Positions 1 through 64,000 of a stretch of DNA of 64,000 nucleotides are shown in pieces. Source of the DNA: Marinobacterium jannaschii DSM 6295. GTDB lineage: Bacteria; Pseudomonadota; Gammaproteobacteria; Pseudomonadales; Balneatricaceae. The stretch is from NCBI RefSeq assembly GCF_000620085.1, contig NZ_JHVJ01000018.1, forward strand, positions 53,674 to 117,673. Direction: 5' to 3'. Below the pieces are notes generated by a model, which ran no database searches, was not told where the DNA came from, and saw only the letters and a list, made by a program, of their open reading frames with translations. Position 1 is the first letter of the stretch. The number at the start of each line of letters is the position of its first letter. A program made the position numbers and the translations under genes.

Positions 1-84
1 TCAGTACCGGAATCAGTACCGGAATCAGTACCGGAATCAGTACCGGAATCAGTGCCAGAATCAGTACCGGAATCAGTGCCGGAG
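1..84. repeat. 12-nt minisatellite, 7 units
   Basis: Seven head-to-tail copies of the 12-mer TCAGTACCGGAA begin at the window edge. Units 5 and 7 have single-base changes, so the array is not perfectly homogeneous. In the minus-strand gene it encodes a Ser-Gly-Thr-Asp tetrapeptide repeat. The array probably continues to the left of the window. Repeats of 12 nt change copy number without shifting the frame. Confidence 0.9.
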
Positions 85-2435
85 CCAACCTGAACCGTCA
101 GGATGTCCGACCAGTACTGATCGCCGGACGCGTGTCCGCCCAGCACCTGAATCTGATACTCACCTTCGGTTTCCGGGGTGTAGTCGAAGTTGTAGGGAGC
201 GTTGGCCCAGCCTGCCCATTTCCCGTTGATGTAGAGGTCCATGGCATTAAACAGGCCGGTGTAGCCATCGCCATTGGCGAAGATGCGGAACGGAGTCGCA
301 ACCTGCAGGTTATCGGTGCCGCCTTTGATCGCCAGGGTAATATTGTTGTCCTCCGGAGCCGGCCGTTCACTGAAGTCCTCTTTTGTAGTGACCGGGTCCG
401 GACTGGCGCCGGTGTAGCTGAAGTACCAGTCTTCCGCCGGCAGTGTTTCGCTGGCGATATCGGAGCCAAGCGAGGGCCAGCTGGCGGTGTTGTAGAACGA
501 CGGCGCGCTGTCGAGGAAATAGGACGCTGGTAGCGGTGAGTCCTCGTATCCGCTTTGCTGATCGGTTTTACCATTGAAATAGCTGTAGTTACCGTGCAGC
601 ACCATCGTAGATTCGTCGATGGTGTCTTCACCCTGATATCCCGGTACCCCCCAGACCTTGTCGATGCCCACTTCACCCTGGGTGATGTTGTTACCAATGA
701 TGTACTGGTAGTTGGAGTGGTCGCCCACCAGCAGTGATACGGTACGAATGCTGTTGCGCAACATCACATTGTCCGGACCGGTCGGCCCCCAGTAGTCACT
801 GATCAGCAGGTGCTGGCCGATATTGGACTCGAACAGGTTGGAGTATGCATAGTGGCCGTGCATCACGATGTCGGATGGAATCCAGTCACCGCCTATATCC
901 TGAAAGGGTTCGCGGGAATAGTTGTAGGCAAAGACGTTACCGTTGGCCCCGAGGTGGGCCATCATCGCCGTGGAGAGTTTGCGGAATGCGTTATTAATCG
1001 CCAGCGAACCGGACGTTCGCAGGGAGAATTCCACCGCGTAGCCGTGGCCGCCGGTACCGTAATCGCTGGCAACTTCAAAGTAGCTGTCGCGCACTTCTAC
1101 GTGGCGTGAGTGAGATGCACCAACGTGGCTGCGTGACGCAGAATGGGAGTGAACCCCTCTGACCCAGACGTTACTGCCGTAGTTGATGCGGATCATATTG
1201 GTATCGCTGGTGTCGGTACGGGTGATCTTAAAGTCTTCGAAGCCAACGCCGTTTACCATCTCAGCCGGTGCTGCCCAGATACCGTAGTCCGGGTCCATAT
1301 CGATACGGACCGGGTCGGCCAGGGTGATCCAGTCCCCGTCGATTATTTCGATCCGGGTAAAGTGGCCGATCAGGCGGCCAGCCCAGTACTGACGCCAGTC
1401 CGATTTGGTTTCGTGCAGGCTGGCGTTATAGCCCTGCACCAGCTCGATATAACCACCTTCGCTGAACTGTGCAGGATCGCTGACCCGAATACGCAAGGAG
1501 CCTTTAGTCGCTCCTTCCAGGATCTCCGGGTAACCATTGGCGGCGGTCACATACTGGTAGCCGCTACCGGAGCCGATCACCTTGAGGGCATCATCCTCAT
1601 GGTTGGCGATCAGCAGGGTTTTATCCATACCGGCGCCACGCAATACCACGCCCGCAGGGAGATCCAGGCCACTGTTCAGGTTGAAATCCCCTGCCGGGAC
1701 ATAAACAGCGCCGTTGCCGGAGATGCTGGCAATAGCATCTTTGAAGGCAGCGGCATCATCGCCGCCATCGTTTGCCACAGCGCCAAAATCCAGCACATTG
1801 GCCTGCACGGCGATGGCCGGAATACCGCCTTCAATACCCGCGTTCCATTCAGGAACCTGATGGCCGAACACATCGAGCATCCCGGTGAACAGCGGGCCGA
1901 TGTCGGTGCCGCTGTTCGCGCCGCTATCGCCATCGCCGGATCCGGTGTCGCCCGAGCCGGAATCACCGCCATCGCCGGAACCACCGCTGTCATCGCCACC
2001 GCCACCGTTATTTCCGCTTCCACCGCCGTTGTCACCGCCGCCAGTGCTGTCTGTGGTCTCGATAAGCAGCTCATCGGACCAGATATGTTGGCCGGATGAG
2101 TGGTTCCCGACCACCTTGAAGCGGTATTCCCCGCTATCAGCAAGCGTATAGCTGAACTCAAATGGCCCACTGGTCCAGGCCGTCCACTGGTCGTTGACAT
2201 AGAGGTCAACCGCGTAGAACTCACCGCCCAGGTGAGCGCCTTGTGCATTGAACTGCAGGCTATCGCCTGGCTGATAACCATCGCTATCACCCGTAAGAGT
2301 AAGCCATAGAGTATCGCTGCTCTGTTCCGTACTGATGCTGTTCAGCGCCGACTGACTGTCGGCCGCCTGCAGGATGGCGGGCTGGGAGAGAAAGAGAAGC
2401 AGGGTAATTGCTGTCGACCGGCTGATTCCATTCAC
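1..2435 (-). CDS. Secreted right-handed beta-helix (pectate-lyase-like) protein, C-terminus outside window
   Basis: This gene reads in from the right and runs off the left edge, with about 811 codons present. I start it at GTG 2435, which has GAGG 8 nt upstream and is followed by a signal peptide with a hydrophobic core and an LQAA-type cleavage site. After about 25 residues comes an Ig-like/carbohydrate-binding-type module (residues about 40-120). Next is a Gly/Ser/Asp linker of about 50 residues, then a domain beginning LDFGAVANDGGDDAAAF and VYVPAGDF. These match the entry motifs of the Pectate_lyase_3 beta-helix family. A second copy of the first module (shared features LYINGKWAGWA versus LYVNDQWTAWT, and a conserved WSD) follows the helix, then the SGTD repeat. 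It is probably an exported polysaccharide lyase or epimerase. The substrate cannot be read from sequence. Confidence 0.75.
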   Translation of the reverse strand, partial: MNGISRSTAITLLLFLSQPAILQAADSQSALNSISTEQSSDTLWLTLTGDSDGYQPGDSLQFNAQGAHLGGEFYAVDLYVNDQWTAWTSGPFEFSYTLADSGEYRFKVVGNHSSGQHIWSDELLIETTDSTGGGDNGGGSGNNGGGGDDSGGSGDGGDSGSGDTGSGDGDSGANSGTDIGPLFTGMLDVFGHQVPEWNAGIEGGIPAIAVQANVLDFGAVANDGGDDAAAFKDAIASISGNGAVYVPAGDFNLNSGLDLPAGVVLRGAGMDKTLLIANHEDDALKVIGSGSGYQYVTAANGYPEILEGATKGSLRIRVSDPAQFSEGGYIELVQGYNASLHETKSDWRQYWAGRLIGHFTRIEIIDGDWITLADPVRIDMDPDYGIWAAPAEMVNGVGFEDFKITRTDTSDTNMIRINYGSNVWVRGVHSHSASRSHVGASHSRHVEVRDSYFEVASDYGTGGHGYAVEFSLRTSGSLAINNAFRKLSTAMMAHLGANGNVFAYNYSREPFQDIGGDWIPSDIVMHGHYAYSNLFESNIGQHLLISDYWGPTGPDNVMLRNSIRTVSLLVGDHSNYQYIIGNNITQGEVGIDKVWGVPGYQGEDTIDESTMVLHGNYSYFNGKTDQQSGYEDSPLPASYFLDSAPSFYNTASWPSLGSDIASETLPAEDWYFSYTGASPDPVTTKEDFSERPAPEDNNITLAIKGGTDNLQVATPFRIFANGDGYTGLFNAMDLYINGKWAGWANAPYNFDYTPETEGEYQIQVLGGHASGDQYWSDILTVQVGSGTDSGTDSGTDSGTDSGTDSGTDSGT

Positions 2436-2490
2436 TGTAAAAACCTCACTAAGTAAAATGTCGTAGTAATGATAGTTCTTTTTACCTAAT

Positions 2491-2508
2491 TTAAAACAAC
2501 TGTTTTAA
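2491..2508. promoter_or_regulatory. Perfect 8-2-8 inverted repeat upstream of the beta-helix gene
   Basis: TTAAAACA-AC-TGTTTTAA is a perfect dyad 56 nt upstream of the GTG start of the beta-helix protein. It lies in the AT-rich gap 2436-2788, which holds no gene. Size and position fit an operator for a dimeric repressor. I do not recognise the protein that would bind it. The gap must also hold the promoters of both divergent genes. Confidence 0.4.
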
Positions 2509-2788
2509 GTCTGAAACCATTTACGGGCCTTCAGCGTCTGCTGTCAATTTGTTGAATAATCAATAAGATATCGTCGGCTTAATAGAAGAGGTCGATAATT
2601 TGTGCTGATATCCGCCGAAAATGCAGTTAAAGCTGAGAATGTTGTTTCGGAGCCTTAAGCTGCGAGCGCATAAATTCGGTTGCGACTATCAATAAATTTC
2701 ATGTTCAATGGTTAACCAGCTGTAGCCGGCGCAGCCCGACCGATGTCCTGGCCAGCCGGCAGAACCTGAAATGGAAGGAGTTGAGGAT

Positions 2789-3427
2789 ATGGAGCAGATT
2801 CTTGTATATGCCGATTCGCTGAGCTGGGGCATTATCCCGCAGAGCCGGCAGCGTCAGCCTTTTGACCGGCGCTGGCCGGGTGTGATGGAAAGCGAACTGC
2901 TGAGTCAGGGCCTGAAGGTGCGGGTGATCGAAAACTGTCTGAATGGACGCCGCTCGGCCTGGTCCGATCCGTTTAAAGCGGGCCGTGACGGGTCCGAGGG
3001 GCTGGCGCAGGTGATCGAGATGCACTCGCCGCTAAAGCTGGTGATTATCATGCTGGGACATAATGACTTTCAGAATACTCATGATAATGATGTCTGGTTA
3101 TCCGCCCAAGGCATTGCCAAGCTGATCGGCATTATCCGTCAGGCACCCATCGAGCCTGGCATGCCGGTGCCGGAGATTCTGGTGATCGCCCCTCCGCAAA
3201 TCATGCAGCCAAAAGGCGCAATAGCGCCTAAATTCTCCGGTGCAGCAGCCCGTATGCAGGGCTATGCCGAGGCACTGGCAGCCATGACGGCAGACCAGGG
3301 TGTCGACTTTTTCGACAGTAACAGCCTGCTTGGGCCGAGTCAGGTGGATGGCATCCATCTTGATGAAGCGCAGCATCCGCTGTTGGGCCGGGCTGTGGCG
3401 GCACGGCTGCGAGAGCGTTTCTTCTAG
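2789..3427 (+). CDS. SGNH/GDSL-family hydrolase
   Basis: A cytoplasmic esterase or acyltransferase of the SGNH superfamily, 212 residues with no signal peptide. Block I is YADSLSWG near the N-terminus, where Ser is the nucleophile in place of the usual GDS. Block III is LGHND, with His where most members have Thr. Block V is DGIHLD close to the C-terminus and supplies the Asp/His pair. The order resembles the arylesterase/acyltransferase branch typified by the mycobacterial MsAcT enzyme. An ATG six codons upstream has no ribosome binding site, whereas 2789 follows GGAGTTGAGG closely, so I use 2789. It stands alone on the plus strand. The substrate is unknown. Confidence 0.85.
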   Translation: MEQILVYADSLSWGIIPQSRQRQPFDRRWPGVMESELLSQGLKVRVIENCLNGRRSAWSDPFKAGRDGSEGLAQVIEMHSPLKLVIIMLGHNDFQNTHDNDVWLSAQGIAKLIGIIRQAPIEPGMPVPEILVIAPPQIMQPKGAIAPKFSGAAARMQGYAEALAAMTADQGVDFFDSNSLLGPSQVDGIHLDEAQHPLLGRAVAARLRERFF

Positions 3428-3757
3428 ATATTTCGCTTGATCGCGATCGCGGATATTAAGCTGCCTGCCGGCGGGGCATGGCGTTCTGCCCCGGTGACAG
3501 CAGCGCTGGAACGCCTGACCGCGAAGTGCGGATGATTGCGACAGCGGTCATTTGAGACTATACCTGTTGTGATCCTGATCGATGGTTCAATAATCGTAAT
3601 GCCGGTGCCGTTGTTCGCGTCAGGAGGATTCTTTTCCTGATTCCTTTCGGGATTCTGTCCGGGTGCCTGCCCGGTTGCCGATGCAAGCCGGCCAGGTCTC
3701 TCCTGAGCACACCCAGTGCCAAGTCAGCCCGTTGTCGTTTCCCCGCGGAGGTAAACC
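3428..3757. other. Intergenic gap, nothing recognised
   Basis: 330 nt between two plus-strand genes. I found no credible coding frame, no RNA gene and no strong terminator hairpin. It presumably holds the promoter of the downstream DUF1326 gene. Confidence 0.6.
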
Positions 3758-4396
3758 ATGAGTATGACCGAATGGCAGGTCGAGGGGCTGGAGTTTGGCG
3801 TCTGTAACTGCGCCTTTGGCGGCCCCTGTCAATTTGAAGCCTTGCCCACAGAGGGACATTGTCATGGATTTGAAGTGGTGCATATTGAGAAAGGGCATTT
3901 TGCCAGTGTGGATCTGAGTGGTCTGAATATTGCGTTGCTCTATGAGTGGCCGGGACCGGTCTTTGAAGGCCAGGGGGCGATGCAGGCGGTGATCGACCTG
4001 CGGGCCAGCGAGGCTCAGCGTAATGCGCTGGAGTGTATTCTGCATGGCGGGGAAACCGAAGACGCCGCGACCCACTGGTGGCTGTTTCGGGCCATGAGTA
4101 AGACTGTCTACAAGACGCTCTATCGCAGGATCGATTTCAGCTGTGATATTGAGGCGCACACAGCCCGGGTTGTGATCCCCGCAGTACTGGTGGCGACCGG
4201 CGCCCCCCTTAAGTCGCCGGCCACAGTTGAAAAACCGTCGATGCAGCATCAGGCCGCCGCAGGCTCTGAGTATGCCGCCGCCGAGATGGGGGCGGGCAGT
4301 GTGCAGTCGGAGGGACCAATCCGGCTCGATATCAGTAACCGCTATGGGCAGTTTAACCGTCTGCGGCATAACGGCCACGGCATCATCCGGCGTTGA
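3758..4396 (+). CDS. DUF1326 domain protein
   Basis: 212 residues matching the DUF1326 family. The characteristic N-terminal Cys-rich block is visible: CNCAFGGPC, then a Cys-His pair (GHCHGF) about 20 residues on. The spacing suggests metal binding. The start is well supported by GGAGG a few bases before ATG. Family members are often paired with a DUF2182 membrane protein. No such partner is present on either side here, so the protein is orphaned from its usual context. The last 40 residues are Ala/Gly-rich and look less conserved. Function is unknown, and I do not assign one beyond the family. Confidence 0.75.
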   Translation: MSMTEWQVEGLEFGVCNCAFGGPCQFEALPTEGHCHGFEVVHIEKGHFASVDLSGLNIALLYEWPGPVFEGQGAMQAVIDLRASEAQRNALECILHGGETEDAATHWWLFRAMSKTVYKTLYRRIDFSCDIEAHTARVVIPAVLVATGAPLKSPATVEKPSMQHQAAAGSEYAAAEMGAGSVQSEGPIRLDISNRYGQFNRLRHNGHGIIRR

Positions 4397-4662
4397 AGCG
4401 GCCGGTGCGGACAGGTCGCCAGGTTATCGGTCTGATTGCCGGGCTGGCTCCCTGCCTGCTTCTGTGAATGTATCTGTGACCGCTCCGGCTTCTCGCTGAT
4501 CAGCTCGCTGCAGGGGATCTTATTGCGGCTGGCGTATGAATGCTGGTATTGGGTTAGCTTTTATCGGTATAGCTTTGGTGATTAAAGACCAGCCGGATAT
4601 TTCCATAACGCTATCCTTCAGCCGCCACCAGAGTAACGCAATAGATCACAGGAGAGAATCGC

Positions 4663-5148
4663 TTGAGCCCAGACCGAATCGATGCCGTTATCATCCGAGC
4701 GGCTTGTGCCGCGGATGCTGATGCCTTAACCCGGCTCTATCTGTCGGCGCGACGGACGTTGCTCTCCTATGCACCGCTGGCACACGACGATGCCGCAGTC
4801 GCCTACTGGATGGCACAGATACTGATTCCACAGGCTGATGTCAGGGTTGCTGAGCAGGATGGTCAAGTGGTGGGCTTTTATGCTTTGTCTGAAGATGAGC
4901 AGGGCGGCTGGCTGGATCAGCTCTACCTGTTACCAAGTCGCACCGGAGAAGGACTTGGGACAGGGCTGCTGGAACATGCACTGCAGCATGCGACCTATCC
5001 GCTGCGGCTCTTTACCTTTCAGCAAAACTCCATTGCCCGGGCCCTCTACGAGAAACATGGCTTTATCGCCCGGAGTTTCAGCGATGGGCGCAATAATGAG
5101 GAGGGCGTACCGGATATTCTCTATCGGAAAGAGATGAAAGCGGATTAG
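4663..5148 (+). CDS. GNAT-family N-acetyltransferase
   Basis: 161 residues with the Gcn5-related fold order: an N-terminal IIRAACAADADAL strand-helix, a central VVGFYALSE strand, then the acetyl-CoA loop. Motif A is seen as LDQLYLLPSRTGEGLGTGLL, the Q/RxxGxG/A pyrophosphate loop in the form R-T-G-E-G-L-G. The C-terminal part FTFQQNSIARALYEKHGF is typical of the family. The start is a TTG codon, chosen because GGAGAG lies 6 nt upstream and no ATG fits. Its stop codon overlaps the stop of the convergent NYN gene. The acceptor substrate is unknown. Confidence 0.85.
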   Translation: MSPDRIDAVIIRAACAADADALTRLYLSARRTLLSYAPLAHDDAAVAYWMAQILIPQADVRVAEQDGQVVGFYALSEDEQGGWLDQLYLLPSRTGEGLGTGLLEHALQHATYPLRLFTFQQNSIARALYEKHGFIARSFSDGRNNEEGVPDILYRKEMKAD

Positions 5149-5636
5149 AGCAGCAGTTTTTCGTCGATTGCGTTGAAGAAGCTGGCGGCGTCGATCAGTG
5201 AATTGGCGGTCAGGGCCGGTACGCCGTAGGCTTCGGCGAAGACGCCGTACTTGTCCCGCACCTTCTTCAGCAGCAGATCAAAGTCGCCATCCCCCGAGAG
5301 CAGGATTACCCGGTCGACCATGGGGGCGGTCTCCAGCAGGTCGATGGTGATACCGACATCCCAGTCGCCCTTGGCGGAGCCGTCGCTGCGCTGGATATAG
5401 GGCTTCAGGCGCACTTCAAAGCCGATCTGACGCAGGGCGTTCTGAAATTTCCGCTGACCTTCGTCGCCACGGTCGATCGCATAGGCAAAGGCGGTGACGA
5501 TGTCGCCCTCACGGCTGATCTGCTGCCACAGCTTGCGGTAGTTAAACTGGCGGCCGTAGGCCTGGCGGCAGGTGTAGTAGATATTCTGCACATCGACAAA
5601 GATAGCGATGCGGTCGGCGCGGCGGTTGTCGGTCAT
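5145..5636 (-). CDS. NYN domain protein (LabA/DUF88-type putative ribonuclease)
   Basis: 163 residues forming a single NYN (PIN-like) domain. The acidic residues of the family are visible: IFVDVQNIYY at the N-terminus (first Asp plus Asn), GDWDVGITIDLLE in the middle, and LLSGDGDFDLLL, the hallmark SGDGDF motif. These acidic positions coordinate divalent metal in PIN/NYN nucleases. RNA is the likely substrate, by family. It lies downstream of rhlE in the same direction but beyond a strong terminator, so it probably has its own promoter. Its TAA overlaps the TAG of the convergent GNAT gene. Confidence 0.85.
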   Translation of the reverse strand: MTDNRRADRIAIFVDVQNIYYTCRQAYGRQFNYRKLWQQISREGDIVTAFAYAIDRGDEGQRKFQNALRQIGFEVRLKPYIQRSDGSAKGDWDVGITIDLLETAPMVDRVILLSGDGDFDLLLKKVRDKYGVFAEAYGVPALTANSLIDAASFFNAIDEKLLL

Positions 5637-5661
5637 AAGCGGATCGGTGAGCTTTTAGGGC

Positions 5662-5694
5662 AAAAAAACGCCGGGCTTTGCGGGGCCCGGCGTT
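5662..5694 (-). terminator. Rho-independent terminator of rhlE
   Basis: On the minus strand a 10-bp stem AACGCCGGGC/GCCCGGCGTT is followed directly by a run of seven T. It begins 5 nt after the rhlE stop codon. Confidence 0.92.
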
Positions 5695-5698
5695 GCTG

Positions 5699-7144
5699 TT
5701 ATGTAGCCTGAGAAGCCGGACTGCGGCGAGGCTGGCTGTTACGGCCCTGACCATTACCTCTGGCCTGAGCATTACCCTGGGTCTTTGGCCTGGCGCTCCG
5801 GTTGCCGTTTGCGTTGTTACGCTGCTGGCCACGGCCTTCGCCGTTACCCTGAGGCTTGGCCTGAGCGTTCGCGGACGAGCGACGACGTCTTGGCTTATTT
5901 TCGTTGCCGTTGCCGTTGCCGTTGCCACGGCCAGCCGCGGCCTGTTTTGGCTTTTTCGCAGCGCCGTTGCCTTTAGGGATACGCTGGCCCAGACGGGACT
6001 GGGGCAGGCTCTCTACCGGCTCAAAGCCACTGATCATCGAGCGTTCCAGCAGCTGGTTGGTCAGGCGTTCGATGCCGGCCAGCAGCTTGAACTCTTCGGC
6101 ACAGACCAGGGAGACCGCGTGGCCGCTGGCACCGGCACGGCCGGTACGACCGATACGGTGAACGTAGTCTTCGGCCACGTTTGGCAGTTCGTAGTTAACC
6201 ACCTGTGGCAGCTGATCGATATCCAGGCCGCGGGCGGCAATATCGGTGGCAACCAGGGTGCGGATTGCACCGCTCTTAAAGTCGGCCAGTGCCTTGGTGC
6301 GGGCACCCTGACTCTTGTTGCCGTGGATGGCGGCCGCTTTGATACCGGCACCTTCCAGATGACGGGTCAGGCGGTTGGCACCGTGCTTGGTCTTGGTGAA
6401 GACCAGTACCTGCTGCCATTTGTGATCTTCGATCAGCTGGGTCAGCAGGGCCGGCTTACGCTTCTTGTCCACCGGATGCACCATCTGTTCGACGGTCTTA
6501 GCGGTGGCATTACGAGGGGTAACCGAGATCTCTACCGGATCGTTCACCAGCCCTTTGGCCAGAGAACGGATCTCATTGGAAAATGTCGCGGAGAACAGCA
6601 GGTTCTGGCGCTGCTTTGGCAGAACTGCCAGAATCTTACGGATATCGTGGATAAAGCCCATATCCAGCATACGGTCGGCTTCATCCAGTACCAGTACTTC
6701 CAGCTGATCAAACTTGACGGCTTTCTGGTTATACAGGTCCAGCAGACGGCCCGGCGTGGCGACCAGTACATCGGTGCCACGGCGCAACTTGGTGATCTGC
6801 GGGTTAATCTTGACGCCACCAAACACTACGGCAGAGCGCAGCGGCAGGTTCTTACCGTAAGTGGTGACACTTTCGGCAACCTGAGCGGCCAGCTCGCGGG
6901 TAGGAGTCAGTACCAGCGCACGTACCTGGGTCGGTTTCGCCAGCGCGCCTTTAGACAGAATCTCCAGCAGGGGCAGGGTGAAACCCGCTGTCTTGCCGGT
7001 ACCGGTCTGTGCTGCTGCCATCACGTCCTTGCCTTCGATGACTGAAGGGATAGCCTTTAACTGAATGGGAGAAGGTGTCTCGTAGCCCTGTTCTGCAACG
7101 GCTTCAAGGATCGGGGCGGATAACCCCAGGGAGGCAAAGCTCAT
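5699..7144 (-). CDS. rhlE: DEAD-box ATP-dependent RNA helicase RhlE
   Basis: 481 residues containing the complete DEAD-box motif set in order: Q motif GYETPSPIQ, motif I AQTGTGKT, Ia PTRELA, Ib TPGR, motif II DEAD, motif III SAT, motif [12 protein letters not shown], motif [12 protein letters not shown]. The tail of about 110 residues is low-complexity (Asn, Gly, Arg, Gln, Pro) and is a basic RNA-binding extension, as in other RhlE proteins. The frame stays open for 44 codons upstream. I start at MSFASLGLS because RhlE homologues begin this way. It unwinds structured RNA in ribosome assembly and RNA decay. It is a single-gene unit with its own terminator. Confidence 0.95.
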
Positions 7145-7362
7145 AAACGGTTGATTCTCTAGATAATGACATAAGAAAGCCGTGACCCGGTGAAGGGACA
7201 CGGCGCGGGTGGAGCTTACCGTATCTGGCGGGTGGTTGCGACTTGAAACATGTAAAACTGTACAAAAAGTCATCAATTTCTGCGAAGAGATGAACTTTCA
7301 CTCATCGATACCGGTCAGTGTAGGGTTAGCAAATGCTCAATCAACCGATCGAAGGAATGAAA

Positions 7363-7815
7363 ATGAAGAGACTGACCGTAGCGCTGTTGTTGTCTGCCCT
7401 GATCGCCCTGCCCGCACAGGCGGCGGAAGGGATGACCGATGTTGCCAGCGCCCATGATGTGGAAACCACCGCTGACCGCTTCGAGCAGGTGCTGAAGAAG
7501 AAAGGCATGACGATATTTAACCGCCTGCGCCACTCCGAAGGGGCTTCTAAAGTAGGTATCGAACTGCGGGATACCCAGCTGGTAATCTTTGGTAATCCCA
7601 AGGTGGGATCGCCATTAATGAAATGTGCCCAGAGCGTGGCGATCGACCTGCCACAGAAGGCACTGATCTGGCAGGACCCGGCCGGGCAAACCTATATCAG
7701 CTATAACGATCCGCAATACCTGAAACAGCGTCACAATATTCAGGGCTGCGACAAGGTGCTGGGCAAGGTGACCAAGGCGCTGGCCGGTATGAGTCAGGCC
7801 GCGGCGGCTGAGTAA
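7363..7815 (+). CDS. Exported DUF302 protein
   Basis: About 150 residues after choosing ATG 7363, which has GAAGGA upstream and gives a clean signal peptide (MKRLTVALLLSALIALPAQA). In-frame ATGs at 7333 and 7357 would place extra residues ahead of the signal. The mature part matches DUF302, with GIELRDTQLVIFGNPKVG, then SVAIDLPQKALIWQD and a YNDPQYL block. DUF302 proteins are small periplasmic proteins of unknown biochemical role. It is divergent from rhlE and stands alone. Confidence 0.85.
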   Translation: MKRLTVALLLSALIALPAQAAEGMTDVASAHDVETTADRFEQVLKKKGMTIFNRLRHSEGASKVGIELRDTQLVIFGNPKVGSPLMKCAQSVAIDLPQKALIWQDPAGQTYISYNDPQYLKQRHNIQGCDKVLGKVTKALAGMSQAAAAE

Positions 7816-7871
7816 GTCCGCCTGGCGGTCGCCGGGTGCAGCCAGAGACCACAATAAAAAAGGAGCGTGAA

Positions 7872-8291
7872 ATGAGTGAGGCCAAAGTGCGGGGCAGCTG
7901 TCTGTGCGGCGATGTGCAGTACGAGATCGATGGCAACCTGGGGATCTTCCAATACTGCCACTGTTCCCGCTGTCGCAAGTTTACCGGGGCTGCCTACGGC
8001 GCCAACCTGTTTACCCGACCTGAGCTGTTTCGCTGGCTTAGCGGGGAAGCACGGATCAGTCGCTATGAGCCGGAAGACAGTAAGCACTTTGCCACCTGCT
8101 TCTGTAACCGTTGTGGATCGTCGCTGCCCTGGCTGACCAAGACCGCCAAGACCATCGTTATACCCGCCGGCACCCTGGATGATGATCCGGGCCTGACTCC
8201 GAGTCAGAATATCTTCTGTGCCTCCGGTGCGGACTGGTACCGGCCGGTGGAGGAGCTGCCGCAGTTTGATGAGATGCCGCCGCGCAAATAA
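7872..8291 (+). CDS. GFA/CENP-V family zinc protein
   Basis: 139 residues of the glutathione-dependent formaldehyde-activating (GFA)/CENP-V fold. Zinc ligands are visible: GSCLCGDVQY (CxC), CHCSRCRKFTGAAYG (CxCxxC, the family signature) and CFCNRCGSS. ATG 7872 follows AGGAG, so the 12 codons open upstream are untranslated leader. Members bind two zinc ions. Some carry out glutathione S-hydroxymethyl transfer, but most have no proven activity, so function should be left open. The next gene starts 14 nt downstream, which suggests cotranscription. Confidence 0.87.
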   Translation: MSEAKVRGSCLCGDVQYEIDGNLGIFQYCHCSRCRKFTGAAYGANLFTRPELFRWLSGEARISRYEPEDSKHFATCFCNRCGSSLPWLTKTAKTIVIPAGTLDDDPGLTPSQNIFCASGADWYRPVEELPQFDEMPPRK

Positions 8292-8305
8292 CAGGCAGCG
8301 CCGTT

Positions 8306-9076
8306 ATGATCACCTTCAGTAAGTGTAATCCGCTGCCGGGCAGCGACAGCCTGAGCTGCGAAGCCGCAGGGCTGGAGCTGCTGCGCAGCGTTTTGTGCCA
8401 GTCAGGCAATAACCTGCTGCGGGTCCCGCAGCTGATCTCGCAATCGCCGGATCAGCTGCAGCTACAGGCGATCAGCCGCTGCGCGGCTTCGGCCAGGCAG
8501 ATGGCCCGGTTGGGGCGCGGGCTGGCGCTGTTGCATCGGTTGCCTCAGGCCCGCTATGGGCTGGCGCAGGATAACTATATCGGCCTCAATCCCCAACCCA
8601 ATGGCCTGAGCGACAACTGGGGCGAATTCTTCGTAACCCGGCGGCTGGAGTATCAGCTCGGACTGATCGCTGACGCCGCGTTGCGGCAGGGCTTCAGTGC
8701 CCGGCTGGCGGCCTGCAAGGTGACGCTGACCGGCTATCTTAACCGGTACTGCGAGCAGCCCTCGTTGTTGCACGGTGACCTCTGGTCGGGCAATGTGCTG
8801 TTCGATAGCGAGGATGTCTGGCTGATCGATCCGGCGGTCTACTGCGGTGACCGCGAAGCAGATATTGCCATGACCGAACTGTTCGGGGGCTTCAGCGCTG
8901 TCTTCTATGCGGCTTACGATGCTGAATATCCCCGTTCCGAGGTCTATCCAGCCAAGCGCACAATCTATAACCTTTATCACTATCTCAACCACTACAACCT
9001 GTTTGGCAGTGGCTATCTGGCTGCCTGCCAGCGCGGATTTGAGCAACTTCCCGGGTTAATCGATCACGCCGGCTGA
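8306..9076 (+). CDS. Fructosamine-kinase-like protein, short N-terminus
   Basis: 256 residues related to fructosamine/ketosamine-3-kinases (YniA/FN3K, aminoglycoside phosphotransferase fold). The catalytic loop LLHGDLWSGNVLF and the metal-binding LIDPAVYCGDREADIAM are intact. The C-terminal YNLYHYLNHYNLFGSGYL signature is also clear. The protein begins at TFSKCN, which aligns with the family's FVK lysine strand. The usual first 25-30 residues, including the Gly-rich nucleotide loop, are therefore absent. The frame is closed upstream by two adjacent stop codons, so no longer start exists. No clear ribosome binding site precedes the ATG. It is either a degenerate copy or a divergent member. Confidence 0.75.
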   Translation: MITFSKCNPLPGSDSLSCEAAGLELLRSVLCQSGNNLLRVPQLISQSPDQLQLQAISRCAASARQMARLGRGLALLHRLPQARYGLAQDNYIGLNPQPNGLSDNWGEFFVTRRLEYQLGLIADAALRQGFSARLAACKVTLTGYLNRYCEQPSLLHGDLWSGNVLFDSEDVWLIDPAVYCGDREADIAMTELFGGFSAVFYAAYDAEYPRSEVYPAKRTIYNLYHYLNHYNLFGSGYLAACQRGFEQLPGLIDHAG

Positions 9077-9090
9077 ATTAGGGACCCTTT

Positions 9091-9915
9091 ATGCTGCAAA
9101 AATTTCCTGCCTTGCGAAGCCTGCTGGCAAGCTGTTGCCTGGGACTTTTTACCCTGCCCGTTGTGGCGGATACGGGACTGAATCTGATCTATCAGTCCCC
9201 GGCTGACAGTGAAGAGCGACAGATCCGCCAGCGCCTGATGCAGTCGCCGGAAGTGCGCCAACTGGTGGTGATGGTAAATGAAAACTTCCGCCTCAAGCGC
9301 TCGCTCAGCCTGGTGTTTGGCGCCGAAGATGGCCCGCTGTATGACCCGGAACAGGGCCAGATCTGGCTGCCCTACAGCTTTATGCAGCAGGTCGAGCAGC
9401 GCTTTAACAGCGACAGCCACTACCAGCCGCAGCTGGATGGCGAAGGCATCAGCGTCGAGACCGCCACCATGGATGCCCTGATGCACACCCTGTTGCATGA
9501 GCTGGGACACGCCCTGATCGATATGCACCAGATCCCGGTGCTGGGGCGTGAAGAGGATGCGGTGGACGGACTGGCGACGCTGCTGTTGATCGAACAATTT
9601 GAAGAGGGTGGCGAGATCGCCCTCAGCGCGGCAGACCTGTTCTACCTCGAAGGCGAGGAGATCGAACTGTTCGAGGATTCCGATTTCTGGGGCGAACACA
9701 GCCTCGACCTGCAGCGCTACTACAGCATCCTCTGCCATGTTTACGGCAGTGATCCGGAAAAGTATGAAGCGATAGTGCGTGACGCCGGGCTGACCGACGA
9801 CCGTGCGGTGGGCTGTATCGCCGAATATGAACAGCTGCATGATAACTGGATGGCTCTGCTGAAACCCGGCCTTAAGCCTGATCCGGAGCAAACCGGCTTA
9901 AAAGCCAGGCACTAA
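9091..9915 (+). CDS. Exported DUF4344 putative zinc metallopeptidase
   Basis: 274 residues with an N-terminal signal peptide that ends near LPVVA. The catalytic motif HELGHALIDMHQIPVLGREEDAVD contains HExxH and a downstream Glu/Asp-rich helix with the EDAVD block. This is diagnostic for the DUF4344 (putative metallopeptidase) family. A further acidic segment, DLFYLEGEEIELFEDSDFWG, is also family-like. It lies 14 nt after the kinase-like gene in the same direction and may share its transcript. Substrate is unknown. It probably acts in the periplasm. Confidence 0.82.
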   Translation: MLQKFPALRSLLASCCLGLFTLPVVADTGLNLIYQSPADSEERQIRQRLMQSPEVRQLVVMVNENFRLKRSLSLVFGAEDGPLYDPEQGQIWLPYSFMQQVEQRFNSDSHYQPQLDGEGISVETATMDALMHTLLHELGHALIDMHQIPVLGREEDAVDGLATLLLIEQFEEGGEIALSAADLFYLEGEEIELFEDSDFWGEHSLDLQRYYSILCHVYGSDPEKYEAIVRDAGLTDDRAVGCIAEYEQLHDNWMALLKPGLKPDPEQTGLKARH

Positions 9916-10030
9916 GCAGCGCTCAGGCATAACTTGTCCGGATCGGTCCGTTACCGGGCCGGACAGAGCCTTCAGAGGTGCAGCTGCGGGCGCTAAAGTA
10001 TCAGTCATCAATCACCACGGAGGATTCAAG

Positions 10031-10585
10031 ATGACTGAGGCATGCAAAACCGCACTACTGGTAATCGATGTGCAGGATTCGTTTAAACAGCGCGATTACT
10101 GGGATCTGGCGGAATTTACCCCCTATGCAGAAAAACAGAACCAACTGATCGCGGCTGCCCGTGGCCAGGGCTGGCCGGTGGTGTTTATACTGCATAATGA
10201 AGACAGCGGCCCCTTCTCTCCGGCGTCCGGATTTGTCCGCCTGATGGATTTCGTCGATCAGCAACCGGGCGACCCCCTGTTTAATAAGCATGTGCATAAT
10301 GCGTTGCTGGAGAGTGGTTTGCATGAGTGGCTGCAGCAGCAGGGGATCGGCAAGCTGGTAATCAGCGGCATCCGCACCGAGCAGTGCTGCGAGACCACCA
10401 CCCGGGTTGGCAGTGACCTGGGGTATGAGGTGGAGTTTGTACTGGACGCGACCCTGACCTTCCCGATGCAGCATCCGCTCAGTGGCGATATTGTATCGGC
10501 GGCGGAGATCCGTTCCAGAACCGCACTGGTTTTGAACAAACGCTTTGCCACGATCCGCTTTACTGAGGAGTATCTGCAGGGGTGA
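10031..10585 (+). CDS. Isochorismatase-family cysteine hydrolase
   Basis: 184 residues with the isochorismatase fold. The Asp-Lys-Cys catalytic triad is visible: Asp in LLVIDVQDSF, Lys in FNKHVHNA, Cys in GIRTEQCCETT, with the preceding cis-peptide region intact. ATG follows GGAGG in the leader. The stop codon overlaps the start of the GlxA-type regulator by one base, so the two are translationally coupled. The regulator probably controls, or senses, the substrate of this enzyme. The substrate is unknown. Family members cleave nicotinamide, N-carbamoyl compounds or isochorismate. Confidence 0.87.
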   Translation: MTEACKTALLVIDVQDSFKQRDYWDLAEFTPYAEKQNQLIAAARGQGWPVVFILHNEDSGPFSPASGFVRLMDFVDQQPGDPLFNKHVHNALLESGLHEWLQQQGIGKLVISGIRTEQCCETTTRVGSDLGYEVEFVLDATLTFPMQHPLSGDIVSAAEIRSRTALVLNKRFATIRFTEEYLQG

Positions 10586-11550
10586 TGATCAACCCGCGCC
10601 GCATCTACCTGCTGGTGCTGCCCCGGGTCCATCTGCTGGACCTGGCCGCACCGGCGCAGATATTTGCCCACCCCTCGCTGGAGGGGCGGGTCGAGCTGCA
10701 TTATATCTCCACCAGCCCGCAACAGAGCTCCAGGCAGGGACTGCACCTGGCCCGGCTGGAGCCGCTGCCACAGCAACTCCAGCCGGATGACTGGCTGATG
10801 CTGATCGGTACCAGTCGTCTCAACCAGCACCTGCATGAAGTGGAATACCGCGAGGCAGTGCAGTGGCTGCGTCAGGTCGACAACCAGTACGGCCTGCTGG
10901 CGGGCATCTGTTCAGGTACCCTGCTGGCGGCTCAGGCCGGACTCCTGCGCGGCAGACGCTGCACCACTCATCATGAACTTACCGACAGCCTGCGCCAGCT
11001 GGCCCGTGATGCACTGGTGCAGGATGACTGTATCTTCGTCGCCGATGATAAGGTCTGGACCAGCGCCGGGATCACTACCGGGCTGGATCTCTGCCTGCAG
11101 CTGGTGGCTGATCACTGGGGGCAGGATACCGCCGTCACCATCGCCCGCGAGATGGTGCTTTATCAGCGTCGCTCAGGGCAGGAGGCTCAGCTAAGCTTCT
11201 GGCTCAGCCATCGCAACCATATTGAAAGTCGCATCCATGCAGTGCAGGATCTGGTGATGGCGAGTCCCGGACACAGCTGGAACATGAGCGAGCTGGCACA
11301 GCGGGTACACCTGAGTGAGCGCCATCTGCGCCGCCTGTTTCAGAAAGCGACCGGGCACAGTCTGCAGGAGTACCTGCAACAGGCACGCCTTGAGCTGGCG
11401 CGGCAGCTGCTGGAGCAGACCAGCCTGAGCCTGGAGGAGATTGCCGGACGTTGCGGCTTCCAGGCCGAACGTAGCCTGAGGCGCAGCTGGTCCCGCTGGA
11501 TGGCCGGTACCCCGAGCAGTTATCGCCGTCAGTTACAGTGGCTGAACTGA
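10585..11550 (+). CDS. GlxA-like AraC-family regulator with DJ-1/PfpI domain
   Basis: About 321 residues. The N-terminal 190 are a DJ-1/PfpI-like domain (IYLLVLPRVHLLDLAAPAQ and AGICSGTLLAAQAGLL, with Cys in the nucleophile-elbow position). The C-terminal 100 are an AraC HTH pair: MSELAQRVHLSERHLRRLF for the first helix pair and LEEIAGRCGFQAERSLRRSW for the second. The start is ATG 10585 in a TGATG overlap with the hydrolase stop. GTG 10582 is an alternative. Family precedents such as GlxA, GbdR and CdhR act in amine and carnitine catabolism, but the ligand here is not evident. Confidence 0.87.
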   Translation: MINPRRIYLLVLPRVHLLDLAAPAQIFAHPSLEGRVELHYISTSPQQSSRQGLHLARLEPLPQQLQPDDWLMLIGTSRLNQHLHEVEYREAVQWLRQVDNQYGLLAGICSGTLLAAQAGLLRGRRCTTHHELTDSLRQLARDALVQDDCIFVADDKVWTSAGITTGLDLCLQLVADHWGQDTAVTIAREMVLYQRRSGQEAQLSFWLSHRNHIESRIHAVQDLVMASPGHSWNMSELAQRVHLSERHLRRLFQKATGHSLQEYLQQARLELARQLLEQTSLSLEEIAGRCGFQAERSLRRSWSRWMAGTPSSYRRQLQWLN

Positions 11551-11588
11551 ACGAATAGCTGCTACAGCAGCCATCAGGAGGATAAGCG

Positions 11589-12452
11589 TTGAACGAGAAA
11601 ATCTGGCCGCAGCTGGTGGCTGTAACGGAAAAAGCGTTGTACTGCGGCGCGCTGCAGCCGATCGCTACCTACAGCGAAGATTATGTCGAGCAGGGCGTGA
11701 ATTTCCGCTTGCGGGTGCTGGATAATCTCAGGCGCAAGAGCGAGGCCGGTCGGCGGCTGAAGAAGGCCGCAGATCATAGCCGTAATCCCTTCCTGCCCTA
11801 CGAGCCGGAGCTTTACCTCGGTGAACTGGGCGATCATCATCGTCTGCTGCTGAATAAATTCAATGTCCTGCCGCATCATCTGCTGTTGGTCACCCGCGAG
11901 TTTGAATCCCAGAATGACCTGCTAAACCTCGGTGACTTCAGTGCGCTGGCCCGGCTGATGCTGCAGGTCGAGGGCCTGGCCTTCTTTAATGGCGGCAGCC
12001 TGGCCGGGGCCAGCCAGCCGCATAAGCACCTGCAAATGATCCCTGACCTGCCGCTGCCCTTTGGTGACTTTCTTGATCAGCTGGAAGGGACTCAGCCACA
12101 GCGCCTATCTGCCCTGGCTTTCCGGCATGCCGCGGTTGGCCTGCCGGAAACTCTGTTTAGCGAGTCGCCGTTTGAGGCGATTGCCCGGCAGCTTGAAGCC
12201 TGCTATCAACACCTGGTGCGTCAGCTGGGTATCCGTCACCGTAATGGCAAGGCGCTGGACAGTTACAACCTGTTGCTGAGCCGACGCTGGATGCTGCTGG
12301 TACCCCGCATTCAGGAATCGGTCGCCGGTATCTCTTTTAATGCCCTGGCTTTCAGTGGCTCTATACTGGTGCGTCGTGCGGAAGAGTTAACCACTCTGAA
12401 AGAGTACGGGTTGATGCGGGCATTGTCGGATATCACCGGAGAACCGCAGTAA
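11589..12452 (+). CDS. ATP adenylyltransferase (Ap4A phosphorylase)
   Basis: 287 residues of the HIT-like ATP adenylyltransferase family, which splits diadenosine tetraphosphate with phosphate. The active-site motif GASQPHKHLQMIPDL (His-x-His core preceded by the Ser/Gly-rich loop) is present. So are LLNKFNVLPHHLLLVTREFESQ and the C-terminal YNLLLSRRWMLLVPR block. Start is TTG 11589, supported by AGGAGG 8 nt upstream, with no ATG nearby. It forms the last gene of the plus-strand run and faces the mer cassette. The role is probably in alarmone turnover. Confidence 0.85.
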   Translation: MNEKIWPQLVAVTEKALYCGALQPIATYSEDYVEQGVNFRLRVLDNLRRKSEAGRRLKKAADHSRNPFLPYEPELYLGELGDHHRLLLNKFNVLPHHLLLVTREFESQNDLLNLGDFSALARLMLQVEGLAFFNGGSLAGASQPHKHLQMIPDLPLPFGDFLDQLEGTQPQRLSALAFRHAAVGLPETLFSESPFEAIARQLEACYQHLVRQLGIRHRNGKALDSYNLLLSRRWMLLVPRIQESVAGISFNALAFSGSILVRRAEELTTLKEYGLMRALSDITGEPQ

Positions 12453-12580
12453 AGCGTCCGGTCTGGCTGTATGACCGGGACTGGTATGATCCGGTGCACA
12501 GTGGCCCGGCTAGAGCTGATCGGAGGCGCTGTCGGCAGAAGAGACGCCAGAAGAATTTCAGTGAGTCCGGGACTCTATAG

Positions 12581-12820
12581 CTACTGCAATCCGTTAGCCG
12601 AGTGAGCGGAGCAACAGCTGGCACCTTCCTGTATTGGCGGGTAGGGAACCGTTCCGTAGGAGCAATACACACAGCAGTCACCGGGAAGCGGTTTAAGTAA
12701 CGTCCTGCATCGCTCACATTCGTAGAACCATTGGCAGGCATTGGTCGGCATTGACTCGGTTTTAGAATGGCTGCACTCAGGGCAGGTAATCGTTGATTCC
12801 AAAATAATCTTGTTATCCAT
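12581..12820 (-). CDS. GDCCVxC domain small Cys-rich protein
   Basis: 79 residues with the signature GDCCVYCSYGTVPYPPIQ near the C-terminus, plus CPECSHSK, CERC and SCCSA. This is the GDCCVxC family, commonly encoded with mer genes. Ten Cys in 79 residues argue for metal binding. Its ATG overlaps the merC TAA by one base, so it is coupled to merC. It is the last gene of the merR-merC cassette. The exact function is unknown. Confidence 0.85.
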   Translation of the reverse strand: MDNKIILESTITCPECSHSKTESMPTNACQWFYECERCRTLLKPLPGDCCVYCSYGTVPYPPIQEGASCCSAHSANGLQ

Positions 12821-13230
12821 TACGACACCTTATTGGTTGTCGAAGCCTGGCAGCCTCGGTGAGGCGGAGAAAGGAGATTCCATAGTGCTACTCCAGACAT
12901 AAGGAGAAGGGCGCTGTAAAACATATAGGTGCTCCATGAGTCAGTCCAGAACAGGTATAGAGTTGCCAGCACCATTATAGGCCCCGCAATGGCCAGAATC
13001 CCCCTCAGGTGGTGCCTATGGGACCACCAAGAGGCGAGTGCGGCAAGGAGCGCTAGCGTCGCAAACAGTGGCAGCAAAGTGTTTATGAAGATGCCTTCAA
13101 ATTGTGCCAGGAATCCCATTCCCAGTGCAGACCCCAGCGCACCGAGTAGGGGAAAACAGGATGCACACCCCATTGCAGAGACGATCGATCCCAATGCTCC
13201 CAGCTTTTCGGTGAGTACTGATAACCGCAT
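12820..13230 (-). CDS. merC: MerC-type mercuric ion transporter
   Basis: 136 residues, four predicted membrane helices. GCASCFPLLG in the first helix supplies the vicinal Cys pair used by MerC to pass Hg(II) across the inner membrane. A second Cys lies near the C-terminus (HRGCQ). It is transcribed from the MerR-operated promoter immediately upstream and coupled to the GDCCVxC gene. merT, merP and merA are not in the window, so uptake without local reduction is odd. The reductase may be elsewhere, or the cassette may serve sequestration. Confidence 0.85.
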   Translation of the reverse strand: MRLSVLTEKLGALGSIVSAMGCASCFPLLGALGSALGMGFLAQFEGIFINTLLPLFATLALLAALASWWSHRHHLRGILAIAGPIMVLATLYLFWTDSWSTYMFYSALLLMSGVALWNLLSPPHRGCQASTTNKVS

Positions 13231-13268
13231 GCCTTTAGCTCTCTGTCATAGATAAAATCGATCCCTGG

Positions 13269-13300
13269 AGTATAAACTCCGTACTATGGTACGGAATCAA
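13269..13300 (-). promoter_or_regulatory. MerR-type promoter/operator (PmerC)
   Basis: On the minus strand: -35 TTGATT, then the perfect dyad CCGTAC-N4-GTACGG (13279-13294), then a -10 TTATAC/TATACT. The half-sites equal those of the Tn501/Tn21 mer operator. The spacer is 19-20 bp, the over-long spacing that MerR corrects by untwisting DNA. It lies between merR and merC, so merR is upstream of and codirectional with its target rather than divergent. Confidence 0.92.
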
Positions 13301-13307
13301 GCAGGTG

Positions 13308-13703
13308 CTATTCGCCTTGCGAAATGGCTTCGATAATCGGGCAGGAGGTATCGGTGCTGTCGCCCTCACAGGCGCTGATAAGAGCCTCTAGCGTATTTGC
13401 GATTGCGCTGAGGTCTTTGATTTTTCTTTTCACATCATCGAGTTTAGTGGCTGCTAACCGCTTGGTCTGATCACAGTCTCCCTCATCAAGAGAAAGCAGG
13501 GTCTTGATTTCTGCAAGACTAAACCCAAGCATTTTCGCGCGTTGTATAAACAGTATTTGCTGAATGTGCAGGCGTGTGTAGCTGCGATATCCGGAAACCG
13601 GTTTTGCAGGTTCAGGGATAAGCCCGGTGCGTTGGTAATATCTGATTGTCTCAACACCTACACCGGCCTGCTTTGCTGCGGCACTGATGGTCAGTTTTTT
13701 CAT
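13308..13703 (-). CDS. merR: MerR, Hg(II)-responsive regulator
   Basis: 131 residues. The N-terminal winged HTH (VGVETIRYYQRTGLI, with the GYRSY wing) is canonical MerR. Three Cys at residues 77, 112 and 121 lie at the spacing of the Hg(II) ligands Cys82/117/126 of Tn501 MerR. They are in DEGDCDQT, SACEGD and TSCPII. That argues for mercury rather than Zn, Cu or Cd sensing. The intact mer operator downstream supports this. Base composition looks more AT-rich than the flanking genes, suggesting the cassette was acquired. Confidence 0.9.
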   Translation of the reverse strand: MKKLTISAAAKQAGVGVETIRYYQRTGLIPEPAKPVSGYRSYTRLHIQQILFIQRAKMLGFSLAEIKTLLSLDEGDCDQTKRLAATKLDDVKRKIKDLSAIANTLEALISACEGDSTDTSCPIIEAISQGE

Positions 13704-13839
13704 GGCCTTTGTACGTCATTTCTGGTCATTCAGGGATCGCACTTTACTATAGTGGCGAAAACAATCCGCTGGGAATATCTGCTTCAGCTCAGCAACGGAC
13801 TTTGCCCGATAGATCAGACCTGGTGAGCCCGCGACTTAC

Positions 13840-14733
13840 TCAGTCAATCACCACCTGCTCCATATCCTCCAATAGCCAGTCGCGGAATACTGCGGCTGAC
13901 TTTGCCAGCGGATATTCCTGGCGGTAGCTAAGGTAGAAACTGTCCACTGTCTGCATATAAGCGTCAAAAGGTGCGATCAGCTTACCTTCCCTGACCATCC
14001 CCTCCATCAGGGAGTCATAACTGAGGCATACGCCAAAGTCATTTGCCGCCATATTCACCGCGATAGCGGCACTGTCGACCTGATGGCGTATACCCCGATC
14101 GATCACCTCGATACCCAGGCTGCTGAACCAGTCATTCCAGTTTTCGTGGTTACCCATAATTTCGATCAGCGGCTGGTGCAGCAGGTCACTGCCGGTGCTT
14201 AGCCTTTCGGCCACCCGCGGGCTGCAAAACGGGCGCATACGGGGTTTTACCAGGCGGTGATTGCTGAGACCGGGCCAGCTTCCGAGGCCGTGGCGGATCG
14301 CCAGGTCGGCAGGCATCGCCGTGAATTCACTGTCCCAGTTGGCGTTGACGATCTGCACGCTGATGGACGGGTAGAGGCTGCTGAAGCGCTTCAGGCGCGG
14401 CGCCAGCCAGAGCACCACAAAGGCGGTGTTGGCCTGAATTGTTAACTTACCCTCCTTCAGGGGCGAGAAGATATCGGCCGTGCCGCGCTGCAGGTGGTGC
14501 AGCGCTTCCTGTACCACCGGCAGGTAGGCGCGGCCGTTGTTGGTCAGGCTCAGTCTGCGCGGCAGGCGGTTAAACAGCGGCTGGTCGAGGCAGTCTTCCA
14601 GCAACCGGATCTGCTGGCTGACGGCGGACTGGGTCATATTCAGCTCGCGGGCGGCGGCGCTGAAGTTCAGCAGCCGGGCCGCTGCTTCGAAGGTTTTCAG
14701 CCAGTTCAGGGGCGGGAGTTTCTGGGTGGCCAT
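13840..14733 (-). CDS. LysR-family regulator (GcvA-like)
   Basis: 297 residues. N-terminal HTH (NWLKTFEAAARLLNFSAAARELNMTQSAVSQQI, given here as its family type) with the QSAVSQQI recognition helix, followed by a LysR substrate-binding domain. The opening PPLNWLKTFEAAARLLNFS is typical of the GcvA/AmpR branch. It is divergent from the gamma-butyrobetaine dioxygenase across a 159-nt gap, the normal LysR-target layout. It therefore probably regulates that gene in response to a carnitine-pathway compound. Confidence 0.88.
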   Translation of the reverse strand: MATQKLPPLNWLKTFEAAARLLNFSAAARELNMTQSAVSQQIRLLEDCLDQPLFNRLPRRLSLTNNGRAYLPVVQEALHHLQRGTADIFSPLKEGKLTIQANTAFVVLWLAPRLKRFSSLYPSISVQIVNANWDSEFTAMPADLAIRHGLGSWPGLSNHRLVKPRMRPFCSPRVAERLSTGSDLLHQPLIEIMGNHENWNDWFSSLGIEVIDRGIRHQVDSAAIAVNMAANDFGVCLSYDSLMEGMVREGKLIAPFDAYMQTVDSFYLSYRQEYPLAKSAAVFRDWLLEDMEQVVID

Positions 14734-14892
14734 CGATTGTTATGCTTCTTGTCGGGCTTTGATCGTTGAGCTTCGGTTGTCGGGGCATTAGCTCAGCTTA
14801 TTATGATGCTAAAAATCCATCGTTTGTATCACTTTTTCAGCGTGATTAATATCGATGTCACAAAAACAACAAACCTAAGAGAGAATCTGGAC

Positions 14893-16059
14893 ATGCAACA
14901 GGCGATCGCTTCCAGCGCACCAAAGCCCGGCACTGAAAACGCTGTATTGATTGAAGAGGCGGAACAGAAACAGCACGCCCTGAGCGTGCGTTGGAGTGAC
15001 GGAAATATCACCAGCTATCACTACCTCTGGCTGCGTGATAACTGCGCCAGTGGCTTTCACCCGGATACTCAGGAACGCTGCTTCGACCAGCTAAGCGTAT
15101 CGGCTGATATCCACCCGATACGTATTGAGTTTGATACCGAGTGTCTCAGCGTGGACTGGTCTGAAGGCGATCACAGCAGCCGCTATCCCCTGAGCTGGCT
15201 GCGTGAATTTGCCTACTCTGAAGAGCTGCGCCGCCAGCAGACCAGCAGCTACGAAAGCTGGGCCAGTGATTTTGTGGAACGTATCCCCGCTGCCGAACAG
15301 CCTGAGGTGATGAGCAGCGATGAAGTGCTGTACCACTGGATGTCCGACCTGGATAAACACGGTCTGGCGATTATCCGTAAGATGCCCGCCACCGATGAGG
15401 CGGTGGTCGATACCGCCCAGCGGATCGATTACCTGCGCCGCACGAACTTCGGTGTCACCTTTAACGTCATCTCGGTACCGAAGCCGATCAACCTGGCCTA
15501 TACCTCGATCGCATTGCCGTTGCATACCGATCTGGCTAACCAGGAAGTGCCGCCGGGTTACCAGTTCCTGCATTGCCTGGCGAACGAGAGTGAAGGCGGC
15601 GCCTCTACTTTTGTTGATGGCCTGCGGGTGCTGGAAGACCTGCGTGAAGAGGCACCTGAGCACTTTCGTCTGTTGGCGGAGCATCCGATCCCGTTCCGCT
15701 TCCATGATGAGGACCACGATATCCGCCAGCACCACCCGGTCATCAATCTGGACTGCTTCGGCAATATCGTTGAGATCAAGTACAACGCGCACCTGGCGGA
15801 TATCTTCGACCTGCCGGAAGTGTTTATGCATGAGTACTACCTGGCGTATCGCAATCTGATGGGGCGTCTGAAAGATCCGCGCTACATGATCCGCCTGAAG
15901 CTGAAAGGTGGTGAAATGGTGGTGTTTGATAACCGCCGGGTGTTGCATGGCCGCGATGCCTTTGATCCGACCACCGGCCTGCGCCACCTGCGCGGTTGTT
16001 ATGTCGATCGCTCCGAATTTAAGAGTCGCCTGCGGGTACTGGCGAAGCAGTTTGCCTGA
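14893..16059 (+). CDS. Gamma-butyrobetaine dioxygenase
   Basis: 388 residues of the Fe(II)/2-oxoglutarate dioxygenase family that hydroxylates gamma-butyrobetaine to L-carnitine. The N-terminal DUF971-type zinc domain is present (LWLRDNCASGFHPDTQERC, with Cys and His ligands). The iron triad is visible as LHTDLAN (H-x-D) and the distal His in RRVLHGRDAF. The 2-oxoglutarate-binding Arg is probably in LRHLRGCYVDR. I start at ATG 14893; the frame is open 30 codons further, but these look like leader. Neighbours are a divergent LysR and, 4 kb on, a BCCT carrier, consistent with carnitine and osmolyte metabolism. Confidence 0.88.
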   Translation: MQQAIASSAPKPGTENAVLIEEAEQKQHALSVRWSDGNITSYHYLWLRDNCASGFHPDTQERCFDQLSVSADIHPIRIEFDTECLSVDWSEGDHSSRYPLSWLREFAYSEELRRQQTSSYESWASDFVERIPAAEQPEVMSSDEVLYHWMSDLDKHGLAIIRKMPATDEAVVDTAQRIDYLRRTNFGVTFNVISVPKPINLAYTSIALPLHTDLANQEVPPGYQFLHCLANESEGGASTFVDGLRVLEDLREEAPEHFRLLAEHPIPFRFHDEDHDIRQHHPVINLDCFGNIVEIKYNAHLADIFDLPEVFMHEYYLAYRNLMGRLKDPRYMIRLKLKGGEMVVFDNRRVLHGRDAFDPTTGLRHLRGCYVDRSEFKSRLRVLAKQFA

Positions 16060-16214
16060 ACCTGCTGATCAGCCACCGGCGATTGCTGCCTGACAGCGGT
16101 GGCCGGTGTCTATGACTGATAATACTTCTCTGCAGTACTACTCCCTGGTTGGCCGACCCGGCAGGCAAGCGGCCTGTATTCGGCTCACTGCCAACCTCCG
16201 ACGTGTATCGTCAT

Positions 16215-16236
16215 GGCCCCATCGCGGGCCTTTTTT
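16215..16236 (+). terminator. Probable intrinsic terminator
   Basis: GGCCC, 6-nt loop, GGGCC followed by six T, about 155 nt after the dioxygenase stop. The stem is short, so efficiency is uncertain. The rest of 16060-16444 shows no gene or other clear signal. Confidence 0.6.
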
Positions 16237-16444
16237 ACTTCACCTGTGGCTAAAAAACAGACCCGCAAAGGGCGTGGCACAGGCACTGACCCAACAATGA
16301 CGTAGTCCGGGAACGCCTGAGCCCTGTGGCCTCTGAGGCTTTGGGCGATGGTTCACCCCTCCGACAAGAAAAAATGCGGTTTTTCAGCGACTGATACCAG
16401 CGATGTGCAGTCCACTGGAATTCGGCCCAAACGGAGTCTCAACC

Positions 16445-17356
16445 ATGAACCTGACCTATATCGATACCTTTCTCGATGTTGCCGCCAGTCGAAACTTTAA
16501 CCGATCTGCCGAGAGTCTCTGTATCACCCAGTCGGCGGTGAGCACGCGTATCAAGGCGCTGGAAGAATCGCTGGGTGTGACCCTGTTCAGCCGCGGCCGT
16601 TTCGGTGCCGAGCTGACCCGCGATGGCGTGCGTTTTCAGCAGTACGCCAGCAAGATCAGCGAGACCTGGCGAGAGGCGAAACAGGACCTGACCCTGCCCC
16701 GGGGATACACCGGAGTGTTGCGTCTCAGCACCCAGTTCAGTATCTGGGAGCGACTGGTTAACCGCTGGCTGCTCTGGTTGCGGGAGAACCAGCCGGAGCT
16801 GGCGCTGCATATCGAAGCCGACTACTCGATGACTATGATGGAGCAGATTCTGGGCCGGGTGATCGATATCGGCATCATGTACCAGCCCCGGGCCTTGCTG
16901 GATATCGAGGTCTGTAAGCTATTTGATGACTGCTTCGTACTGATCTCCACCGAGCCGCAGACACTGGCCGGTATGGACCTGGATCGCTATGTCTATATCG
17001 ACTGGTGTCCCGGCTTTCGCCACCAGCACAGCCTGACGGTGCCTCAGCTGCAGGCGCGGGGTGTCACCATGGGGTTGGGCACCATGGCGATCGAGTATCT
17101 TAAGCGTCAGGGCGGCTCGGTTTACCTACCCGCCTGGCGTACCCCCGAGCTGCTGGCCAGTGGCGAATTTTATGCTGTGGCAGGTGCACCGGTGATTACT
17201 CAGCCGGTCTTTGCCGTCTATCGCCAGGAGATCGCCCGCGAAAGCTGGCTGGCAGATGCGCTGGACAGCCTGATGGAGATCTCGGCCCGGACCGAACGGG
17301 AGTTGCACCAGCTGGTGGGGCTGTCAGGCGGAAAGGTGGAAACCCTGACGGTATAA
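16445..17356 (+). CDS. LysR-family transcriptional regulator
   Basis: 303 residues from ATG 16445, which has GGAG 10 nt upstream. The 14 codons open before it are not needed. The N-terminal HTH is clear (FLDVAASRNFNRSAESL and TQSAVSTRIKALEESLG). The effector domain follows, with no motif that names the ligand. It sits between the dioxygenase and the convergent metal-exporter gene, and has its own terminator. No divergent partner exists, so its targets are not apparent. Confidence 0.87.
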   Translation: MNLTYIDTFLDVAASRNFNRSAESLCITQSAVSTRIKALEESLGVTLFSRGRFGAELTRDGVRFQQYASKISETWREAKQDLTLPRGYTGVLRLSTQFSIWERLVNRWLLWLRENQPELALHIEADYSMTMMEQILGRVIDIGIMYQPRALLDIEVCKLFDDCFVLISTEPQTLAGMDLDRYVYIDWCPGFRHQHSLTVPQLQARGVTMGLGTMAIEYLKRQGGSVYLPAWRTPELLASGEFYAVAGAPVITQPVFAVYRQEIARESWLADALDSLMEISARTERELHQLVGLSGGKVETLTV

Positions 17357-17386
17357 GTGCCGTAAAAAGCTCAGGGGATATAGCAG

Positions 17387-17420
17387 GGCGGCCATTCCAC
17401 TTGGAATGACCGCCTTTTTT
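17387..17420 (+). terminator. Strong intrinsic terminator
   Basis: A 13-bp stem (GGCGGCCATTCCA with TGGAATGACCGCC, one mismatch) is followed by six T. It lies 30 nt after the LysR stop. Confidence 0.92.
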
Positions 17421-17424
17421 GTAT

Positions 17425-17469
17425 GGGAGGGAATTTGTAGGGGAGGGAATTTGTAGGGGAGGGAAAGAG
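17425..17469. repeat. 16-nt tandem repeat, 2.8 copies
   Basis: GGGAGGGAATTTGTAG occurs twice perfectly in tandem and then partially a third time. It is squeezed between the LysR terminator and the stop codon of the convergent exporter gene. No coding role is seen. Confidence 0.8.
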
Positions 17470-17490
17470 CGGGGACCGGTCGGGGACGGA

Positions 17491-18708
17491 TCAGGCTTCC
17501 AGCAGGAAGTAGGTTGCATAGGCGACAATCAGCGCCGGGACTGCACTGTATGCCGTAGCCAGTATTGCCGCTTTCGGCGCCATGGCAATGGCAGGGAACA
17601 GGGCATCACCGTCATTGCTGATCGCGTTACCGAGCTGGGCTGAGAGAGGCACTATTCCGGCCAGGTAGAGGCTGGTGGTGACGATCTGTGGTCCGCATCC
17701 GGGCAGCAGGCCGACCAGTACGCCGATCAGGGGGGCCAGCGGTGCCCAGACGGTAAACCACTGCGCCAGGTCGACGCCGCTGTAGTGCACGCCCAGTTCA
17801 TAGATCAGGTAGGCCATCACCACCCAGACGGTGACGAAATTGGTATCCTCGATCACCCGGCCCAGAGTGCTGACCGCAGCGGTGGGGTGGGGATCATTGT
17901 CATCCATGGTGGCGACCCGGTTCTCACTTACCAGGGGACGATAGGCGGCGCCGGTAAACAGGTTGCTCCACATCAGCATGGCGATAATGCCGCCGATAAA
18001 GCCCAGCCAGAGCGTCGGCTCCAGAGTGGCAATGGGGCCAAACAGGCTATCGGTTTCCAGCTGCAGGGCCAGCATCATGCCCAGCACGACGCCGGGCAGC
18101 AGTAACATCGTCCAGACCGGTTTCAGCCAGCGACCGCTGCTGGCTTCGCTGTAGTTGCGACAGGCCGCCTTACTGCCGTCCATACGCATAAAGCCCGGAC
18201 CATGTATTGCGTCGATAGTGTAGCCGGATATGACCCCAACCAGAATGCTCAGCAGCATCACCCCCAGTCCGGTCATCGGCTCCCGTGCCAGCAGCAGGAA
18301 GGCTGCATCCCCCATGGTGGCTGTCAGCACCGCCACTACGGCACCGAAGCCCAGCCGGCCATGGACGTACTGGGTGATGACCATAACGGCACCACCGCAG
18401 CCGGGCAGGGCACCCATCAGCGCTGCCAGGGGGACTTCCCAGCGTTGGTGCTGTTGTAACAGCTGCTCGACATCCAGCTTCAGGACCTTTTCCAGACCGT
18501 AGAAAATCGCCAGTGTCGCCGCTACAAAGACACTCACCTGCAGGTAGGCATCGCTGACGGATTGCACGATGATGCGGAAGGCTTCGCTGTCCATCGCCAT
18601 TAATGCGATCAGCGCGGTTAACAGCAGGGTACGCCAGGGCAGGATCCGGTTGATCCGGGAGCCGGACTGGCCTGATTGTCGAACCGTTTGGGTGAAGGCT
18701 GTTTTCAT
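17491..18708 (-). CDS. Putative 10-TM heavy-metal exporter (ArsP_2/DUF2899 type)
   Basis: 405 residues with about ten hydrophobic helices. Two related Cys motifs, LPGCGGAVM (N-terminal half) and LPGCGPQIV (C-terminal half), sit in equivalent positions. They suggest an internally duplicated permease with a paired-Cys substrate path. This matches the putative 10TM heavy-metal exporter family (Pfam ArsP_2). The transported ion (manganese, arsenical or other) cannot be decided. A Fur-like box about 90 nt upstream of the start favours a link with iron or manganese. Confidence 0.72.
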   Translation of the reverse strand: MKTAFTQTVRQSGQSGSRINRILPWRTLLLTALIALMAMDSEAFRIIVQSVSDAYLQVSVFVAATLAIFYGLEKVLKLDVEQLLQQHQRWEVPLAALMGALPGCGGAVMVITQYVHGRLGFGAVVAVLTATMGDAAFLLLAREPMTGLGVMLLSILVGVISGYTIDAIHGPGFMRMDGSKAACRNYSEASSGRWLKPVWTMLLLPGVVLGMMLALQLETDSLFGPIATLEPTLWLGFIGGIIAMLMWSNLFTGAAYRPLVSENRVATMDDNDPHPTAAVSTLGRVIEDTNFVTVWVVMAYLIYELGVHYSGVDLAQWFTVWAPLAPLIGVLVGLLPGCGPQIVTTSLYLAGIVPLSAQLGNAISNDGDALFPAIAMAPKAAILATAYSAVPALIVAYATYFLLEA

Positions 18709-18794
18709 ATTACGGCCTCCTTTTTGATCAGCAGCTTTTCAATTGCTGTGATCTTATATCCGCTATTTAATTGCTGGCCTTTATGCCATGGTCT

Positions 18795-18813
18795 GATAAT
18801 GATTCGCATAGAA
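18795..18813. promoter_or_regulatory. Fur-like box upstream of the metal exporter
   Basis: GATAATGATTCGCATAGAA shares the first nine bases and the CAT of the 19-bp Fur consensus (about 12 of 19). It lies 87-105 nt upstream of the exporter start in an AT-rich gap. This gap (18709-19086) contains no gene. Binding by Fur or a manganese-responsive relative is a guess from the pattern. Confidence 0.4.
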
Positions 18814-19086
18814 TTATTCCTCATCACTTTATGCGGCAGAGGATCGGCTGGAATTATTTTTATTACCGCATAGGTAGATGCTAAAAAAGCAGGCGGCAGA
18901 TAAATAGCGAATTATTTCTGTCCCTTTAATCGAAAATACTTATCTATAAAAATTTCGTGAGGATGTGACTCTGGCAGGGGCAGGCATTGCCCTGGTGGGC
19001 AAAGGTGAGGGGGCAATCAAAGCGTCATTAAACTGTGTAGGGATCAGGGGCAGGGTAAGGGATGCTGAGACTAAGCCTGCGCGCAC

Positions 19087-19111
19087 AAAAAAAGGGGCTG
19101 AAGTCAGCCCC
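19087..19111 (-). terminator. Rho-independent terminator of the BCCT gene
   Basis: Minus-strand stem GGGGCTGA/TCAGCCCC followed by seven T, 22 nt beyond the BCCT stop codon. Confidence 0.93.
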
Positions 19112-19132
19112 TTTTGGTTTCAGTGCAGTTGA

Positions 19133-20866
19133 TCAGGAAAGGTCAGCGACCTCGCGTTCGATCATCTTCTTGATATGCTCTTCGTTGTCGATCACTTTCT
19201 CGCCATCTTTGCGCAGGGATTTCACCAGTCCCACCATCATGCCCAGCAGGACGAAGGTGAATGGCAGGGCACCGGCGATAGAGGCTGCCTGTAGCGCTTT
19301 CAGCGCCTGGTTGCCACCCAGCAGCAGGATCATCAGCGTTACCGCACCCAGCGCCATACCCCAGAGGATACGCTGCTGCACCGGAGGACGGCGGCCGAAG
19401 GAAAGCAGGCGACCCAGTACCAGGGTGCCGGAGTCAGCCGAGGTAACAAAGAAGATCACAACCACTACCAGCGCGGCTATCTTAGCGATGACCGCTGCGA
19501 CACCCGGCGTCATCACGTCAAAGGCAGAATACAGGGTACCGGCGTAATCCCAGTTATTTACCGCTGTATTGTAAATGGTCATATCGGCGCCGTAGATGGA
19601 CTCGTAGATACCGGCGGAACCGATCACGCCAAACCACACCAGTGCCACAGCGCATGGGATGAATATCACACCCAGGACGAACTCACGGATGGTACGGCCA
19701 CGGGAGATACGCGCGATAAACATACCAACAAATGCCGCCCAGGCGATCCACCAGCCCCAGTAGAAGATAGTCCAGCCACCCTGCCATGTACGCTCTTCCG
19801 GTGAACGGGCCGTCCACAGGCTCATGGATAGGTTGTTAGCGATGGTATCGCCCAGTGCCGTCAGGGTGCTGGCGATCAGGTAGTTACCGTTACTGGCCAT
19901 CAGGAAGTACGCCAGGATGACGATACAGATCCAGGTGTTCAGCTGGGACAGAATCTTAATCCCTTTGGCGACACCACTGGTGGCGGAGAGCGTGGCGATG
20001 ATGGTAATCAGCGCGATAGATATAACGGTAACCGTCTGGGATTTGGCTTCCAGAACGCCGAGGGAGATCAGGCCGGCGCTGATCTGTTCCACACCCAGAC
20101 CCAGCGTGGTCGCGATACCGAAGATGGTACCAAACACGGCCAGGATATCGACCGTATGACCAATAGGGCCGTAGATCTTGTCACCGATCAGTGGGTAGAG
20201 CGACGAGCGCATGGACAGGGGTAACCCTTTGCGGAACGCAAAGTAAGCCAGTGAAAGACCGACGATGGCGTACATGCCCCAGGCGACAAATCCCCAGTGG
20301 AAGATTGTCAGGGTCAGGCCGCCGGCCGCAGCTTCTGCAACCAGGTCATTCGGCACCGGGAATCCTTCGTCACCGGGCATCAGGCCCGCTGCCAGCGCAG
20401 CCTGCTTGGCTTCAAAGAAGGTAGCGACTGCCGCTTTAACTTCTGCGCTCAGGAAAGGGTTACCGCCGCTCCAGCCGCTGGCGAAGTGGATCATCGGCTC
20501 GGACATGGAGAAGAACAGCATACCGGCGCCGGTGCCGCAGCCAAACAGCATAGAGAACCAGGCGAAGTTGCTGAATTCAGGACGGTCATCGTCGCGTCCC
20601 AGTCGGATGCTGCCTGTTCTGGAGAACATGGCATAGATACACACGGCAAATGCCAGGAACATAACCAGTACGTAATACCAGCCGAGTGTGCTCTCGATCC
20701 AGCCTTTCAGTCCGAGGAACTGTTCGCTGGCCGCCTCGCCGAGGATGACGGTGTAGAGGATAAAGCCTGCAATCATCACGAATGCAGTGATGCCTAATGT
20801 TGAGTTCAGGCCTTTGAGAATGCCGCGCTTTTCTATGAGCGCGTCAATTTCATCATTTGGAAGCAT
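19133..20866 (-). CDS. BCCT-family betaine/carnitine/choline transporter
   Basis: 577 residues, 12 predicted membrane helices. The family signature is clear: the Trp-rich segment FYWGWWIAWAAFVGMFIARI and GRTIREFVLG. The sodium-site region GCGTGAGMLFFSMSEPM carries the GxG/A-G motif of the substrate helix. It imports quaternary amines driven by sodium or protons. Its neighbours include gamma-butyrobetaine dioxygenase, so carnitine, butyrobetaine or glycine betaine are all plausible. The C-terminus is short and charged, which is less like the long osmosensing tails of BetP. It forms a single-gene unit with its own terminator. Confidence 0.92.
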   Translation of the reverse strand: MLPNDEIDALIEKRGILKGLNSTLGITAFVMIAGFILYTVILGEAASEQFLGLKGWIESTLGWYYVLVMFLAFAVCIYAMFSRTGSIRLGRDDDRPEFSNFAWFSMLFGCGTGAGMLFFSMSEPMIHFASGWSGGNPFLSAEVKAAVATFFEAKQAALAAGLMPGDEGFPVPNDLVAEAAAGGLTLTIFHWGFVAWGMYAIVGLSLAYFAFRKGLPLSMRSSLYPLIGDKIYGPIGHTVDILAVFGTIFGIATTLGLGVEQISAGLISLGVLEAKSQTVTVISIALITIIATLSATSGVAKGIKILSQLNTWICIVILAYFLMASNGNYLIASTLTALGDTIANNLSMSLWTARSPEERTWQGGWTIFYWGWWIAWAAFVGMFIARISRGRTIREFVLGVIFIPCAVALVWFGVIGSAGIYESIYGADMTIYNTAVNNWDYAGTLYSAFDVMTPGVAAVIAKIAALVVVVIFFVTSADSGTLVLGRLLSFGRRPPVQQRILWGMALGAVTLMILLLGGNQALKALQAASIAGALPFTFVLLGMMVGLVKSLRKDGEKVIDNEEHIKKMIEREVADLS

Positions 20867-21254
20867 TATCTCACCCTGTATATTTATATTTATGTTGTTG
20901 GGTTTTTTATTGTTGGTTTCAGGTTGGATTAATTAATCCTGATGCGGACCTCCTTAGGTGTGAAAGTTACTATATGGGAGTTGTAAATAATTGATATGGG
21001 GGGTGTCGTTATTGGGTATGGTTGCGTCGGTTGACCGTTTGTTTCCTTGTCACTCTGCTGTGATTAATCGAATACTTCTATGGAAAGTGCTTGTGCGATT
21101 TTTTGAGCTATAAGTAAATTTCATACATCGCCCCAAAAATATTTATAGGTCAGAAATTTGTGTGATTTTTCAGGGGGGCTATTTTGGAGGATAGTGATTT
21201 TTATCTTCCTAAATAGAAAGTAACCGGGGTTTGGTAATCTCTTTTAAATAAAAG
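20867..21254. other. AT-rich intergenic region
   Basis: About 390 nt upstream of the BCCT gene, markedly AT-rich, with no credible coding frame. It must hold the BCCT promoter. I see no recognisable operator. Confidence 0.55.
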
Positions 21255-21318
21255 TGCAGCCCGACACTCTCAAACTTAGCTCTTAAAAGCTATCGAGAGC
21301 GACAGATGCCGGACTGCA
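21255..21318 (-). terminator. Imperfect long hairpin downstream of the Rieske gene
   Basis: Nested pairings TGCAG/CTGCA, CCG/CGG and CTCTC/GAGAG form one elongated imperfect hairpin with an AGCT...AGCT tip. On the minus strand it is followed by CTTTTATTT. This could end the amidohydrolase-Rieske transcript 170 nt after its stop. It is not a classic compact terminator. The stretch from here to 21487 contains no gene. Confidence 0.4.
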
Positions 21319-21487
21319 AAAAGGGAAGGCCAGGAAGCCCGCAAATAAGTCGCTGATGTTAACCGGCGGCTGTTAAGACCTGAGGCCATCTGACTTGCTT
21401 ACAGGCTCGCTAAACCATTCCCTGACCTGGATTGGGATAAGCAGGGGGCCCGGCCCGGCGGGGGGAAGCCATCGGGCCAGCAATGAA

Positions 21488-21850
21488 TTACAGGTGAACC
21501 ATCACGCTGTCGCCTTCAATACTGGTTGGGTATGTGCGGGCTTTTATGGATGGGTCGACCAGGAATTCGCCGGTCTTAATATCAAACTCCCAGCCATGCC
21601 AGGCGCAGCGTACCAGTTCATTTTCCTTTACATAGTTAAATTCCCGCTTGCCGCTGCAACAGCCCTCGGTGGTACCACTGACCGGGCCTTCGCAGACCGG
21701 AGCGCCCAGATGGGGGCAGACATTCAGCATGGCATAGTAATCTTCGTCGATCTGGAAGATACCGATCGGCAGGTTATTAACCTGCACGATAGCCGGTTCA
21801 CCGGGTTTGACGTCGTGGGTTTTGCAGGCGAACTGAATATTGTTGCTCAT
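21488..21850 (-). CDS. Rieske-type [2Fe-2S] ferredoxin
   Basis: 120 residues forming a single Rieske domain. The cluster ligands are CPH (in NVCPHLGAPVCEG) and CAWH (in VRCAWHGWEFD), 40 residues apart, as in dioxygenase-associated Rieske ferredoxins. ATG 21850 is preferred over 21856 because AGGAG is then 7 nt away. It follows the amidohydrolase by 21 nt and surely shares its transcript. No oxygenase subunit is present in the window, so its electron acceptor is unknown. A mono- or dioxygenase encoded elsewhere, or the hydrolase itself, could be the partner. Confidence 0.87.
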   Translation of the reverse strand: MSNNIQFACKTHDVKPGEPAIVQVNNLPIGIFQIDEDYYAMLNVCPHLGAPVCEGPVSGTTEGCCSGKREFNYVKENELVRCAWHGWEFDIKTGEFLVDPSIKARTYPTSIEGDSVMVHL

Positions 21851-21871
21851 GGTCATACTCCTGTGCCGGGC

Positions 21872-22951
21872 TTATGCCGCTTTGCTGTCAACGATGGTCT
21901 GGATACGCTTGTATACCTGCAGGGCGTTGCCGCCGAGCACATTGTCACGCCAGTCCGGCGGAATATGCAGGGCATTCACATCGTCCTGATCCCAGTGCGG
22001 GTAGTCGGAAGCAAACATCAGCGTGTTCTTGCCATCCATTGCCTCCAGCGTCGACCAGAGGTGTTGCAGGTTGGCAGGCCGCTCCAGTGGCTGGGTGGTG
22101 AAGCGGATATGGTCACGGCAATATTCGCTTGGCAGCTTCTTCAGCCAGGGGGTTTCCTTGCGCAGCGCCTTGTAGTTGGCATCCAGACGCCACATCACAC
22201 TCGGTACCCAGGCCACGCCGCATTCGATCACCACCATATACAGCTCCGGCCATTTCTCGAATACGCCCTGGGCAATCATGCTGGCCACATGGGTCATCGC
22301 TGTCTGTGGCAGGATGGCATGGGTCTCCCAGAAGAAAGTGGTTGGCCCGGCGCCGATCGGGTTGGAGTTGATCCCACCCTGACCGCCCAGATGCATGGCG
22401 AAGGGCAGGCCGACCTCGGCACAGGCTTCGAAGATCGGGTGGTAGAACGGGTCACCGTATGGCCGGCTGGCACCGTGCGAGGCAAGTACCTGTACCATCC
22501 GTGGGTGGTGGCCGAGGCGGCGGATCTCTTCTGCAGCTAAATGTGGGTCCTGGGGCGCGATAATGATGGAGCCGACAAAGCGGTCATCCAGTGGCAGCCA
22601 CTCTTCTATCTGGTAATCGTTATAAGCCTTAACCAGCGCGTTGGCATAGTAAGGGTTCGCCAGCGTGGAAGCTTCAAGGCTTTCATCGCCGGTCAGTATC
22701 GCGAAATCGATATTGTACTTATCCAGGTGCTTCGATTTCATGATCTGGTAGTTTTCAGCTTCGCTCTGCGGATCGATATCCGCACGCTTGAAGCCCTCCG
22801 GGTGGAACCATGGCCGGTGCGCATGGGGAAAGGCGCCCTTTGGGCCGGTGCGTTCGCCACGAACGAAATAATCCTTAAAAAACGGGTCCATATAAGGCAG
22901 CAGTACTTCGGCACTGCACCAGTAGTTATGGCAATCGACATCAATAATCAT
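21872..22951 (-). CDS. Amidohydrolase-2 family protein (ACMSD-like)
   Basis: 359 residues. The metal-site residues of the amidohydrolase-2 family (PF04909) are visible: DVDCHNYW near the N-terminus (D-x-D-x-H variant), the His in FAMHLGGQGG, and the terminal Asp in LMFASDYPHWD. Relatives decarboxylate or hydrolyse aromatic ring-cleavage products. Together with the Rieske gene this looks like a two-gene aromatic or amine catabolic unit. A perfect FNR/Anr box lies 91-104 nt upstream of its start. The substrate is unknown. Confidence 0.85.
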   Translation of the reverse strand: MIIDVDCHNYWCSAEVLLPYMDPFFKDYFVRGERTGPKGAFPHAHRPWFHPEGFKRADIDPQSEAENYQIMKSKHLDKYNIDFAILTGDESLEASTLANPYYANALVKAYNDYQIEEWLPLDDRFVGSIIIAPQDPHLAAEEIRRLGHHPRMVQVLASHGASRPYGDPFYHPIFEACAEVGLPFAMHLGGQGGINSNPIGAGPTTFFWETHAILPQTAMTHVASMIAQGVFEKWPELYMVVIECGVAWVPSVMWRLDANYKALRKETPWLKKLPSEYCRDHIRFTTQPLERPANLQHLWSTLEAMDGKNTLMFASDYPHWDQDDVNALHIPPDWRDNVLGGNALQVYKRIQTIVDSKAA

Positions 22952-23041
22952 CTGTCACCTCATCTGAATTTATTGTTGTTTTGCGATGAGTTGATGCTAG
23001 GGATTCACGGATATTTTAAATAACGATTAATTCTGGTCTTA

Positions 23042-23055
23042 TTGATCCGGATCAA
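23042..23055. promoter_or_regulatory. Perfect FNR/Anr box
   Basis: TTGATCCGGATCAA equals the FNR/Anr consensus TTGAT-N4-ATCAA and is a perfect palindrome. It lies in the 380-nt divergent gap between the amidohydrolase operon (start 22951) and the CZB chemoreceptor (start 23332). The amidohydrolase is much closer (91 nt), so oxygen control of that operon is more likely. The distance to the chemoreceptor is about 277 nt. Confidence 0.7.
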
Positions 23056-23331
23056 TGATGGATGGTCGCTCAGCAGTATGGCGAGGGGACGTGATGATAA
23101 ATAACGACAGATTATGACGCCGGGAGATCAAATCGATCTTAATTGCGAATCAGAACGATAGAAAAGCCTCATAAAAGTCAGGACGACGCCTGATAATGCG
23201 GGTGAGGAGCCGCTGATCATAAGAAATTTGGGCGATGCTGCTATCAGCACTAACTCTTATCATGGGGCACGTTTTATAGCCAACCCGTGCGCGGGCGGAT
23301 GATATTAGTGGCCGGCGAGTGAGGATAAAGG

Positions 23332-24411
23332 ATGTTTTTTTCAGGAAAGTTGCATGCCCAGATCAGTGAGCTGGAACAGGAGCTGCATTCGCTGCAGCGG
23401 GATAACCAGCGTCTGATTGATGACAACGGCAGTCTGACCCGACGTGTGGTCGAGATGGAGCAGCAATTGGCAGACTCCGCTGATCAGACTGATCTGTCTT
23501 CGGTCTGGGTACAGGGCGGTCGTCTGGTCTCTGATGTCCGTGAGGCGATTGCCCATGCCGCAGCCAACATGGCGAACGAGAAAGAGCGCATGTCGGAATC
23601 GTTCGGTATTTTCGATGAGACCGAAACGGCAGTCAGCCATATTCTTGATCACGTGGCGGAGATTCAGCAGCGTTCCGAAAGTGGTAATGCCAATGTACAG
23701 AATCTGCTGGGCGTGTCACAGAATATTGAAAAGTTTGTTGGCGTCATCCGTGATATTTCCGACCAGACTAACCTGCTGGCGCTGAACGCGGCGATTGAAG
23801 CGGCACGTGCCGGAGACAGTGGTCGTGGCTTTGCCGTCGTCGCAGACGAAGTGCGCAACCTGGCCCGCAAGGCCAGCGAAGCCAGTAACGAAATTAACAA
23901 CCTGGTCGGGCAGATCATGTCGCAGACTCAGGTGGCGTCTGAAGATATTGGTCAGGTGCAGAACCTGTCCAGCGAAGTGGTGGCTTCTGCCGAACAGATC
24001 CGTAATGCCGTGCATCAGGTGGTGGATCTGTCGAAATCGATGAGCGACGTAATTACCCGCAGTGCCATGGACACCTTTATCGAAACGGTGAAGATGGATC
24101 ATGTGGCATGGAAAAACTCGGTCTATGAAGCGATTGTCCGTCAGGACTTTTCGTTACTCGATTCACTGGCGGATCACCACTCCTGTCGTTTGGGCGGTTG
24201 GTACTATCGCGGTGAAGGACGGGACCGTTACAGCGACGATGCTGCCTTCCGTTCACTGGAGCAGCCACACCGTCAGGTACATGAGAGCGGTGCCGAGGCA
24301 TTGAGAGCTGCGCGGAAAGGCGATCTGCCTGCGGCAGCGGCCAGCCTCAGTGACATGGAACAGGCCAGTGGCGAAGTCGCCCGGCACCTGGATCGCCTGC
24401 GCAGCGAGTGA
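23332..24411 (+). CDS. Soluble methyl-accepting chemotaxis protein with C-terminal CZB domain
   Basis: 359 residues without membrane helices. An N-terminal coiled coil ([19 protein letters not shown] region) leads into the signalling hairpin, whose tip reads [20 protein letters not shown]. The C-terminal 110 residues are a chemoreceptor zinc-binding (CZB) domain. It has an initial His (MDHVAWK), the core [12 protein letters not shown] with Cys and two His, and [12 protein letters not shown] domains sense zinc or hypochlorous acid through the Cys-Zn centre. It stands alone downstream of the FNR box region, with a convergent lipoprotein gene after it. Confidence 0.92.
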
Positions 24412-24500
24412 TTCGTCTGTAACGCCCCCTGCCGGCGACTTGTCGGCGGGGGCCGCCTTTGCCAGCCCCGCTTTAATCTGTAATTGCTATGCTTCGGCCG

Positions 24501-24698
24501 CTACCGGGTCACCTGCCGGCGGCCGGACTGGTATTCTTCATAACTCATATCTGAACCTTCCAGGCAGGCCTCCCGGTCAGGTGCCCGCAGGCATGCCTGC
24601 TGATGGCTGGACTGCAGGCCGGTGTAGAAGCCTTTTTCACTGCAGCCTGCCAGCATGGAGAGCAGCAGTAACAGCAGGACCTGAGGGTGTTTTATCAT
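24501..24698 (-). CDS. Small lipoprotein
   Basis: 65 residues. The leader MIKHPQVLLLLLLSMLAGC ends in a clean lipobox (LAGC), so it is lipidated and exported. The mature part has two further Cys (QACLRAP and EACLEG) and no recognised domain. It lies just downstream of the hybrid kinase in the same direction, about 46 nt beyond its stop, so it may be the last gene of that transcript. Function is unknown. Confidence 0.65.
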   Translation of the reverse strand: MIKHPQVLLLLLLSMLAGCSEKGFYTGLQSSHQQACLRAPDREACLEGSDMSYEEYQSGRRQVTR

Positions 24699-24744
24699 CG
24701 GCTTATCCGGCGGCGAAGGTTATCCAATGGTTGGCTGACTCCGC

Positions 24745-27700
24745 TCAGGCTTCTGAGCACTGTTGTGTCAGGGTCTTGGAGATCTGTAATGTCAGGACCT
24801 TAAACTGGCGGTCGGCCTCCGGCAACAGCTGGTTTGCCTTTACGCTGTTCCCCTCCTTACAGGTCAGCTCTATTTCCAGAGCCAAATGACTGAGCGCGAT
24901 TGCACCGATGGTCAGACAGGTACCCTTAGCCTTGTGGGCATGACGGGCTGCGGTTTCTGTATCATCCTCACTCAGGCTATGTCTGAGCTGGGCCAGCTGC
25001 TCCGGCAACTCCTGTAAAAAGGCATCGATAATCGCCTGAATCAGCTGATAGTCAGATGACACCTGCTCTTCAAGTGTGCTGATATCAAAGACGGACATAC
25101 CCATTTCTTCATCTCCTGTTAAATGGCTGGACATTTCCCTGGCAGGGGCGGGCGCCGCCGTATCCGATCGGTGTATCCATTGTTTCAGCGTATTTTCCAG
25201 TTTTTCCGGTGAAGTCGGTTTACTCAGGTAGTCGTCCATTCCCGCTTCAAGGCAGCGTTCTCTGTCGCCCTGCATGGCGTTAGCCGTCATGGCAATAATG
25301 GGCACACCGGCATTGCTGGAGTCGGCAAGGCTGCGAATCATGCGGGTGGCCTCATACCCGTCCAGCACCGGCATCTGGCAGTCCATAAAGATCAGGTCGT
25401 AGTGGAATTCGCGTGCCGCATCGACCGCTTCCTGGCCGTTATTTGCGATATCGGTCGCGATACCCAACCGTTCAAGGTTGGCTTTGGCGACCATCTGATT
25501 GACTGTATTGTCTTCCACCACCAGTACATGGATATTGCTGAAGTCTACCGCCTGTTTGCGGGCCGGCGTAATCAGATGCTCTTCGTCCCGGTCGAGGTTC
25601 GCTACCTTCAGTAGCAGGGAGCGCAGCTCGGTCTGGTTCAGCGGTTTGTTCAGGTAGCCGGTAAAGGGACTGTCGGGGTTCGCTGTCCGGGCCTGTTCCG
25701 GCTGTGAGGTATAAAGGATGACACGGGTCTGTTGTAGTAGCGGATCGGCGCGTAGGGTCTCTGCCAGTTTAACGGCATCCATATCCGGCAGTTGCTGGCC
25801 GATAATAGCGACGCTGTATGGCTGGCCTGATTGTGCGGCCTGATGCAACATCTCCAATGCCGCCTGAGCATTGTCGGTACCGCTATGCTGCACCTGCCAG
25901 TTTTCAAGGATGGCTCCCATCAGCCGGCACTGGCTGCTGTTGCTGTTCACGATCAGAATCCTCTGCTGGTCCAGCAGGGCGGGGGCCGGTGAGGAATCCT
26001 GTTTTTCCGCAGGCTCAAGCTCCAGTTCAAACCAGAAGGTTGATCCCTGGCCCTCCTGGCTGTTTACCCCGATGCTCCCTCCCATCATTTCACAGAGCTG
26101 TTTACTGATGGCCAGGCCCAGTCCCGTGCCGCCATATCTTCGGGTGGTGGAGTTATCGGCCTGGTTGAAACGCTGGAACAGCTGACGTTGCTGTTCGTCG
26201 TTAAGGCCGATGCCACTGTCTTCAACCTCGATCCGGATCCGGTTGCGGTTATTGCCGGATGGCTGGCAGTAGTACCTCACCAGAACATCGCCCTGATCGG
26301 TAAACTTCAGGGCATTCCCCACGAGGTTGATCAGGATCTGGCGGATACGGCTGGGGTCGCCCTTAAGCCAGCAATGGGTTGCCGGGTTGGCCGGGCAGAG
26401 AAACTCCAGTTGCTTTGATTCCGCCTGGTCGGCAAAGGTAATGGCAATGTCCTCGATCAGGCCGCCGATTTCAAAATCGAGAAACTCGATATCCAGCTTA
26501 CCGGCTTCGATCTTGGAAAAGTCGAGAATGTCATTGATGATGCTTAGCAGGCTTTCACTGCTGCGTTTTACGTTCTGGGCGAAGTTGAGCTGGTTTTCAT
26601 CGAGCGGGGTCTCCAGCAACAGGTTGGTCATGCCGAGAATGCCATTCATCGGCGTGCGGATCTCATGGCTCATATTGGCCAGGAATTCACTCTTCGAGCG
26701 GTTAGCCGACTCTGCCGTCGCCTTCGCTTCTATCAGGGCGACTTCCTGCTGGTGGCGTTCGGTCACATCGAAGTTAATGCCGACCATTCTCTGCGGCGAC
26801 CCCTCTTCGTCACGAACGACCGTGGCGCAGGCTTTGATAATGCGTACGCTGCCATCGGAGTGATTAACGCGAAACTCGGTATCAAACTCCTGTTCGCCGC
26901 ACAGGGCTTTTTCCGCTTCGCCGGCTGCCCGTTCAAGGTCATCTTTCATGACCTGACGAGCCCAGCTGTCATAGTCGTTGTGAAACTCTTCGGCAGTGAT
27001 GCCGTATAACCGGTACATCCAGTCATCCCATATCAGCTGGTTCTCCACAATATTCCAGTCCCAGATACCAAAGCCGGCGGCGTCTGCAGCCAGTGCCATG
27101 CGGCGGTTCACCTCCTGTAACTGCTGCTCCGCCAGTTTGCTTTCGGTAATATCGGTGCGGATGGCGACATAGCTTTTCGGTTTCCCGTCGTCTCCTTTAA
27201 ACGGCACGATCGTACTGTCGACCCAGTACAGGTCGCCGCGCTTATTCCGGTTGCAGATCTCGCCGTGCCAGACGTCTCCGCGGGCTATGGTGTGGTAGAG
27301 GTCACGGAAAAATGCCTGATCATGATGACCGGATTTTACGATCCGGTGGTTCTGGCCGACCAGTTCGTCGGCGCTGTAACCGCTGATCTCTTCAAAGCGT
27401 TTGTTGGCAAAGGTGATAGTGCCGCGGGTGTCAGTAATTGCCACGATAGCGTGCTGGTCGAAGGCGAACTGCTGTTCTGCCAGGGTGGAGAGGGCCTGCT
27501 CTGCCTTGCGGTGGCTTTTGCGCAGCTCCAGCTCGTGCTGTTGCCGGGCTTCGGTCATATGATTGAAGGCTCGGGCCAGCTGGCCGACCTCATCGTTGCT
27601 GGTAATATCAAGCCGGGTGTCCAGTTCGCCGCGCGTGACGGCCTGGGTGGCATTCACCAGCTTTATCAGCGGCCCGGACAACTTACGTGCTTTTATGCTG

Positions 27701-28776
27701 GCAAGGACGATGACAAAGATGCCGGTTAGCGCCGCCAGCGCACCGATAAGCTGGCTCAGTCGGGTAACGGAACTGAGGGCTTTTGCCCGGTCTATCTCGC
27801 TGAACAGTATCCAGTTGACGCCGGGCAGCTGGATTTCATGATGCATCCCTATCACCTGATTGCCATCGGGTCCTGGATAGCTGAAGGCTTCAGTGTGGCC
27901 TGTCCCGGGGTTGTCGGCCTGTCGCTCTGACTGGTAGCGCTGAAACTCCGCGGTGTGGATCGCCTTGTGCAGCACCAGGTCATGCCGTTCGCCGATACCG
28001 GTGCGCAGCAGACCGTCTTCTCCGGTCAGATAGTGGGTGAGCGAAACTTCGGGATCAGTGCTATGGCTCAGGAGTTTGAATATGCGCTGGAAGCGAATCT
28101 GAATCGCGACGGCACCCACGACTTCGCTGTTCTCGGATCGAAGCGGGGCACTGATAAAGCCCGCGAGCTGGTGGTCTGAGGGGCCGTAGCGTTCCAGGTC
28201 GGAAAACCGGGCCTGTCCCTCGTTCAGGCTGTATCGTACTGTGCGGGCAAAGCGGGTATGGGACAGCGGGCCGTAGAACAGGTTGGTCCCCAGGTCGGCC
28301 TCTTCCGCGACGCTGTAGAGAATATTACCCTTAACATCGATCAGGAACAGGTCGTAGATATAGTCGTAGTGCTGTTTTACTCCGGGCAGGTCGTTATCGA
28401 TCTGGCTACGTTGCCGCCAGTCCTCGCTGTTAACGTAATCGACCAGACTGAGGCCACTTAAGTGCAGGCCTTCTGAGAGGCTGCTGAGGAGTGTCCGGTT
28501 GCTGACCGCATCCGCCTGGATAGAGAGATCCATAAACCGGTAGTCGAACCAGTTGCGGATAAAGTCGACCTGCAGGCGGGCGCTTTTCTTCAGCTGGTCT
28601 GCGGTGGTCTTGCTGAGGGCCTGACTGGCCTGTTCGTAGCTGATCCAGGCAACCAGCGCCATTGGCAGAAGCGCCAGCATCAGAAACCAGGTGGTCACTG
28701 TTTTCTTGAGTGAAGAGTGGCCTGAAGGGCCGTTTGATGGCGATGACAGAGCGGCTTGTTGCTGAGTCTCAATCAT
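24745..28776 (-). CDS. Hybrid sensor histidine kinase (dCache-HAMP-PAS-PAS-HisKA-HATPase-REC-REC-Hpt)
   Basis: 1343 residues. TM1 is about 24-46. A periplasmic double-Cache-type sensor spans 48-335, TM2 about 342-362, HAMP 362-415, and two PAS/PAC domains 430-550 and 555-675. The HisKA box FLANMSHEIRTPMNG has His704 as phosphoacceptor. The ATPase N box (NLVGNALKF), G1 (DSGIGL) and G2 (GGTGLGLAI) boxes follow. The first receiver (939-1048) has Gly993 where the phosphoacceptor Asp should be, so it is a pseudo-receiver. The second (1083-1198) is intact with Asp1132 in FMDCQMPVLDG. The Hpt domain carries His1281 in HKAKG. No dedicated response regulator adjoins it, so the output goes to a distant regulator. 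Confidence 0.93.
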   Translation of the reverse strand: MIETQQQAALSSPSNGPSGHSSLKKTVTTWFLMLALLPMALVAWISYEQASQALSKTTADQLKKSARLQVDFIRNWFDYRFMDLSIQADAVSNRTLLSSLSEGLHLSGLSLVDYVNSEDWRQRSQIDNDLPGVKQHYDYIYDLFLIDVKGNILYSVAEEADLGTNLFYGPLSHTRFARTVRYSLNEGQARFSDLERYGPSDHQLAGFISAPLRSENSEVVGAVAIQIRFQRIFKLLSHSTDPEVSLTHYLTGEDGLLRTGIGERHDLVLHKAIHTAEFQRYQSERQADNPGTGHTEAFSYPGPDGNQVIGMHHEIQLPGVNWILFSEIDRAKALSSVTRLSQLIGALAALTGIFVIVLASIKARKLSGPLIKLVNATQAVTRGELDTRLDITSNDEVGQLARAFNHMTEARQQHELELRKSHRKAEQALSTLAEQQFAFDQHAIVAITDTRGTITFANKRFEEISGYSADELVGQNHRIVKSGHHDQAFFRDLYHTIARGDVWHGEICNRNKRGDLYWVDSTIVPFKGDDGKPKSYVAIRTDITESKLAEQQLQEVNRRMALAADAAGFGIWDWNIVENQLIWDDWMYRLYGITAEEFHNDYDSWARQVMKDDLERAAGEAEKALCGEQEFDTEFRVNHSDGSVRIIKACATVVRDEEGSPQRMVGINFDVTERHQQEVALIEAKATAESANRSKSEFLANMSHEIRTPMNGILGMTNLLLETPLDENQLNFAQNVKRSSESLLSIINDILDFSKIEAGKLDIEFLDFEIGGLIEDIAITFADQAESKQLEFLCPANPATHCWLKGDPSRIRQILINLVGNALKFTDQGDVLVRYYCQPSGNNRNRIRIEVEDSGIGLNDEQQRQLFQRFNQADNSTTRRYGGTGLGLAISKQLCEMMGGSIGVNSQEGQGSTFWFELELEPAEKQDSSPAPALLDQQRILIVNSNSSQCRLMGAILENWQVQHSGTDNAQAALEMLHQAAQSGQPYSVAIIGQQLPDMDAVKLAETLRADPLLQQTRVILYTSQPEQARTANPDSPFTGYLNKPLNQTELRSLLLKVANLDRDEEHLITPARKQAVDFSNIHVLVVEDNTVNQMVAKANLERLGIATDIANNGQEAVDAAREFHYDLIFMDCQMPVLDGYEATRMIRSLADSSNAGVPIIAMTANAMQGDRERCLEAGMDDYLSKPTSPEKLENTLKQWIHRSDTAAPAPAREMSSHLTGDEEMGMSVFDISTLEEQVSSDYQLIQAIIDAFLQELPEQLAQLRHSLSEDDTETAARHAHKAKGTCLTIGAIALSHLALEIELTCKEGNSVKANQLLPEADRQFKVLTLQISKTLTQQCSEA

Positions 28777-28956
28777 TTGATGCTTCCCTGCATAAGCTGG
28801 CGTTACTAAACGGACAATCTGACACGTTGTTCTGACTGCAGGATTAAGAACTACGTTATAACCAGTTTAGATTGGTCGCCGGAATTTGCAGGTAAGGTCG
28901 CGAATTTGTTGTGGAGATTGCGCTGGGTCAACCTCCGGCAGGAATATCCCTGGTTG

Positions 28957-29352
28957 TTATTGCTTTTCTTCGATAGCGCCGCCCAGCTCTTTCCAGGCGC
29001 TAAAGCCGCCATCGAAGTGGCAGATTCGGGGCACGCCCATATCCTGCAGGGCCTTGGCTCCCAAAGCCGACCGCCATCCCTTGGCACAATGCAGTACCAG
29101 CTTCTTGCCGCAGGCAAAGCGTTCGTGAAAGTAAGGGCTGTCCGGATCGGCCCAGAACTCCAGCATGCCGCGAGGGGCATGGAAGGAGCCGGGAATGCGG
29201 CCTTCGCGCTGCAGTTCACGTATGTCGCGAATATCGATAAACAGCACATCATCATCGCCGTAGAGGGCAACTGCTTGTGCCGGGCTGAGGGTTTCAATCT
29301 CGCTGAAGGCCTGATCGACCAGGGCTTTTATGCCGGTTTTTAACTGATACAT
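28957..29352 (-). CDS. Rhodanese-like sulfurtransferase
   Basis: 131 residues, one rhodanese domain. The catalytic loop is LHCAKGWRSALGAKAL, where Cys would carry the persulfide. The CH2A-type motif VLFIDIRDIRELQREGRIPGS is present at the N-terminal side. Cytoplasmic, no signal peptide. It likely transfers sulfur or binds thiosulfate; the partner is unknown. It lies upstream of the hybrid kinase on the same strand, with a 180-nt gap. Confidence 0.85.
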   Translation of the reverse strand: MYQLKTGIKALVDQAFSEIETLSPAQAVALYGDDDVLFIDIRDIRELQREGRIPGSFHAPRGMLEFWADPDSPYFHERFACGKKLVLHCAKGWRSALGAKALQDMGVPRICHFDGGFSAWKELGGAIEEKQ

Positions 29353-29533
29353 AGGACGTCCTTTTTATTTTTGTCGGGTGCTGATCCTAGCCTGAGACCA
29401 AGGTCGCAGCCATTAGCCCTTGGTTGACCGTGGTGCAGTTGCCCGCTTTTGACGCACCATGGACGCTCGGTTGTTGAATGGGTTTTTATTGATTAGGTAG
29501 GTTTTCGTGTTGAATTCAATGCGATTAGTGATT

Positions 29534-29549
29534 TGGCCCGGTTTTTGCT
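29534..29549 (+). promoter_or_regulatory. Sigma-54 (-24/-12) promoter of the chemoreceptor/NIT operon
   Basis: TGGCCCGGTTTTTGCT fits TGGCACR-N4-TTGCW with one mismatch (C for A at consensus position 5). GG and GC are in exact register, and the -12 element TTGCT is perfect. Transcription would begin near 29560, giving a 197-nt leader. It lies in the 404-nt gap 29353-29756, which otherwise holds no gene. Confidence 0.65.
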
Positions 29550-29634
29550 TTGTCTCTTTGACCTGACAGGAAATCGAGACTGATCGAAAAACCGGGGCAA
29601 TTCAGATGATGACCAGGCTGGGGTTCATTCAGCA

Positions 29635-29692
29635 GAGCAAAGGCGCTCATTCGGCGGATCTATTAAGGTCCCGCCCAATGAGCGCCTTTTTT
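29635..29692 (+). terminator. Leader terminator with overlapping ANTAR-type hexaloop hairpin
   Basis: An intrinsic terminator of 19 bp with one mismatch (arms 29639-29657 and 29671-29689) ends in six T. It lies 64 nt before the chemoreceptor ATG. Overlapping its 5' arm is the alternative hairpin GAGC-AAAGGC-GCTC (29635-29648). Its hexaloop has A at position 1 and G at position 4, the ANTAR recognition rule. The loop is identical to that in the narK leader. I could not find a clear first ANTAR hairpin upstream. Confidence 0.6.
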
Positions 29693-29756
29693 AATGCCTC
29701 CGGTGTGGGCATTGCGGGTCAAGCGGCCGCCCTGATCTATCAAGGAATCGCAGTAT

Positions 29757-30887
29757 ATGTACAAATATCTTCAACCACTGGGGATTCAGGGGGGCTATTG
29801 GCTGGCGGCCGTGCTCGCTGCACTGGGGATCGGCTTGGGTGCGGCAGGGCTGACAGACGAAGCCCTGCTGTTGCTAGCCGTCGCAATACTGTTTGCGCTG
29901 GGCCTGCTGCGCGCAATCCGTAGTGATCATCTGGCCCTCAAGGCGTTACTTATTGCGGCGACAGAGACGGGTTTCGAGAGATCTGAGCAATCGGTTAAGG
30001 GGCCTTTGAGTGATCTTCAGGCTGGACTTGATGATCTGTTGCGTTTGCTCGATCGCCGCCGGGACGCGATGGCTGCGACCCTCACCGAGATGCGCTATTC
30101 CGCACAGGAGCTGTCCGTGAATGCAGCCCAGGTCGTCAGCCACTCCCGGCATCAGTCCGAGGCGACCACCGCTGCGGCGGCTGCGGCGACCGAGATCAGC
30201 CAGAGCACCGATGAGGTCGCCGGACGGATCAGCACCACCCGGGATGCGGCACAGAGTGCCCGTCAGCTATGTGATGCCGGATATCGGGCGCTGCAGGATA
30301 CCCGGCAGCAGGCCGAATCGGTATCTGCCGAGTCCTGCCGGACCGGCGAACAGATTCGTCAGCTCGGCGGCAGCCTGGGTTCGGTGGTATCGATGTCCTG
30401 CATCATCCGCGAGATAGCCGAACAAACTAACCTGCTGGCGCTGAATGCCGCGATCGAAGCCGCCCGGGCCGGGGAGTATGGTCGTGGTTTTTCGGTGGTG
30501 GCCGACGAGGTGCGGGCGCTGGCGCAACGCAGCCATGACTCAGCCCAGGGCATCACCCGACAGACCGAAGTGGTGACCCGGGATATGGAGCAGGTCGCCA
30601 GCCATATGGCTCAGATGGTCGAGCGTTCCGAAACCTGTCTTAGTGGTGTGGCAATGGCATTCGATTCCCTGAGTGAGATCGTCGATGCCTCCGATCAGGT
30701 TGCCGGTGAGATTTCTGCGATTGCTGCGGTTTCGTCGCAGCAGGCTGTGGCGGCACAGGAGATTTCGCACCATATCGAGCAAGTGGCCACCCGGGCTGGC
30801 GAAAACGTATACCGGGCAACGCAGACCGCAGAAGTTGCCCGGCACCTGCATGCCATGGTGCAAACTGAGACAGAGGGAGAGAAGTAG
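29757..30887 (+). CDS. Membrane chemoreceptor lacking a ligand-binding domain
   Basis: 376 residues. Two adjacent membrane helices (about 12-30 and 35-52) are joined by only a few residues, so there is no periplasmic sensor. A cytoplasmic methyl-accepting signalling domain follows, with its tip in [23 protein letters not shown] is preceded by AAGGA about 11 nt away. The stop codon directly abuts the ATG of the NIT-like gene. The inference is that this transducer gets its signal from that neighbour. Upstream lie a sigma-54 promoter and a leader terminator like those of the nitrate genes. Confidence 0.88.
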
Positions 30888-31703
30888 ATGGACGGGACAT
30901 GGAATAGCGCGACTCTGGTGATTGTACTCTTGATGCTGGTTCTGGTGACACTGGCGTTGAGCTATCACCTGATGCAGCGGCGCACGCGCCGCCGCTATAT
31001 CGAAGGTATCGAATGGATGCAGCAGCTCTGCCAGTTGCTGGCCCTGCTGCAACAGCACCGGGGCCTGAGCAACGGCTACCTGCATGGCGATGACTCGGCC
31101 CGGCCGCGTATTGCCCAGCTACAGCAGCAGATCGGGCAGCAGCTCGACCTGCTCAACCGGAAGGGGGTCTGGATACACCTCTCCGGTATCTGGCTCGGAA
31201 TCCAGGGTCACTGGAGCCGTCTGGAGCACAGTTACCTGCAGCTGGGCGCCGATGCCAGCCTGAAGCAGCATAATCGTATCATCACCCACCTCCTCAACTT
31301 GATTGCAGACTGTGCTGAGAATCATCAGTTGCATCATCTGCGACAGGATGAGAAGCAGGTAGCGTATCTCTGGCAGGAACTGCTGAGTACGGCGGAATAT
31401 ATCGGTCAGGCCCGGGCGCTGGGTACCGGGGTGACGGCGGCCGGAAGCTGCAGCAGCGTGGATAAGATCCGGCTGAACTTCCTGCACAACCGGTTGAGCA
31501 ACTATATGAGTCAACAGGAGTCGGTGCAGGTCAGCAGCGCCCTGGGCGAACTGCTCAGTACCCTGCGTCACCAGGTGATTGTCGACCTGCCGACGATAGC
31601 GTCGCAAGACTACTTTAAGCAGGCTTCGGCGGTGATGGAGTTGCTGATGCAACAGTGCCAGCAGGGGCTGACCCAGCTGGCTGAGCAGCTGAGGAGCCAC
31701 TGA
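30888..31703 (+). CDS. Membrane-anchored NIT-like (nitrate/nitrite-sensing) protein
   Basis: 271 residues. One N-terminal membrane helix (about 9-27) is followed by RRTRRR, so the rest is cytoplasmic. The segment LLALLQQHRGLSNGYLHGD resembles the conserved LQ-ERGLS-GYL helix of NIT domains (PF08376), known from NasR and bacterial nitrate sensors. The remainder is all-helical with a His-rich patch (ENHQLHHLRQ). There is no output domain. It abuts the sensorless chemoreceptor gene with no gap and lies beside nitrate assimilation genes. The inference is a nitrate-sensing partner in a split chemoreceptor. The NIT assignment is by motif only. Confidence 0.65.
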   Translation: MDGTWNSATLVIVLLMLVLVTLALSYHLMQRRTRRRYIEGIEWMQQLCQLLALLQQHRGLSNGYLHGDDSARPRIAQLQQQIGQQLDLLNRKGVWIHLSGIWLGIQGHWSRLEHSYLQLGADASLKQHNRIITHLLNLIADCAENHQLHHLRQDEKQVAYLWQELLSTAEYIGQARALGTGVTAAGSCSSVDKIRLNFLHNRLSNYMSQQESVQVSSALGELLSTLRHQVIVDLPTIASQDYFKQASAVMELLMQQCQQGLTQLAEQLRSH

Positions 31704-31744
31704 CTACCCGAGGGTGGTGGGGATAATGCCGATCGGGCTGCGCT

Positions 31745-33463
31745 TCAGGGGCGGATCAACAGCTGCAGCAGATTGAGCAGCAGCAGGATCAGGCACAATC
31801 CCTGCCACACCCGGATCGGGTTGCGATCCAGCAGTGGTTGGCGTTTGATACGGGCTTCCAGTGCCGGGTTGGGCTGGGTCAGGTCCTGCAGGAATTCTGA
31901 CAGGGCATCATAGCGGTGGGCCGGATTGGGCTGCAGCGCTTTGTGCAGGCAGCCTTCCACCCACAGCGGCAGGTCGCTGCGCTGCTGCAGTGCCGGGATG
32001 TAGTTGAGCTGGTTGTAGTGGTCCAGTTTAACGCGTTTGATTGAGGGTTCCTTGAAGGGCAGGGCGCCTGTCAGCATCTCGTAGCAGATCACCGCCAGTG
32101 AGAACAGGTCGGAACGGAAGTTGCCTGCTTCACCCACCAGATACTCCGGTGCCACATAGTTAACCGAGCCCTGGGGCACCGACTTATCCAGCGGCGAGGC
32201 GATCTCCTCCACACCGGCGATCAGGACAGTACCGAAATCGAGGATCTTGATACGGCCATCGCGGTCGATCATGATGTTTTCCGGCTTCAGGTCCTGATGC
32301 ACCATATCCGCCCTCTGGAAGGCGCGCAGCCCCTGTACCATCTGCTTGACCAGCGCGCGCACCGTTTCCAGCGGAGGCTGCGGATTATCGTTGATCCACT
32401 CGCGCAGGTTCTCGCCCTGAATGTACTCCCCCAGATAGTAGAGGAAACGCTTGGGCTGTTTCGGCTCGAAGGTCTTCATCACGTTGATATGGCTGATGCG
32501 CTGGCCGACCCACTCCTCGCGGATAAAGCCGTCCAGGTAGAGCGGGTCTTCACTGAAGTTCTCCGACGGGGCCTTGAGCACAAACTGTTCGCCGCTGTCA
32601 CAGTCCTTCACCAGATACATATGGCTGCGGGTACCGCTGAAGATCACATCCAGCACCTCGTAGCCGTCGATACGGTTACCGGGCCTCATCACCGGCGGAA
32701 CCGGCAGGCGCGAGAGACGCTGGTGGCTCTCATCCAGCGTCTCCCGGGGCAACTGGTCGACGGCGATCAGCAGGGCAGTGGCGTTGTCGTCGCTGCCGTT
32801 ATCCAGCGCTGCCTGCACCAGGTCGCGGGCGCACTGCTCCAGATCGGAGCCTCCCTTGAGCAACTGCTGCTGGATCTGCTGCGGGCTGAGAAATTCATGC
32901 AGGCCGTCGCTGCTGAGCAGCAGGCGATCCCCCTCGCTGAGCGGACAGCCGTGGTAATCCACTTTCAGATCACTGTCACCACCCAGCACCCGGGCCAGGT
33001 AGTTGCGACCGGCTTCGGTGCGGGTATGGTCCTGGGTCAGCTGCTCCAGCTGGCCGTTGTGCAGGTGGTAGATGCGGGAGTCGCCGACATGGAAGCAGTG
33101 CAGGCTGGTGGATTTCACCACCACCGCCGAGAAAGTACAGAGCATGCTGTCTTTCTCCCGTGCAGAGGTGGCGTTTTGCTGGTGCAGCCAGCGGTTGAGG
33201 CTGTGCATCACCCGCGATACCGAATGCTTCACACTCCAGCTCAGCGGCGTACTGAAATAGTCCTCGATAAAGCTGGTGACGCTGGTCTGACTGGCGATAT
33301 GGGAGTCGGCACAGCTGCTGACGCCATCGGCGATCACTGCCGCGCCGCCCTTGAATTCCAGTTCGCGGCCGGTGGCCAGCTTCGCCGCAAAGGCATCCTG
33401 ATTGAGGGCCTTGATGCCTCCGACCGAACAACCGCCAAAACGTAACTTGAGTTGAGTCTGCAT
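31745..33463 (-). CDS. PP2C-type phosphatase fused to Ser/Thr protein kinase
   Basis: 572 residues. Residues 1-240 are a PP2C phosphatase with metal-binding Asp motifs: ALNQDAF, VIADGVSS, FHVGDSRIY, LLSSDGL and GSDDNATALL. Residues about 265-535 are a Hanks-type kinase. Its Gly-rich loop is degenerate (IFSGTRSHMYLV), but the VAIK-type Lys (FVLKAP), HQDLKPENIM (His-x-Asp), LDFGTV (DFG) and YVAPEY are intact. A C-terminal membrane helix anchors it. The same fusion sits in Pseudomonas nas clusters next to the nitrate transporter and nirB. It likely tunes nitrate uptake or reduction post-translationally, but its target is not known. Confidence 0.9.
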   Translation of the reverse strand: MQTQLKLRFGGCSVGGIKALNQDAFAAKLATGRELEFKGGAAVIADGVSSCADSHIASQTSVTSFIEDYFSTPLSWSVKHSVSRVMHSLNRWLHQQNATSAREKDSMLCTFSAVVVKSTSLHCFHVGDSRIYHLHNGQLEQLTQDHTRTEAGRNYLARVLGGDSDLKVDYHGCPLSEGDRLLLSSDGLHEFLSPQQIQQQLLKGGSDLEQCARDLVQAALDNGSDDNATALLIAVDQLPRETLDESHQRLSRLPVPPVMRPGNRIDGYEVLDVIFSGTRSHMYLVKDCDSGEQFVLKAPSENFSEDPLYLDGFIREEWVGQRISHINVMKTFEPKQPKRFLYYLGEYIQGENLREWINDNPQPPLETVRALVKQMVQGLRAFQRADMVHQDLKPENIMIDRDGRIKILDFGTVLIAGVEEIASPLDKSVPQGSVNYVAPEYLVGEAGNFRSDLFSLAVICYEMLTGALPFKEPSIKRVKLDHYNQLNYIPALQQRSDLPLWVEGCLHKALQPNPAHRYDALSEFLQDLTQPNPALEARIKRQPLLDRNPIRVWQGLCLILLLLNLLQLLIRP

Positions 33464-33472
33464 AACGTCAAA

Positions 33473-33499
33473 GCCACCGGCCGCATTGCGGCCGGTGGC
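33473..33499. repeat. Perfect 12-bp hairpin between narK and the kinase gene
   Basis: GCCACCGGCCGC-ATT-GCGGCCGGTGGC is a perfect inverted repeat with a 3-nt loop. It lies between the narK stop and the kinase ATG, without a T run. It may be an mRNA stabiliser or partial attenuator that lowers kinase expression relative to narK. Just beside it (33541-33595) is a degenerate TGAGGG-containing repeat in three copies. Confidence 0.75.
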
Positions 33500-33590
33500 G
33501 CTCCTCCGATTTGCTGCTTAGCACTTTCTGTCTGCTAAGGGCCTGACTCAGTGAGGGCTAGGTTCACTGAGGGTTGAGTTTAATGAGGGT

Positions 33591-35057
33591 TTAGTTCACT
33601 TTGATCAGCTCGACGCTGCCATCTTCGTTCACTTCCACCATATGGCCTTTGGGTTCTTCCAGCAGCAGCAGGGCCAGGAAACCCAGCACGGCCGTGGCGG
33701 CGATCACGGTGAAGAACACCTGATAGCTCACCATCGACAACACCGTCAGGTAGAACACTGCGCCGACGTTGCCGTAGGCGCCGGTCATACCGGCGATCTG
33801 GCCGGTCAGGCGGCGCTTGATCAACGGTACCACGGCAAACACAGCCCCTTCGCCAGCCTGCACAAAGAACGAGCAGGCCATCGCCATCACCACCGCCAGT
33901 GCCAGCGGCCAGCTACTGTCGATCATCGACATCAGGGCATAGCCCGCCGCCAGTCCGGCCGTGAGGATCAGCAGGGTCTTCTTGCGGCCGAAGCGGTCAC
34001 TGATCCAGCCGCCACCCGGACGGGACATCAGGTTCATAAAGGCGTAGGCGGATGCCAGCAGGCCGGCGTAGACCATATCCAGCTCGAAGACCTCGGCAAA
34101 GAACAGTGGCAGCATCGAGACCACCGCCAGCTCGGAACCAAAGGTGGCGAAGTAGAGCACGTTCAGTACCGCTACCTGCTTAAACTTATAGCGCTGGTTT
34201 TCCGGTACGGGCTTCTCGAAGATCTCCTTGTTTACCTGATAAGCGCTGTAGCAATCGTAGATCAGGATCAGGCCCAGAATCAGGTAGGTGATATTGGCAA
34301 TATTGTCGGTAAAGATGCTGACGCCGGCCGGAGACAGTTTCCAGGTCAGCAGGGCCAGTGCGGCATACATCGGCAGCTTCATGATCAGCAGGAAAATAAA
34401 GTCGCCCTTGCTGGTGACTTCCAGGCCGCCAATTTTCTTCGGCTTGAAGTAGGTGGAGCCTTTTGGCGTATCGGTCACGCTGCGGTACCAGATCACACTG
34501 AACAGCAGGCTCATGGCACCGGTCAGGCCGACCGCATAGCGCCAGCCATCTTCACCGCCAAACAGCAGTGCCAGGGTGGGCAGCAGCATGGCACCGGCGG
34601 CGGAACCGAAGTTACCCCAGCCTCCGTAGATCCCTTCGGCGGTACCCAGCTCGTTGGCCGGGAACCACTCACTGACCATACGGATACCGACCACAAAACC
34701 GGCACCGATAAAGCCCAGCAGGAAGCGGGAGATCGCCGCCTGGGCAAAGTCCTGTGACAGGGCAAAGGCAAAGCAGGGAATACTGGCCAGCGCCAGTAGC
34801 GCTGCATAGACGATGCGCGGGCCGAATTTATCGGTCAGCATGCCGATAATCACTCGGGCAGGTATGGTCAGCGCCACGTTGAGGATCAGCAGGGTCTTGA
34901 TTTCAGATTTACTCAGGCCGAGGGATTCCGCGATGGATCCCAGCAACGGGGCGTGGTTAAACCAGACAAAGAAGGTAATGAAGAATGCGATCCAGCTCAG
35001 GTGCAGGATCTTCATCTTTCCTGTAAAGGAAAACAGGTTCAGTTTGCTGTCACTCAT
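33591..35057 (-). CDS. NarK/NasA-type nitrate transporter (MFS)
   Basis: 488 residues, 12 predicted membrane helices, major facilitator of the nitrate/nitrite porter family. The Gly-rich nitrate signature regions are visible: [33 protein letters not shown] in the first half (Arg in a substrate helix) and [22 protein letters not shown] in the second. In Pseudomonas the equivalent gene is called nasA; I leave the symbol open to avoid confusion with the reductase. It has its own sigma-54 promoter and attenuator leader. The kinase/phosphatase is the next gene in the operon. Confidence 0.92.
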
Positions 35058-35080
35058 GGGTGGCCTCTATTTCAAAAAAC

Positions 35081-35184
35081 AAAAAAGGCGTTAGAAAGCC
35101 CCCCGCAAGGGACTGTCTGAACGCCTTTGTTCAAATCGGGTGCGTCATCTTTTAAGCCGGATCAGCTCTGGTGCATCATTGCCC
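35081..35184 (-). promoter_or_regulatory. narK leader: ANTAR hairpins and terminator
   Basis: The terminator is on the minus strand, 24 nt before the narK ATG: AAGGCGTT/AACGCCTT arms plus an inner stem, then six T (35081-35128). Overlapping its 5' arm is hairpin P2, TGAAC-AAAGGC-GTTCA (35118-35133), with a hexaloop having A1 and G4. A candidate P1 lies upstream (35170-35184): GGGC-AATGAT-GCACC with one bulged A and an A1/G4 hexaloop. P2 and the terminator are mutually exclusive, as required for NasT antitermination. Confidence 0.72.
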
Positions 35185-35381
35185 GTCGATCCTATACGCC
35201 TTGCAGTGTCTTATTTTTATTGTTGCGGCGTTGTGGGAAACTCAGTCCCGAATTCCATCGCCTGTAACGTCGGCTGTGATGGAATCCCCCTAAGCCTTGG
35301 GTCGTTTCACTGATCGCCTCTGAAAGCCCGGAGCCCGGATTTTGAGAAGCTTCAGTGCGCCGGCCCACTGCTGGCGGAGGC

Positions 35382-35464
35382 GCTTTGTTATTTTTATGGG
35401 TGCTTAAGCAGTAATCTGGTCAGGCCCGATATCGGGCAATCCCAGGCAGCTTTGTTATTTTTAT
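35382..35464. repeat. Direct repeat in the narK leader
   Basis: GCTTTGTTATTTTTAT occurs identically at 35382-35397 and 35449-35464, with a partial third copy (TTATTTTTAT) at 35211-35220. Between them lies the 14-bp palindrome GCCCGATATCGGGC (35424-35437). All are inside the unusually long leader between the narK promoter and ATG. The rest of this 456-nt gap has no gene. Confidence 0.8.
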
Positions 35465-35482
35465 TTTTGCTGACAGGGTTAA

Positions 35483-35498
35483 AGCATTCAGCGTGCCA
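35483..35498 (-). promoter_or_regulatory. Sigma-54 promoter of narK
   Basis: Minus strand TGGCACGCTGAATGCT matches TGGCACR-N4-TTGCW with one mismatch (A for T). GG and GC are correctly spaced. The predicted start near 35472 gives a leader of about 414 nt. It lies directly after the end of the ABC transporter operon. Confidence 0.8.
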
Positions 35499-35513
35499 AC
35501 TTTTTATTTCGCT

Positions 35514-36416
35514 TCAGGCCGCATCCTCGCGACTGCCAGCAGGGTCTTCTTTCAGTACTTTTTCCTGCCGGTCAGCCTGCTTTTCCGGGGCGGCACTGGC
35601 CGTTGCCTGAGGCGCTGAACGTGGCACATCGGGCTTGCTGTGTTTTTCGTACAGGAAGCTTAAAACCGCCTGTCTGTAGCGGTTATAGAGGGGATCGTCG
35701 GCTAACTGGATGCGATCGCGCGGACGAGGCAGGTCGATCTCAAGGATCTCTCCGACGCTTGCGGCCGGACCGTTGGTCATCATCACGATGCGGTCAGACA
35801 GCAGTACCGCTTCGTCCACATCATGGGTAATCATGATCACTGTGTTGTTGAGGCTTTTCTGGATCTCCATCAGGGAGTCCTGCAGATGTGCCCGGGTTAG
35901 TGCATCCAGTGCACCAAAAGGTTCATCCATCAGCAGCACCTTGGGTTGCATCGACAGCGCCCGGGCGATGCCGACACGCTGCTTCATACCACCGGAGATC
36001 TCGTCGGGCCGCTTATCCAGAGCATGGCTCATATGCACCAGCTCCAGGTTGTGATGAATCCACTCTCTCATCTCAGCTTTGGACTTAGTGCCCCCGAAAA
36101 CCTGCTTCACTGCCAGTTCGACATTCTCATAGCAGCTGAGCCAGGGCAGCAGGCTGTGGTTCTGAAACACCACGGAGCGCTCGGGGCCTGGCTCGGTGAC
36201 CTCTTTGCCATCCAGCAGCACACCGCCTTTGGTGGCCTGATAGAGTCCGGCGACGATGTTCAGTACCGTGGACTTGCCGCAACCGGAGTGGCCTATCAGC
36301 GAGACAAACTCGCCCTCGGCAATCTTCAGGTTAATGTTATCCAGCGCCTTAAAAGGGCCCTTCGGGGTTGGGAATTCAATATCGACCCCGGATATCTCCA
36401 GATGTTTGGTATTCAT
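35514..36416 (-). CDS. Nitrate ABC transporter, ATP-binding protein
   Basis: 300 residues of the nitrate/taurine ABC ATPase family (NrtD/NasD type). Walker A is GHSGCGKST, Q-loop VFQNHSLLPW, signature SGGMKQRVGIARAL, Walker B VLLMDEPFGALD, and the switch His is in MITHDVDEAVLL. A C-terminal extension of about 45 residues is Ala/Lys/Asp-rich and probably disordered. Only one ATPase is encoded, so it must form a homodimer, as in Klebsiella nasFED and unlike the NrtC/NrtD heterodimer of cyanobacteria. Third gene of the transporter operon, 16 nt after the permease. Confidence 0.92.
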   Translation of the reverse strand: MNTKHLEISGVDIEFPTPKGPFKALDNINLKIAEGEFVSLIGHSGCGKSTVLNIVAGLYQATKGGVLLDGKEVTEPGPERSVVFQNHSLLPWLSCYENVELAVKQVFGGTKSKAEMREWIHHNLELVHMSHALDKRPDEISGGMKQRVGIARALSMQPKVLLMDEPFGALDALTRAHLQDSLMEIQKSLNNTVIMITHDVDEAVLLSDRIVMMTNGPAASVGEILEIDLPRPRDRIQLADDPLYNRYRQAVLSFLYEKHSKPDVPRSAPQATASAAPEKQADRQEKVLKEDPAGSREDAA

Positions 36417-36432
36417 TGTCCTGTCTCCCGAT

Positions 36433-37431
36433 TTAGCGCAACACCGCGCTCTTATCCCATGAAATCCGGCGCTGAAGCAGCAGCATCAGGCGGTCGAGCA
36501 CGAAGCCGATCAGGCCGATCACCAGTACGGCGACCATAATCCGTCCCAGCGATTGGGAACTGCCGTTCTGGAACTCATCCCAGACAAACTTGCCGAGACC
36601 CGGGTTCTGCGCCAGCATCTCGGCGGCGATCAGTACCATCCAGGCGATCCCCAGCGACAGCCGCAGGCCGGTAAAAACCAGCGGAATCGAGGAGGGCAGG
36701 ACGATCTTGGTGACATGGGTCAGCCAGCCCAGGCGCAGCACCCTGGAGACATTCTGCAGGTCGCTGCTGACGCCGGAGACACCGACCGCGGTGTTGATCA
36801 GGGTGGGCCAGAGGCAGCACAGCGAGACGGTAAACAGCGAGGTGATAAAGGATTTGGCGAACATCGGATCGTCGCTGACATAAAGGGCGCTGACCACCAT
36901 CGTCACCAGCGGTAGCCAGGCCAGCGGCGAGACCGGCTTAAACAGCTGGATCAGCGGATTCAGGGCGGCATAGAGCGAGCTGTTGAGGCCGATCATAATG
37001 CCCAGCGGAATAGCGATTAGTGAGGCGAGGATAAAGCCCGCCATCACGGTGATCAGGCTGGTGCCGATCTGGTCGAAGAAGGTCGGCTTGCCGGTATAGG
37101 GGCGGATCTTGACCTTGGCATCCGGGTTCTTGGCCAGCTTCTTGGCATGACGTGCTTCCTGGCGCTGGTAGAAGGCCTCTGCTTTCTGGCGCTCGGCGCG
37201 GTGTTCTTTAACCAGGCTGATACTCTGCTGGTAGACCTGAGTCGGGCCGGGAAACTGGCCCAGCGAGGTATGGATATTCTTCGCCGCGACCTCCCATAGA
37301 AAGAGGAAGGCGAGCAGGCCGATCAGCGGTAGCAGCAGTTGCTTTAACAGGTTCTGGCCGGCGGCTTTGGGGTTGTCGATCCAGAGGCTGAGCCACTGAA
37401 TCGTGGCCAGTTTTTGTGCCAGAGGTTGCAT
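36433..37431 (-). CDS. nrtB: Nitrate ABC transporter, permease
   Basis: 332 residues, about six membrane helices. The EAA loop is recognisable in LQNVSRVLRLGWLTHVTKIVLPSSIP. An extended charged insert (HRAERQKAEAFYQRQEAR region, about 90-140) between the first helix and the rest is typical of NrtB/NasE. It forms the membrane channel for nitrate/nitrite import. It sits between the binding protein and the ATPase in one operon. It could equally be named nasE by Klebsiella usage. Confidence 0.9.
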   Translation of the reverse strand: MQPLAQKLATIQWLSLWIDNPKAAGQNLLKQLLLPLIGLLAFLFLWEVAAKNIHTSLGQFPGPTQVYQQSISLVKEHRAERQKAEAFYQRQEARHAKKLAKNPDAKVKIRPYTGKPTFFDQIGTSLITVMAGFILASLIAIPLGIMIGLNSSLYAALNPLIQLFKPVSPLAWLPLVTMVVSALYVSDDPMFAKSFITSLFTVSLCCLWPTLINTAVGVSGVSSDLQNVSRVLRLGWLTHVTKIVLPSSIPLVFTGLRLSLGIAWMVLIAAEMLAQNPGLGKFVWDEFQNGSSQSLGRIMVAVLVIGLIGFVLDRLMLLLQRRISWDKSAVLR

Positions 37432-37481
37432 AGTTTTCTCCCTGATGGGACGGCGCAGAGCCGTCCCCTGTATGGCGTTGA

Positions 37482-38861
37482 TCAGATCTGGTCTTTGTTC
37501 TTCAGGCCGATATTGAACTTGGTCAGGTAGTCGTTCGGCTTGCGGCCGTCATAGGTGATGCCGTCGATAAAGTGCGTCTGGGGGGCGCGGAAACCGTCCT
37601 CGCTTTCCAGATTCGGGAAATCGGATTTGGCCAGCAGGCCCTCCTCGATCAGTTCCCTGGCGGCTGTGGCGTAGATATCCGGACGGTATACCTTCCTGGC
37701 GATATCCATATACCAGCTGTCCGGTTTCTGTTCGCTGATCTGACCCCAGCGGCGCATCTGGGTCAGGTACCAGATCGCATCGGAGTAGTAGGGATAGGTG
37801 GCGTTGTGACGGAAGAACACGTTGAAGTCAGGGACCTCACGTTTGTCGCCTTTCTCATATTCGAAGGTGCCGGTCATTGAATTGGCGATGACGTCATAGT
37901 CGGCACCGACATACTCGGAGCGGCTGAGGATCTCGACCGCTTCAGGGCGGTTGGCGTTGTTGTTGTCATCCAGCCACTTGGCGGCGCGGATCATCGCCTT
38001 CACCACGCGGATATGGCTGTTGGGGTATTTCTCGGCCCAGCCCTTGGAAACGCCGAACACCTTTTCCGGGTTGTTCTTCCAGATCTCGTAGTCGGTCACC
38101 ACCGGTACGCCGATGCCTTTAAACACCGCCTGCTGGTTCCAGGGTTCGCCGACGCAGTAGCCGTAGATGGTGCCCGCTTCCATCGTCGCAGGCATCTGCG
38201 GTGGCGGGGTTACCGACAGCAGCGCATCGGCATCGATCTGACCGGAGGTATCGCCTTTGTGCGGGGCGTAGTAACCGGGGTGGATACCGCCAGCCGCCAG
38301 CCAGTAGCGCAGTTCATAGTTGTGGGTAGAGACCGGAAACACCATCCCCATATTGAATGGCTTGCCCTGGTCCTTATACTTTTCCACGACCGGCTTCAGG
38401 GCATCTGCCTTGATCGGGTGTACCGGTTTTCCGTCCGGATCCTTGGGAATATTCGGCTTCATCTGCTGCCAGATATCGTTGGAGACGGTGATGCCATTGC
38501 CGTTCAGGTCCATGCTGAAGGCGGTGATGATATCGGCCTTAGTGCCAAAGCCGATGGTGGCACCCAGTGGCTGCCCGGCCAGCATATGGGCGCCGTCCAG
38601 TTGTCCGTCGATCACGCGGTCGAGCAGCACTTTCCAGTTGGCCTGGGCTTCCAGGGTGACATAGAGCCCCTCATCCTCGAAGTAACCCTTCTCATAGGCG
38701 ATCGCCAGCGGTGCCATGTCGGTCAGCTTGATAAAGCCGAATTTCAGATCTTCTTTCTCTGGTTCGCCAATGGCGGCTATTGCGCTGATCTGAGTGCCGA
38801 TTGCCGTTGCCAGCGTGGCGACCTTGATTGCCGTCCACAGTGTCTGTGTCACTTTAGTCAT
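37482..38861 (-). CDS. nrtA: Nitrate-binding periplasmic protein
   Basis: 459 residues from ATG 38861, where GGGGG is 5 nt upstream. ATG 38864 is also possible. A signal peptide ([15 protein letters not shown]) precedes the mature start at AIGEPEKE. Conserved CmpA/NrtA blocks include [34 protein letters not shown], and [14 protein letters not shown]. It delivers nitrate to NrtB. It shares ancestry with NasS encoded just upstream, which keeps the same blocks but lacks a signal. First gene of the operon; the leader carries an attenuator. Confidence 0.93.
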
Positions 38862-38883
38862 CATTTCCCCCTGAATTTCAGAC

Positions 38884-38988
38884 AAAAAAAAGCGCCTGAA
38901 CTGATCTCCCCTGAGCGGGGAGACTGTTCTGGCGCCATTGCCAACAGATAAAGTCTGTTTTTATTTTCTGACCGCGCCTGCACTGGCG
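38884..38988 (-). promoter_or_regulatory. nrtA leader: two ANTAR hairpins and terminator
   Basis: P1 is CGCC-AGTGCA-GGCG (38975-38988), just after the predicted transcript start near 38994. P2 is TGGC-AATGGC-GCCA (38930-38943). Both hexaloops have A at position 1 and G at position 4. The P2 3' arm is part of the 5' arm of the terminator (38884-38936). That terminator has GGCGC/GCGCC outer arms, inner CTCCCC/GGGGAG and a run of eight T. It ends about 20 nt before the nrtA ATG. This is the complete ANTAR target architecture. Confidence 0.85.
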
Positions 38989-39004
38989 GATCTGATATAG
39001 CTAA

Positions 39005-39020
39005 AGCGTATAACGTGCCA
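39005..39020 (-). promoter_or_regulatory. Sigma-54 promoter of nrtABC
   Basis: Minus strand TGGCACGTTATACGCT: the -24 half TGGCACG is perfect and the -12 GC with following T is in register, with two mismatches (AC for TT). The region upstream is very AT-rich, as often seen between NtrC sites and the promoter. Confidence 0.7.
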
Positions 39021-39144
39021 CTGTTTTTAACTTATTAATATTTATAAGTTTTATATGAATTTATAGCGAGGGTTAGATTGTTTTACGCAGTGTTGCGGTG
39101 CAGCATTGGTGCGGGCCGGCGCTGCCGGGGGACAATCTGGTGCA

Positions 39145-39170
39145 GAAAAAAGGCTCCCGCAGGAGCCTTT
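39145..39170 (-). terminator. Rho-independent terminator of nasTS
   Basis: Minus-strand stem AAAGGCTCC/GGAGCCTTT with a 4-nt loop and a T run, 16 nt after the nasS stop. It separates nasTS from the nrtABC promoter. Confidence 0.92.
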
Positions 39171-39185
39171 CTGGTGCTGCTGGTT

Positions 39186-40199
39186 TCAGCCGGGCTCTTC
39201 CAGCAGGTCCGGGCGGTATACCTGTTGTGCGATATCCTCAGGGTCTTCTCCCTGCCACTGTCCCAGTTGCTGCATCTGCTGCAGTAACTGACCGGCATAG
39301 GCCGGATCGGGCCGGTTGCCCTGCTGCCAGAACTGGCTACGGACTTCCAGCTGCGGCTTAAACTCAGTGGTCAGGCTGTTCTTCCCGAGGTATTGCGGCC
39401 TGGCCAGCAGCTCGCGCATCTGAGGCAGGTTCCGGCCCTCTCCCAGCCACTGGCAGGCATGGCTGATGCTTTGCAGCAGGGCCTGGTGGCTCACTGCATG
39501 GGTGCTTGCAAAGTTTTGGGTGACGCCAAATACCTTCTCGATCGCCCCGGGCCAGAGCTGATGGCCTGAAGCCACCACGGTACCGACATTGTGCAGCTCG
39601 GCCAGGGTATTCCAGGGTTCGCCGACGCAGTAACCGTCGATAGCGCCATCGCTGAGTGTCTCCAGCATCCGGGAGGGGGGCAGGGGGATCAGTTTCAGGT
39701 TCCGTCCCGGTTCTATGCCGTTGTCCCGCAGCCAGTTGTTTAGCTGATAGTAGTGGCAGGAGTAGGGATACACCGTGGCCAGTGTCAGGGGGCGGGCTCC
39801 GGATTCGATATAGCCTTTCAGTGCCCGGGCGGTGTCCGCCGGCCGGCAGAGACTCGTCAGCCCCTGTTGTTCGCGCAGGCGCTCAATCAGCTGTTGCGAC
39901 AGGGTGATCGCCAGACCGTTGTAGCTCAGCACCAGTCCGGTCAGCATCGGTACGGCGCGGGTGCCAAGGCCCAGGGTGGCAGCCAGCGGTAAAGGCGAAA
40001 GCATCTGGGCGCCATCAAGCAGTCCGTAACTGACCTTATCGCGGATGCTGCCCCAGTTGCTCTCCCGTTCCAGAGTGACATTGAGGCCCTGCTGTTCGAA
40101 GAAGCCCAGCTCCTTCGCGATCACCAGAGGCGCGCAATCCGTCAGCGGGATAAAGCCCAGTCTTAAGTCCGTTTTTTCACAGGTTTCTGAGTACATCAT
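39186..40199 (-). CDS. nasS: NasS, cytoplasmic nitrate/nitrite sensor
   Basis: 337 residues, clearly an NrtA-type binding protein ([47 protein letters not shown]) but without a signal peptide, so it stays in the cytoplasm. In Azotobacter and Paracoccus, NasS binds NasT and holds it inactive until nitrate or nitrite arrives. It begins one base after the nasT stop, so the two are coupled. The order here is nasT then nasS. The role is inferred from family and context, and supported by the ANTAR leaders on three nearby operons. Confidence 0.92.
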   Translation of the reverse strand: MMYSETCEKTDLRLGFIPLTDCAPLVIAKELGFFEQQGLNVTLERESNWGSIRDKVSYGLLDGAQMLSPLPLAATLGLGTRAVPMLTGLVLSYNGLAITLSQQLIERLREQQGLTSLCRPADTARALKGYIESGARPLTLATVYPYSCHYYQLNNWLRDNGIEPGRNLKLIPLPPSRMLETLSDGAIDGYCVGEPWNTLAELHNVGTVVASGHQLWPGAIEKVFGVTQNFASTHAVSHQALLQSISHACQWLGEGRNLPQMRELLARPQYLGKNSLTTEFKPQLEVRSQFWQQGNRPDPAYAGQLLQQMQQLGQWQGEDPEDIAQQVYRPDLLEEPG

Positions 40200-40200
40200 G

Positions 40201-40818
40201 CTACCTCTTGGTCCGGCTGTCGGTTTTGCCCGCCGTCAGCTCAAGAATATCGATCACGTTGGAGGCCACATCGACCAGCTTCTGACTGCGGTCCATCGCA
40301 AGGTTGCGCAGGATGCTATAGGCCTGATCTTCATCGCAGCCATGCTGTTTCATCAGCAGGCCCTTGGCTTTTTCCACCACCTTGCGTTCATTCAGCTTGT
40401 CCCGGGTGCGCTCCAGCTCGGTCCGCAGCTGCTGGTAACTGTTGAAGTGGGCGATCGCTGTTTCGATGATCGGCCTGACCCGGTCGGCCTGCAGGCCATC
40501 GGCAATATAGGCGCTGACGCCGGCATTAATGGCGGCACTGATGTTGGAAGCGTTCTGCTCCTGTTCGGCAAAGAACACGATCGGTCGCGGATGGTTCTGG
40601 CTCATGGCGGCCATGCTTTCCAGGGTGTCGCGGTCGGGAGAATCCATATCGATAATCACGATATCCGGTTTGCTGCGCTCGACATGGCTACTCAGGCCAC
40701 TGGCCGACGGCAGCTGACTGACCACTTTGTGGCCGAGCCGGTCCAGTGCCTGTCTCAGGGTACTGATCCGTTCGGGTTGGTCGTCGATCAGCAGAACATT
40801 GAGTTTCGGTGTTTTCAT
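40201..40818 (-). CDS. nasT: NasT, ANTAR-type transcription antiterminator
   Basis: 205 residues: a receiver-like domain (LNVLLIDDQPERISTLRQ, then VIIDMDSPDRDTLESM) followed by a short coiled coil and an ANTAR RNA-binding domain (KLNERKVVEKAKGLLMKQHGCDEDQAYSILRNLAMDRSQKL). ANTAR proteins bind paired hexaloop hairpins and block an overlapping terminator. I start at ATG 40818 (GGGGA upstream). The frame is open 12 codons further. It is divergent from nasA. Predicted targets in this window are the leaders of nasA, nrtA, narK and probably the chemoreceptor/NIT operon. Confidence 0.93.
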   Translation of the reverse strand: MKTPKLNVLLIDDQPERISTLRQALDRLGHKVVSQLPSASGLSSHVERSKPDIVIIDMDSPDRDTLESMAAMSQNHPRPIVFFAEQEQNASNISAAINAGVSAYIADGLQADRVRPIIETAIAHFNSYQQLRTELERTRDKLNERKVVEKAKGLLMKQHGCDEDQAYSILRNLAMDRSQKLVDVASNVIDILELTAGKTDSRTKR

Positions 40819-40871
40819 CGTTGCTTTCCCCATAAGGATACGGGGATATTGCAAAGACCGTTCCAGAATGC

Positions 40872-40887
40872 TGGCACGCCACTTGCT
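40872..40887 (+). promoter_or_regulatory. Perfect sigma-54 promoter of nasA
   Basis: TGGCACGCCACTTGCT matches the full -24/-12 consensus TGGCACR-N4-TTGCW without mismatch. The predicted start is near 40898, which gives a 150-nt leader. It lies in the divergent gap between nasT and nasA. Confidence 0.9.
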
Positions 40888-40926
40888 TCAGCCCTGTATT
40901 GAATCCTGTTGGTACTGCAGAGTACT

Positions 40927-41034
40927 GCTGATAGCACAGCGACTTCGCTGTGTTGACGGGTTGACTATCTTTTACCTATATCTGGGCAATGGGGCCCGAC
41001 ACCGTTATTCGTAGCGGCGTCGGGCCCTTTTTTT
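40927..41034 (+). promoter_or_regulatory. nasA leader: two ANTAR hairpins and terminator
   Basis: P1 is GCTG-ATAGCA-CAGC (40927-40940). P2 is GGGC-AATGGG-GCCC (40984-40997). Both hexaloops have A1 and G4. The P2 3' arm is inside the terminator 5' arm (GGGCCCGAC, 40992-41000), which pairs with GTCGGGCCC (41019-41027) and ends in seven T. The terminator ends 14 nt before the ATG. An extra hairpin CACAGCG/CGCTGTG shares bases with the P1 3' arm and may compete with it. Confidence 0.87.
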
Positions 41035-41047
41035 GTGGGAGGCGGCA

Positions 41048-43693
41048 ATGAACTGTAAAACTACCTGTCCTTACTGTGGCGTGGGCTGTGGCGTTGAGGC
41101 TGATGTACGGCAAGGGGCTTTGCAGGCCGTTTCCGGGGACAAGGAGCATCCGGCAAACCAGGGGCGTCTCTGTGTCAAAGGCACCGCGCTGGCGCAGACC
41201 CTAAGCGCAGAGAACCGGTTGCTGACACCGCAGGTTCATGGCCGGCCAGCTTCGTGGGACGATGCACTGAATCAGGTCGCGGCGGGGTTTGCGCGCACTA
41301 TCGAAGAGCATGGCCCGGATTCGGTGGCTTTCTATCTGTCGGGGCAGATCCTGACGGAGGACTATTATGTCGCCAATAAGCTGATTAAGGGCTTTTTGGG
41401 CACCGCCAACATCGATACCAATTCCCGCCTCTGTATGGCATCGGCCGTGGTGGGTTACAAGCGGGCGTTTGGCAGCGATACGGTGCCCTGCAACTATGAA
41501 GACCTGGAGCAGGCCGACCTGCTGGTGTTGGTGGGAAGCAATGCGGCCTGGAACCATCCGGTGCTGTTTCAGCGCATGCAGGCAGCCAGGCTGCACAATC
41601 CGGACCTGAAAGTCGTGGTGATCGATCCGCGCCGCACCGCCACCTGTGAACTGGCCGACCTGCACCTGCAGATCAAGCCCGCCAGCGATACCCTGCTGTT
41701 TAATGGCCTGCTGAGTTACCTGGCCGGTCACGACAAGCTTGATCAGTACTATATCGAGCAGCATACCGAAGGCTTTGGCGCGGCCCTGCTGGAGGCTGAC
41801 CGCAGCGCCGGCGATATGCAGGCCGTTGCGCAAGGCTGTGATCTGAAACTGGAGGATCTGCATTGTTTCTATCGCTGGTTTGCAGCACACAACAAGACCG
41901 TGACTTTTTATTCACAGGGGATTAACCAGTCCAGCAGCGGTGTCGACAACTGCAATGCCATTATCAACTGCCACCTGGCGACCGGCCGCATCGGCCGTCC
42001 GGGGGCCGGACCGTTTTCCATCACCGGCCAGCCCAATGCTATGGGAGGACGGGAGGTCGGGGGCCTGGCGAACCAGCTGGCGGCGCATATGGATTTCGAT
42101 CAGCAGGAGAGCATCGATCGGGTGCAGCGCTTCTGGCAGGCACCCAGTATGGCGCAGCAGAACGGCCTCAAGGCGGTGGAGATGTTTCAGGCTATCGAGC
42201 GCGGCGAGATCCGGGCGATCTGGATCATGGGCACAAATCCCCTCGTCAGCCTGCCTGATGTTACGCAGGTCCGGCGGGCATTGCAGGCCTGTCCGCTGGT
42301 GGTGGTCTCAGACTGCGTCGCTGCCACGGACACCGCCGCCTATGCCGATATCCTGCTGCCAGCCACCGGCTGGAGTGAAAAGGATGGCACTGTGACCAAT
42401 TCAGAGCGACGTATCTCTCGCCAGCGGGGACTGCTGCCTCCGATGGGGGAGGCGCGCCATGACTGGCAGATCATCACCGAGGTCGCCCGGAAAATGGGCT
42501 TTGCCGAGCAGTTTGCTTATACCGCCCCCTTTGAGGTCTTCCGCGAACACGCGGCGTTGTCTGCCTTCGAGAACAATGGCAGCCGTGATTTCGATATCGG
42601 CGCTTTTGCCGATATCGGAGCCGCGGAGTATGAAAGCCTGACGCCGGTACAGTGGCCGGTTAACGCTGAGCGACCGGATGGCACAGCGCGGATGTTTGCC
42701 GATGGCCGTTTCTATACCCCCTCCGGCCGGGCCCGCTTTGTGACTATCAAACCCCGGGCGGCATTGCAGCAACCGGATCGGCAGCGCCCGCTGATCCTCA
42801 ATAGCGGCCGTATCCGCGATCAGTGGCACACCATGACCCGTACCGGTCTGAGTGCCCGTCTGTTCCAGCACCGTTGTGAACCCTTTGTCGAGATCAGTGC
42901 CGCCGATGCCGCCCGCCGGGGGATTGTCGACGGGCAGCTGGTGGCCCTGGGTAATGCCGCCCTCGGCGCGGCCAGTCGCTTTGTCGGCCGGGCCTGTATC
43001 AGTGAAGGCCAGCGGGTCGGCGAACTCTTTGTACCGATGCACTGGAACCGGATGTTCAGCAGTGACGGCTGCATGGGGACCCTGCTTGAACCGGCGACCG
43101 ATCCGCTCTCCGGCCAGCCGGAATCCAAGCATGGCACCGTCGAGCTGACGCCGCTGGCCGAGCAGTGGCAGGGGCTGCTGATTACCCGCGATATTCGCCC
43201 TGAACTGGCAACCGACTACTGGGCGCGGATTCCGCAACCATACTCACAGGCCTATCGTCTGGCCGGGAAGCAGCATGTGGCAGACTGGCCGGAGTATTGC
43301 CGGGAGCTGCTGGGGACGCCGGACCTGACCCTGGAAGATCCGGCTGCCGGACAGTTCCGCGCGGCGGCGCTTGAGGACGGGCAACTGGCGTGGCTGCTAC
43401 TGATACTGCCGTTCGATCAGTTTCCTGAGCTGGGTTGGCTCGATAGCCTGTTCGCCGGAGAACAGCTGGACAGCGATCATCTGCGTTACCTGCTGAGTGC
43501 GACAGCCTGTGATCAGCCCGACAGCGGCGCTATGGTCTGTAGCTGCTTCCAGGTCGGTAGCCGGGCGATCGAAGGGGCGATCGCAGAGGGCTGTAGCGAT
43601 GTCGAAGCACTGGGCGACAAACTGGCCTGTGGTACCAATTGCGGTTCCTGCATACCCGAACTGCAACAACTGCTGCGTACAACGGGGGACTGA
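41048..43693 (+). CDS. nasA: Assimilatory nitrate reductase catalytic subunit
   Basis: 881 residues. The [4Fe-4S] ligands are CPYCGVGCG and the later GRLCVKG. The Mo-bis-MGD fold follows (SRLCMASAVVGYKRAFG; SQGINQSSSGVDNCNAI; ATGRIGRPGAGPFSITGQPNAMGGREVGG). A C-terminal BFD-like [2Fe-2S] domain carries CSCFQVGSRAIEGAI and CGTNCGSC, the NasA-specific extension that receives electrons. It reduces nitrate to nitrite in the cytoplasm. GGGAGG precedes ATG 41048. nirB and nirD are not adjacent as they are in many relatives. It stands alone behind the leader attenuator. Confidence 0.95.
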   Translation: MNCKTTCPYCGVGCGVEADVRQGALQAVSGDKEHPANQGRLCVKGTALAQTLSAENRLLTPQVHGRPASWDDALNQVAAGFARTIEEHGPDSVAFYLSGQILTEDYYVANKLIKGFLGTANIDTNSRLCMASAVVGYKRAFGSDTVPCNYEDLEQADLLVLVGSNAAWNHPVLFQRMQAARLHNPDLKVVVIDPRRTATCELADLHLQIKPASDTLLFNGLLSYLAGHDKLDQYYIEQHTEGFGAALLEADRSAGDMQAVAQGCDLKLEDLHCFYRWFAAHNKTVTFYSQGINQSSSGVDNCNAIINCHLATGRIGRPGAGPFSITGQPNAMGGREVGGLANQLAAHMDFDQQESIDRVQRFWQAPSMAQQNGLKAVEMFQAIERGEIRAIWIMGTNPLVSLPDVTQVRRALQACPLVVVSDCVAATDTAAYADILLPATGWSEKDGTVTNSERRISRQRGLLPPMGEARHDWQIITEVARKMGFAEQFAYTAPFEVFREHAALSAFENNGSRDFDIGAFADIGAAEYESLTPVQWPVNAERPDGTARMFADGRFYTPSGRARFVTIKPRAALQQPDRQRPLILNSGRIRDQWHTMTRTGLSARLFQHRCEPFVEISAADAARRGIVDGQLVALGNAALGAASRFVGRACISEGQRVGELFVPMHWNRMFSSDGCMGTLLEPATDPLSGQPESKHGTVELTPLAEQWQGLLITRDIRPELATDYWARIPQPYSQAYRLAGKQHVADWPEYCRELLGTPDLTLEDPAAGQFRAAALEDGQLAWLLLILPFDQFPELGWLDSLFAGEQLDSDHLRYLLSATACDQPDSGAMVCSCFQVGSRAIEGAIAEGCSDVEALGDKLACGTNCGSCIPELQQLLRTTGD

Positions 43694-43849
43694 ACCGGAG
43701 CGGAAAAAGGGCGTGTTTTTGTTTAGTCTTATTTCATAACGCCATGTTATTGAATAAAATTTCGTATAGGTCTGTTTAACTACTGTCTTTATAATGGACT
43801 GACACTCGATTGCTGAATTAAAACGTTCCCTCTCAGGAAGAGTCTTAAA

Positions 43850-45070
43850 GTGCTGGCAGGAATATATCGTTTCAAACAGAAGTTGAACCTGGCGTTGCAG
43901 CTGATGCGCTGGAGTCTGTATCGTCTGACCACTAAACGTTGCCAGTACTGGCTGCTTTCTTCGCCGGCGAACGGCGAGCCGGGTGAGGCCGAGCTGAAGG
44001 TTGTCGTGCAGGGGCACCAGCCACTGGCCGAGAACTGCTTCTCCTATTTTATGGGCCGTCGCGGTGAGATGCAGGCTCTGTCCTCCAAAGCGGCGGCAGA
44101 GGCGTCGGCAGACCTGCTGATCAGCGAGCCACTGCCCTGGCAGGCCCGGCAGAGTAATCTGTTCAGCACGATCGTGCATGCCAGCCGTGAGCTGGAGGGC
44201 GACATTGATAGCTACGTTGCCGCCAACCTCTCATCCACCCTGCGCCGTCGCCTGAAAAAGGCCCTGAAAACCGGCTACAACATCGGTTGCTCGAAGACTA
44301 AAGAAGATCTGGCTGACTTTTTCCATCAGCTTTACCAGCCGATGGTGCGTCGCCGTCATGGTGTTAACAGTCTGCCCGCCAGTGAAGAGTACTTTACCTC
44401 CAACCCCAGCCGGGTGATGGATAAGTTTCTGATCACCCTGAGGTTGGATTCAGCAAAGGCAGGCGATGCCGATCTGCGTGCTGCCGCCGTGGTATACCAC
44501 GATACCCTGACCCGAAAGCTGATTCTCGATGCCTATGGCTTCAGCAGCGAACTGCTGGATGACGCTAAGGCCTATGAGCAGGCGTTCACCCTGATCAACT
44601 ACGAATTCCTGAAAAAGGCCTACCAACTGGATGTCCGGGTTGCCAGCCTGGGCGAGTCCGACAACACCATGACCGCTGGTAGTTTCTACTATAAGCGCCA
44701 GTGGGGGATGCAGTTTGATGTGAAGGCCCAGTATCTGCTGCGACACCACGCGGTCTGCTTCGAGGCGCTGACGGCGCGGGGCTGGCAGCAGCTGTTCGAT
44801 CGCCCGGTATTCCGGCAGAACGGAGAACGCAGTGAGCTGATGATGGCGCTGCCATCGGAGAATTACTCGCCGGATGCGCTGTTGCAGCAGCTAAAGCGGG
44901 GGCTGCTGAAAGATCAGTGTGACCTGCGCTTGTTTGTACCTGAAGGCCTGGATCAGGCTGCCCTGCAGCAGCAACTGCAGGCGCTGGATCTGCAGCTGCA
45001 TATCGAAACCTTCCGGTTGCGCGCAGACAGCGCTGTTTGTGACAGCGACTCTGCACCCGAGATCCTCTAG
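43850..45070 (+). CDS. Putative acyltransferase of the FemAB/GNAT-like fold
   Basis: 406 residues; I do not recognise a named family. It starts at GTG with AGGAAGAG upstream. The central part has an LSSTLRRRLKKALKTGYNIG helix. Later come FHQLYQPMVRRRHG, then AAAVVYHDTLTRKLILDAYGF and QAFTLINYEFLKKAYQLDVRVASLG. This layout resembles proteins annotated as BioF2/Acetyltransf_6 (FemAB-like) acyltransferases. No membrane segment or signal is seen. It follows nasA by about 155 nt of AT-rich sequence, so it is probably a separate unit. Treat the functional label as tentative. Confidence 0.5.
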   Translation: MLAGIYRFKQKLNLALQLMRWSLYRLTTKRCQYWLLSSPANGEPGEAELKVVVQGHQPLAENCFSYFMGRRGEMQALSSKAAAEASADLLISEPLPWQARQSNLFSTIVHASRELEGDIDSYVAANLSSTLRRRLKKALKTGYNIGCSKTKEDLADFFHQLYQPMVRRRHGVNSLPASEEYFTSNPSRVMDKFLITLRLDSAKAGDADLRAAAVVYHDTLTRKLILDAYGFSSELLDDAKAYEQAFTLINYEFLKKAYQLDVRVASLGESDNTMTAGSFYYKRQWGMQFDVKAQYLLRHHAVCFEALTARGWQQLFDRPVFRQNGERSELMMALPSENYSPDALLQQLKRGLLKDQCDLRLFVPEGLDQAALQQQLQALDLQLHIETFRLRADSAVCDSDSAPEIL

Positions 45071-45081
45071 CCGCGGCCGTT

Positions 45082-46512
45082 TCAGGGCAGCTGCCGGAAG
45101 TTTCCCTCATCGCTTTGCCAGTAGAGCTTGCCCTGATGGCGCAGAAAGATATGACTGGCTGCGCTGTCGCCTTCGAGCCGGAAACGGTTCTCCGACAGCG
45201 GCAATAACTGATAGCGTTGCCCGTCGCTGGCGTAACTCAGGCCCTTCCCGGTGGCCTCGATCCTGACCTGCCGACCGGCTTTCCTGCCGGGAAAGCGCGA
45301 CGTAACCTGTTGATAGCGTCCGCTGAGTTGCTCCAGCTGGGCGGAGGTTAATGGCTTATTCTCTGTTGCCGGACTGGTAAGGGGTGCGGTTACCCATCGC
45401 TCCAGTGGCCGCCGCATGGCACTGAGCGGAGGATGGAAGAAGGCGTTAATCACCACGAAAAAGCCTCGCTTACTCTGCGGGTTATAGGCGAAGTGGGCCA
45501 GGTAGCCGTCGCCGTCGCCGCCATGGCCGATCAGCAGTTTGCCGTCCCGGAAGTAGCGATAGAGTCCGAGGCCGTAACCATATCGATGGCCCTGTGCCGC
45601 CGCCAGGGTTGAGCCGGGCTGTTCCATCCGGGCAACCGCGCTGGCGGGCAGCAGGGATTTACCTTGCCACTGGCCGCGGTTGATCAGCAGGCGCAGGAAG
45701 TGGCTGAAGTCATTGGCGGTCGTATTCAGCGCGCCGAAGGGGCGAAACAGGGTGTGCCAGTAGGGGATCGGTGTCTGCCGGTCTTTGTCATAGCCCACCA
45801 CCAGCCGCTGTTTCAGCGCCGGACTGAATAGGGTGCCGGAGCTGTTCATCTGCAGTGGTGCCAACAGCCGGGTGCTGATCCAGCTGTCCCAGTCCTGCCC
45901 GCTCACCACCTCAAGAACACGCCCTGCATAACCGGCGCCCGCATTGCTATAGGAAGGGTGCAGCCCGGGCTGCCAGCGCACCTGCCGGGCGTCTGGTTCG
46001 ATCTGAAAGGCGGCCTGCAGCGACAGTGGTTGCGGGTAATAGAACTCTTTATGGGTCAGATCCTGCAGCCCGGCGCTGTGTTCCAGCACCATCGCCAGTG
46101 TCACCGGGTGCGTCTCCCGCCAGGGATTAGACAGCGGAATATCGGGCAGGTATCGCCGTACCGGATCGTTCAGCGACAGCTTTTCCTCTGCTGCCAGCAT
46201 CTGTATTGCGGTGGCATTGATCGCCTTGGTGACGGAGCCGACCCGGAACAGGCTGTCGGCGGTGACCGCTTTCTTCTGCTGCAGGGAGTGAAATCCGAAG
46301 CCTCCACTGGCGATCAGCTTGTCGCCCTCCACCAGGGCATAGGCGGTGGCGCCGATCTTATATTGCTGCCGGATCCGGTCGAGTTCAGCCGCCAGCCCGG
46401 ATACCCTGTCAGCGGTGCTGGCTGCCGGGGCACTGGAGGGCAGGATCAGGGCGCTGAAGGCTATACTGTGGAACAAACCGCGTTTAACGCGATCCAACCC
46501 TGTTCTCTCCAT
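45082..46512 (-). CDS. Serine hydrolase of the beta-lactamase/class C (AmpC-like) fold
   Basis: 476 residues, exported (signal region ending near APA). Catalytic motifs are SVTK (S-x-x-K, in FRVGSVTKAINA), YSNAG (Y-x-N) and HGGDGDGY (third box, H-x-G). After the hydrolase core, a C-terminal lipocalin-like beta domain of about 100 residues follows (LSGRYQQVTSRFPGR to the end). Family members act as esterases, D-amino-acid peptidases or penicillin-binding proteins; being a true beta-lactamase is unlikely. It is divergent from the M61-like peptidase with start codons 14 nt apart. Confidence 0.87.
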   Translation of the reverse strand: MERTGLDRVKRGLFHSIAFSALILPSSAPAASTADRVSGLAAELDRIRQQYKIGATAYALVEGDKLIASGGFGFHSLQQKKAVTADSLFRVGSVTKAINATAIQMLAAEEKLSLNDPVRRYLPDIPLSNPWRETHPVTLAMVLEHSAGLQDLTHKEFYYPQPLSLQAAFQIEPDARQVRWQPGLHPSYSNAGAGYAGRVLEVVSGQDWDSWISTRLLAPLQMNSSGTLFSPALKQRLVVGYDKDRQTPIPYWHTLFRPFGALNTTANDFSHFLRLLINRGQWQGKSLLPASAVARMEQPGSTLAAAQGHRYGYGLGLYRYFRDGKLLIGHGGDGDGYLAHFAYNPQSKRGFFVVINAFFHPPLSAMRRPLERWVTAPLTSPATENKPLTSAQLEQLSGRYQQVTSRFPGRKAGRQVRIEATGKGLSYASDGQRYQLLPLSENRFRLEGDSAASHIFLRHQGKLYWQSDEGNFRQLP

Positions 46513-46526
46513 TGCAGGATGCTCCT

Positions 46527-47915
46527 ATGCTTCGAGTTTTGTTGCTGTTACTGGTGATGGTGGCCTCCGCCCGGGCCGAGACCCTGCATCAATACCATGT
46601 GAGCTTCAACCGGAGCCTCAGTGAGTCGGTTACCCAGGCTTGCTTTAGCGGCGAAATCCCCGCGTTCCTGGTCGCGGCTGACTTCAAGGCGCACCGCCTG
46701 CTGCAGGATATCCGCGTCGAGGGGCCGGGACGGGTTGAGCTTAAGCATGGCCGGATCAACCTCTATCCGGCTTCTGACAGCCTCTGCCTCAGCATAGTTC
46801 AATCCCTTAAGCCCCTGAATCTCAGGGGAAACTGGCGTAACAAACGCCGCGATCTGTTTAAGGTGAAAGGTGATCTGGTGATGCCGGTGGCCCTCTGGCT
46901 ATGGCGTCCGGTGCGCTTGGCGGCGGATGAGGTGATCGAGCTGCGGTTTGAGTTACCGCAGGCGATCAATGTATCGGCCCCCTGGCCTCAGCTGGCGCAG
47001 CGCAATCATTTCCGGATCAATGGTAAGACGCCCTATAACTGGAGTGGACGCATCGCGATTGGGGCATTTACGCCAAAGCGCCTGAGGGTGGCGGGCGGCG
47101 ATCTCTGGGTGGCCCTGACCGGCGGTCTGGAAAGGCGACGCAGCATGCTGCCCTGGCTGGAGCAGGCCGCATCGGCGGTGGCAACGGTATACGGCCGCTT
47201 CCCCCTCGACAGTGCCCAGATTCTGGTGATCCCGGTAGGGCCGGATAAGGAAGCGGTACCCTGGGCAGAGGTGCAGCGCCAGGGGCAGCCGGCGATACAC
47301 TTCTTTGTCGACCAGCAGCGACCGATTCAGGAGTTTCGCCGTGACTGGACGGCTGCCCATGAGTTCAGCCACCTGCTGCATCCCTATATCCTGCGCTCCG
47401 ATGCCTGGTTGTATGAAGGTATCGCCAGCTACTACCAGAATATCGCCCGTGCCCGGGCCGGCATGCTTAGCGAGCGTCAGGCCTGGCAGAAGCTTTACGA
47501 CGGCTTTGAGCGTGGCCGCAAGGGGCTGGCGAGTGAGATGCTGCAGGATGCCAGTGGCTATATGCAGATGTACTGGGGTGGAGCGGCGATCGCCTTGCTG
47601 GCCGATGTGCAGCTGCGCCAGCGCTCGGATAACCAGCAGTCGCTGGCGCTGATGCTGCAGCAGTTGCGCCAGTGTTGTGGCGATAATCCCGGTCCCTGGA
47701 GTGCCCGCCACCTGTTCCGGCAGTTTGATCAGTTCAGTGATTCCCGTATATTCAGCAGACTCTACCGTGACCAAGTGATCAACCGGCGCTTTCCGCAAGT
47801 CGCGCGGGTGCTGAACCAGCTCGGGGTCAAGGTCCGCGGTGGCCGGGTAGAGTTGGATAACAGGGCACCGCTGGCCGGCCTGCGGCGGGCGATCACCCAA
47901 AAAACAAGTCTGTAG
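46527..47915 (+). CDS. Exported M61-like zinc peptidase
   Basis: 462 residues. A signal peptide (MLRVLLLLLVMVASARA) is followed by an N-terminal beta domain and then a gluzincin core. HEFSHLLHPYILRSDAWLYEGIASYYQ contains HExxH and the third ligand Glu in YEGIAS. This resembles the M61 glycyl-aminopeptidase group. ATG 46527 has AGGA 7 nt upstream. A TTG further upstream is less likely. It is divergent from the beta-lactamase-fold gene, so the two probably share a promoter region. Its substrate is unknown. Confidence 0.8.
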   Translation: MLRVLLLLLVMVASARAETLHQYHVSFNRSLSESVTQACFSGEIPAFLVAADFKAHRLLQDIRVEGPGRVELKHGRINLYPASDSLCLSIVQSLKPLNLRGNWRNKRRDLFKVKGDLVMPVALWLWRPVRLAADEVIELRFELPQAINVSAPWPQLAQRNHFRINGKTPYNWSGRIAIGAFTPKRLRVAGGDLWVALTGGLERRRSMLPWLEQAASAVATVYGRFPLDSAQILVIPVGPDKEAVPWAEVQRQGQPAIHFFVDQQRPIQEFRRDWTAAHEFSHLLHPYILRSDAWLYEGIASYYQNIARARAGMLSERQAWQKLYDGFERGRKGLASEMLQDASGYMQMYWGGAAIALLADVQLRQRSDNQQSLALMLQQLRQCCGDNPGPWSARHLFRQFDQFSDSRIFSRLYRDQVINRRFPQVARVLNQLGVKVRGGRVELDNRAPLAGLRRAITQKTSL

Positions 47916-47933
47916 GCAAATAAGGAGTTGCTT

Positions 47934-48524
47934 GTGCTGGGATACAGTGAAGCCTGTGAACGGAATAAGGCAGTCATACTGCAGCAACTGCAAACGCTGT
48001 TGTCAGGCCATAAGCGGGTGCTGGAGATCGGCAGTGGCTCCGGCCAACATGCCTGCTTCTTTGCGCCGCAGCTGGGGCATCTCCGCTGGCAGCCTACGGA
48101 GATGGAGCAGATGCTGCCCGTGCTGCAGGCAAACCTGCAGCAGTATGGCAACGACAATATAGCCCCGGCCATCGCGCTGGATATGATGCAGTCACAGTCG
48201 TTTGAGTCGCGCTTTGATGCCCTGTATACCGCCAATACCCTGCATATCATGCCGTGGCAGGCGGTCGAGGCGGGCTTTGCTCAGATGCCGGGATGGCTGC
48301 AGCCGGGGGCCTTGCTGGTTGTCTATGGCCCGGTGAAATATAACGGTAAATTTACCACCGCCAGTAATGCGCGCTTTGATCTGTGGCTGAAGCAGCGTGA
48401 TCCGCGCAGTGGCGTGCGCGATTTCGAAGCGCTGGACCGGCTGGCGGCAGAGGCCGGCTTTGAGTTTGTCGAGGATATCAGCATGCCGGCCAACAACCAG
48501 CTGCTGCTGTGGCGGCTGAAATAG
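47934..48524 (+). CDS. DUF938 SAM-dependent methyltransferase
   Basis: 196 residues. VLEIGSGSGQHACFFAPQL is the SAM-binding motif I in the form used by DUF938. TANTLHIMPWQAVEAGF and LVVYGPVKYNGKFTTASN are further hallmarks of this family. Start is GTG 47934 with GGAG 6 nt away; TTG 47928 is a weaker alternative. It lies 18 nt after the M61-like gene and is probably in the same operon. The substrate is unknown. Confidence 0.85.
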   Translation: MLGYSEACERNKAVILQQLQTLLSGHKRVLEIGSGSGQHACFFAPQLGHLRWQPTEMEQMLPVLQANLQQYGNDNIAPAIALDMMQSQSFESRFDALYTANTLHIMPWQAVEAGFAQMPGWLQPGALLVVYGPVKYNGKFTTASNARFDLWLKQRDPRSGVRDFEALDRLAAEAGFEFVEDISMPANNQLLLWRLK

Positions 48525-48550
48525 CCGCCAATCCCGTTATGCCGCAGCGA

Positions 48551-50830
48551 TCAGTGGCTATTGGTCGGGCCGGTAAGCTTATCCAGTCCGAGTTTGCACA
48601 GCTCTTCACGCAGCAAGGCCCTGATATCCGCTTCACTGCTCATCATGCTGGCATCGCGATACAGCTTCTGGGCCAGTTCGCGGGAGACGCAGCGGATCAG
48701 CCATTTGATCTTGGGAATATTGTAGGCGCTGAGGCTGAGCGTATCGAAGCCCATGCCCAGCAACAGGATTACCGCGGCAGGATCAGAGGCCATCTCGCCA
48801 CAGAGTGATACCGGCAGGTTGGCATCGCGGCAATGCTGCAGAATCAGCTCCAGTGCTGACAGCATGGCCGGATTCAGGTTGTCGAACAGTGGCGACACCC
48901 GGGGATTGTTGCGGTCCACCGCCAGCAGGTACTGGGTCAGGTCATTGGAGCCGATCGAGACGAAGTCCACATATTGCGCCATTTTCGGCAGCAGCAGAAT
49001 GGTTGAAGGAACCTCCACCATCATGCCGATCTGCGGGCGCTTAATCTCATACCCTTCAGCCAGCAGCTCCTCCCAGGTGCTGTCTGCAATGCGGTGGAAA
49101 GCTTCCAGTTCATCGATCCGGCCGACCATCGGGATCATCAGCTGCAGGTTATCGCTGCCTTCAGAGGCGCGCATCATGGCGCGAAGCTGGGTCACCAGCA
49201 GGGCGGTGTTGTCCAGCATAAAGCGGATGCCGCGCCAGCCCAGGTAGGGGTTATCTTCCTTTATCTCGAAGTAGGGCAGTTCCTTGTCACCGCCGATATC
49301 CAGCGTTCGCATCGATACCGGCATCGGCGCATAGGCCCCCAGTACCTGGCGGTACACCTGATACTGCTCCTCTTCGGTAGGGAAGTTATCGTGCACCATA
49401 AACGGGATCTCGGAACGGTATAAGCCAACCCCTTCGGCGCCGTTACGCAGCCCCGGCGTGACATCGGCCAGCAGGCCGGTATTGGCCAGCAGCCGGACCC
49501 GGTAACCGTCGCAGGTTTCTGCGGGTGAGTCGCGCAGTGCCATCAGCTCCTGGGAGAAGTCGGTATCGGCCGCCTGGATGCGTCGGAACTCTTCAATCAG
49601 GGCCTCTGAAGGCCAGGTGATACATTCTCCCCGGTAGCCATCGACAATCACAAACTCACCATCGTAGTCAGCCAGTTTCAGGTCGCTGACGCCCATGACC
49701 GACGGGATACCCAGTGCGTTGGCAACAATCGCGGTATGAGAGAGCGAGGACCCGCCGGTACAGATAATCCCTTTTACCGTACCTGCCGGATACGCCGACA
49801 GATCAGTGATACTGATCAGCGCCCCGGCGAGGATAATCTCTTCGTGGTGGCTTTCATCAATATCCGGTTTGGCCTGCATCAGGCGCAGCAGCTTGGAGGC
49901 GATATTGAGTATATCTTCGCTGCGGGCACGCATATAAGGATCATCGGCTGCTTCAAATACCGCAGACAGTGACAGTGCCGTCTCTTTCAGCGCCCAGGCG
50001 GCATGACAGCCTTCCTTGATATGCTGCTCGACTGAGTGAATCAGCTCAGGGCTGTCCAGCATCATGCTGTAGACCGAGAACAGGCTGGATACCTCACTGT
50101 TGCCATCGCCGGACAGGCGACTGGCTCCGACACTGAGATCGTTACGCAGCTGATCGACCGCATTGTGAAAGTGCTCGATCTCGCATTCGGCGCTCTTTTT
50201 CTTCCAGGGCCCCGGCTTGACCCGGTCCAGCGATACCTGGGAACCCACCAGTTTCAGGTAGCCGCAGCCGATACCGGTGGAGCTTTTGATGCCCTGGTGT
50301 TTACGGTACTGGGGCTGGATCGATTGTGGACGCCAGTCCTCTGAACGCTGAATATTGCGCAGTGTGGCCGCCAGCTGGGCGGCAACGGTGACCATAAAGG
50401 CTTCCACATCCTGTGCAAACGGCTGGTTATCGGTGCCCTGAATGACCAATACCCCAACCAGGTTGCGCAGGTGGATCAGGGGTACCCCGAGAAACTGATG
50501 GTATGGTTCCTCGTGAGTTTCCGGAATATAGACAAACTTGTCGTGGGTGGGGGCGTCGGCGATATTCAGTGGGTGGGTACTGTGAGCGATGGTACCGACC
50601 AGACCCTCTTTCAGGCAGAGTGAAACCTGCCCGACTGAGGCTTCTGCCAGGCCGGCAGAGGCTGCCAGTACCAGCTGGTCGTCCGCTTCGGAGCGCAGAT
50701 AGAGGCTGCAGACGGGAACATTAAAAAGGTTACCCAGCCGTACCACGATGGTTTGCATGGCTTCCACGGCATTGGGTGCACGAGAGATCTCCTGAACCAA
50801 TGAGGTCAATGTCGCGAGAGAGTGCAGCAT
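48551..50830 (-). CDS. ptsP: PtsP, enzyme I of the nitrogen phosphotransferase system
   Basis: 759 residues: an N-terminal GAF domain (LATLTSLVQEISRAPNAVEA to about 165), then the PEP-utilising enzyme I body. The phosphohistidine is in GGSSLSHTAIVANALGIP. The PEP-binding Arg/Asp/Glu positions (MRTLDIGGDKELPYF) and the C-terminal Cys motif (PVSLCGEMASDP) are intact. It starts the PEP-to-NPr-to-EIIA-Ntr chain, which reads nitrogen status through glutamine at GAF. The gene stands alone. rppH, its usual partner in Escherichia coli and Pseudomonas, is not next to it. Confidence 0.95.
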   Translation of the reverse strand: MLHSLATLTSLVQEISRAPNAVEAMQTIVVRLGNLFNVPVCSLYLRSEADDQLVLAASAGLAEASVGQVSLCLKEGLVGTIAHSTHPLNIADAPTHDKFVYIPETHEEPYHQFLGVPLIHLRNLVGVLVIQGTDNQPFAQDVEAFMVTVAAQLAATLRNIQRSEDWRPQSIQPQYRKHQGIKSSTGIGCGYLKLVGSQVSLDRVKPGPWKKKSAECEIEHFHNAVDQLRNDLSVGASRLSGDGNSEVSSLFSVYSMMLDSPELIHSVEQHIKEGCHAAWALKETALSLSAVFEAADDPYMRARSEDILNIASKLLRLMQAKPDIDESHHEEIILAGALISITDLSAYPAGTVKGIICTGGSSLSHTAIVANALGIPSVMGVSDLKLADYDGEFVIVDGYRGECITWPSEALIEEFRRIQAADTDFSQELMALRDSPAETCDGYRVRLLANTGLLADVTPGLRNGAEGVGLYRSEIPFMVHDNFPTEEEQYQVYRQVLGAYAPMPVSMRTLDIGGDKELPYFEIKEDNPYLGWRGIRFMLDNTALLVTQLRAMMRASEGSDNLQLMIPMVGRIDELEAFHRIADSTWEELLAEGYEIKRPQIGMMVEVPSTILLLPKMAQYVDFVSIGSNDLTQYLLAVDRNNPRVSPLFDNLNPAMLSALELILQHCRDANLPVSLCGEMASDPAAVILLLGMGFDTLSLSAYNIPKIKWLIRCVSRELAQKLYRDASMMSSEADIRALLREELCKLGLDKLTGPTNSH

Positions 50831-50983
50831 CTCTATACTCCGTTTAATTTAGCATCCGACTATTGATGGTCGCACAGGCTCCCTGAAGGCGCAAACCGAG
50901 CGCTGCGGTGCTATCGCCTCAGGGGCTTTTCCGGCCTCCTGGCGACGGCTGGCAGGGTAATCGCAGCCGCTGTCGATACGATT

Positions 50984-53900
50984 TCAGTGCGCGGTTGTCA
51001 CCCTGTCAGGCTGCCGTGCTGCATCCGGTTCGGCCAGCTGAGACATCAGCTCAGCGAGCGGTGCCGGACGCGCATAGTAATAGCCCTGCGCCAGGTTGCA
51101 GCCGTGCTGCAACAGGAACTGTGACTGCAGCTGATTCTCCACCCCTTCGGCAATGACCTTCATATTCAGGCTCTGGCCAAGGGCAATCACGGCCCGGGTG
51201 ATCGCTTCGTCATCCTTGTCGTCAGGAATATCGCGGACAAAGGAGCGGTCGATCTTCAGTTCATCAATCGGCAGCTGCTTGAGGTGTCCCAGTGAGGTGC
51301 TGCCGGTTCCGAAATCATCGATGGCCAGGGTGATACCCACCGCCTTGAGGGCATTCAATACCGGTGCAAACTGCTTTGGCGTGCCGGTAATGGCATTCTC
51401 GGTAATCTCCAGCTGCAGGTCGGCAGGCCGGCAACCGGTATCGGCAATAATACGTTTCACCTGCTCGACAAAATCAGCCTTGCGCAGCTGGTGACCGGAA
51501 ATATTGACGGCCATGCGTAACGGGACCTTCTGGCCCTGATTTATTCTGACAATATCGCGGCAGGCGGTTTCCAGTACCCATTCGCCCATCGACAATATCA
51601 GGCCGGTGTCCTCTGCGATGGGCAGGAAGGTATCGGGGGTGAGTAACCCAAGCTGGGGGTGCTGCCAGCGCAGCAACGCTTCCAGTCCGAAAACCGTCCC
51701 CCGGGCCGGATCGCCCTGGCTCATATCGACCTGCGGCTGGTAGACCAGCTGCAGCTCCTGTTTCTCCAGCGCCCGGCGCAGATAGGACTCCAGCGATACC
51801 CGGTTCATAGCCTCTTCTGTCATCGAGGCCTGATAGAAGCGGTAGCAGTCGCGTCCCGCTTCCTTGGCGTCATACATGGCGGAATCCGCGTTTCGCATCA
51901 GCTCGCTGGTGGTGCAGCCGTCATCCGGATAAAGGCTGATACCGATACTGGCGCCGAGGAACAGGTTTTGCCCCTGGTAATGAAACGGCTCGTTCAGTGA
52001 GTTCAGAATTTTCGTGGCGACCTTGGCACTGTCTTCACTGGCCTTAAGCTCTTCAATAATCGCGGTAAACTCATCGCCACCAAGGCGCGCTACGCTATCT
52101 TCGCCACGAAGGCAAAGTTGCAGTCGGCGCGCGGCTTCCTGCAGTACCAGGTCGCCAACGTTATGACCGAGGCTGTCGTTGATCTGCTTAAAGCGGTCCA
52201 GGTCAATAAACAACAGCGCCAGTTTCGAGTCCGTGCGCATAGCCCGTTGCAGGGCACACTCCATGCGGTCCTGAAACATCAACCGGTTCGGCAGGCCGGT
52301 AAGCGTGTCGCGGCGGGCCAGGAAATCCAGGTGTTGCTGGTTTTCCTGCAACTGCTCCAGCGCTGCCAGGTGTTCGGTGATATCGCGGGATGATTTGATG
52401 ATGTAATCGATCTTTCCCTCCGCGTTAAAGCAGGGCGTGGCGATCAGCTCGACATTGCGGACATCACCGTCCGGCAGGGTTTCATCGATCACCGTTTTGC
52501 AGGCCTTACCGCTGCGGATCACCTGATCGATGGTTTTGATCTGCTCGGTTTCGCGGGCCTTGCGGTTCAGCTGACCGTTATCGGATTGCACCAGCAGTTC
52601 GGCATGACGCTCGTTGGCGGCCCGGTTGGTGAGTAATACCTGATACTCCGGATCGACCACCATAATCGGATCGGAGACGCCGTCTACCACGGTTTGCAGG
52701 AAATTCTGCTTATCTTCTATCGCCTGGTTGGTGCGCTTGCGCTCATCGATATCCTGAATCATCGAAACGATGGAGGTCAGCTGCTGGCGTTCATCATAGA
52801 TCCCCGACAGGGTCAGGTTAGCCCAGAACACCGAGCCGTCGCGGCGAACGTAGCGTTTTTCCAGTGAGGTCGAGCGCAACTCGCCACGAATCATCTGCTG
52901 CAGCAGCGCGAGGTTGGCCTGCTTATCGTCCGGATAGGTGATATCACGAAAGTGCTTTCCGATCAGTTCCGCTACGGAATAGCCCATCAGCCGGGCAAAG
53001 AGGGGGTTCAGCTCCTGCAGAATACCTTCCGGAGACACTTCTGCTACACCCAGCGGGGCGTTATTAAAGATTGAGCCAAAGCGTGCCTCGCTGCGTCTCA
53101 GGGCCTGTAAGACGCGCAACCGGTCTATCGCCAGCCCCGCCAGCCGGGCCAGCGATTCTATCAGGCTGATTTCGGGCAGTGTCGGGCGTTTTGGCCGCTG
53201 GTAGTACATGGCGAAGGTACCCAGCACTTCACAGTTGCTGCTGAGTATCGGTTGCGACCAACAGGCCCTCAGGCCGACGCTGAGCGCCGGCGTGCGGAAA
53301 TCGACCCATTTTGAGTCGGTGGCTATATCCTCGACGATTACCCGCTTCTTCAGTGCTGCAGACGTGCCGCAGGAGCCGGCCTGCGGCCCGATCTCCAAAC
53401 CCTCAATGGTTTCGGTGTAGCTGGCCGGCAGGTTGGGGGAGGCGCCGTTAAACAGCTGGCTGCCGCGCAGTAGCAGCAGTGAGGCGCGCATCTCCGGTTG
53501 CAGCGTTTCTGCCAGCAGCGCCACCTCATTCAGGATCGCCTTCAGATCCATGTTGTCGCTCAGCGTCATCTCCAGAATCCGCTGCTGGCCAGATTGCAGC
53601 AGTTCATTCTGTTTCCGGTCGGTGACGTCATGGATGATGGAGTAGAGCAGTTGCCGGTTATCGATCTGAATCGGGCTGGAATGCACCTCTACATCGCGGA
53701 TCTCGCCACTGGCGGTGTAGTGCTTAAAGAAAAAGTACTCCCGGCGTTCAGCCTGGGCTGCTGCCATCTCCTGTTTGACTTCGGTTGCGGAGAGGCTGTT
53801 GATATCCCAGATGCGGATCTGCTGAAGTTCGCTGCGAGACCAGCCATAGAACAGTGAGGCCGCTTCGTTGGCGTCGATTATAAGCCCGGTGACCGGGTCG

Positions 53901-54736
53901 ATAATCATCTCAACCGAGCGACTCTTCTCAAACAGGTGGCGAAAACGCTCCTCACTCTCTTTCAGCTTTTGCGCGGAGTTCTGGTAGTCAGTAATATCCG
54001 TGCCCTGAGGCAGCAGATAGATCACCTTACCGGTCTGATCATGGATGGGGGAGATGCTGAAGTTGATCGATCTCTCTGCCCCGTCCGGCGTCAGGTGGCT
54101 GGCAGTCATATAGACCGATTCACCCTGCGCGGCGCGACCGATTGCCTCTTTAAGCTGTTGCTGCTGGGGTTTATTGTGCGCCCACCAGGGGGTATCCCAG
54201 AAGTACCGGCCTATCACCGTGGCGATCGGGCTTCGGATCAGTTCCAGCGCCGTGCTGTTTGCGCCGAGTAAGATCCCCTCCGGTGACAGCAGCCCCCCCA
54301 GGTTGCCAATCTGCTCCTGTGGTTGCAGTGACCGGAAAGGATGCGAGGCCTCTGTGTTGAGGCTGTTGTGGTAGGCACGGACAAGCTGGTGGCGGTTGCA
54401 GAGGCCCAGTACGCCATCGTCATCGGCAACCACCAGATGCCTTATATGGCGCTCTTCCAGCAGGCTCAGGGCGTCGGAAATGCTGGTGTCGGGTGTTACG
54501 GTTTCTACCGGGGCGCTCATAATCTGTCCGGCAGTAATGCGGTCGCATTCGCGCTGATGCAGGGCCGGAAGGATATTTGTCTCGGTAATGATGCCGACCA
54601 GATCGCCTTGCTCGACCACCAATAAGGCCTTAACCTCAACATCACACAGCAGGCGCGCTGCGTCAGCAACAAGGGTATCTCGCTGAATCTGATGCAGTAC
54701 CTTGTCCATAATGCTGACAATGGTGTCCTGGAACAT
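50984..54736 (-). CDS. CBS-PAS-PAS-GAF-PAS-PAS-GGDEF-EAL cyclic-di-GMP protein
   Basis: 1250 residues from ATG 54736. A CBS pair (about 5-120) is followed by PAS domains near 140-255 and 260-375, GAF 400-540 and PAS 545-670 and 675-790. The GGDEF domain follows (GGDEF at about 886, intact). RGED five residues before it is the RxxD product-inhibition site. The EAL domain has EALLRW, EITENA, DDFGTG, KIDRSF and AEGVE, so all metal and catalytic residues of an active phosphodiesterase are kept. Both synthesis and hydrolysis look possible. CBS at the N-terminus suggests adenine-nucleotide input. No membrane helices. It is divergent from an AraC regulator. Confidence 0.92.
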   Translation of the reverse strand: MFQDTIVSIMDKVLHQIQRDTLVADAARLLCDVEVKALLVVEQGDLVGIITETNILPALHQRECDRITAGQIMSAPVETVTPDTSISDALSLLEERHIRHLVVADDDGVLGLCNRHQLVRAYHNSLNTEASHPFRSLQPQEQIGNLGGLLSPEGILLGANSTALELIRSPIATVIGRYFWDTPWWAHNKPQQQQLKEAIGRAAQGESVYMTASHLTPDGAERSINFSISPIHDQTGKVIYLLPQGTDITDYQNSAQKLKESEERFRHLFEKSRSVEMIIDPVTGLIIDANEAASLFYGWSRSELQQIRIWDINSLSATEVKQEMAAAQAERREYFFFKHYTASGEIRDVEVHSSPIQIDNRQLLYSIIHDVTDRKQNELLQSGQQRILEMTLSDNMDLKAILNEVALLAETLQPEMRASLLLLRGSQLFNGASPNLPASYTETIEGLEIGPQAGSCGTSAALKKRVIVEDIATDSKWVDFRTPALSVGLRACWSQPILSSNCEVLGTFAMYYQRPKRPTLPEISLIESLARLAGLAIDRLRVLQALRRSEARFGSIFNNAPLGVAEVSPEGILQELNPLFARLMGYSVAELIGKHFRDITYPDDKQANLALLQQMIRGELRSTSLEKRYVRRDGSVFWANLTLSGIYDERQQLTSIVSMIQDIDERKRTNQAIEDKQNFLQTVVDGVSDPIMVVDPEYQVLLTNRAANERHAELLVQSDNGQLNRKARETEQIKTIDQVIRSGKACKTVIDETLPDGDVRNVELIATPCFNAEGKIDYIIKSSRDITEHLAALEQLQENQQHLDFLARRDTLTGLPNRLMFQDRMECALQRAMRTDSKLALLFIDLDRFKQINDSLGHNVGDLVLQEAARRLQLCLRGEDSVARLGGDEFTAIIEELKASEDSAKVATKILNSLNEPFHYQGQNLFLGASIGISLYPDDGCTTSELMRNADSAMYDAKEAGRDCYRFYQASMTEEAMNRVSLESYLRRALEKQELQLVYQPQVDMSQGDPARGTVFGLEALLRWQHPQLGLLTPDTFLPIAEDTGLILSMGEWVLETACRDIVRINQGQKVPLRMAVNISGHQLRKADFVEQVKRIIADTGCRPADLQLEITENAITGTPKQFAPVLNALKAVGITLAIDDFGTGSTSLGHLKQLPIDELKIDRSFVRDIPDDKDDEAITRAVIALGQSLNMKVIAEGVENQLQSQFLLQHGCNLAQGYYYARPAPLAELMSQLAEPDAARQPDRVTTAH

Positions 54737-54840
54737 ACAGTAAGGCCTTTGAATTGATGATCGACCGGTCATCTTACCTGAAAAAAACAGTGGCTGGGAT
54801 ACGCCCTTTTCGCCAACATACTGTGGCAGTGAATCCGGCA

Positions 54841-55581
54841 ATGAATGCAGAAAAATCAATACTTAACCAACGCAGTTATCGGCATGAGCACTGCAGTCAC
54901 CAGCACAGCTACCATCAGCTGGTACTGCCCCTGCATGGCGGGTTAGTGATGCAGATTGCCGGGCGGGAGAACCGGGTCGAGCAGTCGCGGGCTGCCGTGG
55001 TTGCCGCCGGGGAAACACACAGCTTTGAAGCGTTGGGAGAGAATGCGTTTCTGGTCGCGGATATGCCTGTAGAAATGAGCCCGCAGCTGGCCAGCCTGCC
55101 GGCCTTTCTGGATCTGGATGAGACCTTAATGCAGTACGTGCGCTTTATCCGGCGGCAACTGCAGACCGACCAGCAGAGTCCGCTGATACAACGCCAGATT
55201 CTGGTTTTGCTGGTTGAGATGCTGTGCCAGCGTTTTGCCGCGGTCCGGCCGGATCAGCGCGTTTTCCAGGCCCGCAGTTTTATCGAACGTCACTTTGCCG
55301 CCACGCTGTCGCTGGATGAACTGGCCCGGCAGGTAAACCTGAGTCCGCGCCAACTGACCGGGCTGTTCCGTCAGCAGCTGAATACATCGCCCGGACAATA
55401 CCAGCTGCAGTTGCGTATGGAGCAGGCTCAGCGGCTGCTCCGCCAGGGGCAGATGAGCGTGCAGCAGGTCGCCGAACAGGTGGGCTACGCCAGCCTGTCT
55501 GCATTCAGTGACCGCTATCGGCGGTTTTATGGATGCTCTCCCCGTGAGGAGAGGTCGAAGCCGGGTCTGAAAAAAGGCTAG
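54841..55581 (+). CDS. AraC-family transcriptional regulator
   Basis: 246 residues from ATG 54841. An N-terminal cupin-like sensor (HEHCSHQHSYHQLVLPLHGGL, His-rich) precedes a C-terminal AraC HTH pair (LDELARQVNLSPRQLTGLF and QVAEQVGYASLSAFSDRYRRF). In-frame starts at 54754/54757 would come within 20 nt of the divergent gene start, leaving no promoter room, so the later ATG is preferred. It precedes the EamA exporter by 100 nt and may regulate it. Confidence 0.82.
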   Translation: MNAEKSILNQRSYRHEHCSHQHSYHQLVLPLHGGLVMQIAGRENRVEQSRAAVVAAGETHSFEALGENAFLVADMPVEMSPQLASLPAFLDLDETLMQYVRFIRRQLQTDQQSPLIQRQILVLLVEMLCQRFAAVRPDQRVFQARSFIERHFAATLSLDELARQVNLSPRQLTGLFRQQLNTSPGQYQLQLRMEQAQRLLRQGQMSVQQVAEQVGYASLSAFSDRYRRFYGCSPREERSKPGLKKG

Positions 55582-55682
55582 AACTTCGCCGGATCGGCAA
55601 ACTATTCCACCGGATCGGCAAAGATACGGCGCTCGGCTGCCATTAGAATAGTTGCATTCATCAAGACAGTTCAGGTGTCATC

Positions 55683-56582
55683 ATGCAACTCAGATCCCTT
55701 GCTAACCTGGCCGGAATGGTCTCCATCTTTTTATGGGGCGCGCTGGCGCTCTTCACCCGTGAAACCGAGGGTATGATTCCGCCGTTCCAGCTGCTGGCGA
55801 TGACCTTCTCTCTGGCCTTCCTGCTGATGGCGCTGCGCTGGTGGTGGCGCGGAGAAACAGGCCTGCGCTATCTGCGCCAGCCCCGCCTGGCCTGGGTACT
55901 GGGGGTGGGCGGCTATTTCGGCTATCACTTCTGTTATTTTCTGGCGATGCAGAAAGCCCCTGCGGTCGAGGTCAGCTTACTGGCCTACCTCTGGCCGCTG
56001 TTAATCGTATTATTTTCGGCCCTGCTGCCGGGAGAGCGGCTGGCGGCGGGCCATGTTATCGGTGCCCTGATCTCGCTGGCGGGATGCTGGCTGCTGCTGG
56101 GTGATGGCGAAGCCGGCTTCGACAGTCAGTACCTGCCGGGCTATCTGCTGGCGGGCAGCTGTGCGCTGATCTGGTCCGGCTATTCGGTCTCCGGTCGCTT
56201 TGTCCGCCAGGTACCGACGGATGCCGTTGGCTGGTTTTGCGCAGTGACGGCATTGCTGGGGCTGGGCTGCCATCTGCTGCTGGAGGAAACTTACTGGCCG
56301 CTGACCACGGGACAATGGCTGGCAGTGCTGGGCCTGGGACTCGGGCCGGTGGGGATCGCTTTCTTCACCTGGGATTACGCGGTCAAGCGCGGCGATCTGC
56401 AGTTGCTGGGCGTGCTCTCCTACGCGGCACCGCTGATATCAACCCTGCTGCTGTTGCTGGTCGGTCAGGCCGAGTCCAGTCTGTCTCTCTGGCTGGCCTG
56501 TGGCGCTATTGTCAGCGGGGCATTCATCGCCTCCAGGGCGCGGCGTCAGTCGCCATCGGACAGTGTGAAGGAGGCGGCTTAA
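55683..56582 (+). CDS. EamA/DMT-family transporter
   Basis: 299 residues, ten membrane helices in two EamA repeats (GALALFTRETEGMIPPFQLLAMTF at the front; DYAVKRGDLQLLGVLSYAAPLISTLLLLLVG in the second repeat). Such proteins export amino acids or related metabolites; the substrate is unknown. It lies downstream of an AraC regulator on the same strand. It is likely separate from the aldehyde dehydrogenase, 145 nt on. Confidence 0.87.
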   Translation: MQLRSLANLAGMVSIFLWGALALFTRETEGMIPPFQLLAMTFSLAFLLMALRWWWRGETGLRYLRQPRLAWVLGVGGYFGYHFCYFLAMQKAPAVEVSLLAYLWPLLIVLFSALLPGERLAAGHVIGALISLAGCWLLLGDGEAGFDSQYLPGYLLAGSCALIWSGYSVSGRFVRQVPTDAVGWFCAVTALLGLGCHLLLEETYWPLTTGQWLAVLGLGLGPVGIAFFTWDYAVKRGDLQLLGVLSYAAPLISTLLLLLVGQAESSLSLWLACGAIVSGAFIASRARRQSPSDSVKEAA

Positions 56583-56727
56583 ACAGAGCTGGTTACTACC
56601 AAAGTACTGCCCGGACGGACCTAAGGGATCATACCGGCTGCTACGGCGCCTTACTAAGATCAATCTCAGTCATTTGAAAGACAGCACGCCGGCGATCCGG
56701 TGCATCAAATAATAAGAGGTTACAGAG

Positions 56728-58248
56728 ATGATCTACGCTCAGCCAGGTTCCGAAGGTTCCGTTGTTTCTTTTAAATCCCGTTACGAAAACTATATTGGCG
56801 GCGAATGGGTCGCGCCGGTTAAAGGTGAGTATTTCCGCAATGTCAGCCCGGTGAACGGCGAAGCATTCTGCGAAATCCCACGCTCGACTGCCGAAGATAT
56901 CGAACTGGCACTGGATGCTGCACACGCGGCTAAAGGCGCCTGGGCCAGCACTTCGGTGACTGAGCGTTCCAACCTGATGCTGAAGATTGCCGATCGCATC
57001 GAAGCCAACCTGGAAGCACTGGCCGTTGCAGAAACCTGGGATAACGGTAAAGCCGTACGTGAAACCCTGGCCGCTGACGTGCCGCTGTGTGTCGACCATT
57101 TCCGCTACTATGCGGGCTGCATCCGTGCCCAGGAAGGCTCTATCGGTGAGATCGACGAGAACACCGTGGCATACCACTTCCATGAACCGCTGGGTGTGGT
57201 CGGTCAGATCATCCCGTGGAACTTCCCGCTGCTGATGGCCGCCTGGAAACTGGCGCCGGCACTGGTGACCGGTAACTGCATCGTACTGAAACCAGCCGAG
57301 CAGACACCTGCCTCTATCCTTAAGCTGATCGAAGTAATCGGCGACCTGCTGCCTGCCGGCGTGCTGAACGTGGTCAACGGCTATGGTGCTGAAGCCGGTC
57401 AGGCGCTGGCAACCAGCAAGCGTATCGCTAAGATCGCCTTCACCGGATCTACTCCGGTCGGCTCCCATATCCTGAAATGTGCTGCTGAAAACATCATTCC
57501 ATCAACGGTTGAGCTGGGCGGCAAGTCTCCGAATATCTACTTCGAAGATATCATGCAGCAGGAAGACGCCTTCATTAACAAGGCCGCTGAAGGTATGGTG
57601 CTGGCGTTCTTCAACCAGGGCGAAGTCTGCACCTGCCCATCCCGTGCACTGATTCAGGAGAGCATCTACGACGACTTCATCCAGCGTGTCGTCGAGCGTG
57701 CTCAGACCATCAAACGCGGTAACCCACTGGATACCGATACTCAGGTCGGAGCCCAGGCATCCCAGCAGCAGTTCGAAAAGATCATGTCCTACATGGATAT
57801 CGGTCGCCAGGAAGGTGCTGAGTTCCTGCTCGGTGGCGGTGCTGAGAAACTGGAACCTGAATTTGGTAACGGTTACTACGTGCAGCCTACCCTGATGAAG
57901 GGTGATAACAGCATGCGCGTGTTCCAGGAGGAGATCTTCGGTCCTGTGGTTGCCGTGACAACCTTTAAAGACGAAGCGGAAGCGCTGGCGATCGCCAATG
58001 ACACTGAGTTCGGACTGGGTGCCGGTGTCTGGACCCGCGATATGAACCGTGCCTACCGTATGGGGCGTGGTATCGAAGCGGGTCGTGTCTGGACTAACTG
58101 CTACCACCTGTATCCTGCGCATGCTGCTTTCGGTGGCTATAAGAAGTCCGGTGTTGGCCGTGAAACCCATAAGATGATGCTGGATCATTACCAGCAGACC
58201 AAGAATATGCTGGTGAGCTACGACGTTAATCCGCTGGGCTTCTTCTAA
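56728..58248 (+). CDS. NAD-dependent aldehyde dehydrogenase (ExaC/AldB type)
   Basis: 506 residues. The NAD-binding [38 protein letters not shown] and [11 protein letters not shown] blocks are all present. The catalytic Cys is in [12 protein letters not shown] and the general-base Glu in [18 protein letters not shown] with a CxC is typical of the acetaldehyde dehydrogenases ExaC of Pseudomonas and AldB, which serve ethanol oxidation. GG-rich ribosome site before ATG. It is followed by an intergenic hairpin and a strong terminator. No PQQ alcohol dehydrogenase is present in the window. Confidence 0.92.
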
Positions 58249-58322
58249 CTCGCGCGCGTAAAGGCGCTGCGGCCAGCTGCGGCGCCGATGATTCTCTGAG
58301 GTTTCCTTGACCCCTTTGGGAC

Positions 58323-58351
58323 GAGGTATCAGGTCAGTAATCTGATACCTC
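58323..58351. repeat. 10-bp inverted repeat after the aldehyde dehydrogenase
   Basis: GAGGTATCAG with CTGATACCTC, 9-nt loop, no T run. A second GC-rich hairpin lies just upstream (GGCGC/GCGCC, near 58263-58287). It may protect the mRNA 3' end or bind a protein; the function is unknown. Confidence 0.7.
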
Positions 58352-58381
58352 ATCCCGTGTACTCCGTAGGGGATTCCCGTT

Positions 58382-58409
58382 AGGCCTGCTCTTTGAGCAG
58401 GCCTTTTTT
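58382..58409 (+). terminator. Rho-independent terminator
   Basis: AGGCCTGCTC-TTT-GAGCAGGCCT followed by six T. It ends the aldehyde dehydrogenase transcript, so the porin gene downstream needs its own promoter. Confidence 0.95.
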
Positions 58410-58470
58410 GTGTCTATATCTCCGCTCTCCTACACTGACAACGATCGGACGAGGAGTGGGAGGAGAGCGG

Positions 58471-59166
58471 GTGATAAGTCGTTTCTGCGGCGAAGGCTAT
58501 GGCGTACAACTGTCTGGCAGGGCCGCGGGTGCCGTTAGTGCTGCTATTGGATTGTTCGTATTGCTGGCACCGGCCAGCAGTGTTGCCTTGCCACTGGAGG
58601 CTGAATTGGCACTGACCAGCGATTACCGTTATCGCGCTCTCAGCCGCTCGGAAGATAAGCCTTCGCTGCAGCTGAACCTGAGTACGGAGTCAGTGTCGGG
58701 ATACTACGCCGGCGCAGGCCTGGCTCAGATCCGTCAGGACAGCAGGCGGGGGGGCGAGCTGTTGCTTTATGCGGGTCGTTACTTTGAACGGCAGCCCTGG
58801 TATCTGGAGGTCGATCTGCGCCGGTATCAGTTTTCGCCGACACAGCTGCGAGACTACACAGAGGCAACCCTGTTATTAGGATTCGGTCCGCTGGCGCTGG
58901 ACCTGGCCCTCAGTGACCGCTTTGCAGAGGGCGAGAAACAGAGTCGCTTTGCCCGGCTGAGTGTCGATTACGATCTTTCTGCAACTCTGGCAGTGGGGGC
59001 GGGCATCGGCTATCAGGGCTTTCGGCAGGGGGACGCATATCTGTTGGGAGAGCTGACGCTGAATACAATGGCCGCAGGGCTGGACTGGCAGCTGGGTTAC
59101 AGCCAGAGCGAAGGGCGTCAGGCAGATGAACAGCGCCTGCAGTTAACCGTCAGCAGGCGTTTCTGA
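58471..59166 (+). CDS. TorF-like putative outer-membrane porin (Gcw_chp family)
   Basis: 231 residues. Start GTG 58471 with AGGAG 5 nt upstream. The longer frame begins inside the terminator and is rejected. A signal peptide (AAIGLFVLLAPASSVA) precedes a beta-rich body that opens ELALTSDYRYRALSRSEDKPSLQ, the hallmark N-terminus of the TorF/Gcw_chp family. It alternates short strands and ends in RRF, a terminal aromatic typical of outer-membrane proteins. Its cargo is unknown. Confidence 0.75.
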   Translation: MISRFCGEGYGVQLSGRAAGAVSAAIGLFVLLAPASSVALPLEAELALTSDYRYRALSRSEDKPSLQLNLSTESVSGYYAGAGLAQIRQDSRRGGELLLYAGRYFERQPWYLEVDLRRYQFSPTQLRDYTEATLLLGFGPLALDLALSDRFAEGEKQSRFARLSVDYDLSATLAVGAGIGYQGFRQGDAYLLGELTLNTMAAGLDWQLGYSQSEGRQADEQRLQLTVSRRF

Positions 59167-59191
59167 TCAGAATATTGGTGTCGTTGACCGC

Positions 59192-60001
59192 TCAGCCGTC
59201 CAGCAGATTGGCCAGCAGGCGTTTAACGGTTTCCGGCTCGAAGGGTTTATCCGTCATGGCGTTGACCCCTGACTGCGCCACATTCGCCAGATGGGCATCG
59301 TTGGATTCGGAGGTCACCATCATCACCGGGATATGTGAGTGCAGGTTGGAGTTGCGAATAAACTCGGTCAGCTCTACACCATTCACTTCCGGCATGTTGT
59401 AGTCAGTTACCACCAGGTCGTAGTTATTCTCTTTCAGTAACTCGATCGCGATCGAGCCATCGGCGGCTTCGGTCAGGTTCTCTATCCCCAGGTTTCGCAG
59501 GACTCGCTGGATTACGTTGCGTGCCATGCGACTGTCGTCCACCACCAGTACCCGCAGTGACTGTACGTCATAGAGGTCCAGATCGATCTCATGCTGGGTC
59601 AGCATATCCAGTGTCGAATTGAGGGCCTTGCCGAGATGGGATCGGTCGAAAGGTTTAGGCAGTATGGCGACAACGCCGGACTGCTTAAAGATCTCCAGTT
59701 CGCTGCGCCGGGTCTCGCTGGACACCAGCATAAAAGGCAGGTCTTCCAGCTCAGGGTCGTTGCGCAGCGTATGCAGTAGTTCCTGCGCGTTGCCATCTTC
59801 ATAGTGCAGGGAAGAGATCACCAGATCAGGCCGTACGCTGCGGATGCAATCCAGCGCCTGTTGCTTGTTCGATGCCTGATCGACGGCGGTCACATCTTCC
59901 TTCGCAAGTTGCTGGCTGATCACCTTGCGCTGCATTGCGGAGGGTTCTACCAGCAATATATTCAGTTCACAGGGGGATAGGCTGTCCATCATTGTTCTCA
60001 T
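59192..60001 (-). CDS. Double-receiver response regulator
   Basis: 269 residues, two receiver domains and no output domain. The first (about 14-127) has Ser64 in place of the phosphoacceptor Asp, and Glu-Pro instead of the acidic pair (LVEP), so it cannot be phosphorylated normally. The second (149-268) is intact: VVDDSRMARN, Asp200 in VVTDYNMPEVNG, the Thr/Ser at MVTSE, Lys in DKPF. It is CheY-like and probably works by protein interaction. It is divergent from the TraB-like gene. A kinase partner is not adjacent. Confidence 0.88.
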   Translation of the reverse strand: MRTMMDSLSPCELNILLVEPSAMQRKVISQQLAKEDVTAVDQASNKQQALDCIRSVRPDLVISSLHYEDGNAQELLHTLRNDPELEDLPFMLVSSETRRSELEIFKQSGVVAILPKPFDRSHLGKALNSTLDMLTQHEIDLDLYDVQSLRVLVVDDSRMARNVIQRVLRNLGIENLTEAADGSIAIELLKENNYDLVVTDYNMPEVNGVELTEFIRNSNLHSHIPVMMVTSESNDAHLANVAQSGVNAMTDKPFEPETVKRLLANLLDG

Positions 60002-60056
60002 TCACGTTCCGGGTTGTTTCACAACATAGCTGAGTTTGCTGGAAATTCAAAACTTT

Positions 60057-60082
60057 CTGTAACACCTGCGTTACAGTTTTTT
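60057..60082 (+). promoter_or_regulatory. Inverted repeat with T run in a divergent promoter region
   Basis: CTGTAAC-ACCTGC-GTTACAG followed by six T lies between the divergent response-regulator and TraB-like genes, about 90 nt before the latter's ATG. It could be an operator (TGTAAC-N6-GTTACA) or a plus-strand attenuator. No upstream gene needs a terminator here. Confidence 0.45.
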
Positions 60083-60170
60083 CGGAATTAGCGTTTTTTT
60101 AGCGGATTTTATGTACAGGTTATGGCTGTTTTCTATACTGAAGTAGAATATCAATCAGGAGCAATGTTTC

Positions 60171-61034
60171 ATGATCAGAACACTCTTTGTGTTTTTGATG
60201 ATGACTTTGCTCACCTCGCCCGTGGGGGCGGAAGGAGCGATATGGAAAATCAGTAATGGTGAGCAAGCCATCTATCTAGGCGGCACCGTTCATGTTCTGG
60301 CCGATGCAGACAGCCAGATTCCGGACATATACGACCGTGTCTACAACCAAACCGATAAGCTGGTGCTGGAAACAGATATTGGCTTTTTCCGAAACTTTCC
60401 CACCCGGGATTACCTTTCCAGACAACTGGCCCTGAGTCAGGGTAACCGACTCGATCTGCTGCTTTCCGCTCCCGTCTATAAAAAGCTGGTGAACTACTCC
60501 CGTCAGGCGGGTTACAGCCCCCATCACTTCCGTTATATCAAGCCCGCCGGGGTGATGTTGACGATGATTTCCGATGAGCTGAAACGCAAGGGGTTCTCAG
60601 ATGAGGGGCCTGACTTTACCTTCTACGCCCGTGCTATCCGGGCAGGCAAGCCGGTGCAGGGGCTGGAAACGCCACACCGTCATGTGGATTACCTGCAGGC
60701 GATGGGGAAGGGCTGGGAAGATGCCTTCGTACTGCAGGCATTGAGTGATGTGACCCAGGTGTCTGAATCGATGCATAACATCATTGCGGCCTGGCGCCGG
60801 GGTGATGAAGCAGAGCTGGAACAGAAGGTGCTGGCCGAGATGAGAACGGTCTTGCCAAATATCTATCAGACGTTGATAGTAGAACGGAATCAGTATTGGT
60901 TGCCGCGTATTCACAGCCTGTTGCAGACCCCGGAGACAGAGCTGGTGCTGGTTGGTGTAGCCCATTTGGTCGGTGAAGACGGGTTACTAAGGTCATTGCG
61001 TGGCAGCGGATTTCAGGTCGAGCGCGTGGAGTAA
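60171..61034 (+). CDS. TraB/GumN-family protein
   Basis: 287 residues, exported: signal peptide near MIRTLFVFLMMTLLTSPVGA. The family hallmarks are both present. LGGTVHVLADADSQIP is the N-terminal GTxH block. LVLVGVAHLVGEDGLLRSLRGSGF is the C-terminal GxxH block, and the pair probably coordinates metal. Function of the bacterial TraB/GumN family is unsettled (possibly a metalloprotease-like fold). GGAGCA precedes ATG. An inverted repeat lies about 90 nt upstream. Confidence 0.87.
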   Translation: MIRTLFVFLMMTLLTSPVGAEGAIWKISNGEQAIYLGGTVHVLADADSQIPDIYDRVYNQTDKLVLETDIGFFRNFPTRDYLSRQLALSQGNRLDLLLSAPVYKKLVNYSRQAGYSPHHFRYIKPAGVMLTMISDELKRKGFSDEGPDFTFYARAIRAGKPVQGLETPHRHVDYLQAMGKGWEDAFVLQALSDVTQVSESMHNIIAAWRRGDEAELEQKVLAEMRTVLPNIYQTLIVERNQYWLPRIHSLLQTPETELVLVGVAHLVGEDGLLRSLRGSGFQVERVE

Positions 61035-61075
61035 TCTCAGTACGTGTTTGAGGGGGGCTAAGTTGGAGTAACGGC

Positions 61076-61585
61076 TTGATAGGTACACGTCTTCTGTTTA
61101 TGGGGCTTGAATCGATGCCCCAGGTGTCGGGCAGTGGCAGCGGGCGGGTTGTGGCTGCGGCCAATAACGCGATTCCACCGCTCTGGCTGCTGGCCTTTTC
61201 GGTGGATGATCTGCAGCTATTGCCTTTGGATGACGGACGCAGTTATCCGGTACTGATGACTGACAAGTCGCTGGCTGTACAGCGGCTGGAGCAGTTGCAG
61301 TTGTTGATGGCCAGCTTTATAGGTGACGATGGCCTGCGCCTGCTGCAGAGCTGGTTGCGTTATCTGCAGGGCCTGCCAGACCCGTTGTTCGCGATCGAAA
61401 CCTATGAGTTGTGGATCACTATGGATGATCCGGAGCGGCTGGCGCAGCAGGTAAGCAATCAGCTGCGAACCCTGCAGTCGCTGGAGCAGCTGCCGCCGCC
61501 TGAGCGTCTGGAAAAACTGCAGCAGGCCGATCTTCATTTTGGTATTTCGGACCAGATCAGCCTCTGTGGTTACGGTTGGGGCTAA
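61076..61585 (+). CDS. Hypothetical protein
   Basis: 169 residues starting at TTG with GGAG 7 nt upstream. I do not recognise the family. Visible are a Ser/Gly-rich segment near residue 18, a Leu-rich centre (LAVQRLEQLQLLMASFIG, then LLQSWLRYLQGL), and an amphipathic helix near the C-terminus. There is no signal peptide and no Cys cluster. It lies 41 nt after the TraB-like gene and may share its transcript. The start and reality of the gene are less certain than those of its neighbours. Confidence 0.5.
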   Translation: MIGTRLLFMGLESMPQVSGSGSGRVVAAANNAIPPLWLLAFSVDDLQLLPLDDGRSYPVLMTDKSLAVQRLEQLQLLMASFIGDDGLRLLQSWLRYLQGLPDPLFAIETYELWITMDDPERLAQQVSNQLRTLQSLEQLPPPERLEKLQQADLHFGISDQISLCGYGWG

Positions 61586-61608
61586 CTTTGATCGCTGCCC
61601 CGACCCGT

Positions 61609-61947
61609 TCAGATGCCGCGTAGCGACTGCCGGGCTGCCCGGCTTAGCAGTCGCTCCAGGCGGGATTCGCAGGTCTCCGGTTTTACCGCCTCTTCCAGGC
61701 AGTGAAAACGCTGGTTACCCAGCGCATCGCGGTACTCGATATAGGTGAAAAGGGTTGGCTCGATCCGGCCGCGGCGGTCTTTGCGTTTGCCTTCGGCAAA
61801 CCAGATGGTAAGCGGCCGCAGGCTGCTGTCGTGGCGGCGATGGTACTGCTTTGCGGTGATCTCTTTCAGCGCAGACAGGTCGATAGTGGCGGAATTAGCC
61901 GCTTCCAGGTCCTGTGACTGATATTCAAGTGTGTGTGCTTCAAACAT
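61609..61947 (-). CDS. Hypothetical protein
   Basis: 112 residues, no recognised family. The centre is basic (KRKDRRGR), followed by TLFTYIEYRDALGNQRFHCLEEAV, a mixed beta/alpha pattern. The start is preceded by GGGAGCACCGC, consistent with a ribosome site. It is convergent with the 61076 gene, 23 nt apart. No function is proposed. Confidence 0.55.
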   Translation of the reverse strand: MFEAHTLEYQSQDLEAANSATIDLSALKEITAKQYHRRHDSSLRPLTIWFAEGKRKDRRGRIEPTLFTYIEYRDALGNQRFHCLEEAVKPETCESRLERLLSRAARQSLRGI

Positions 61948-62212
61948 GCGGTGCTCCCATAATTTTTATGAAAGCTGACGTGTGGGGTCTGCCTGATAGT
62001 TGTCGGTCATGACCACATCGCTACTGTTAGTGTCAGCAGCAACCACCTTGCCCAGGTTGGCAGGTTGGCGAGGACGTCAGCCCTGCTCTTGATGTTGTTA
62101 AAGATGCAGGCCACTCTAGCGACTTTAGGAACGTATCACAAGCAATAATTCTGGTTATGGGATAAAAATCCGGTATTTCGGATGAAGAGGCGTCAGGGGC
62201 CATCAAGCAGAC
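61948..62212. other. Intergenic region, nothing recognised
   Basis: 265 nt between the hypothetical gene and the lipA terminator. No coding frame or RNA signature stands out. It must hold the promoter of the minus-strand hypothetical gene. Confidence 0.5.
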
Positions 62213-62245
62213 AAATAAAAAGGCGACAGATCATCTGTCGCCTTT
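62213..62245 (-). terminator. Rho-independent terminator of lipA
   Basis: Minus-strand stem AGGCGACAGA/TCTGTCGCCT with a 3-nt loop and a T-rich tail (CTTTTTATTT), about 50 nt after the lipA stop. Confidence 0.93.
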
Positions 62246-62297
62246 ATCGGGCATCTACCTACAGGGTGCCCAGTGGCTATACCGGGCGAGGCGTTGC

Positions 62298-63275
62298 TCA
62301 GAGTTCTTTTGTCAGATCTTTCGCCAGGCTGTCTGTCACATCGTGACCGGAAGCCTGCAGGTCAGCATGGTAGGAAGAGCGGACCATCGGGCCACTGGCG
62401 ACGTTTTCGAAGCCCAGCTCGTAACCGATCTCTTCGTACTCTTTGAATTCAGCCGGAGTCACATAGCGCTCTACGGCAAGGTGATGCTTGCTCGGCTGCA
62501 GGTACTGACCGATAGTCAGCATACCGGCACCGTGTGCGCGCAAATCTTTCATCACCTCGATAATCTCTTCCTTGGTCTCGCCAAGGCCGACCATCAGGCC
62601 GGATTTAGTCGTCACTTCCGGATGCTGCTCTTTGTACTTCTTCAGCAGATCCAGTGACCACTGGTAGTCGGCACCCGGACGCACGCTGTCATACAGGCGT
62701 GGTACGGTTTCCATGTTGTGGTTCAGTACGTCTGGCGCATCGCTGGCCAGGGCTTGCAGTGCCTTATCCATCTTGCCGCGGAAATCCGGTACCAGGATCT
62801 CAACTTTCAGGTCCTGGTTGAGGGCGCGGGCTTCTCGGACACATTCAGCAAAGTGGGCGGCACCGCCGTCACGCAGGTCGTCGCGGTCGACAGAGGTGAT
62901 GACCACGTATTTCAGGTTCAGCTGACCGATGGTTTCGGCAACGTGCTTAGGCTCTTCCGGGTCCAGAGACATCGGCTTACCGTGAGCGACATCACAGAAA
63001 GGGCAGCGACGGGTACAGATCGCCCCCATGATCATAAAGGTGGCTGTACGTTTACTGAAACATTCCGCCAGGTTCGGGCAGGAGGCTTCTTCACAGACGG
63101 TATGCAGCTTTTTGCCGCGAAGCTGTTCTTTAACCTTCTTAACGTTGGCGTTGCTGCGAGGGTCGATACGGATCCATTCCGGTTTTCTCAGGCGTTTACG
63201 CTCAGGGTCTGGCTTATGGCGTAAGCGAGACATCTTGGATTCGCCCTTGAGTTCTTTCAGCGGAATCAGGTCCAT
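62298..63275 (-). CDS. lipA: Lipoyl synthase LipA
   Basis: 325 residues. Radical-SAM cysteines CTRRCPFC (C-x3-C-x2-C) bind the first [4Fe-4S] cluster. The auxiliary cluster ligands are in [12 protein letters not shown] (C-x4-C-x5-C). The C-terminal RSSYHAD is the conserved RSSYHA lipoyl synthase ending. It inserts sulfur into octanoyl-protein to form lipoyl groups, including the H protein of glycine cleavage. gcvT lies 146 nt upstream on the same strand, a functionally sensible neighbour. Confidence 0.96.
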
Positions 63276-63421
63276 CGGGTCACCTCTTGAATGGATCTTG
63301 GTATCTGTGGAAGGGAAAGCTATGTGCAGTTCGCTTTCCGGCAGGTGTATGATCCGGATATCGGCGCGCGGTGCAAGTTTTCCTGCACTTTTAGCGATAT
63401 CCGGAGCGGGCTGGCGGTTGC

Positions 63422-64000
63422 TTAGCCGCGGTAGTAACGCTGCTCGATAAATGGCGCGCGGGAAACGGTCATTGGCAGTTTCTTGCCACGTACTTCAGCA
63501 TAGACCACGGTTTCCAGCGGGCTGAAAGCGGTTTCAACGTAACCCATGGCTACCGGCGCACCGATAGTCGGGCCGAAAGTACCGCTGGTCACAACGCCGA
63601 TCTTGTTGCCTTCGGCATCAAACAGTTCAGTGCCTTCACGCACCGGTGCACGACCTTCACCCAGCAGGCCGACACGCTTGCGGGTCCAGTCTTTGTTGGC
63701 GATCTGGCCAAGAATCTTTTCAGCACCTGGGAAGCCACCGGCACGCTCACCGTCGGCACGACGGCACTTGGAGATCGCCCAGATCAGGCTGCCTTCCAGT
63801 GGAGTGGTCGTGGTATCGATATCGTGACCGTACAGGCACAGGCCGGATTCCAGACGCAGGGAGTCGCGGGCTCCCAGGCCGATCGCTTCAATCTCTGGCT
63901 GTTCCAGGAACAGGCGGGTCAGGCGCTCAGTTTCAGATGCCGGGATAGAGATTTCGTAACCGTCTTCGCCGGTGTAACCGGAGCGGGATACGAAGCACTC
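63422..64000 (-). CDS. gcvT: Glycine cleavage system T protein, N-terminus outside window
   Basis: The last 192 codons of aminomethyltransferase; the start lies beyond the right edge. Visible landmarks are [32 protein letters not shown] (the tetrahydrofolate-site region) and the C-terminal domain [15 protein letters not shown] and [13 protein letters not shown]. It transfers the methylene group of glycine to tetrahydrofolate. It ends 146 nt before lipA, possibly the same transcript. No glycine riboswitch can be sought, since the leader is not in the window. Confidence 0.95.

Follow-up and report, generated by a model that had tools for sequence, protein, structure and literature searches.

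Does a chemoreceptor operon obey the same kind of leader-RNA switch as the operons for nitrate assimilation? The question is raised by a 64-kb stretch of DNA (hereafter the window, 64,000 nt in all), in which a gene for a methyl-accepting chemotaxis protein (MCP) and a gene for a NIT-domain protein follow a leader resembling those of the neighbouring nitrate operons. Nitrate-responsive ANTAR antitermination is known from NasR/nasF of Klebsiella oxytoca and NasS–NasT/nasA of Paracoccus and Azotobacter, in which a leader hairpin likewise excludes the terminator; those cases differ from the present one, in which a chemoreceptor operon is the target and the leader carries a single hexaloop. The available text of the respective papers describes a dual motif in the nasF leader (PMC3369931) and two hairpins in the Paracoccus nasA leader (PMC5424462). 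From the letters of the DNA, which hold a promoter element, mutually exclusive hairpins, a likeness to nas leaders, recurrence in relatives and one ANTAR gene, we consider it highly probable that the element as a whole is a nitrate-responsive ANTAR-type transcription attenuator before a split chemoreceptor operon.

Table 1. Features of the mcp–nit operon, the nitrate operon leaders and the candidate regulator genes in the window
Feature	Position	Strand	Details
Sigma-54 promoter (−24/−12)	29534-29549	+	TGGCCCGGTTTTTGCT, one mismatch to TGGCACG-N4-TTGCW
Attenuator leader	29560-29756	+	197 nt; start inferred from −12 element
ANTAR-type hexaloop hairpin P2	29635-29648	+	GAGC-AAAGGC-GCTC; counterparts in 17 other operons
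mcp intrinsic terminator	29639-29692	+	AAAGGCGCTCATT...AATGAGCGCC-TTTTTT
Short MCP, 376 aa	29757-30887	+	PF00015 4.1e-39
NIT protein, 271 aa	30888-31703	+	PF08376 1.8e-8, 35.5 bits, cut-off 24.9
narK attenuator	35081-35135	-	P2 TTTGAAC-AAAGGC-GTTCAGA + terminator
nrtA attenuator	38884-38944	-	P2 TGGC-AATGGC-GCCA + terminator
nrtA P1 candidate	30 nt upstream of nrtA attenuator P2		CGCC-AGTGCA-GGCG
nasS-like gene (NMT1-like family), adjoining nasT	39186-40199	-	PF13379 1.6e-64; name by context
nasT (receiver + ANTAR)	40201-40854	-	PF03861 2.2e-21; frame from TTG
nasA attenuator	40983-41034	+	P2 GGGC-AATGGG-GCCC + terminator

A proposed split receptor with NasR-like motifs

The mcp–nit operon encodes a predicted split receptor, composed of a sensorless short MCP together with a NIT protein that is anchored in the membrane and shares motifs with NasR. 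The N-terminal part of the MCP is hydrophobic, as judged by eye, and is followed by the signalling domain, the only domain that Pfam finds in it, with no sensor domain. The NIT protein has one N-terminal hydrophobic stretch with basic residues after it, and its NIT domain is probably cytoplasmic. McpN of Pseudomonas aeruginosa is a nitrate chemoreceptor whose transcript level, as proposed here for the window operon, depends on nitrate. McpN is, however, a single polypeptide that carries a periplasmic PilJ domain, and its transcript falls in response to nitrate (PMC6381276, available text); in the window operon, sensor and MCP are encoded separately, and expression is predicted to rise with nitrate.

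The motif QxxRG is present in 62 of 63 split NIT proteins of relatives and GxxR in all 63 (by eye), and R58 and R176 of the window protein, predicted after the accessible part of PMC8199190 to be ligand residues, are the same in all 12 sequences compared and align with NasR-like proteins. A profile of split NIT proteins aligns with NasR-like NIT domains (E 5.2e-9); their alignment matched no solved structure by sequence. This conserved QxxR/GxxR pair argues against a reading that we hold to be somewhat improbable, namely that the operon lies in the nitrate regulon, yet its receptor responds to something other than nitrate, such as nitrite or nitrogen status. That reading draws on the NIT domain of P. 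aeruginosa PA4520, which bound neither nitrate nor nitrite, and on NIT receptors from P. putida and P. fluorescens, which mediated no nitrate taxis under the conditions tested (both from the available portion of PMC6381276). QxxRG is absent from six of the eight conventional NIT–MCP frames compared, a set that does not include PA4520. Our literature search turned up no proven ligand for any NIT-domain chemoreceptor.

A single hexaloop overlapping the terminator

Rechecking of letters and coordinates left the sigma-54 promoter of the earlier note unchanged, with its one mismatch to the sequence that we take to be the sigma-54 consensus (TGGCACG-N4-TTGCW). From the position of the GC in the −12 element, transcription is expected to start near 29560, which gives the 197-nt leader; this length and the intrinsic terminator 64 nt before the ATG at 29757 also hold. 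The terminator has a folding energy of −33.3 to −34.2 kcal/mol and, because its 5′ arm consists of the loop and 3′ arm of P2, the two hairpins are mutually exclusive. The whole leader folds with the terminator formed (z = −3.1), and in its first 101 nt the hexaloop hairpin forms, with ordinary stability (z = +1.5). An NtrC-like site (≤2 mismatches) lies upstream of 31 of the 49 MCP–NIT operons scored (2.8 expected), and the best candidate in the window has 3 mismatches. In Pseudomonas stutzeri A1501, similarly, MCP genes have putative NtrC sites and were lowered together with nas genes in an ntrC mutant; the available text of PMC8443478 mentions no antitermination for them.

The caveat raised from the start, that no first hairpin (P1) is evident upstream, proved real in a search for A1/G4 hexaloops with a stem of ≥4 bp, no more than one G-U among the first four pairs and a position ≤75 nt upstream of P2. 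None was found in the window mcp leader, and such a hairpin is present in 1 of 18 mcp leaders versus 16 of 47 nas-type leaders. Absence of P1 is thus the rule in mcp leaders, which are single-hexaloop attenuators. Other hairpins occupy the P1 position, with no shared feature by eye; in the window, a 6-bp hairpin with a five-base loop lies one nucleotide 5′ of P2. The arrangement is like that of EutV targets in Enterococcus faecalis, in which a P2 hexaloop with A1/G4 overlaps the terminator. It differs in that EutV, as far as the available text goes, requires both hexaloops in vivo (PMC3369931, PMC8934654), with P1 5–12 nt upstream in eut leaders, whereas 17 of the 18 mcp leaders are without P1. 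The mcp leader has the A1/G4 hexaloop overlapping the terminator that belongs to a dual-hexaloop target and no second A1/G4 hexaloop, and is therefore not classed as one.

Promoter and terminator might instead produce a short trans-acting RNA that sequesters NasT, as the sponge RNAs EutX and Rli55, which are likewise short, terminated and equipped with ANTAR hexaloops, do for EutV, with mcp expressed from another promoter or by leak. This is improbable. The hairpin–terminator overlap is the same as in the nas leaders, and the terminator hairpin lies directly before the operon, where an attenuator belongs, with 18–31 nt between its end and the MCP start in the main clade of relatives and 68 nt in the window. 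Moreover, no sigma-70-like promoter was found at 29360–29800 by a simple consensus scan, which also missed the mcp terminator. In favour of the sponge reading, the leader is a small transcription unit, complete and bearing one ANTAR hexaloop, and Walshe 2022, in the text available, suggests that single hexaloops could act as sequestration sites.

Kinship with nas leaders and candidate regulators

As the earlier note had it, the mcp hexaloop AAAGGC obeys the A1/G4 rule and is identical to the narK loop (GAAC-AAAGGC-GTTC), and the layout is repeated at three nitrate operons. A layout scanner returned exactly four matches on both strands of the 64 kb, at mcp, nasA, nrtA and narK; the other 15 classes, defined by the bases at loop positions 1 and 4, gave three matches combined, and 40 dinucleotide shuffles averaged 0.275 matches (maximum 1). 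The four-site pattern exceeds chance. The name narK is assigned by TIGR00886, above its cut-off; nasA is named by domains and context and falls below NCBIfam cut-offs.

Covariance model R1, trained on nas-type leaders that included nasA, nrtA and narK of the window and no mcp leader, ranked the mcp leader third in the window (45.1 bits), after nrtA and nasA; narK scored 27.3 bits, the next element, mcp on the opposite strand, 18.7, and unrelated elements ≤14 bits. Genome-wide, with 150 of 1,379 candidates scored, R1 gave E values of 1.9e-7 (nrtA), 8.2e-7 (nasA), 9.6e-7 (mcp) and 6.1e-4 (the leader of a nitrite reductase gene) and did not report the narK leader. The attenuator element thus also stands at nasA, nrtA, narK and the nitrite reductase gene of this genome. 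Rfam at the gathering threshold had no match at the mcp, nasA, nrtA or narK leaders.

The only ANTAR gene detected in the window's genome is nasT, whose true start may lie downstream of the TTG. Among attenuator genomes, 16 were covered (those of L175 and L181 were left out), and all 16 have an ANTAR gene, as do 23 of the 27 genomes without attenuator (one-sided p ~0.14, not significant). In 4 of the 16, among them the window's genome, the search detected no ANTAR gene besides nasT; 12 hold a longer, NasR-like ANTAR gene, which encodes NIT and ANTAR domains in all 7 of these 12 that were scanned. Assignment to the NasT regulon is supported here, where the element is nas-like and nasT the sole ANTAR gene detected, and is too narrow as a name for the group, for which 'nitrate-responsive ANTAR regulon' is more exact given the NasR-like genes. 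The element can occur apart from NasT, which was not detected in 8 of the 16 genomes, and its hairpin might be read by some other RNA-binding regulator. This seems very unlikely, since all 8 have the longer NasR-like gene (NIT + ANTAR in 6 of 6 scanned) and, in the window's genome, the nas leaders carry the same element and only nasT was found.

Recurrence in relatives and proposed mechanism

Conservation of the P2–terminator pairing in relatives, set beforehand as one of the points on which the proposal could fail, was searched for and found in 18 of 64 MCP–NIT operons, which favours the proposal: 17 in one clade, and the window alone elsewhere. The remaining 46 are without attenuator. The 64 exclude 14 loci repeating genomes already in the set, one with a partial MCP (L148) and 17 without an MCP directly upstream (11/53 and 6/42). 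A terminator, searched for regardless of any hexaloop, lies within 160 nt upstream of the MCP start in 20 of the 64 operons. Of these 20, 18 carry an A1/G4 hexaloop, one is U1/G4 (L169, a Marinobacter MAG, left uncounted) and one is spurious (L166). The 18 attenuators comprise 16 from this terminator survey plus L044 and L046, whose hairpins were shown by the whole-genome locus scan.

In that scan of NIT-selected loci, the A1/G4 class gave 31 matches, whereas each of the 15 other classes gave 0–10. Of the 31, 19 precede an mcp or nas gene, eleven have no mcp or nas gene after them, and a twelfth (L076) is doubtful, as its terminator runs over the start codon. In other scanner runs, the matches L033, upstream of the promoter, and L150 are false or doubtful; the peptidase M20 gene that follows the L099 match is unlikely to be a target. 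That the terminator is an ordinary one outside ANTAR control, whose hexaloop arose by chance, as an A-rich start of the 5′ arm and a P2 stem of only 4 bp could allow, is the least credible reading of all in view of this class excess, the 18 of 20 terminators and a match probability, converted from the shuffles, of ~5e-4 for one leader of this length. P2 covariation was above shuffles and is given little weight, because the sequences had been selected for having P2.

On the operon tree (one FastTree run, midpoint rooting, branch support not inspected), attenuator labels change 4 times versus 16 on average in shuffles. With 17 attenuators in one clade and the window in another, the mcp attenuator probably had two origins, although transfer or many losses could also explain the pattern. 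One operon inside the attenuator clade (L174) and the nearest homologues of the window operon (Neiella, G039) have no attenuator, and the MCP–NIT operon of four congeners (G001–G004) belongs to a different lineage, in which a sigma-54-like site is present and the attenuator is missing. In G118, mcp–nit is flanked by a nasR-like gene on one side and nasA on the other, and attenuators precede mcp, nasA and an nrtA-like gene.

We propose the following mechanism, in which the chemistry of NasS and NasT, binding by NasT and readthrough of the mcp leader are drawn by analogy. Sigma-54 RNA polymerase would initiate at the promoter; in relatives the mcp–nit promoter is probably NtrC-controlled and would therefore be expressed in nitrogen-starved cells. 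With nitrate absent, NasS would hold NasT inactive, the terminator would fold and transcription would stop. With nitrate or nitrite present, freed NasT would hold P2 and thereby keep the 5′ arm out of the terminator, so that polymerase could continue into mcp and nit. More tentatively, the NIT protein may sense nitrate as its ligand at the cytoplasmic face and partner with the short MCP, which may signal to CheA and direct taxis; the receptor would be produced together with nitrate transporters and reductases.

The earlier view that no chemotaxis operon under NasT-type antitermination is known stands with one footnote: the Figure S3 legend of Ramesh 2012, the part available, reports a putative ANTAR target at an MCP gene. 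That case also links an ANTAR motif to chemotaxis; unlike in the window, motif and ribosome-binding site overlap there, and the control suggested is translational. On balance we lean slightly towards the view that evolution has at least twice placed nitrate ANTAR attenuation, in a form that has one hexaloop and lacks a recruitment hairpin, before a split, membrane-anchored receptor for intracellular nitrate, joining nitrate assimilation and nitrate taxis in one regulon under NasT or NasR. Single-hexaloop leaders form a natural, recurrent set that bears on why ANTAR systems need two hairpins, and antitermination control would, with the NasR-like motifs, be independent evidence that the split subfamily works in nitrate sensing. 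The same arrangement in several relatives suggests that the receptor is built when nitrate is available for use. This is the reverse of McpN and, if true, there would be two strategies of nitrate taxis.

An attenuator shared by mcp and nitrate assimilation genes

The attenuator of the mcp–nit operon, which comprises a short MCP gene (29757..30887) and a NIT-protein gene (30888..31703) on the forward strand, is real and recurrent, and the nas genes in the same genome share it. The sigma-54 promoter and the leader terminator 64 nt before the ATG proposed in the earlier note are both present, and transcription is expected to start at about 29560. A simple consensus scan, which also missed the mcp terminator, found no sigma-70-like promoter in 29360-29800. 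The loop and 3′ arm of an ANTAR-type hexaloop hairpin (P2) constitute the 5′ arm of the terminator, so that only one of the two can form; on folding, the first 101 nt of the leader give the hexaloop hairpin and the full length gives the terminator.

Features in the window and, where a locus (L) is named, in other fetched sequences
Feature	Position	Strand	Remarks
Sigma-54 element TGGCCCGGTTTTTGCT	29534-29549	+	one mismatch
Hexaloop hairpin GAGC-AAAGGC-GCTC	29635-29648	+	A at loop position 1, G at 4
Terminator	29639-29692	+	six T at end
Additional hairpin AATGCC...GGCATT	29693-29713		between terminator and mcp start
PP2C phosphatase and Ser/Thr kinase domains, one protein	31745-33463	-	downstream of narK, same strand
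NasT	40201-40854		adjoins nasS-like gene
SAM-I/IV riboswitch	61986-62100	-	Rfam RF01725, 66.6 bits
1301-aa nitrite-reductase-domain gene	L232 1222-5242	-	fifth attenuator target in genome; 5 kb left of window
EAL-gene hexaloop/terminator	L108 ~1501-1560	+	EAL by Pfam (this locus only)
EAL-gene hexaloop/terminator	L106 ~1555	-
Compact nasA–NIT–MCP cluster	L243 2436-10241		genome G118

A scan of both strands of the 64-kb window for hexaloop hairpins with A and G at loop positions 1 and 4 (A1/G4) whose loop or 3′ arm begins a terminator returned four matches: mcp and, as the earlier note had it, the three nitrate operons led by nasA, nrtA and narK. The remaining 15 loop classes yielded three sites in total, and 40 dinucleotide shuffles a mean of 0.275 matches and a maximum of one. 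A covariance model was trained on 39 leaders of nitrate assimilation genes (nas-type leaders), including the window's nasA, nrtA and narK leaders and no mcp leader. On the window alone it ranked nrtA (48.1 bits), nasA (45.4), mcp (45.1) and narK (27.3) as the top four, followed by the reverse complement of the mcp element (18.7) and then noise at ≤14 bits. Genome-wide (5.18 Mb, with 150 scored out of 1379 candidates), five matches reached E ≤1: the nrtA (1.9e-7), nasA (8.2e-7) and mcp (9.6e-7) leaders, a new site 5 kb to the left of the window (6.1e-4) and its reverse complement. This new site, GAAC-AAAGGC-GTTC, has its own sigma-54 element and precedes the gene for the 1301-aa protein with nitrite reductase domains.

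Recurrence of the attenuator

The P2/terminator pairing is conserved in relatives, as the proposal of the earlier note required, in 18 of 64 non-redundant MCP–NIT operons, that of the window included. A terminator lies within 160 nt upstream of the MCP start in 20 of the 64, and 18 of these bear an A1/G4 hexaloop hairpin (16 in the main scan; L044 and L046 from a separate scan); of the other two, L169 has a U1/G4 loop and L166 is spurious. The loops are AACGAC, AAAGAA, AATGAC, AACGAG, AATGAA, AATGAT, AAAGAC and AAAGGC. Carriers include Marinobacterium litorale, lacunae, mangrovicola, ramblicola, lutimaris and zhoushanense, Amphritea atlantica, Amphritea pacifica, Natronospirillum operosum and Pseudomonas sp. 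WN033. Whole-genome loci selected by NIT gave 31 A1/G4 matches (15 before mcp, 4 before nas and 12 doubtful) and 0–10 matches in each of the other 15 loop classes; loci selected by ANTAR gave 33 versus 0–3.

In a single midpoint-rooted FastTree tree of the 64 concatenated MCP and NIT sequences, one clade holds 17 attenuator operons together with L169 and the attenuator-less L174. The window operon lies far from this clade, beside the attenuator-less operons of Neiella, G039 (the genome of a near homologue) and L144. The attenuator requires 4 parsimony changes, versus a mean of 16.1 and a minimum of 11 with shuffled labels, and we read this as probably two origins. In four congeners (G001-G004) the MCP–NIT pair belongs to another lineage: it has a sigma-54-like site and lacks the attenuator, although nas-type leaders with the element occur in all four. 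In G118, nasA, NIT, MCP and genes resembling nasR and nrtA form a compact cluster, with attenuators upstream of mcp, nasA and the nrtA-like gene.

Similar elements were seen elsewhere. In L060/L158, L154, L162 and L166 (Aestuariicella, Pseudomaricurvus and a Cellvibrionaceae MAG), nrtA has a NIT gene within a few kb and carries in its leader the hairpin of the window's mcp leader (GGGC/GCTC in L162); the L166 terminator arms closely resemble those of that leader. In L182, L201, L199 and L234, all from relatives, the element precedes genes that resemble, as judged from N-terminal sequence only, siroheme synthase and formate/nitrite transporter genes. In the genomes of M. zhoushanense and M. ramblicola, a hexaloop/terminator (GGC-AACGAC-GCC) precedes an EAL-domain gene, so a cyclic-di-GMP phosphodiesterase may also belong to the regulon.

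Probable regulators of the mcp element

NasT control of the mcp element is by far the best reading. NasT is the one ANTAR protein found in the genome. In Paracoccus, nitrate or nitrite is reported to make NasS free NasT, which binds the nasA leader RNA (PMC3795266); by analogy, the two proteins would act likewise here. Among 43 genomes with MCP–NIT, 30 have a NasT match (E ≤1e-15) and 39 an ANTAR domain. An ANTAR gene is present in all 16 attenuator genomes examined (those of L175 and L181 lie outside the set): eight have a longer ANTAR frame and no NasT match, four a longer frame plus NasT, and four, including the window's, NasT alone. Seven of the 12 longer proteins (six from genomes without NasT and one from G008) were domain-scanned and all are NIT+ANTAR, that is, NasR-like; the other five were classed by length. 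The attenuator is absent from all four genomes without ANTAR, and because 23 of the 27 attenuator-less genomes have ANTAR, the association is not significant.

The weak point named earlier, the lack of a first hairpin (P1), applies to mcp leaders generally. Of the 18 mcp leaders, one has an A1/G4 hexaloop hairpin within 75 nt 5′ of P2 (other loop classes 0–3), versus 16 of 47 nas-type leaders (0–5), so P1 is partly kept in the nas-type leaders of this group and not in the mcp leaders. The nas-type candidates lie 0–10 or 21–57 nt from P2. P1-like A1/G4 hairpins of L233, L234, L235, L110-L112 and L115, mostly in transporter-type leaders, are 21–57 nt from P2, compared with 5–12 nt in eut leaders. 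In eight relatives, the 24–43 nt between the end of the sigma-54 site and P2 leave scant space for P1. EutV is reported to bind each hairpin singly and to need both in vivo, and Walshe 2022 redefined the minimal ANTAR target as a single hexaloop (PMC8934654).

Nitrogen control may add a further layer. The NtrC dyad is GCACC-N5-GGTGC. Among 49 scored operons, which are related and so not independent, 31 have it with ≤2 mismatches 5′ of their sigma-54 site, against an expectation of 2.8 by mononucleotide shuffling; 20 of these sites start 90–116 nt upstream of the -24 element. The window's best site has three mismatches, so NtrC control there would follow from kinship only. NtrC-dependent MCP genes are reported in P. 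stutzeri (PMC8443478), and two MCP genes of P. putida are up under nitrogen limitation, with the regulator not determined (PMC7801951).

That no chemoreceptor under such antitermination had been described stands for NasT and NasR, for which a literature search, largely without subscription journals, found no case; the word 'chemotaxis' is absent from the main text of the Bradyrhizobium NasT paper and of two on Paracoccus. It needs qualifying for ANTAR targets at large, as a figure legend in Ramesh 2012 mentions a putative one that overlaps an MCP gene's ribosome-binding site.

A putative split receptor

The mcp product (376 aa) has a signalling domain, and no sensor domain was found in it. The NIT protein (271 aa) has a single hydrophobic stretch at its N-terminal end, with basic residues after it. 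A simple charge rule assigns this topology to 57 of 64 NIT proteins, so that the NIT domain would lie on the cytoplasmic side. At the thresholds used, NIT matches occurred in 22 of 57, 41 of 116 and 50 of 390 genomes (overlapping sets), and GTDB contigs gave 42 NIT loci. An MCP gene lies directly 5′ of the NIT gene in 42 of one set of 53 fetched loci and in 36 of another set of 42, which makes MCP–NIT an established gene pair. QxxRG is found in 62 of 63 NIT relatives and G[QLE]xRA in 54, the other nine having GRLR, GKLR or GRIR there (by eye). In a profile comparison, the QxxRG/GxxR positions match NasR-like NIT domains (E 5.2e-9), and the sequence of crystallized NasR, 4akk, aligns across the same motifs with a NasR-like protein from G118. 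According to a review (PMC8199190), the two arginines that bind nitrate are kept in NasR, and glutamine takes the place of one glycine. The motif arginines of the split NIT protein would thus correspond to the nitrate-binding residues of NasR, and it is plausible that the MCP–NIT pair is a receptor that guides cells to nitrate.
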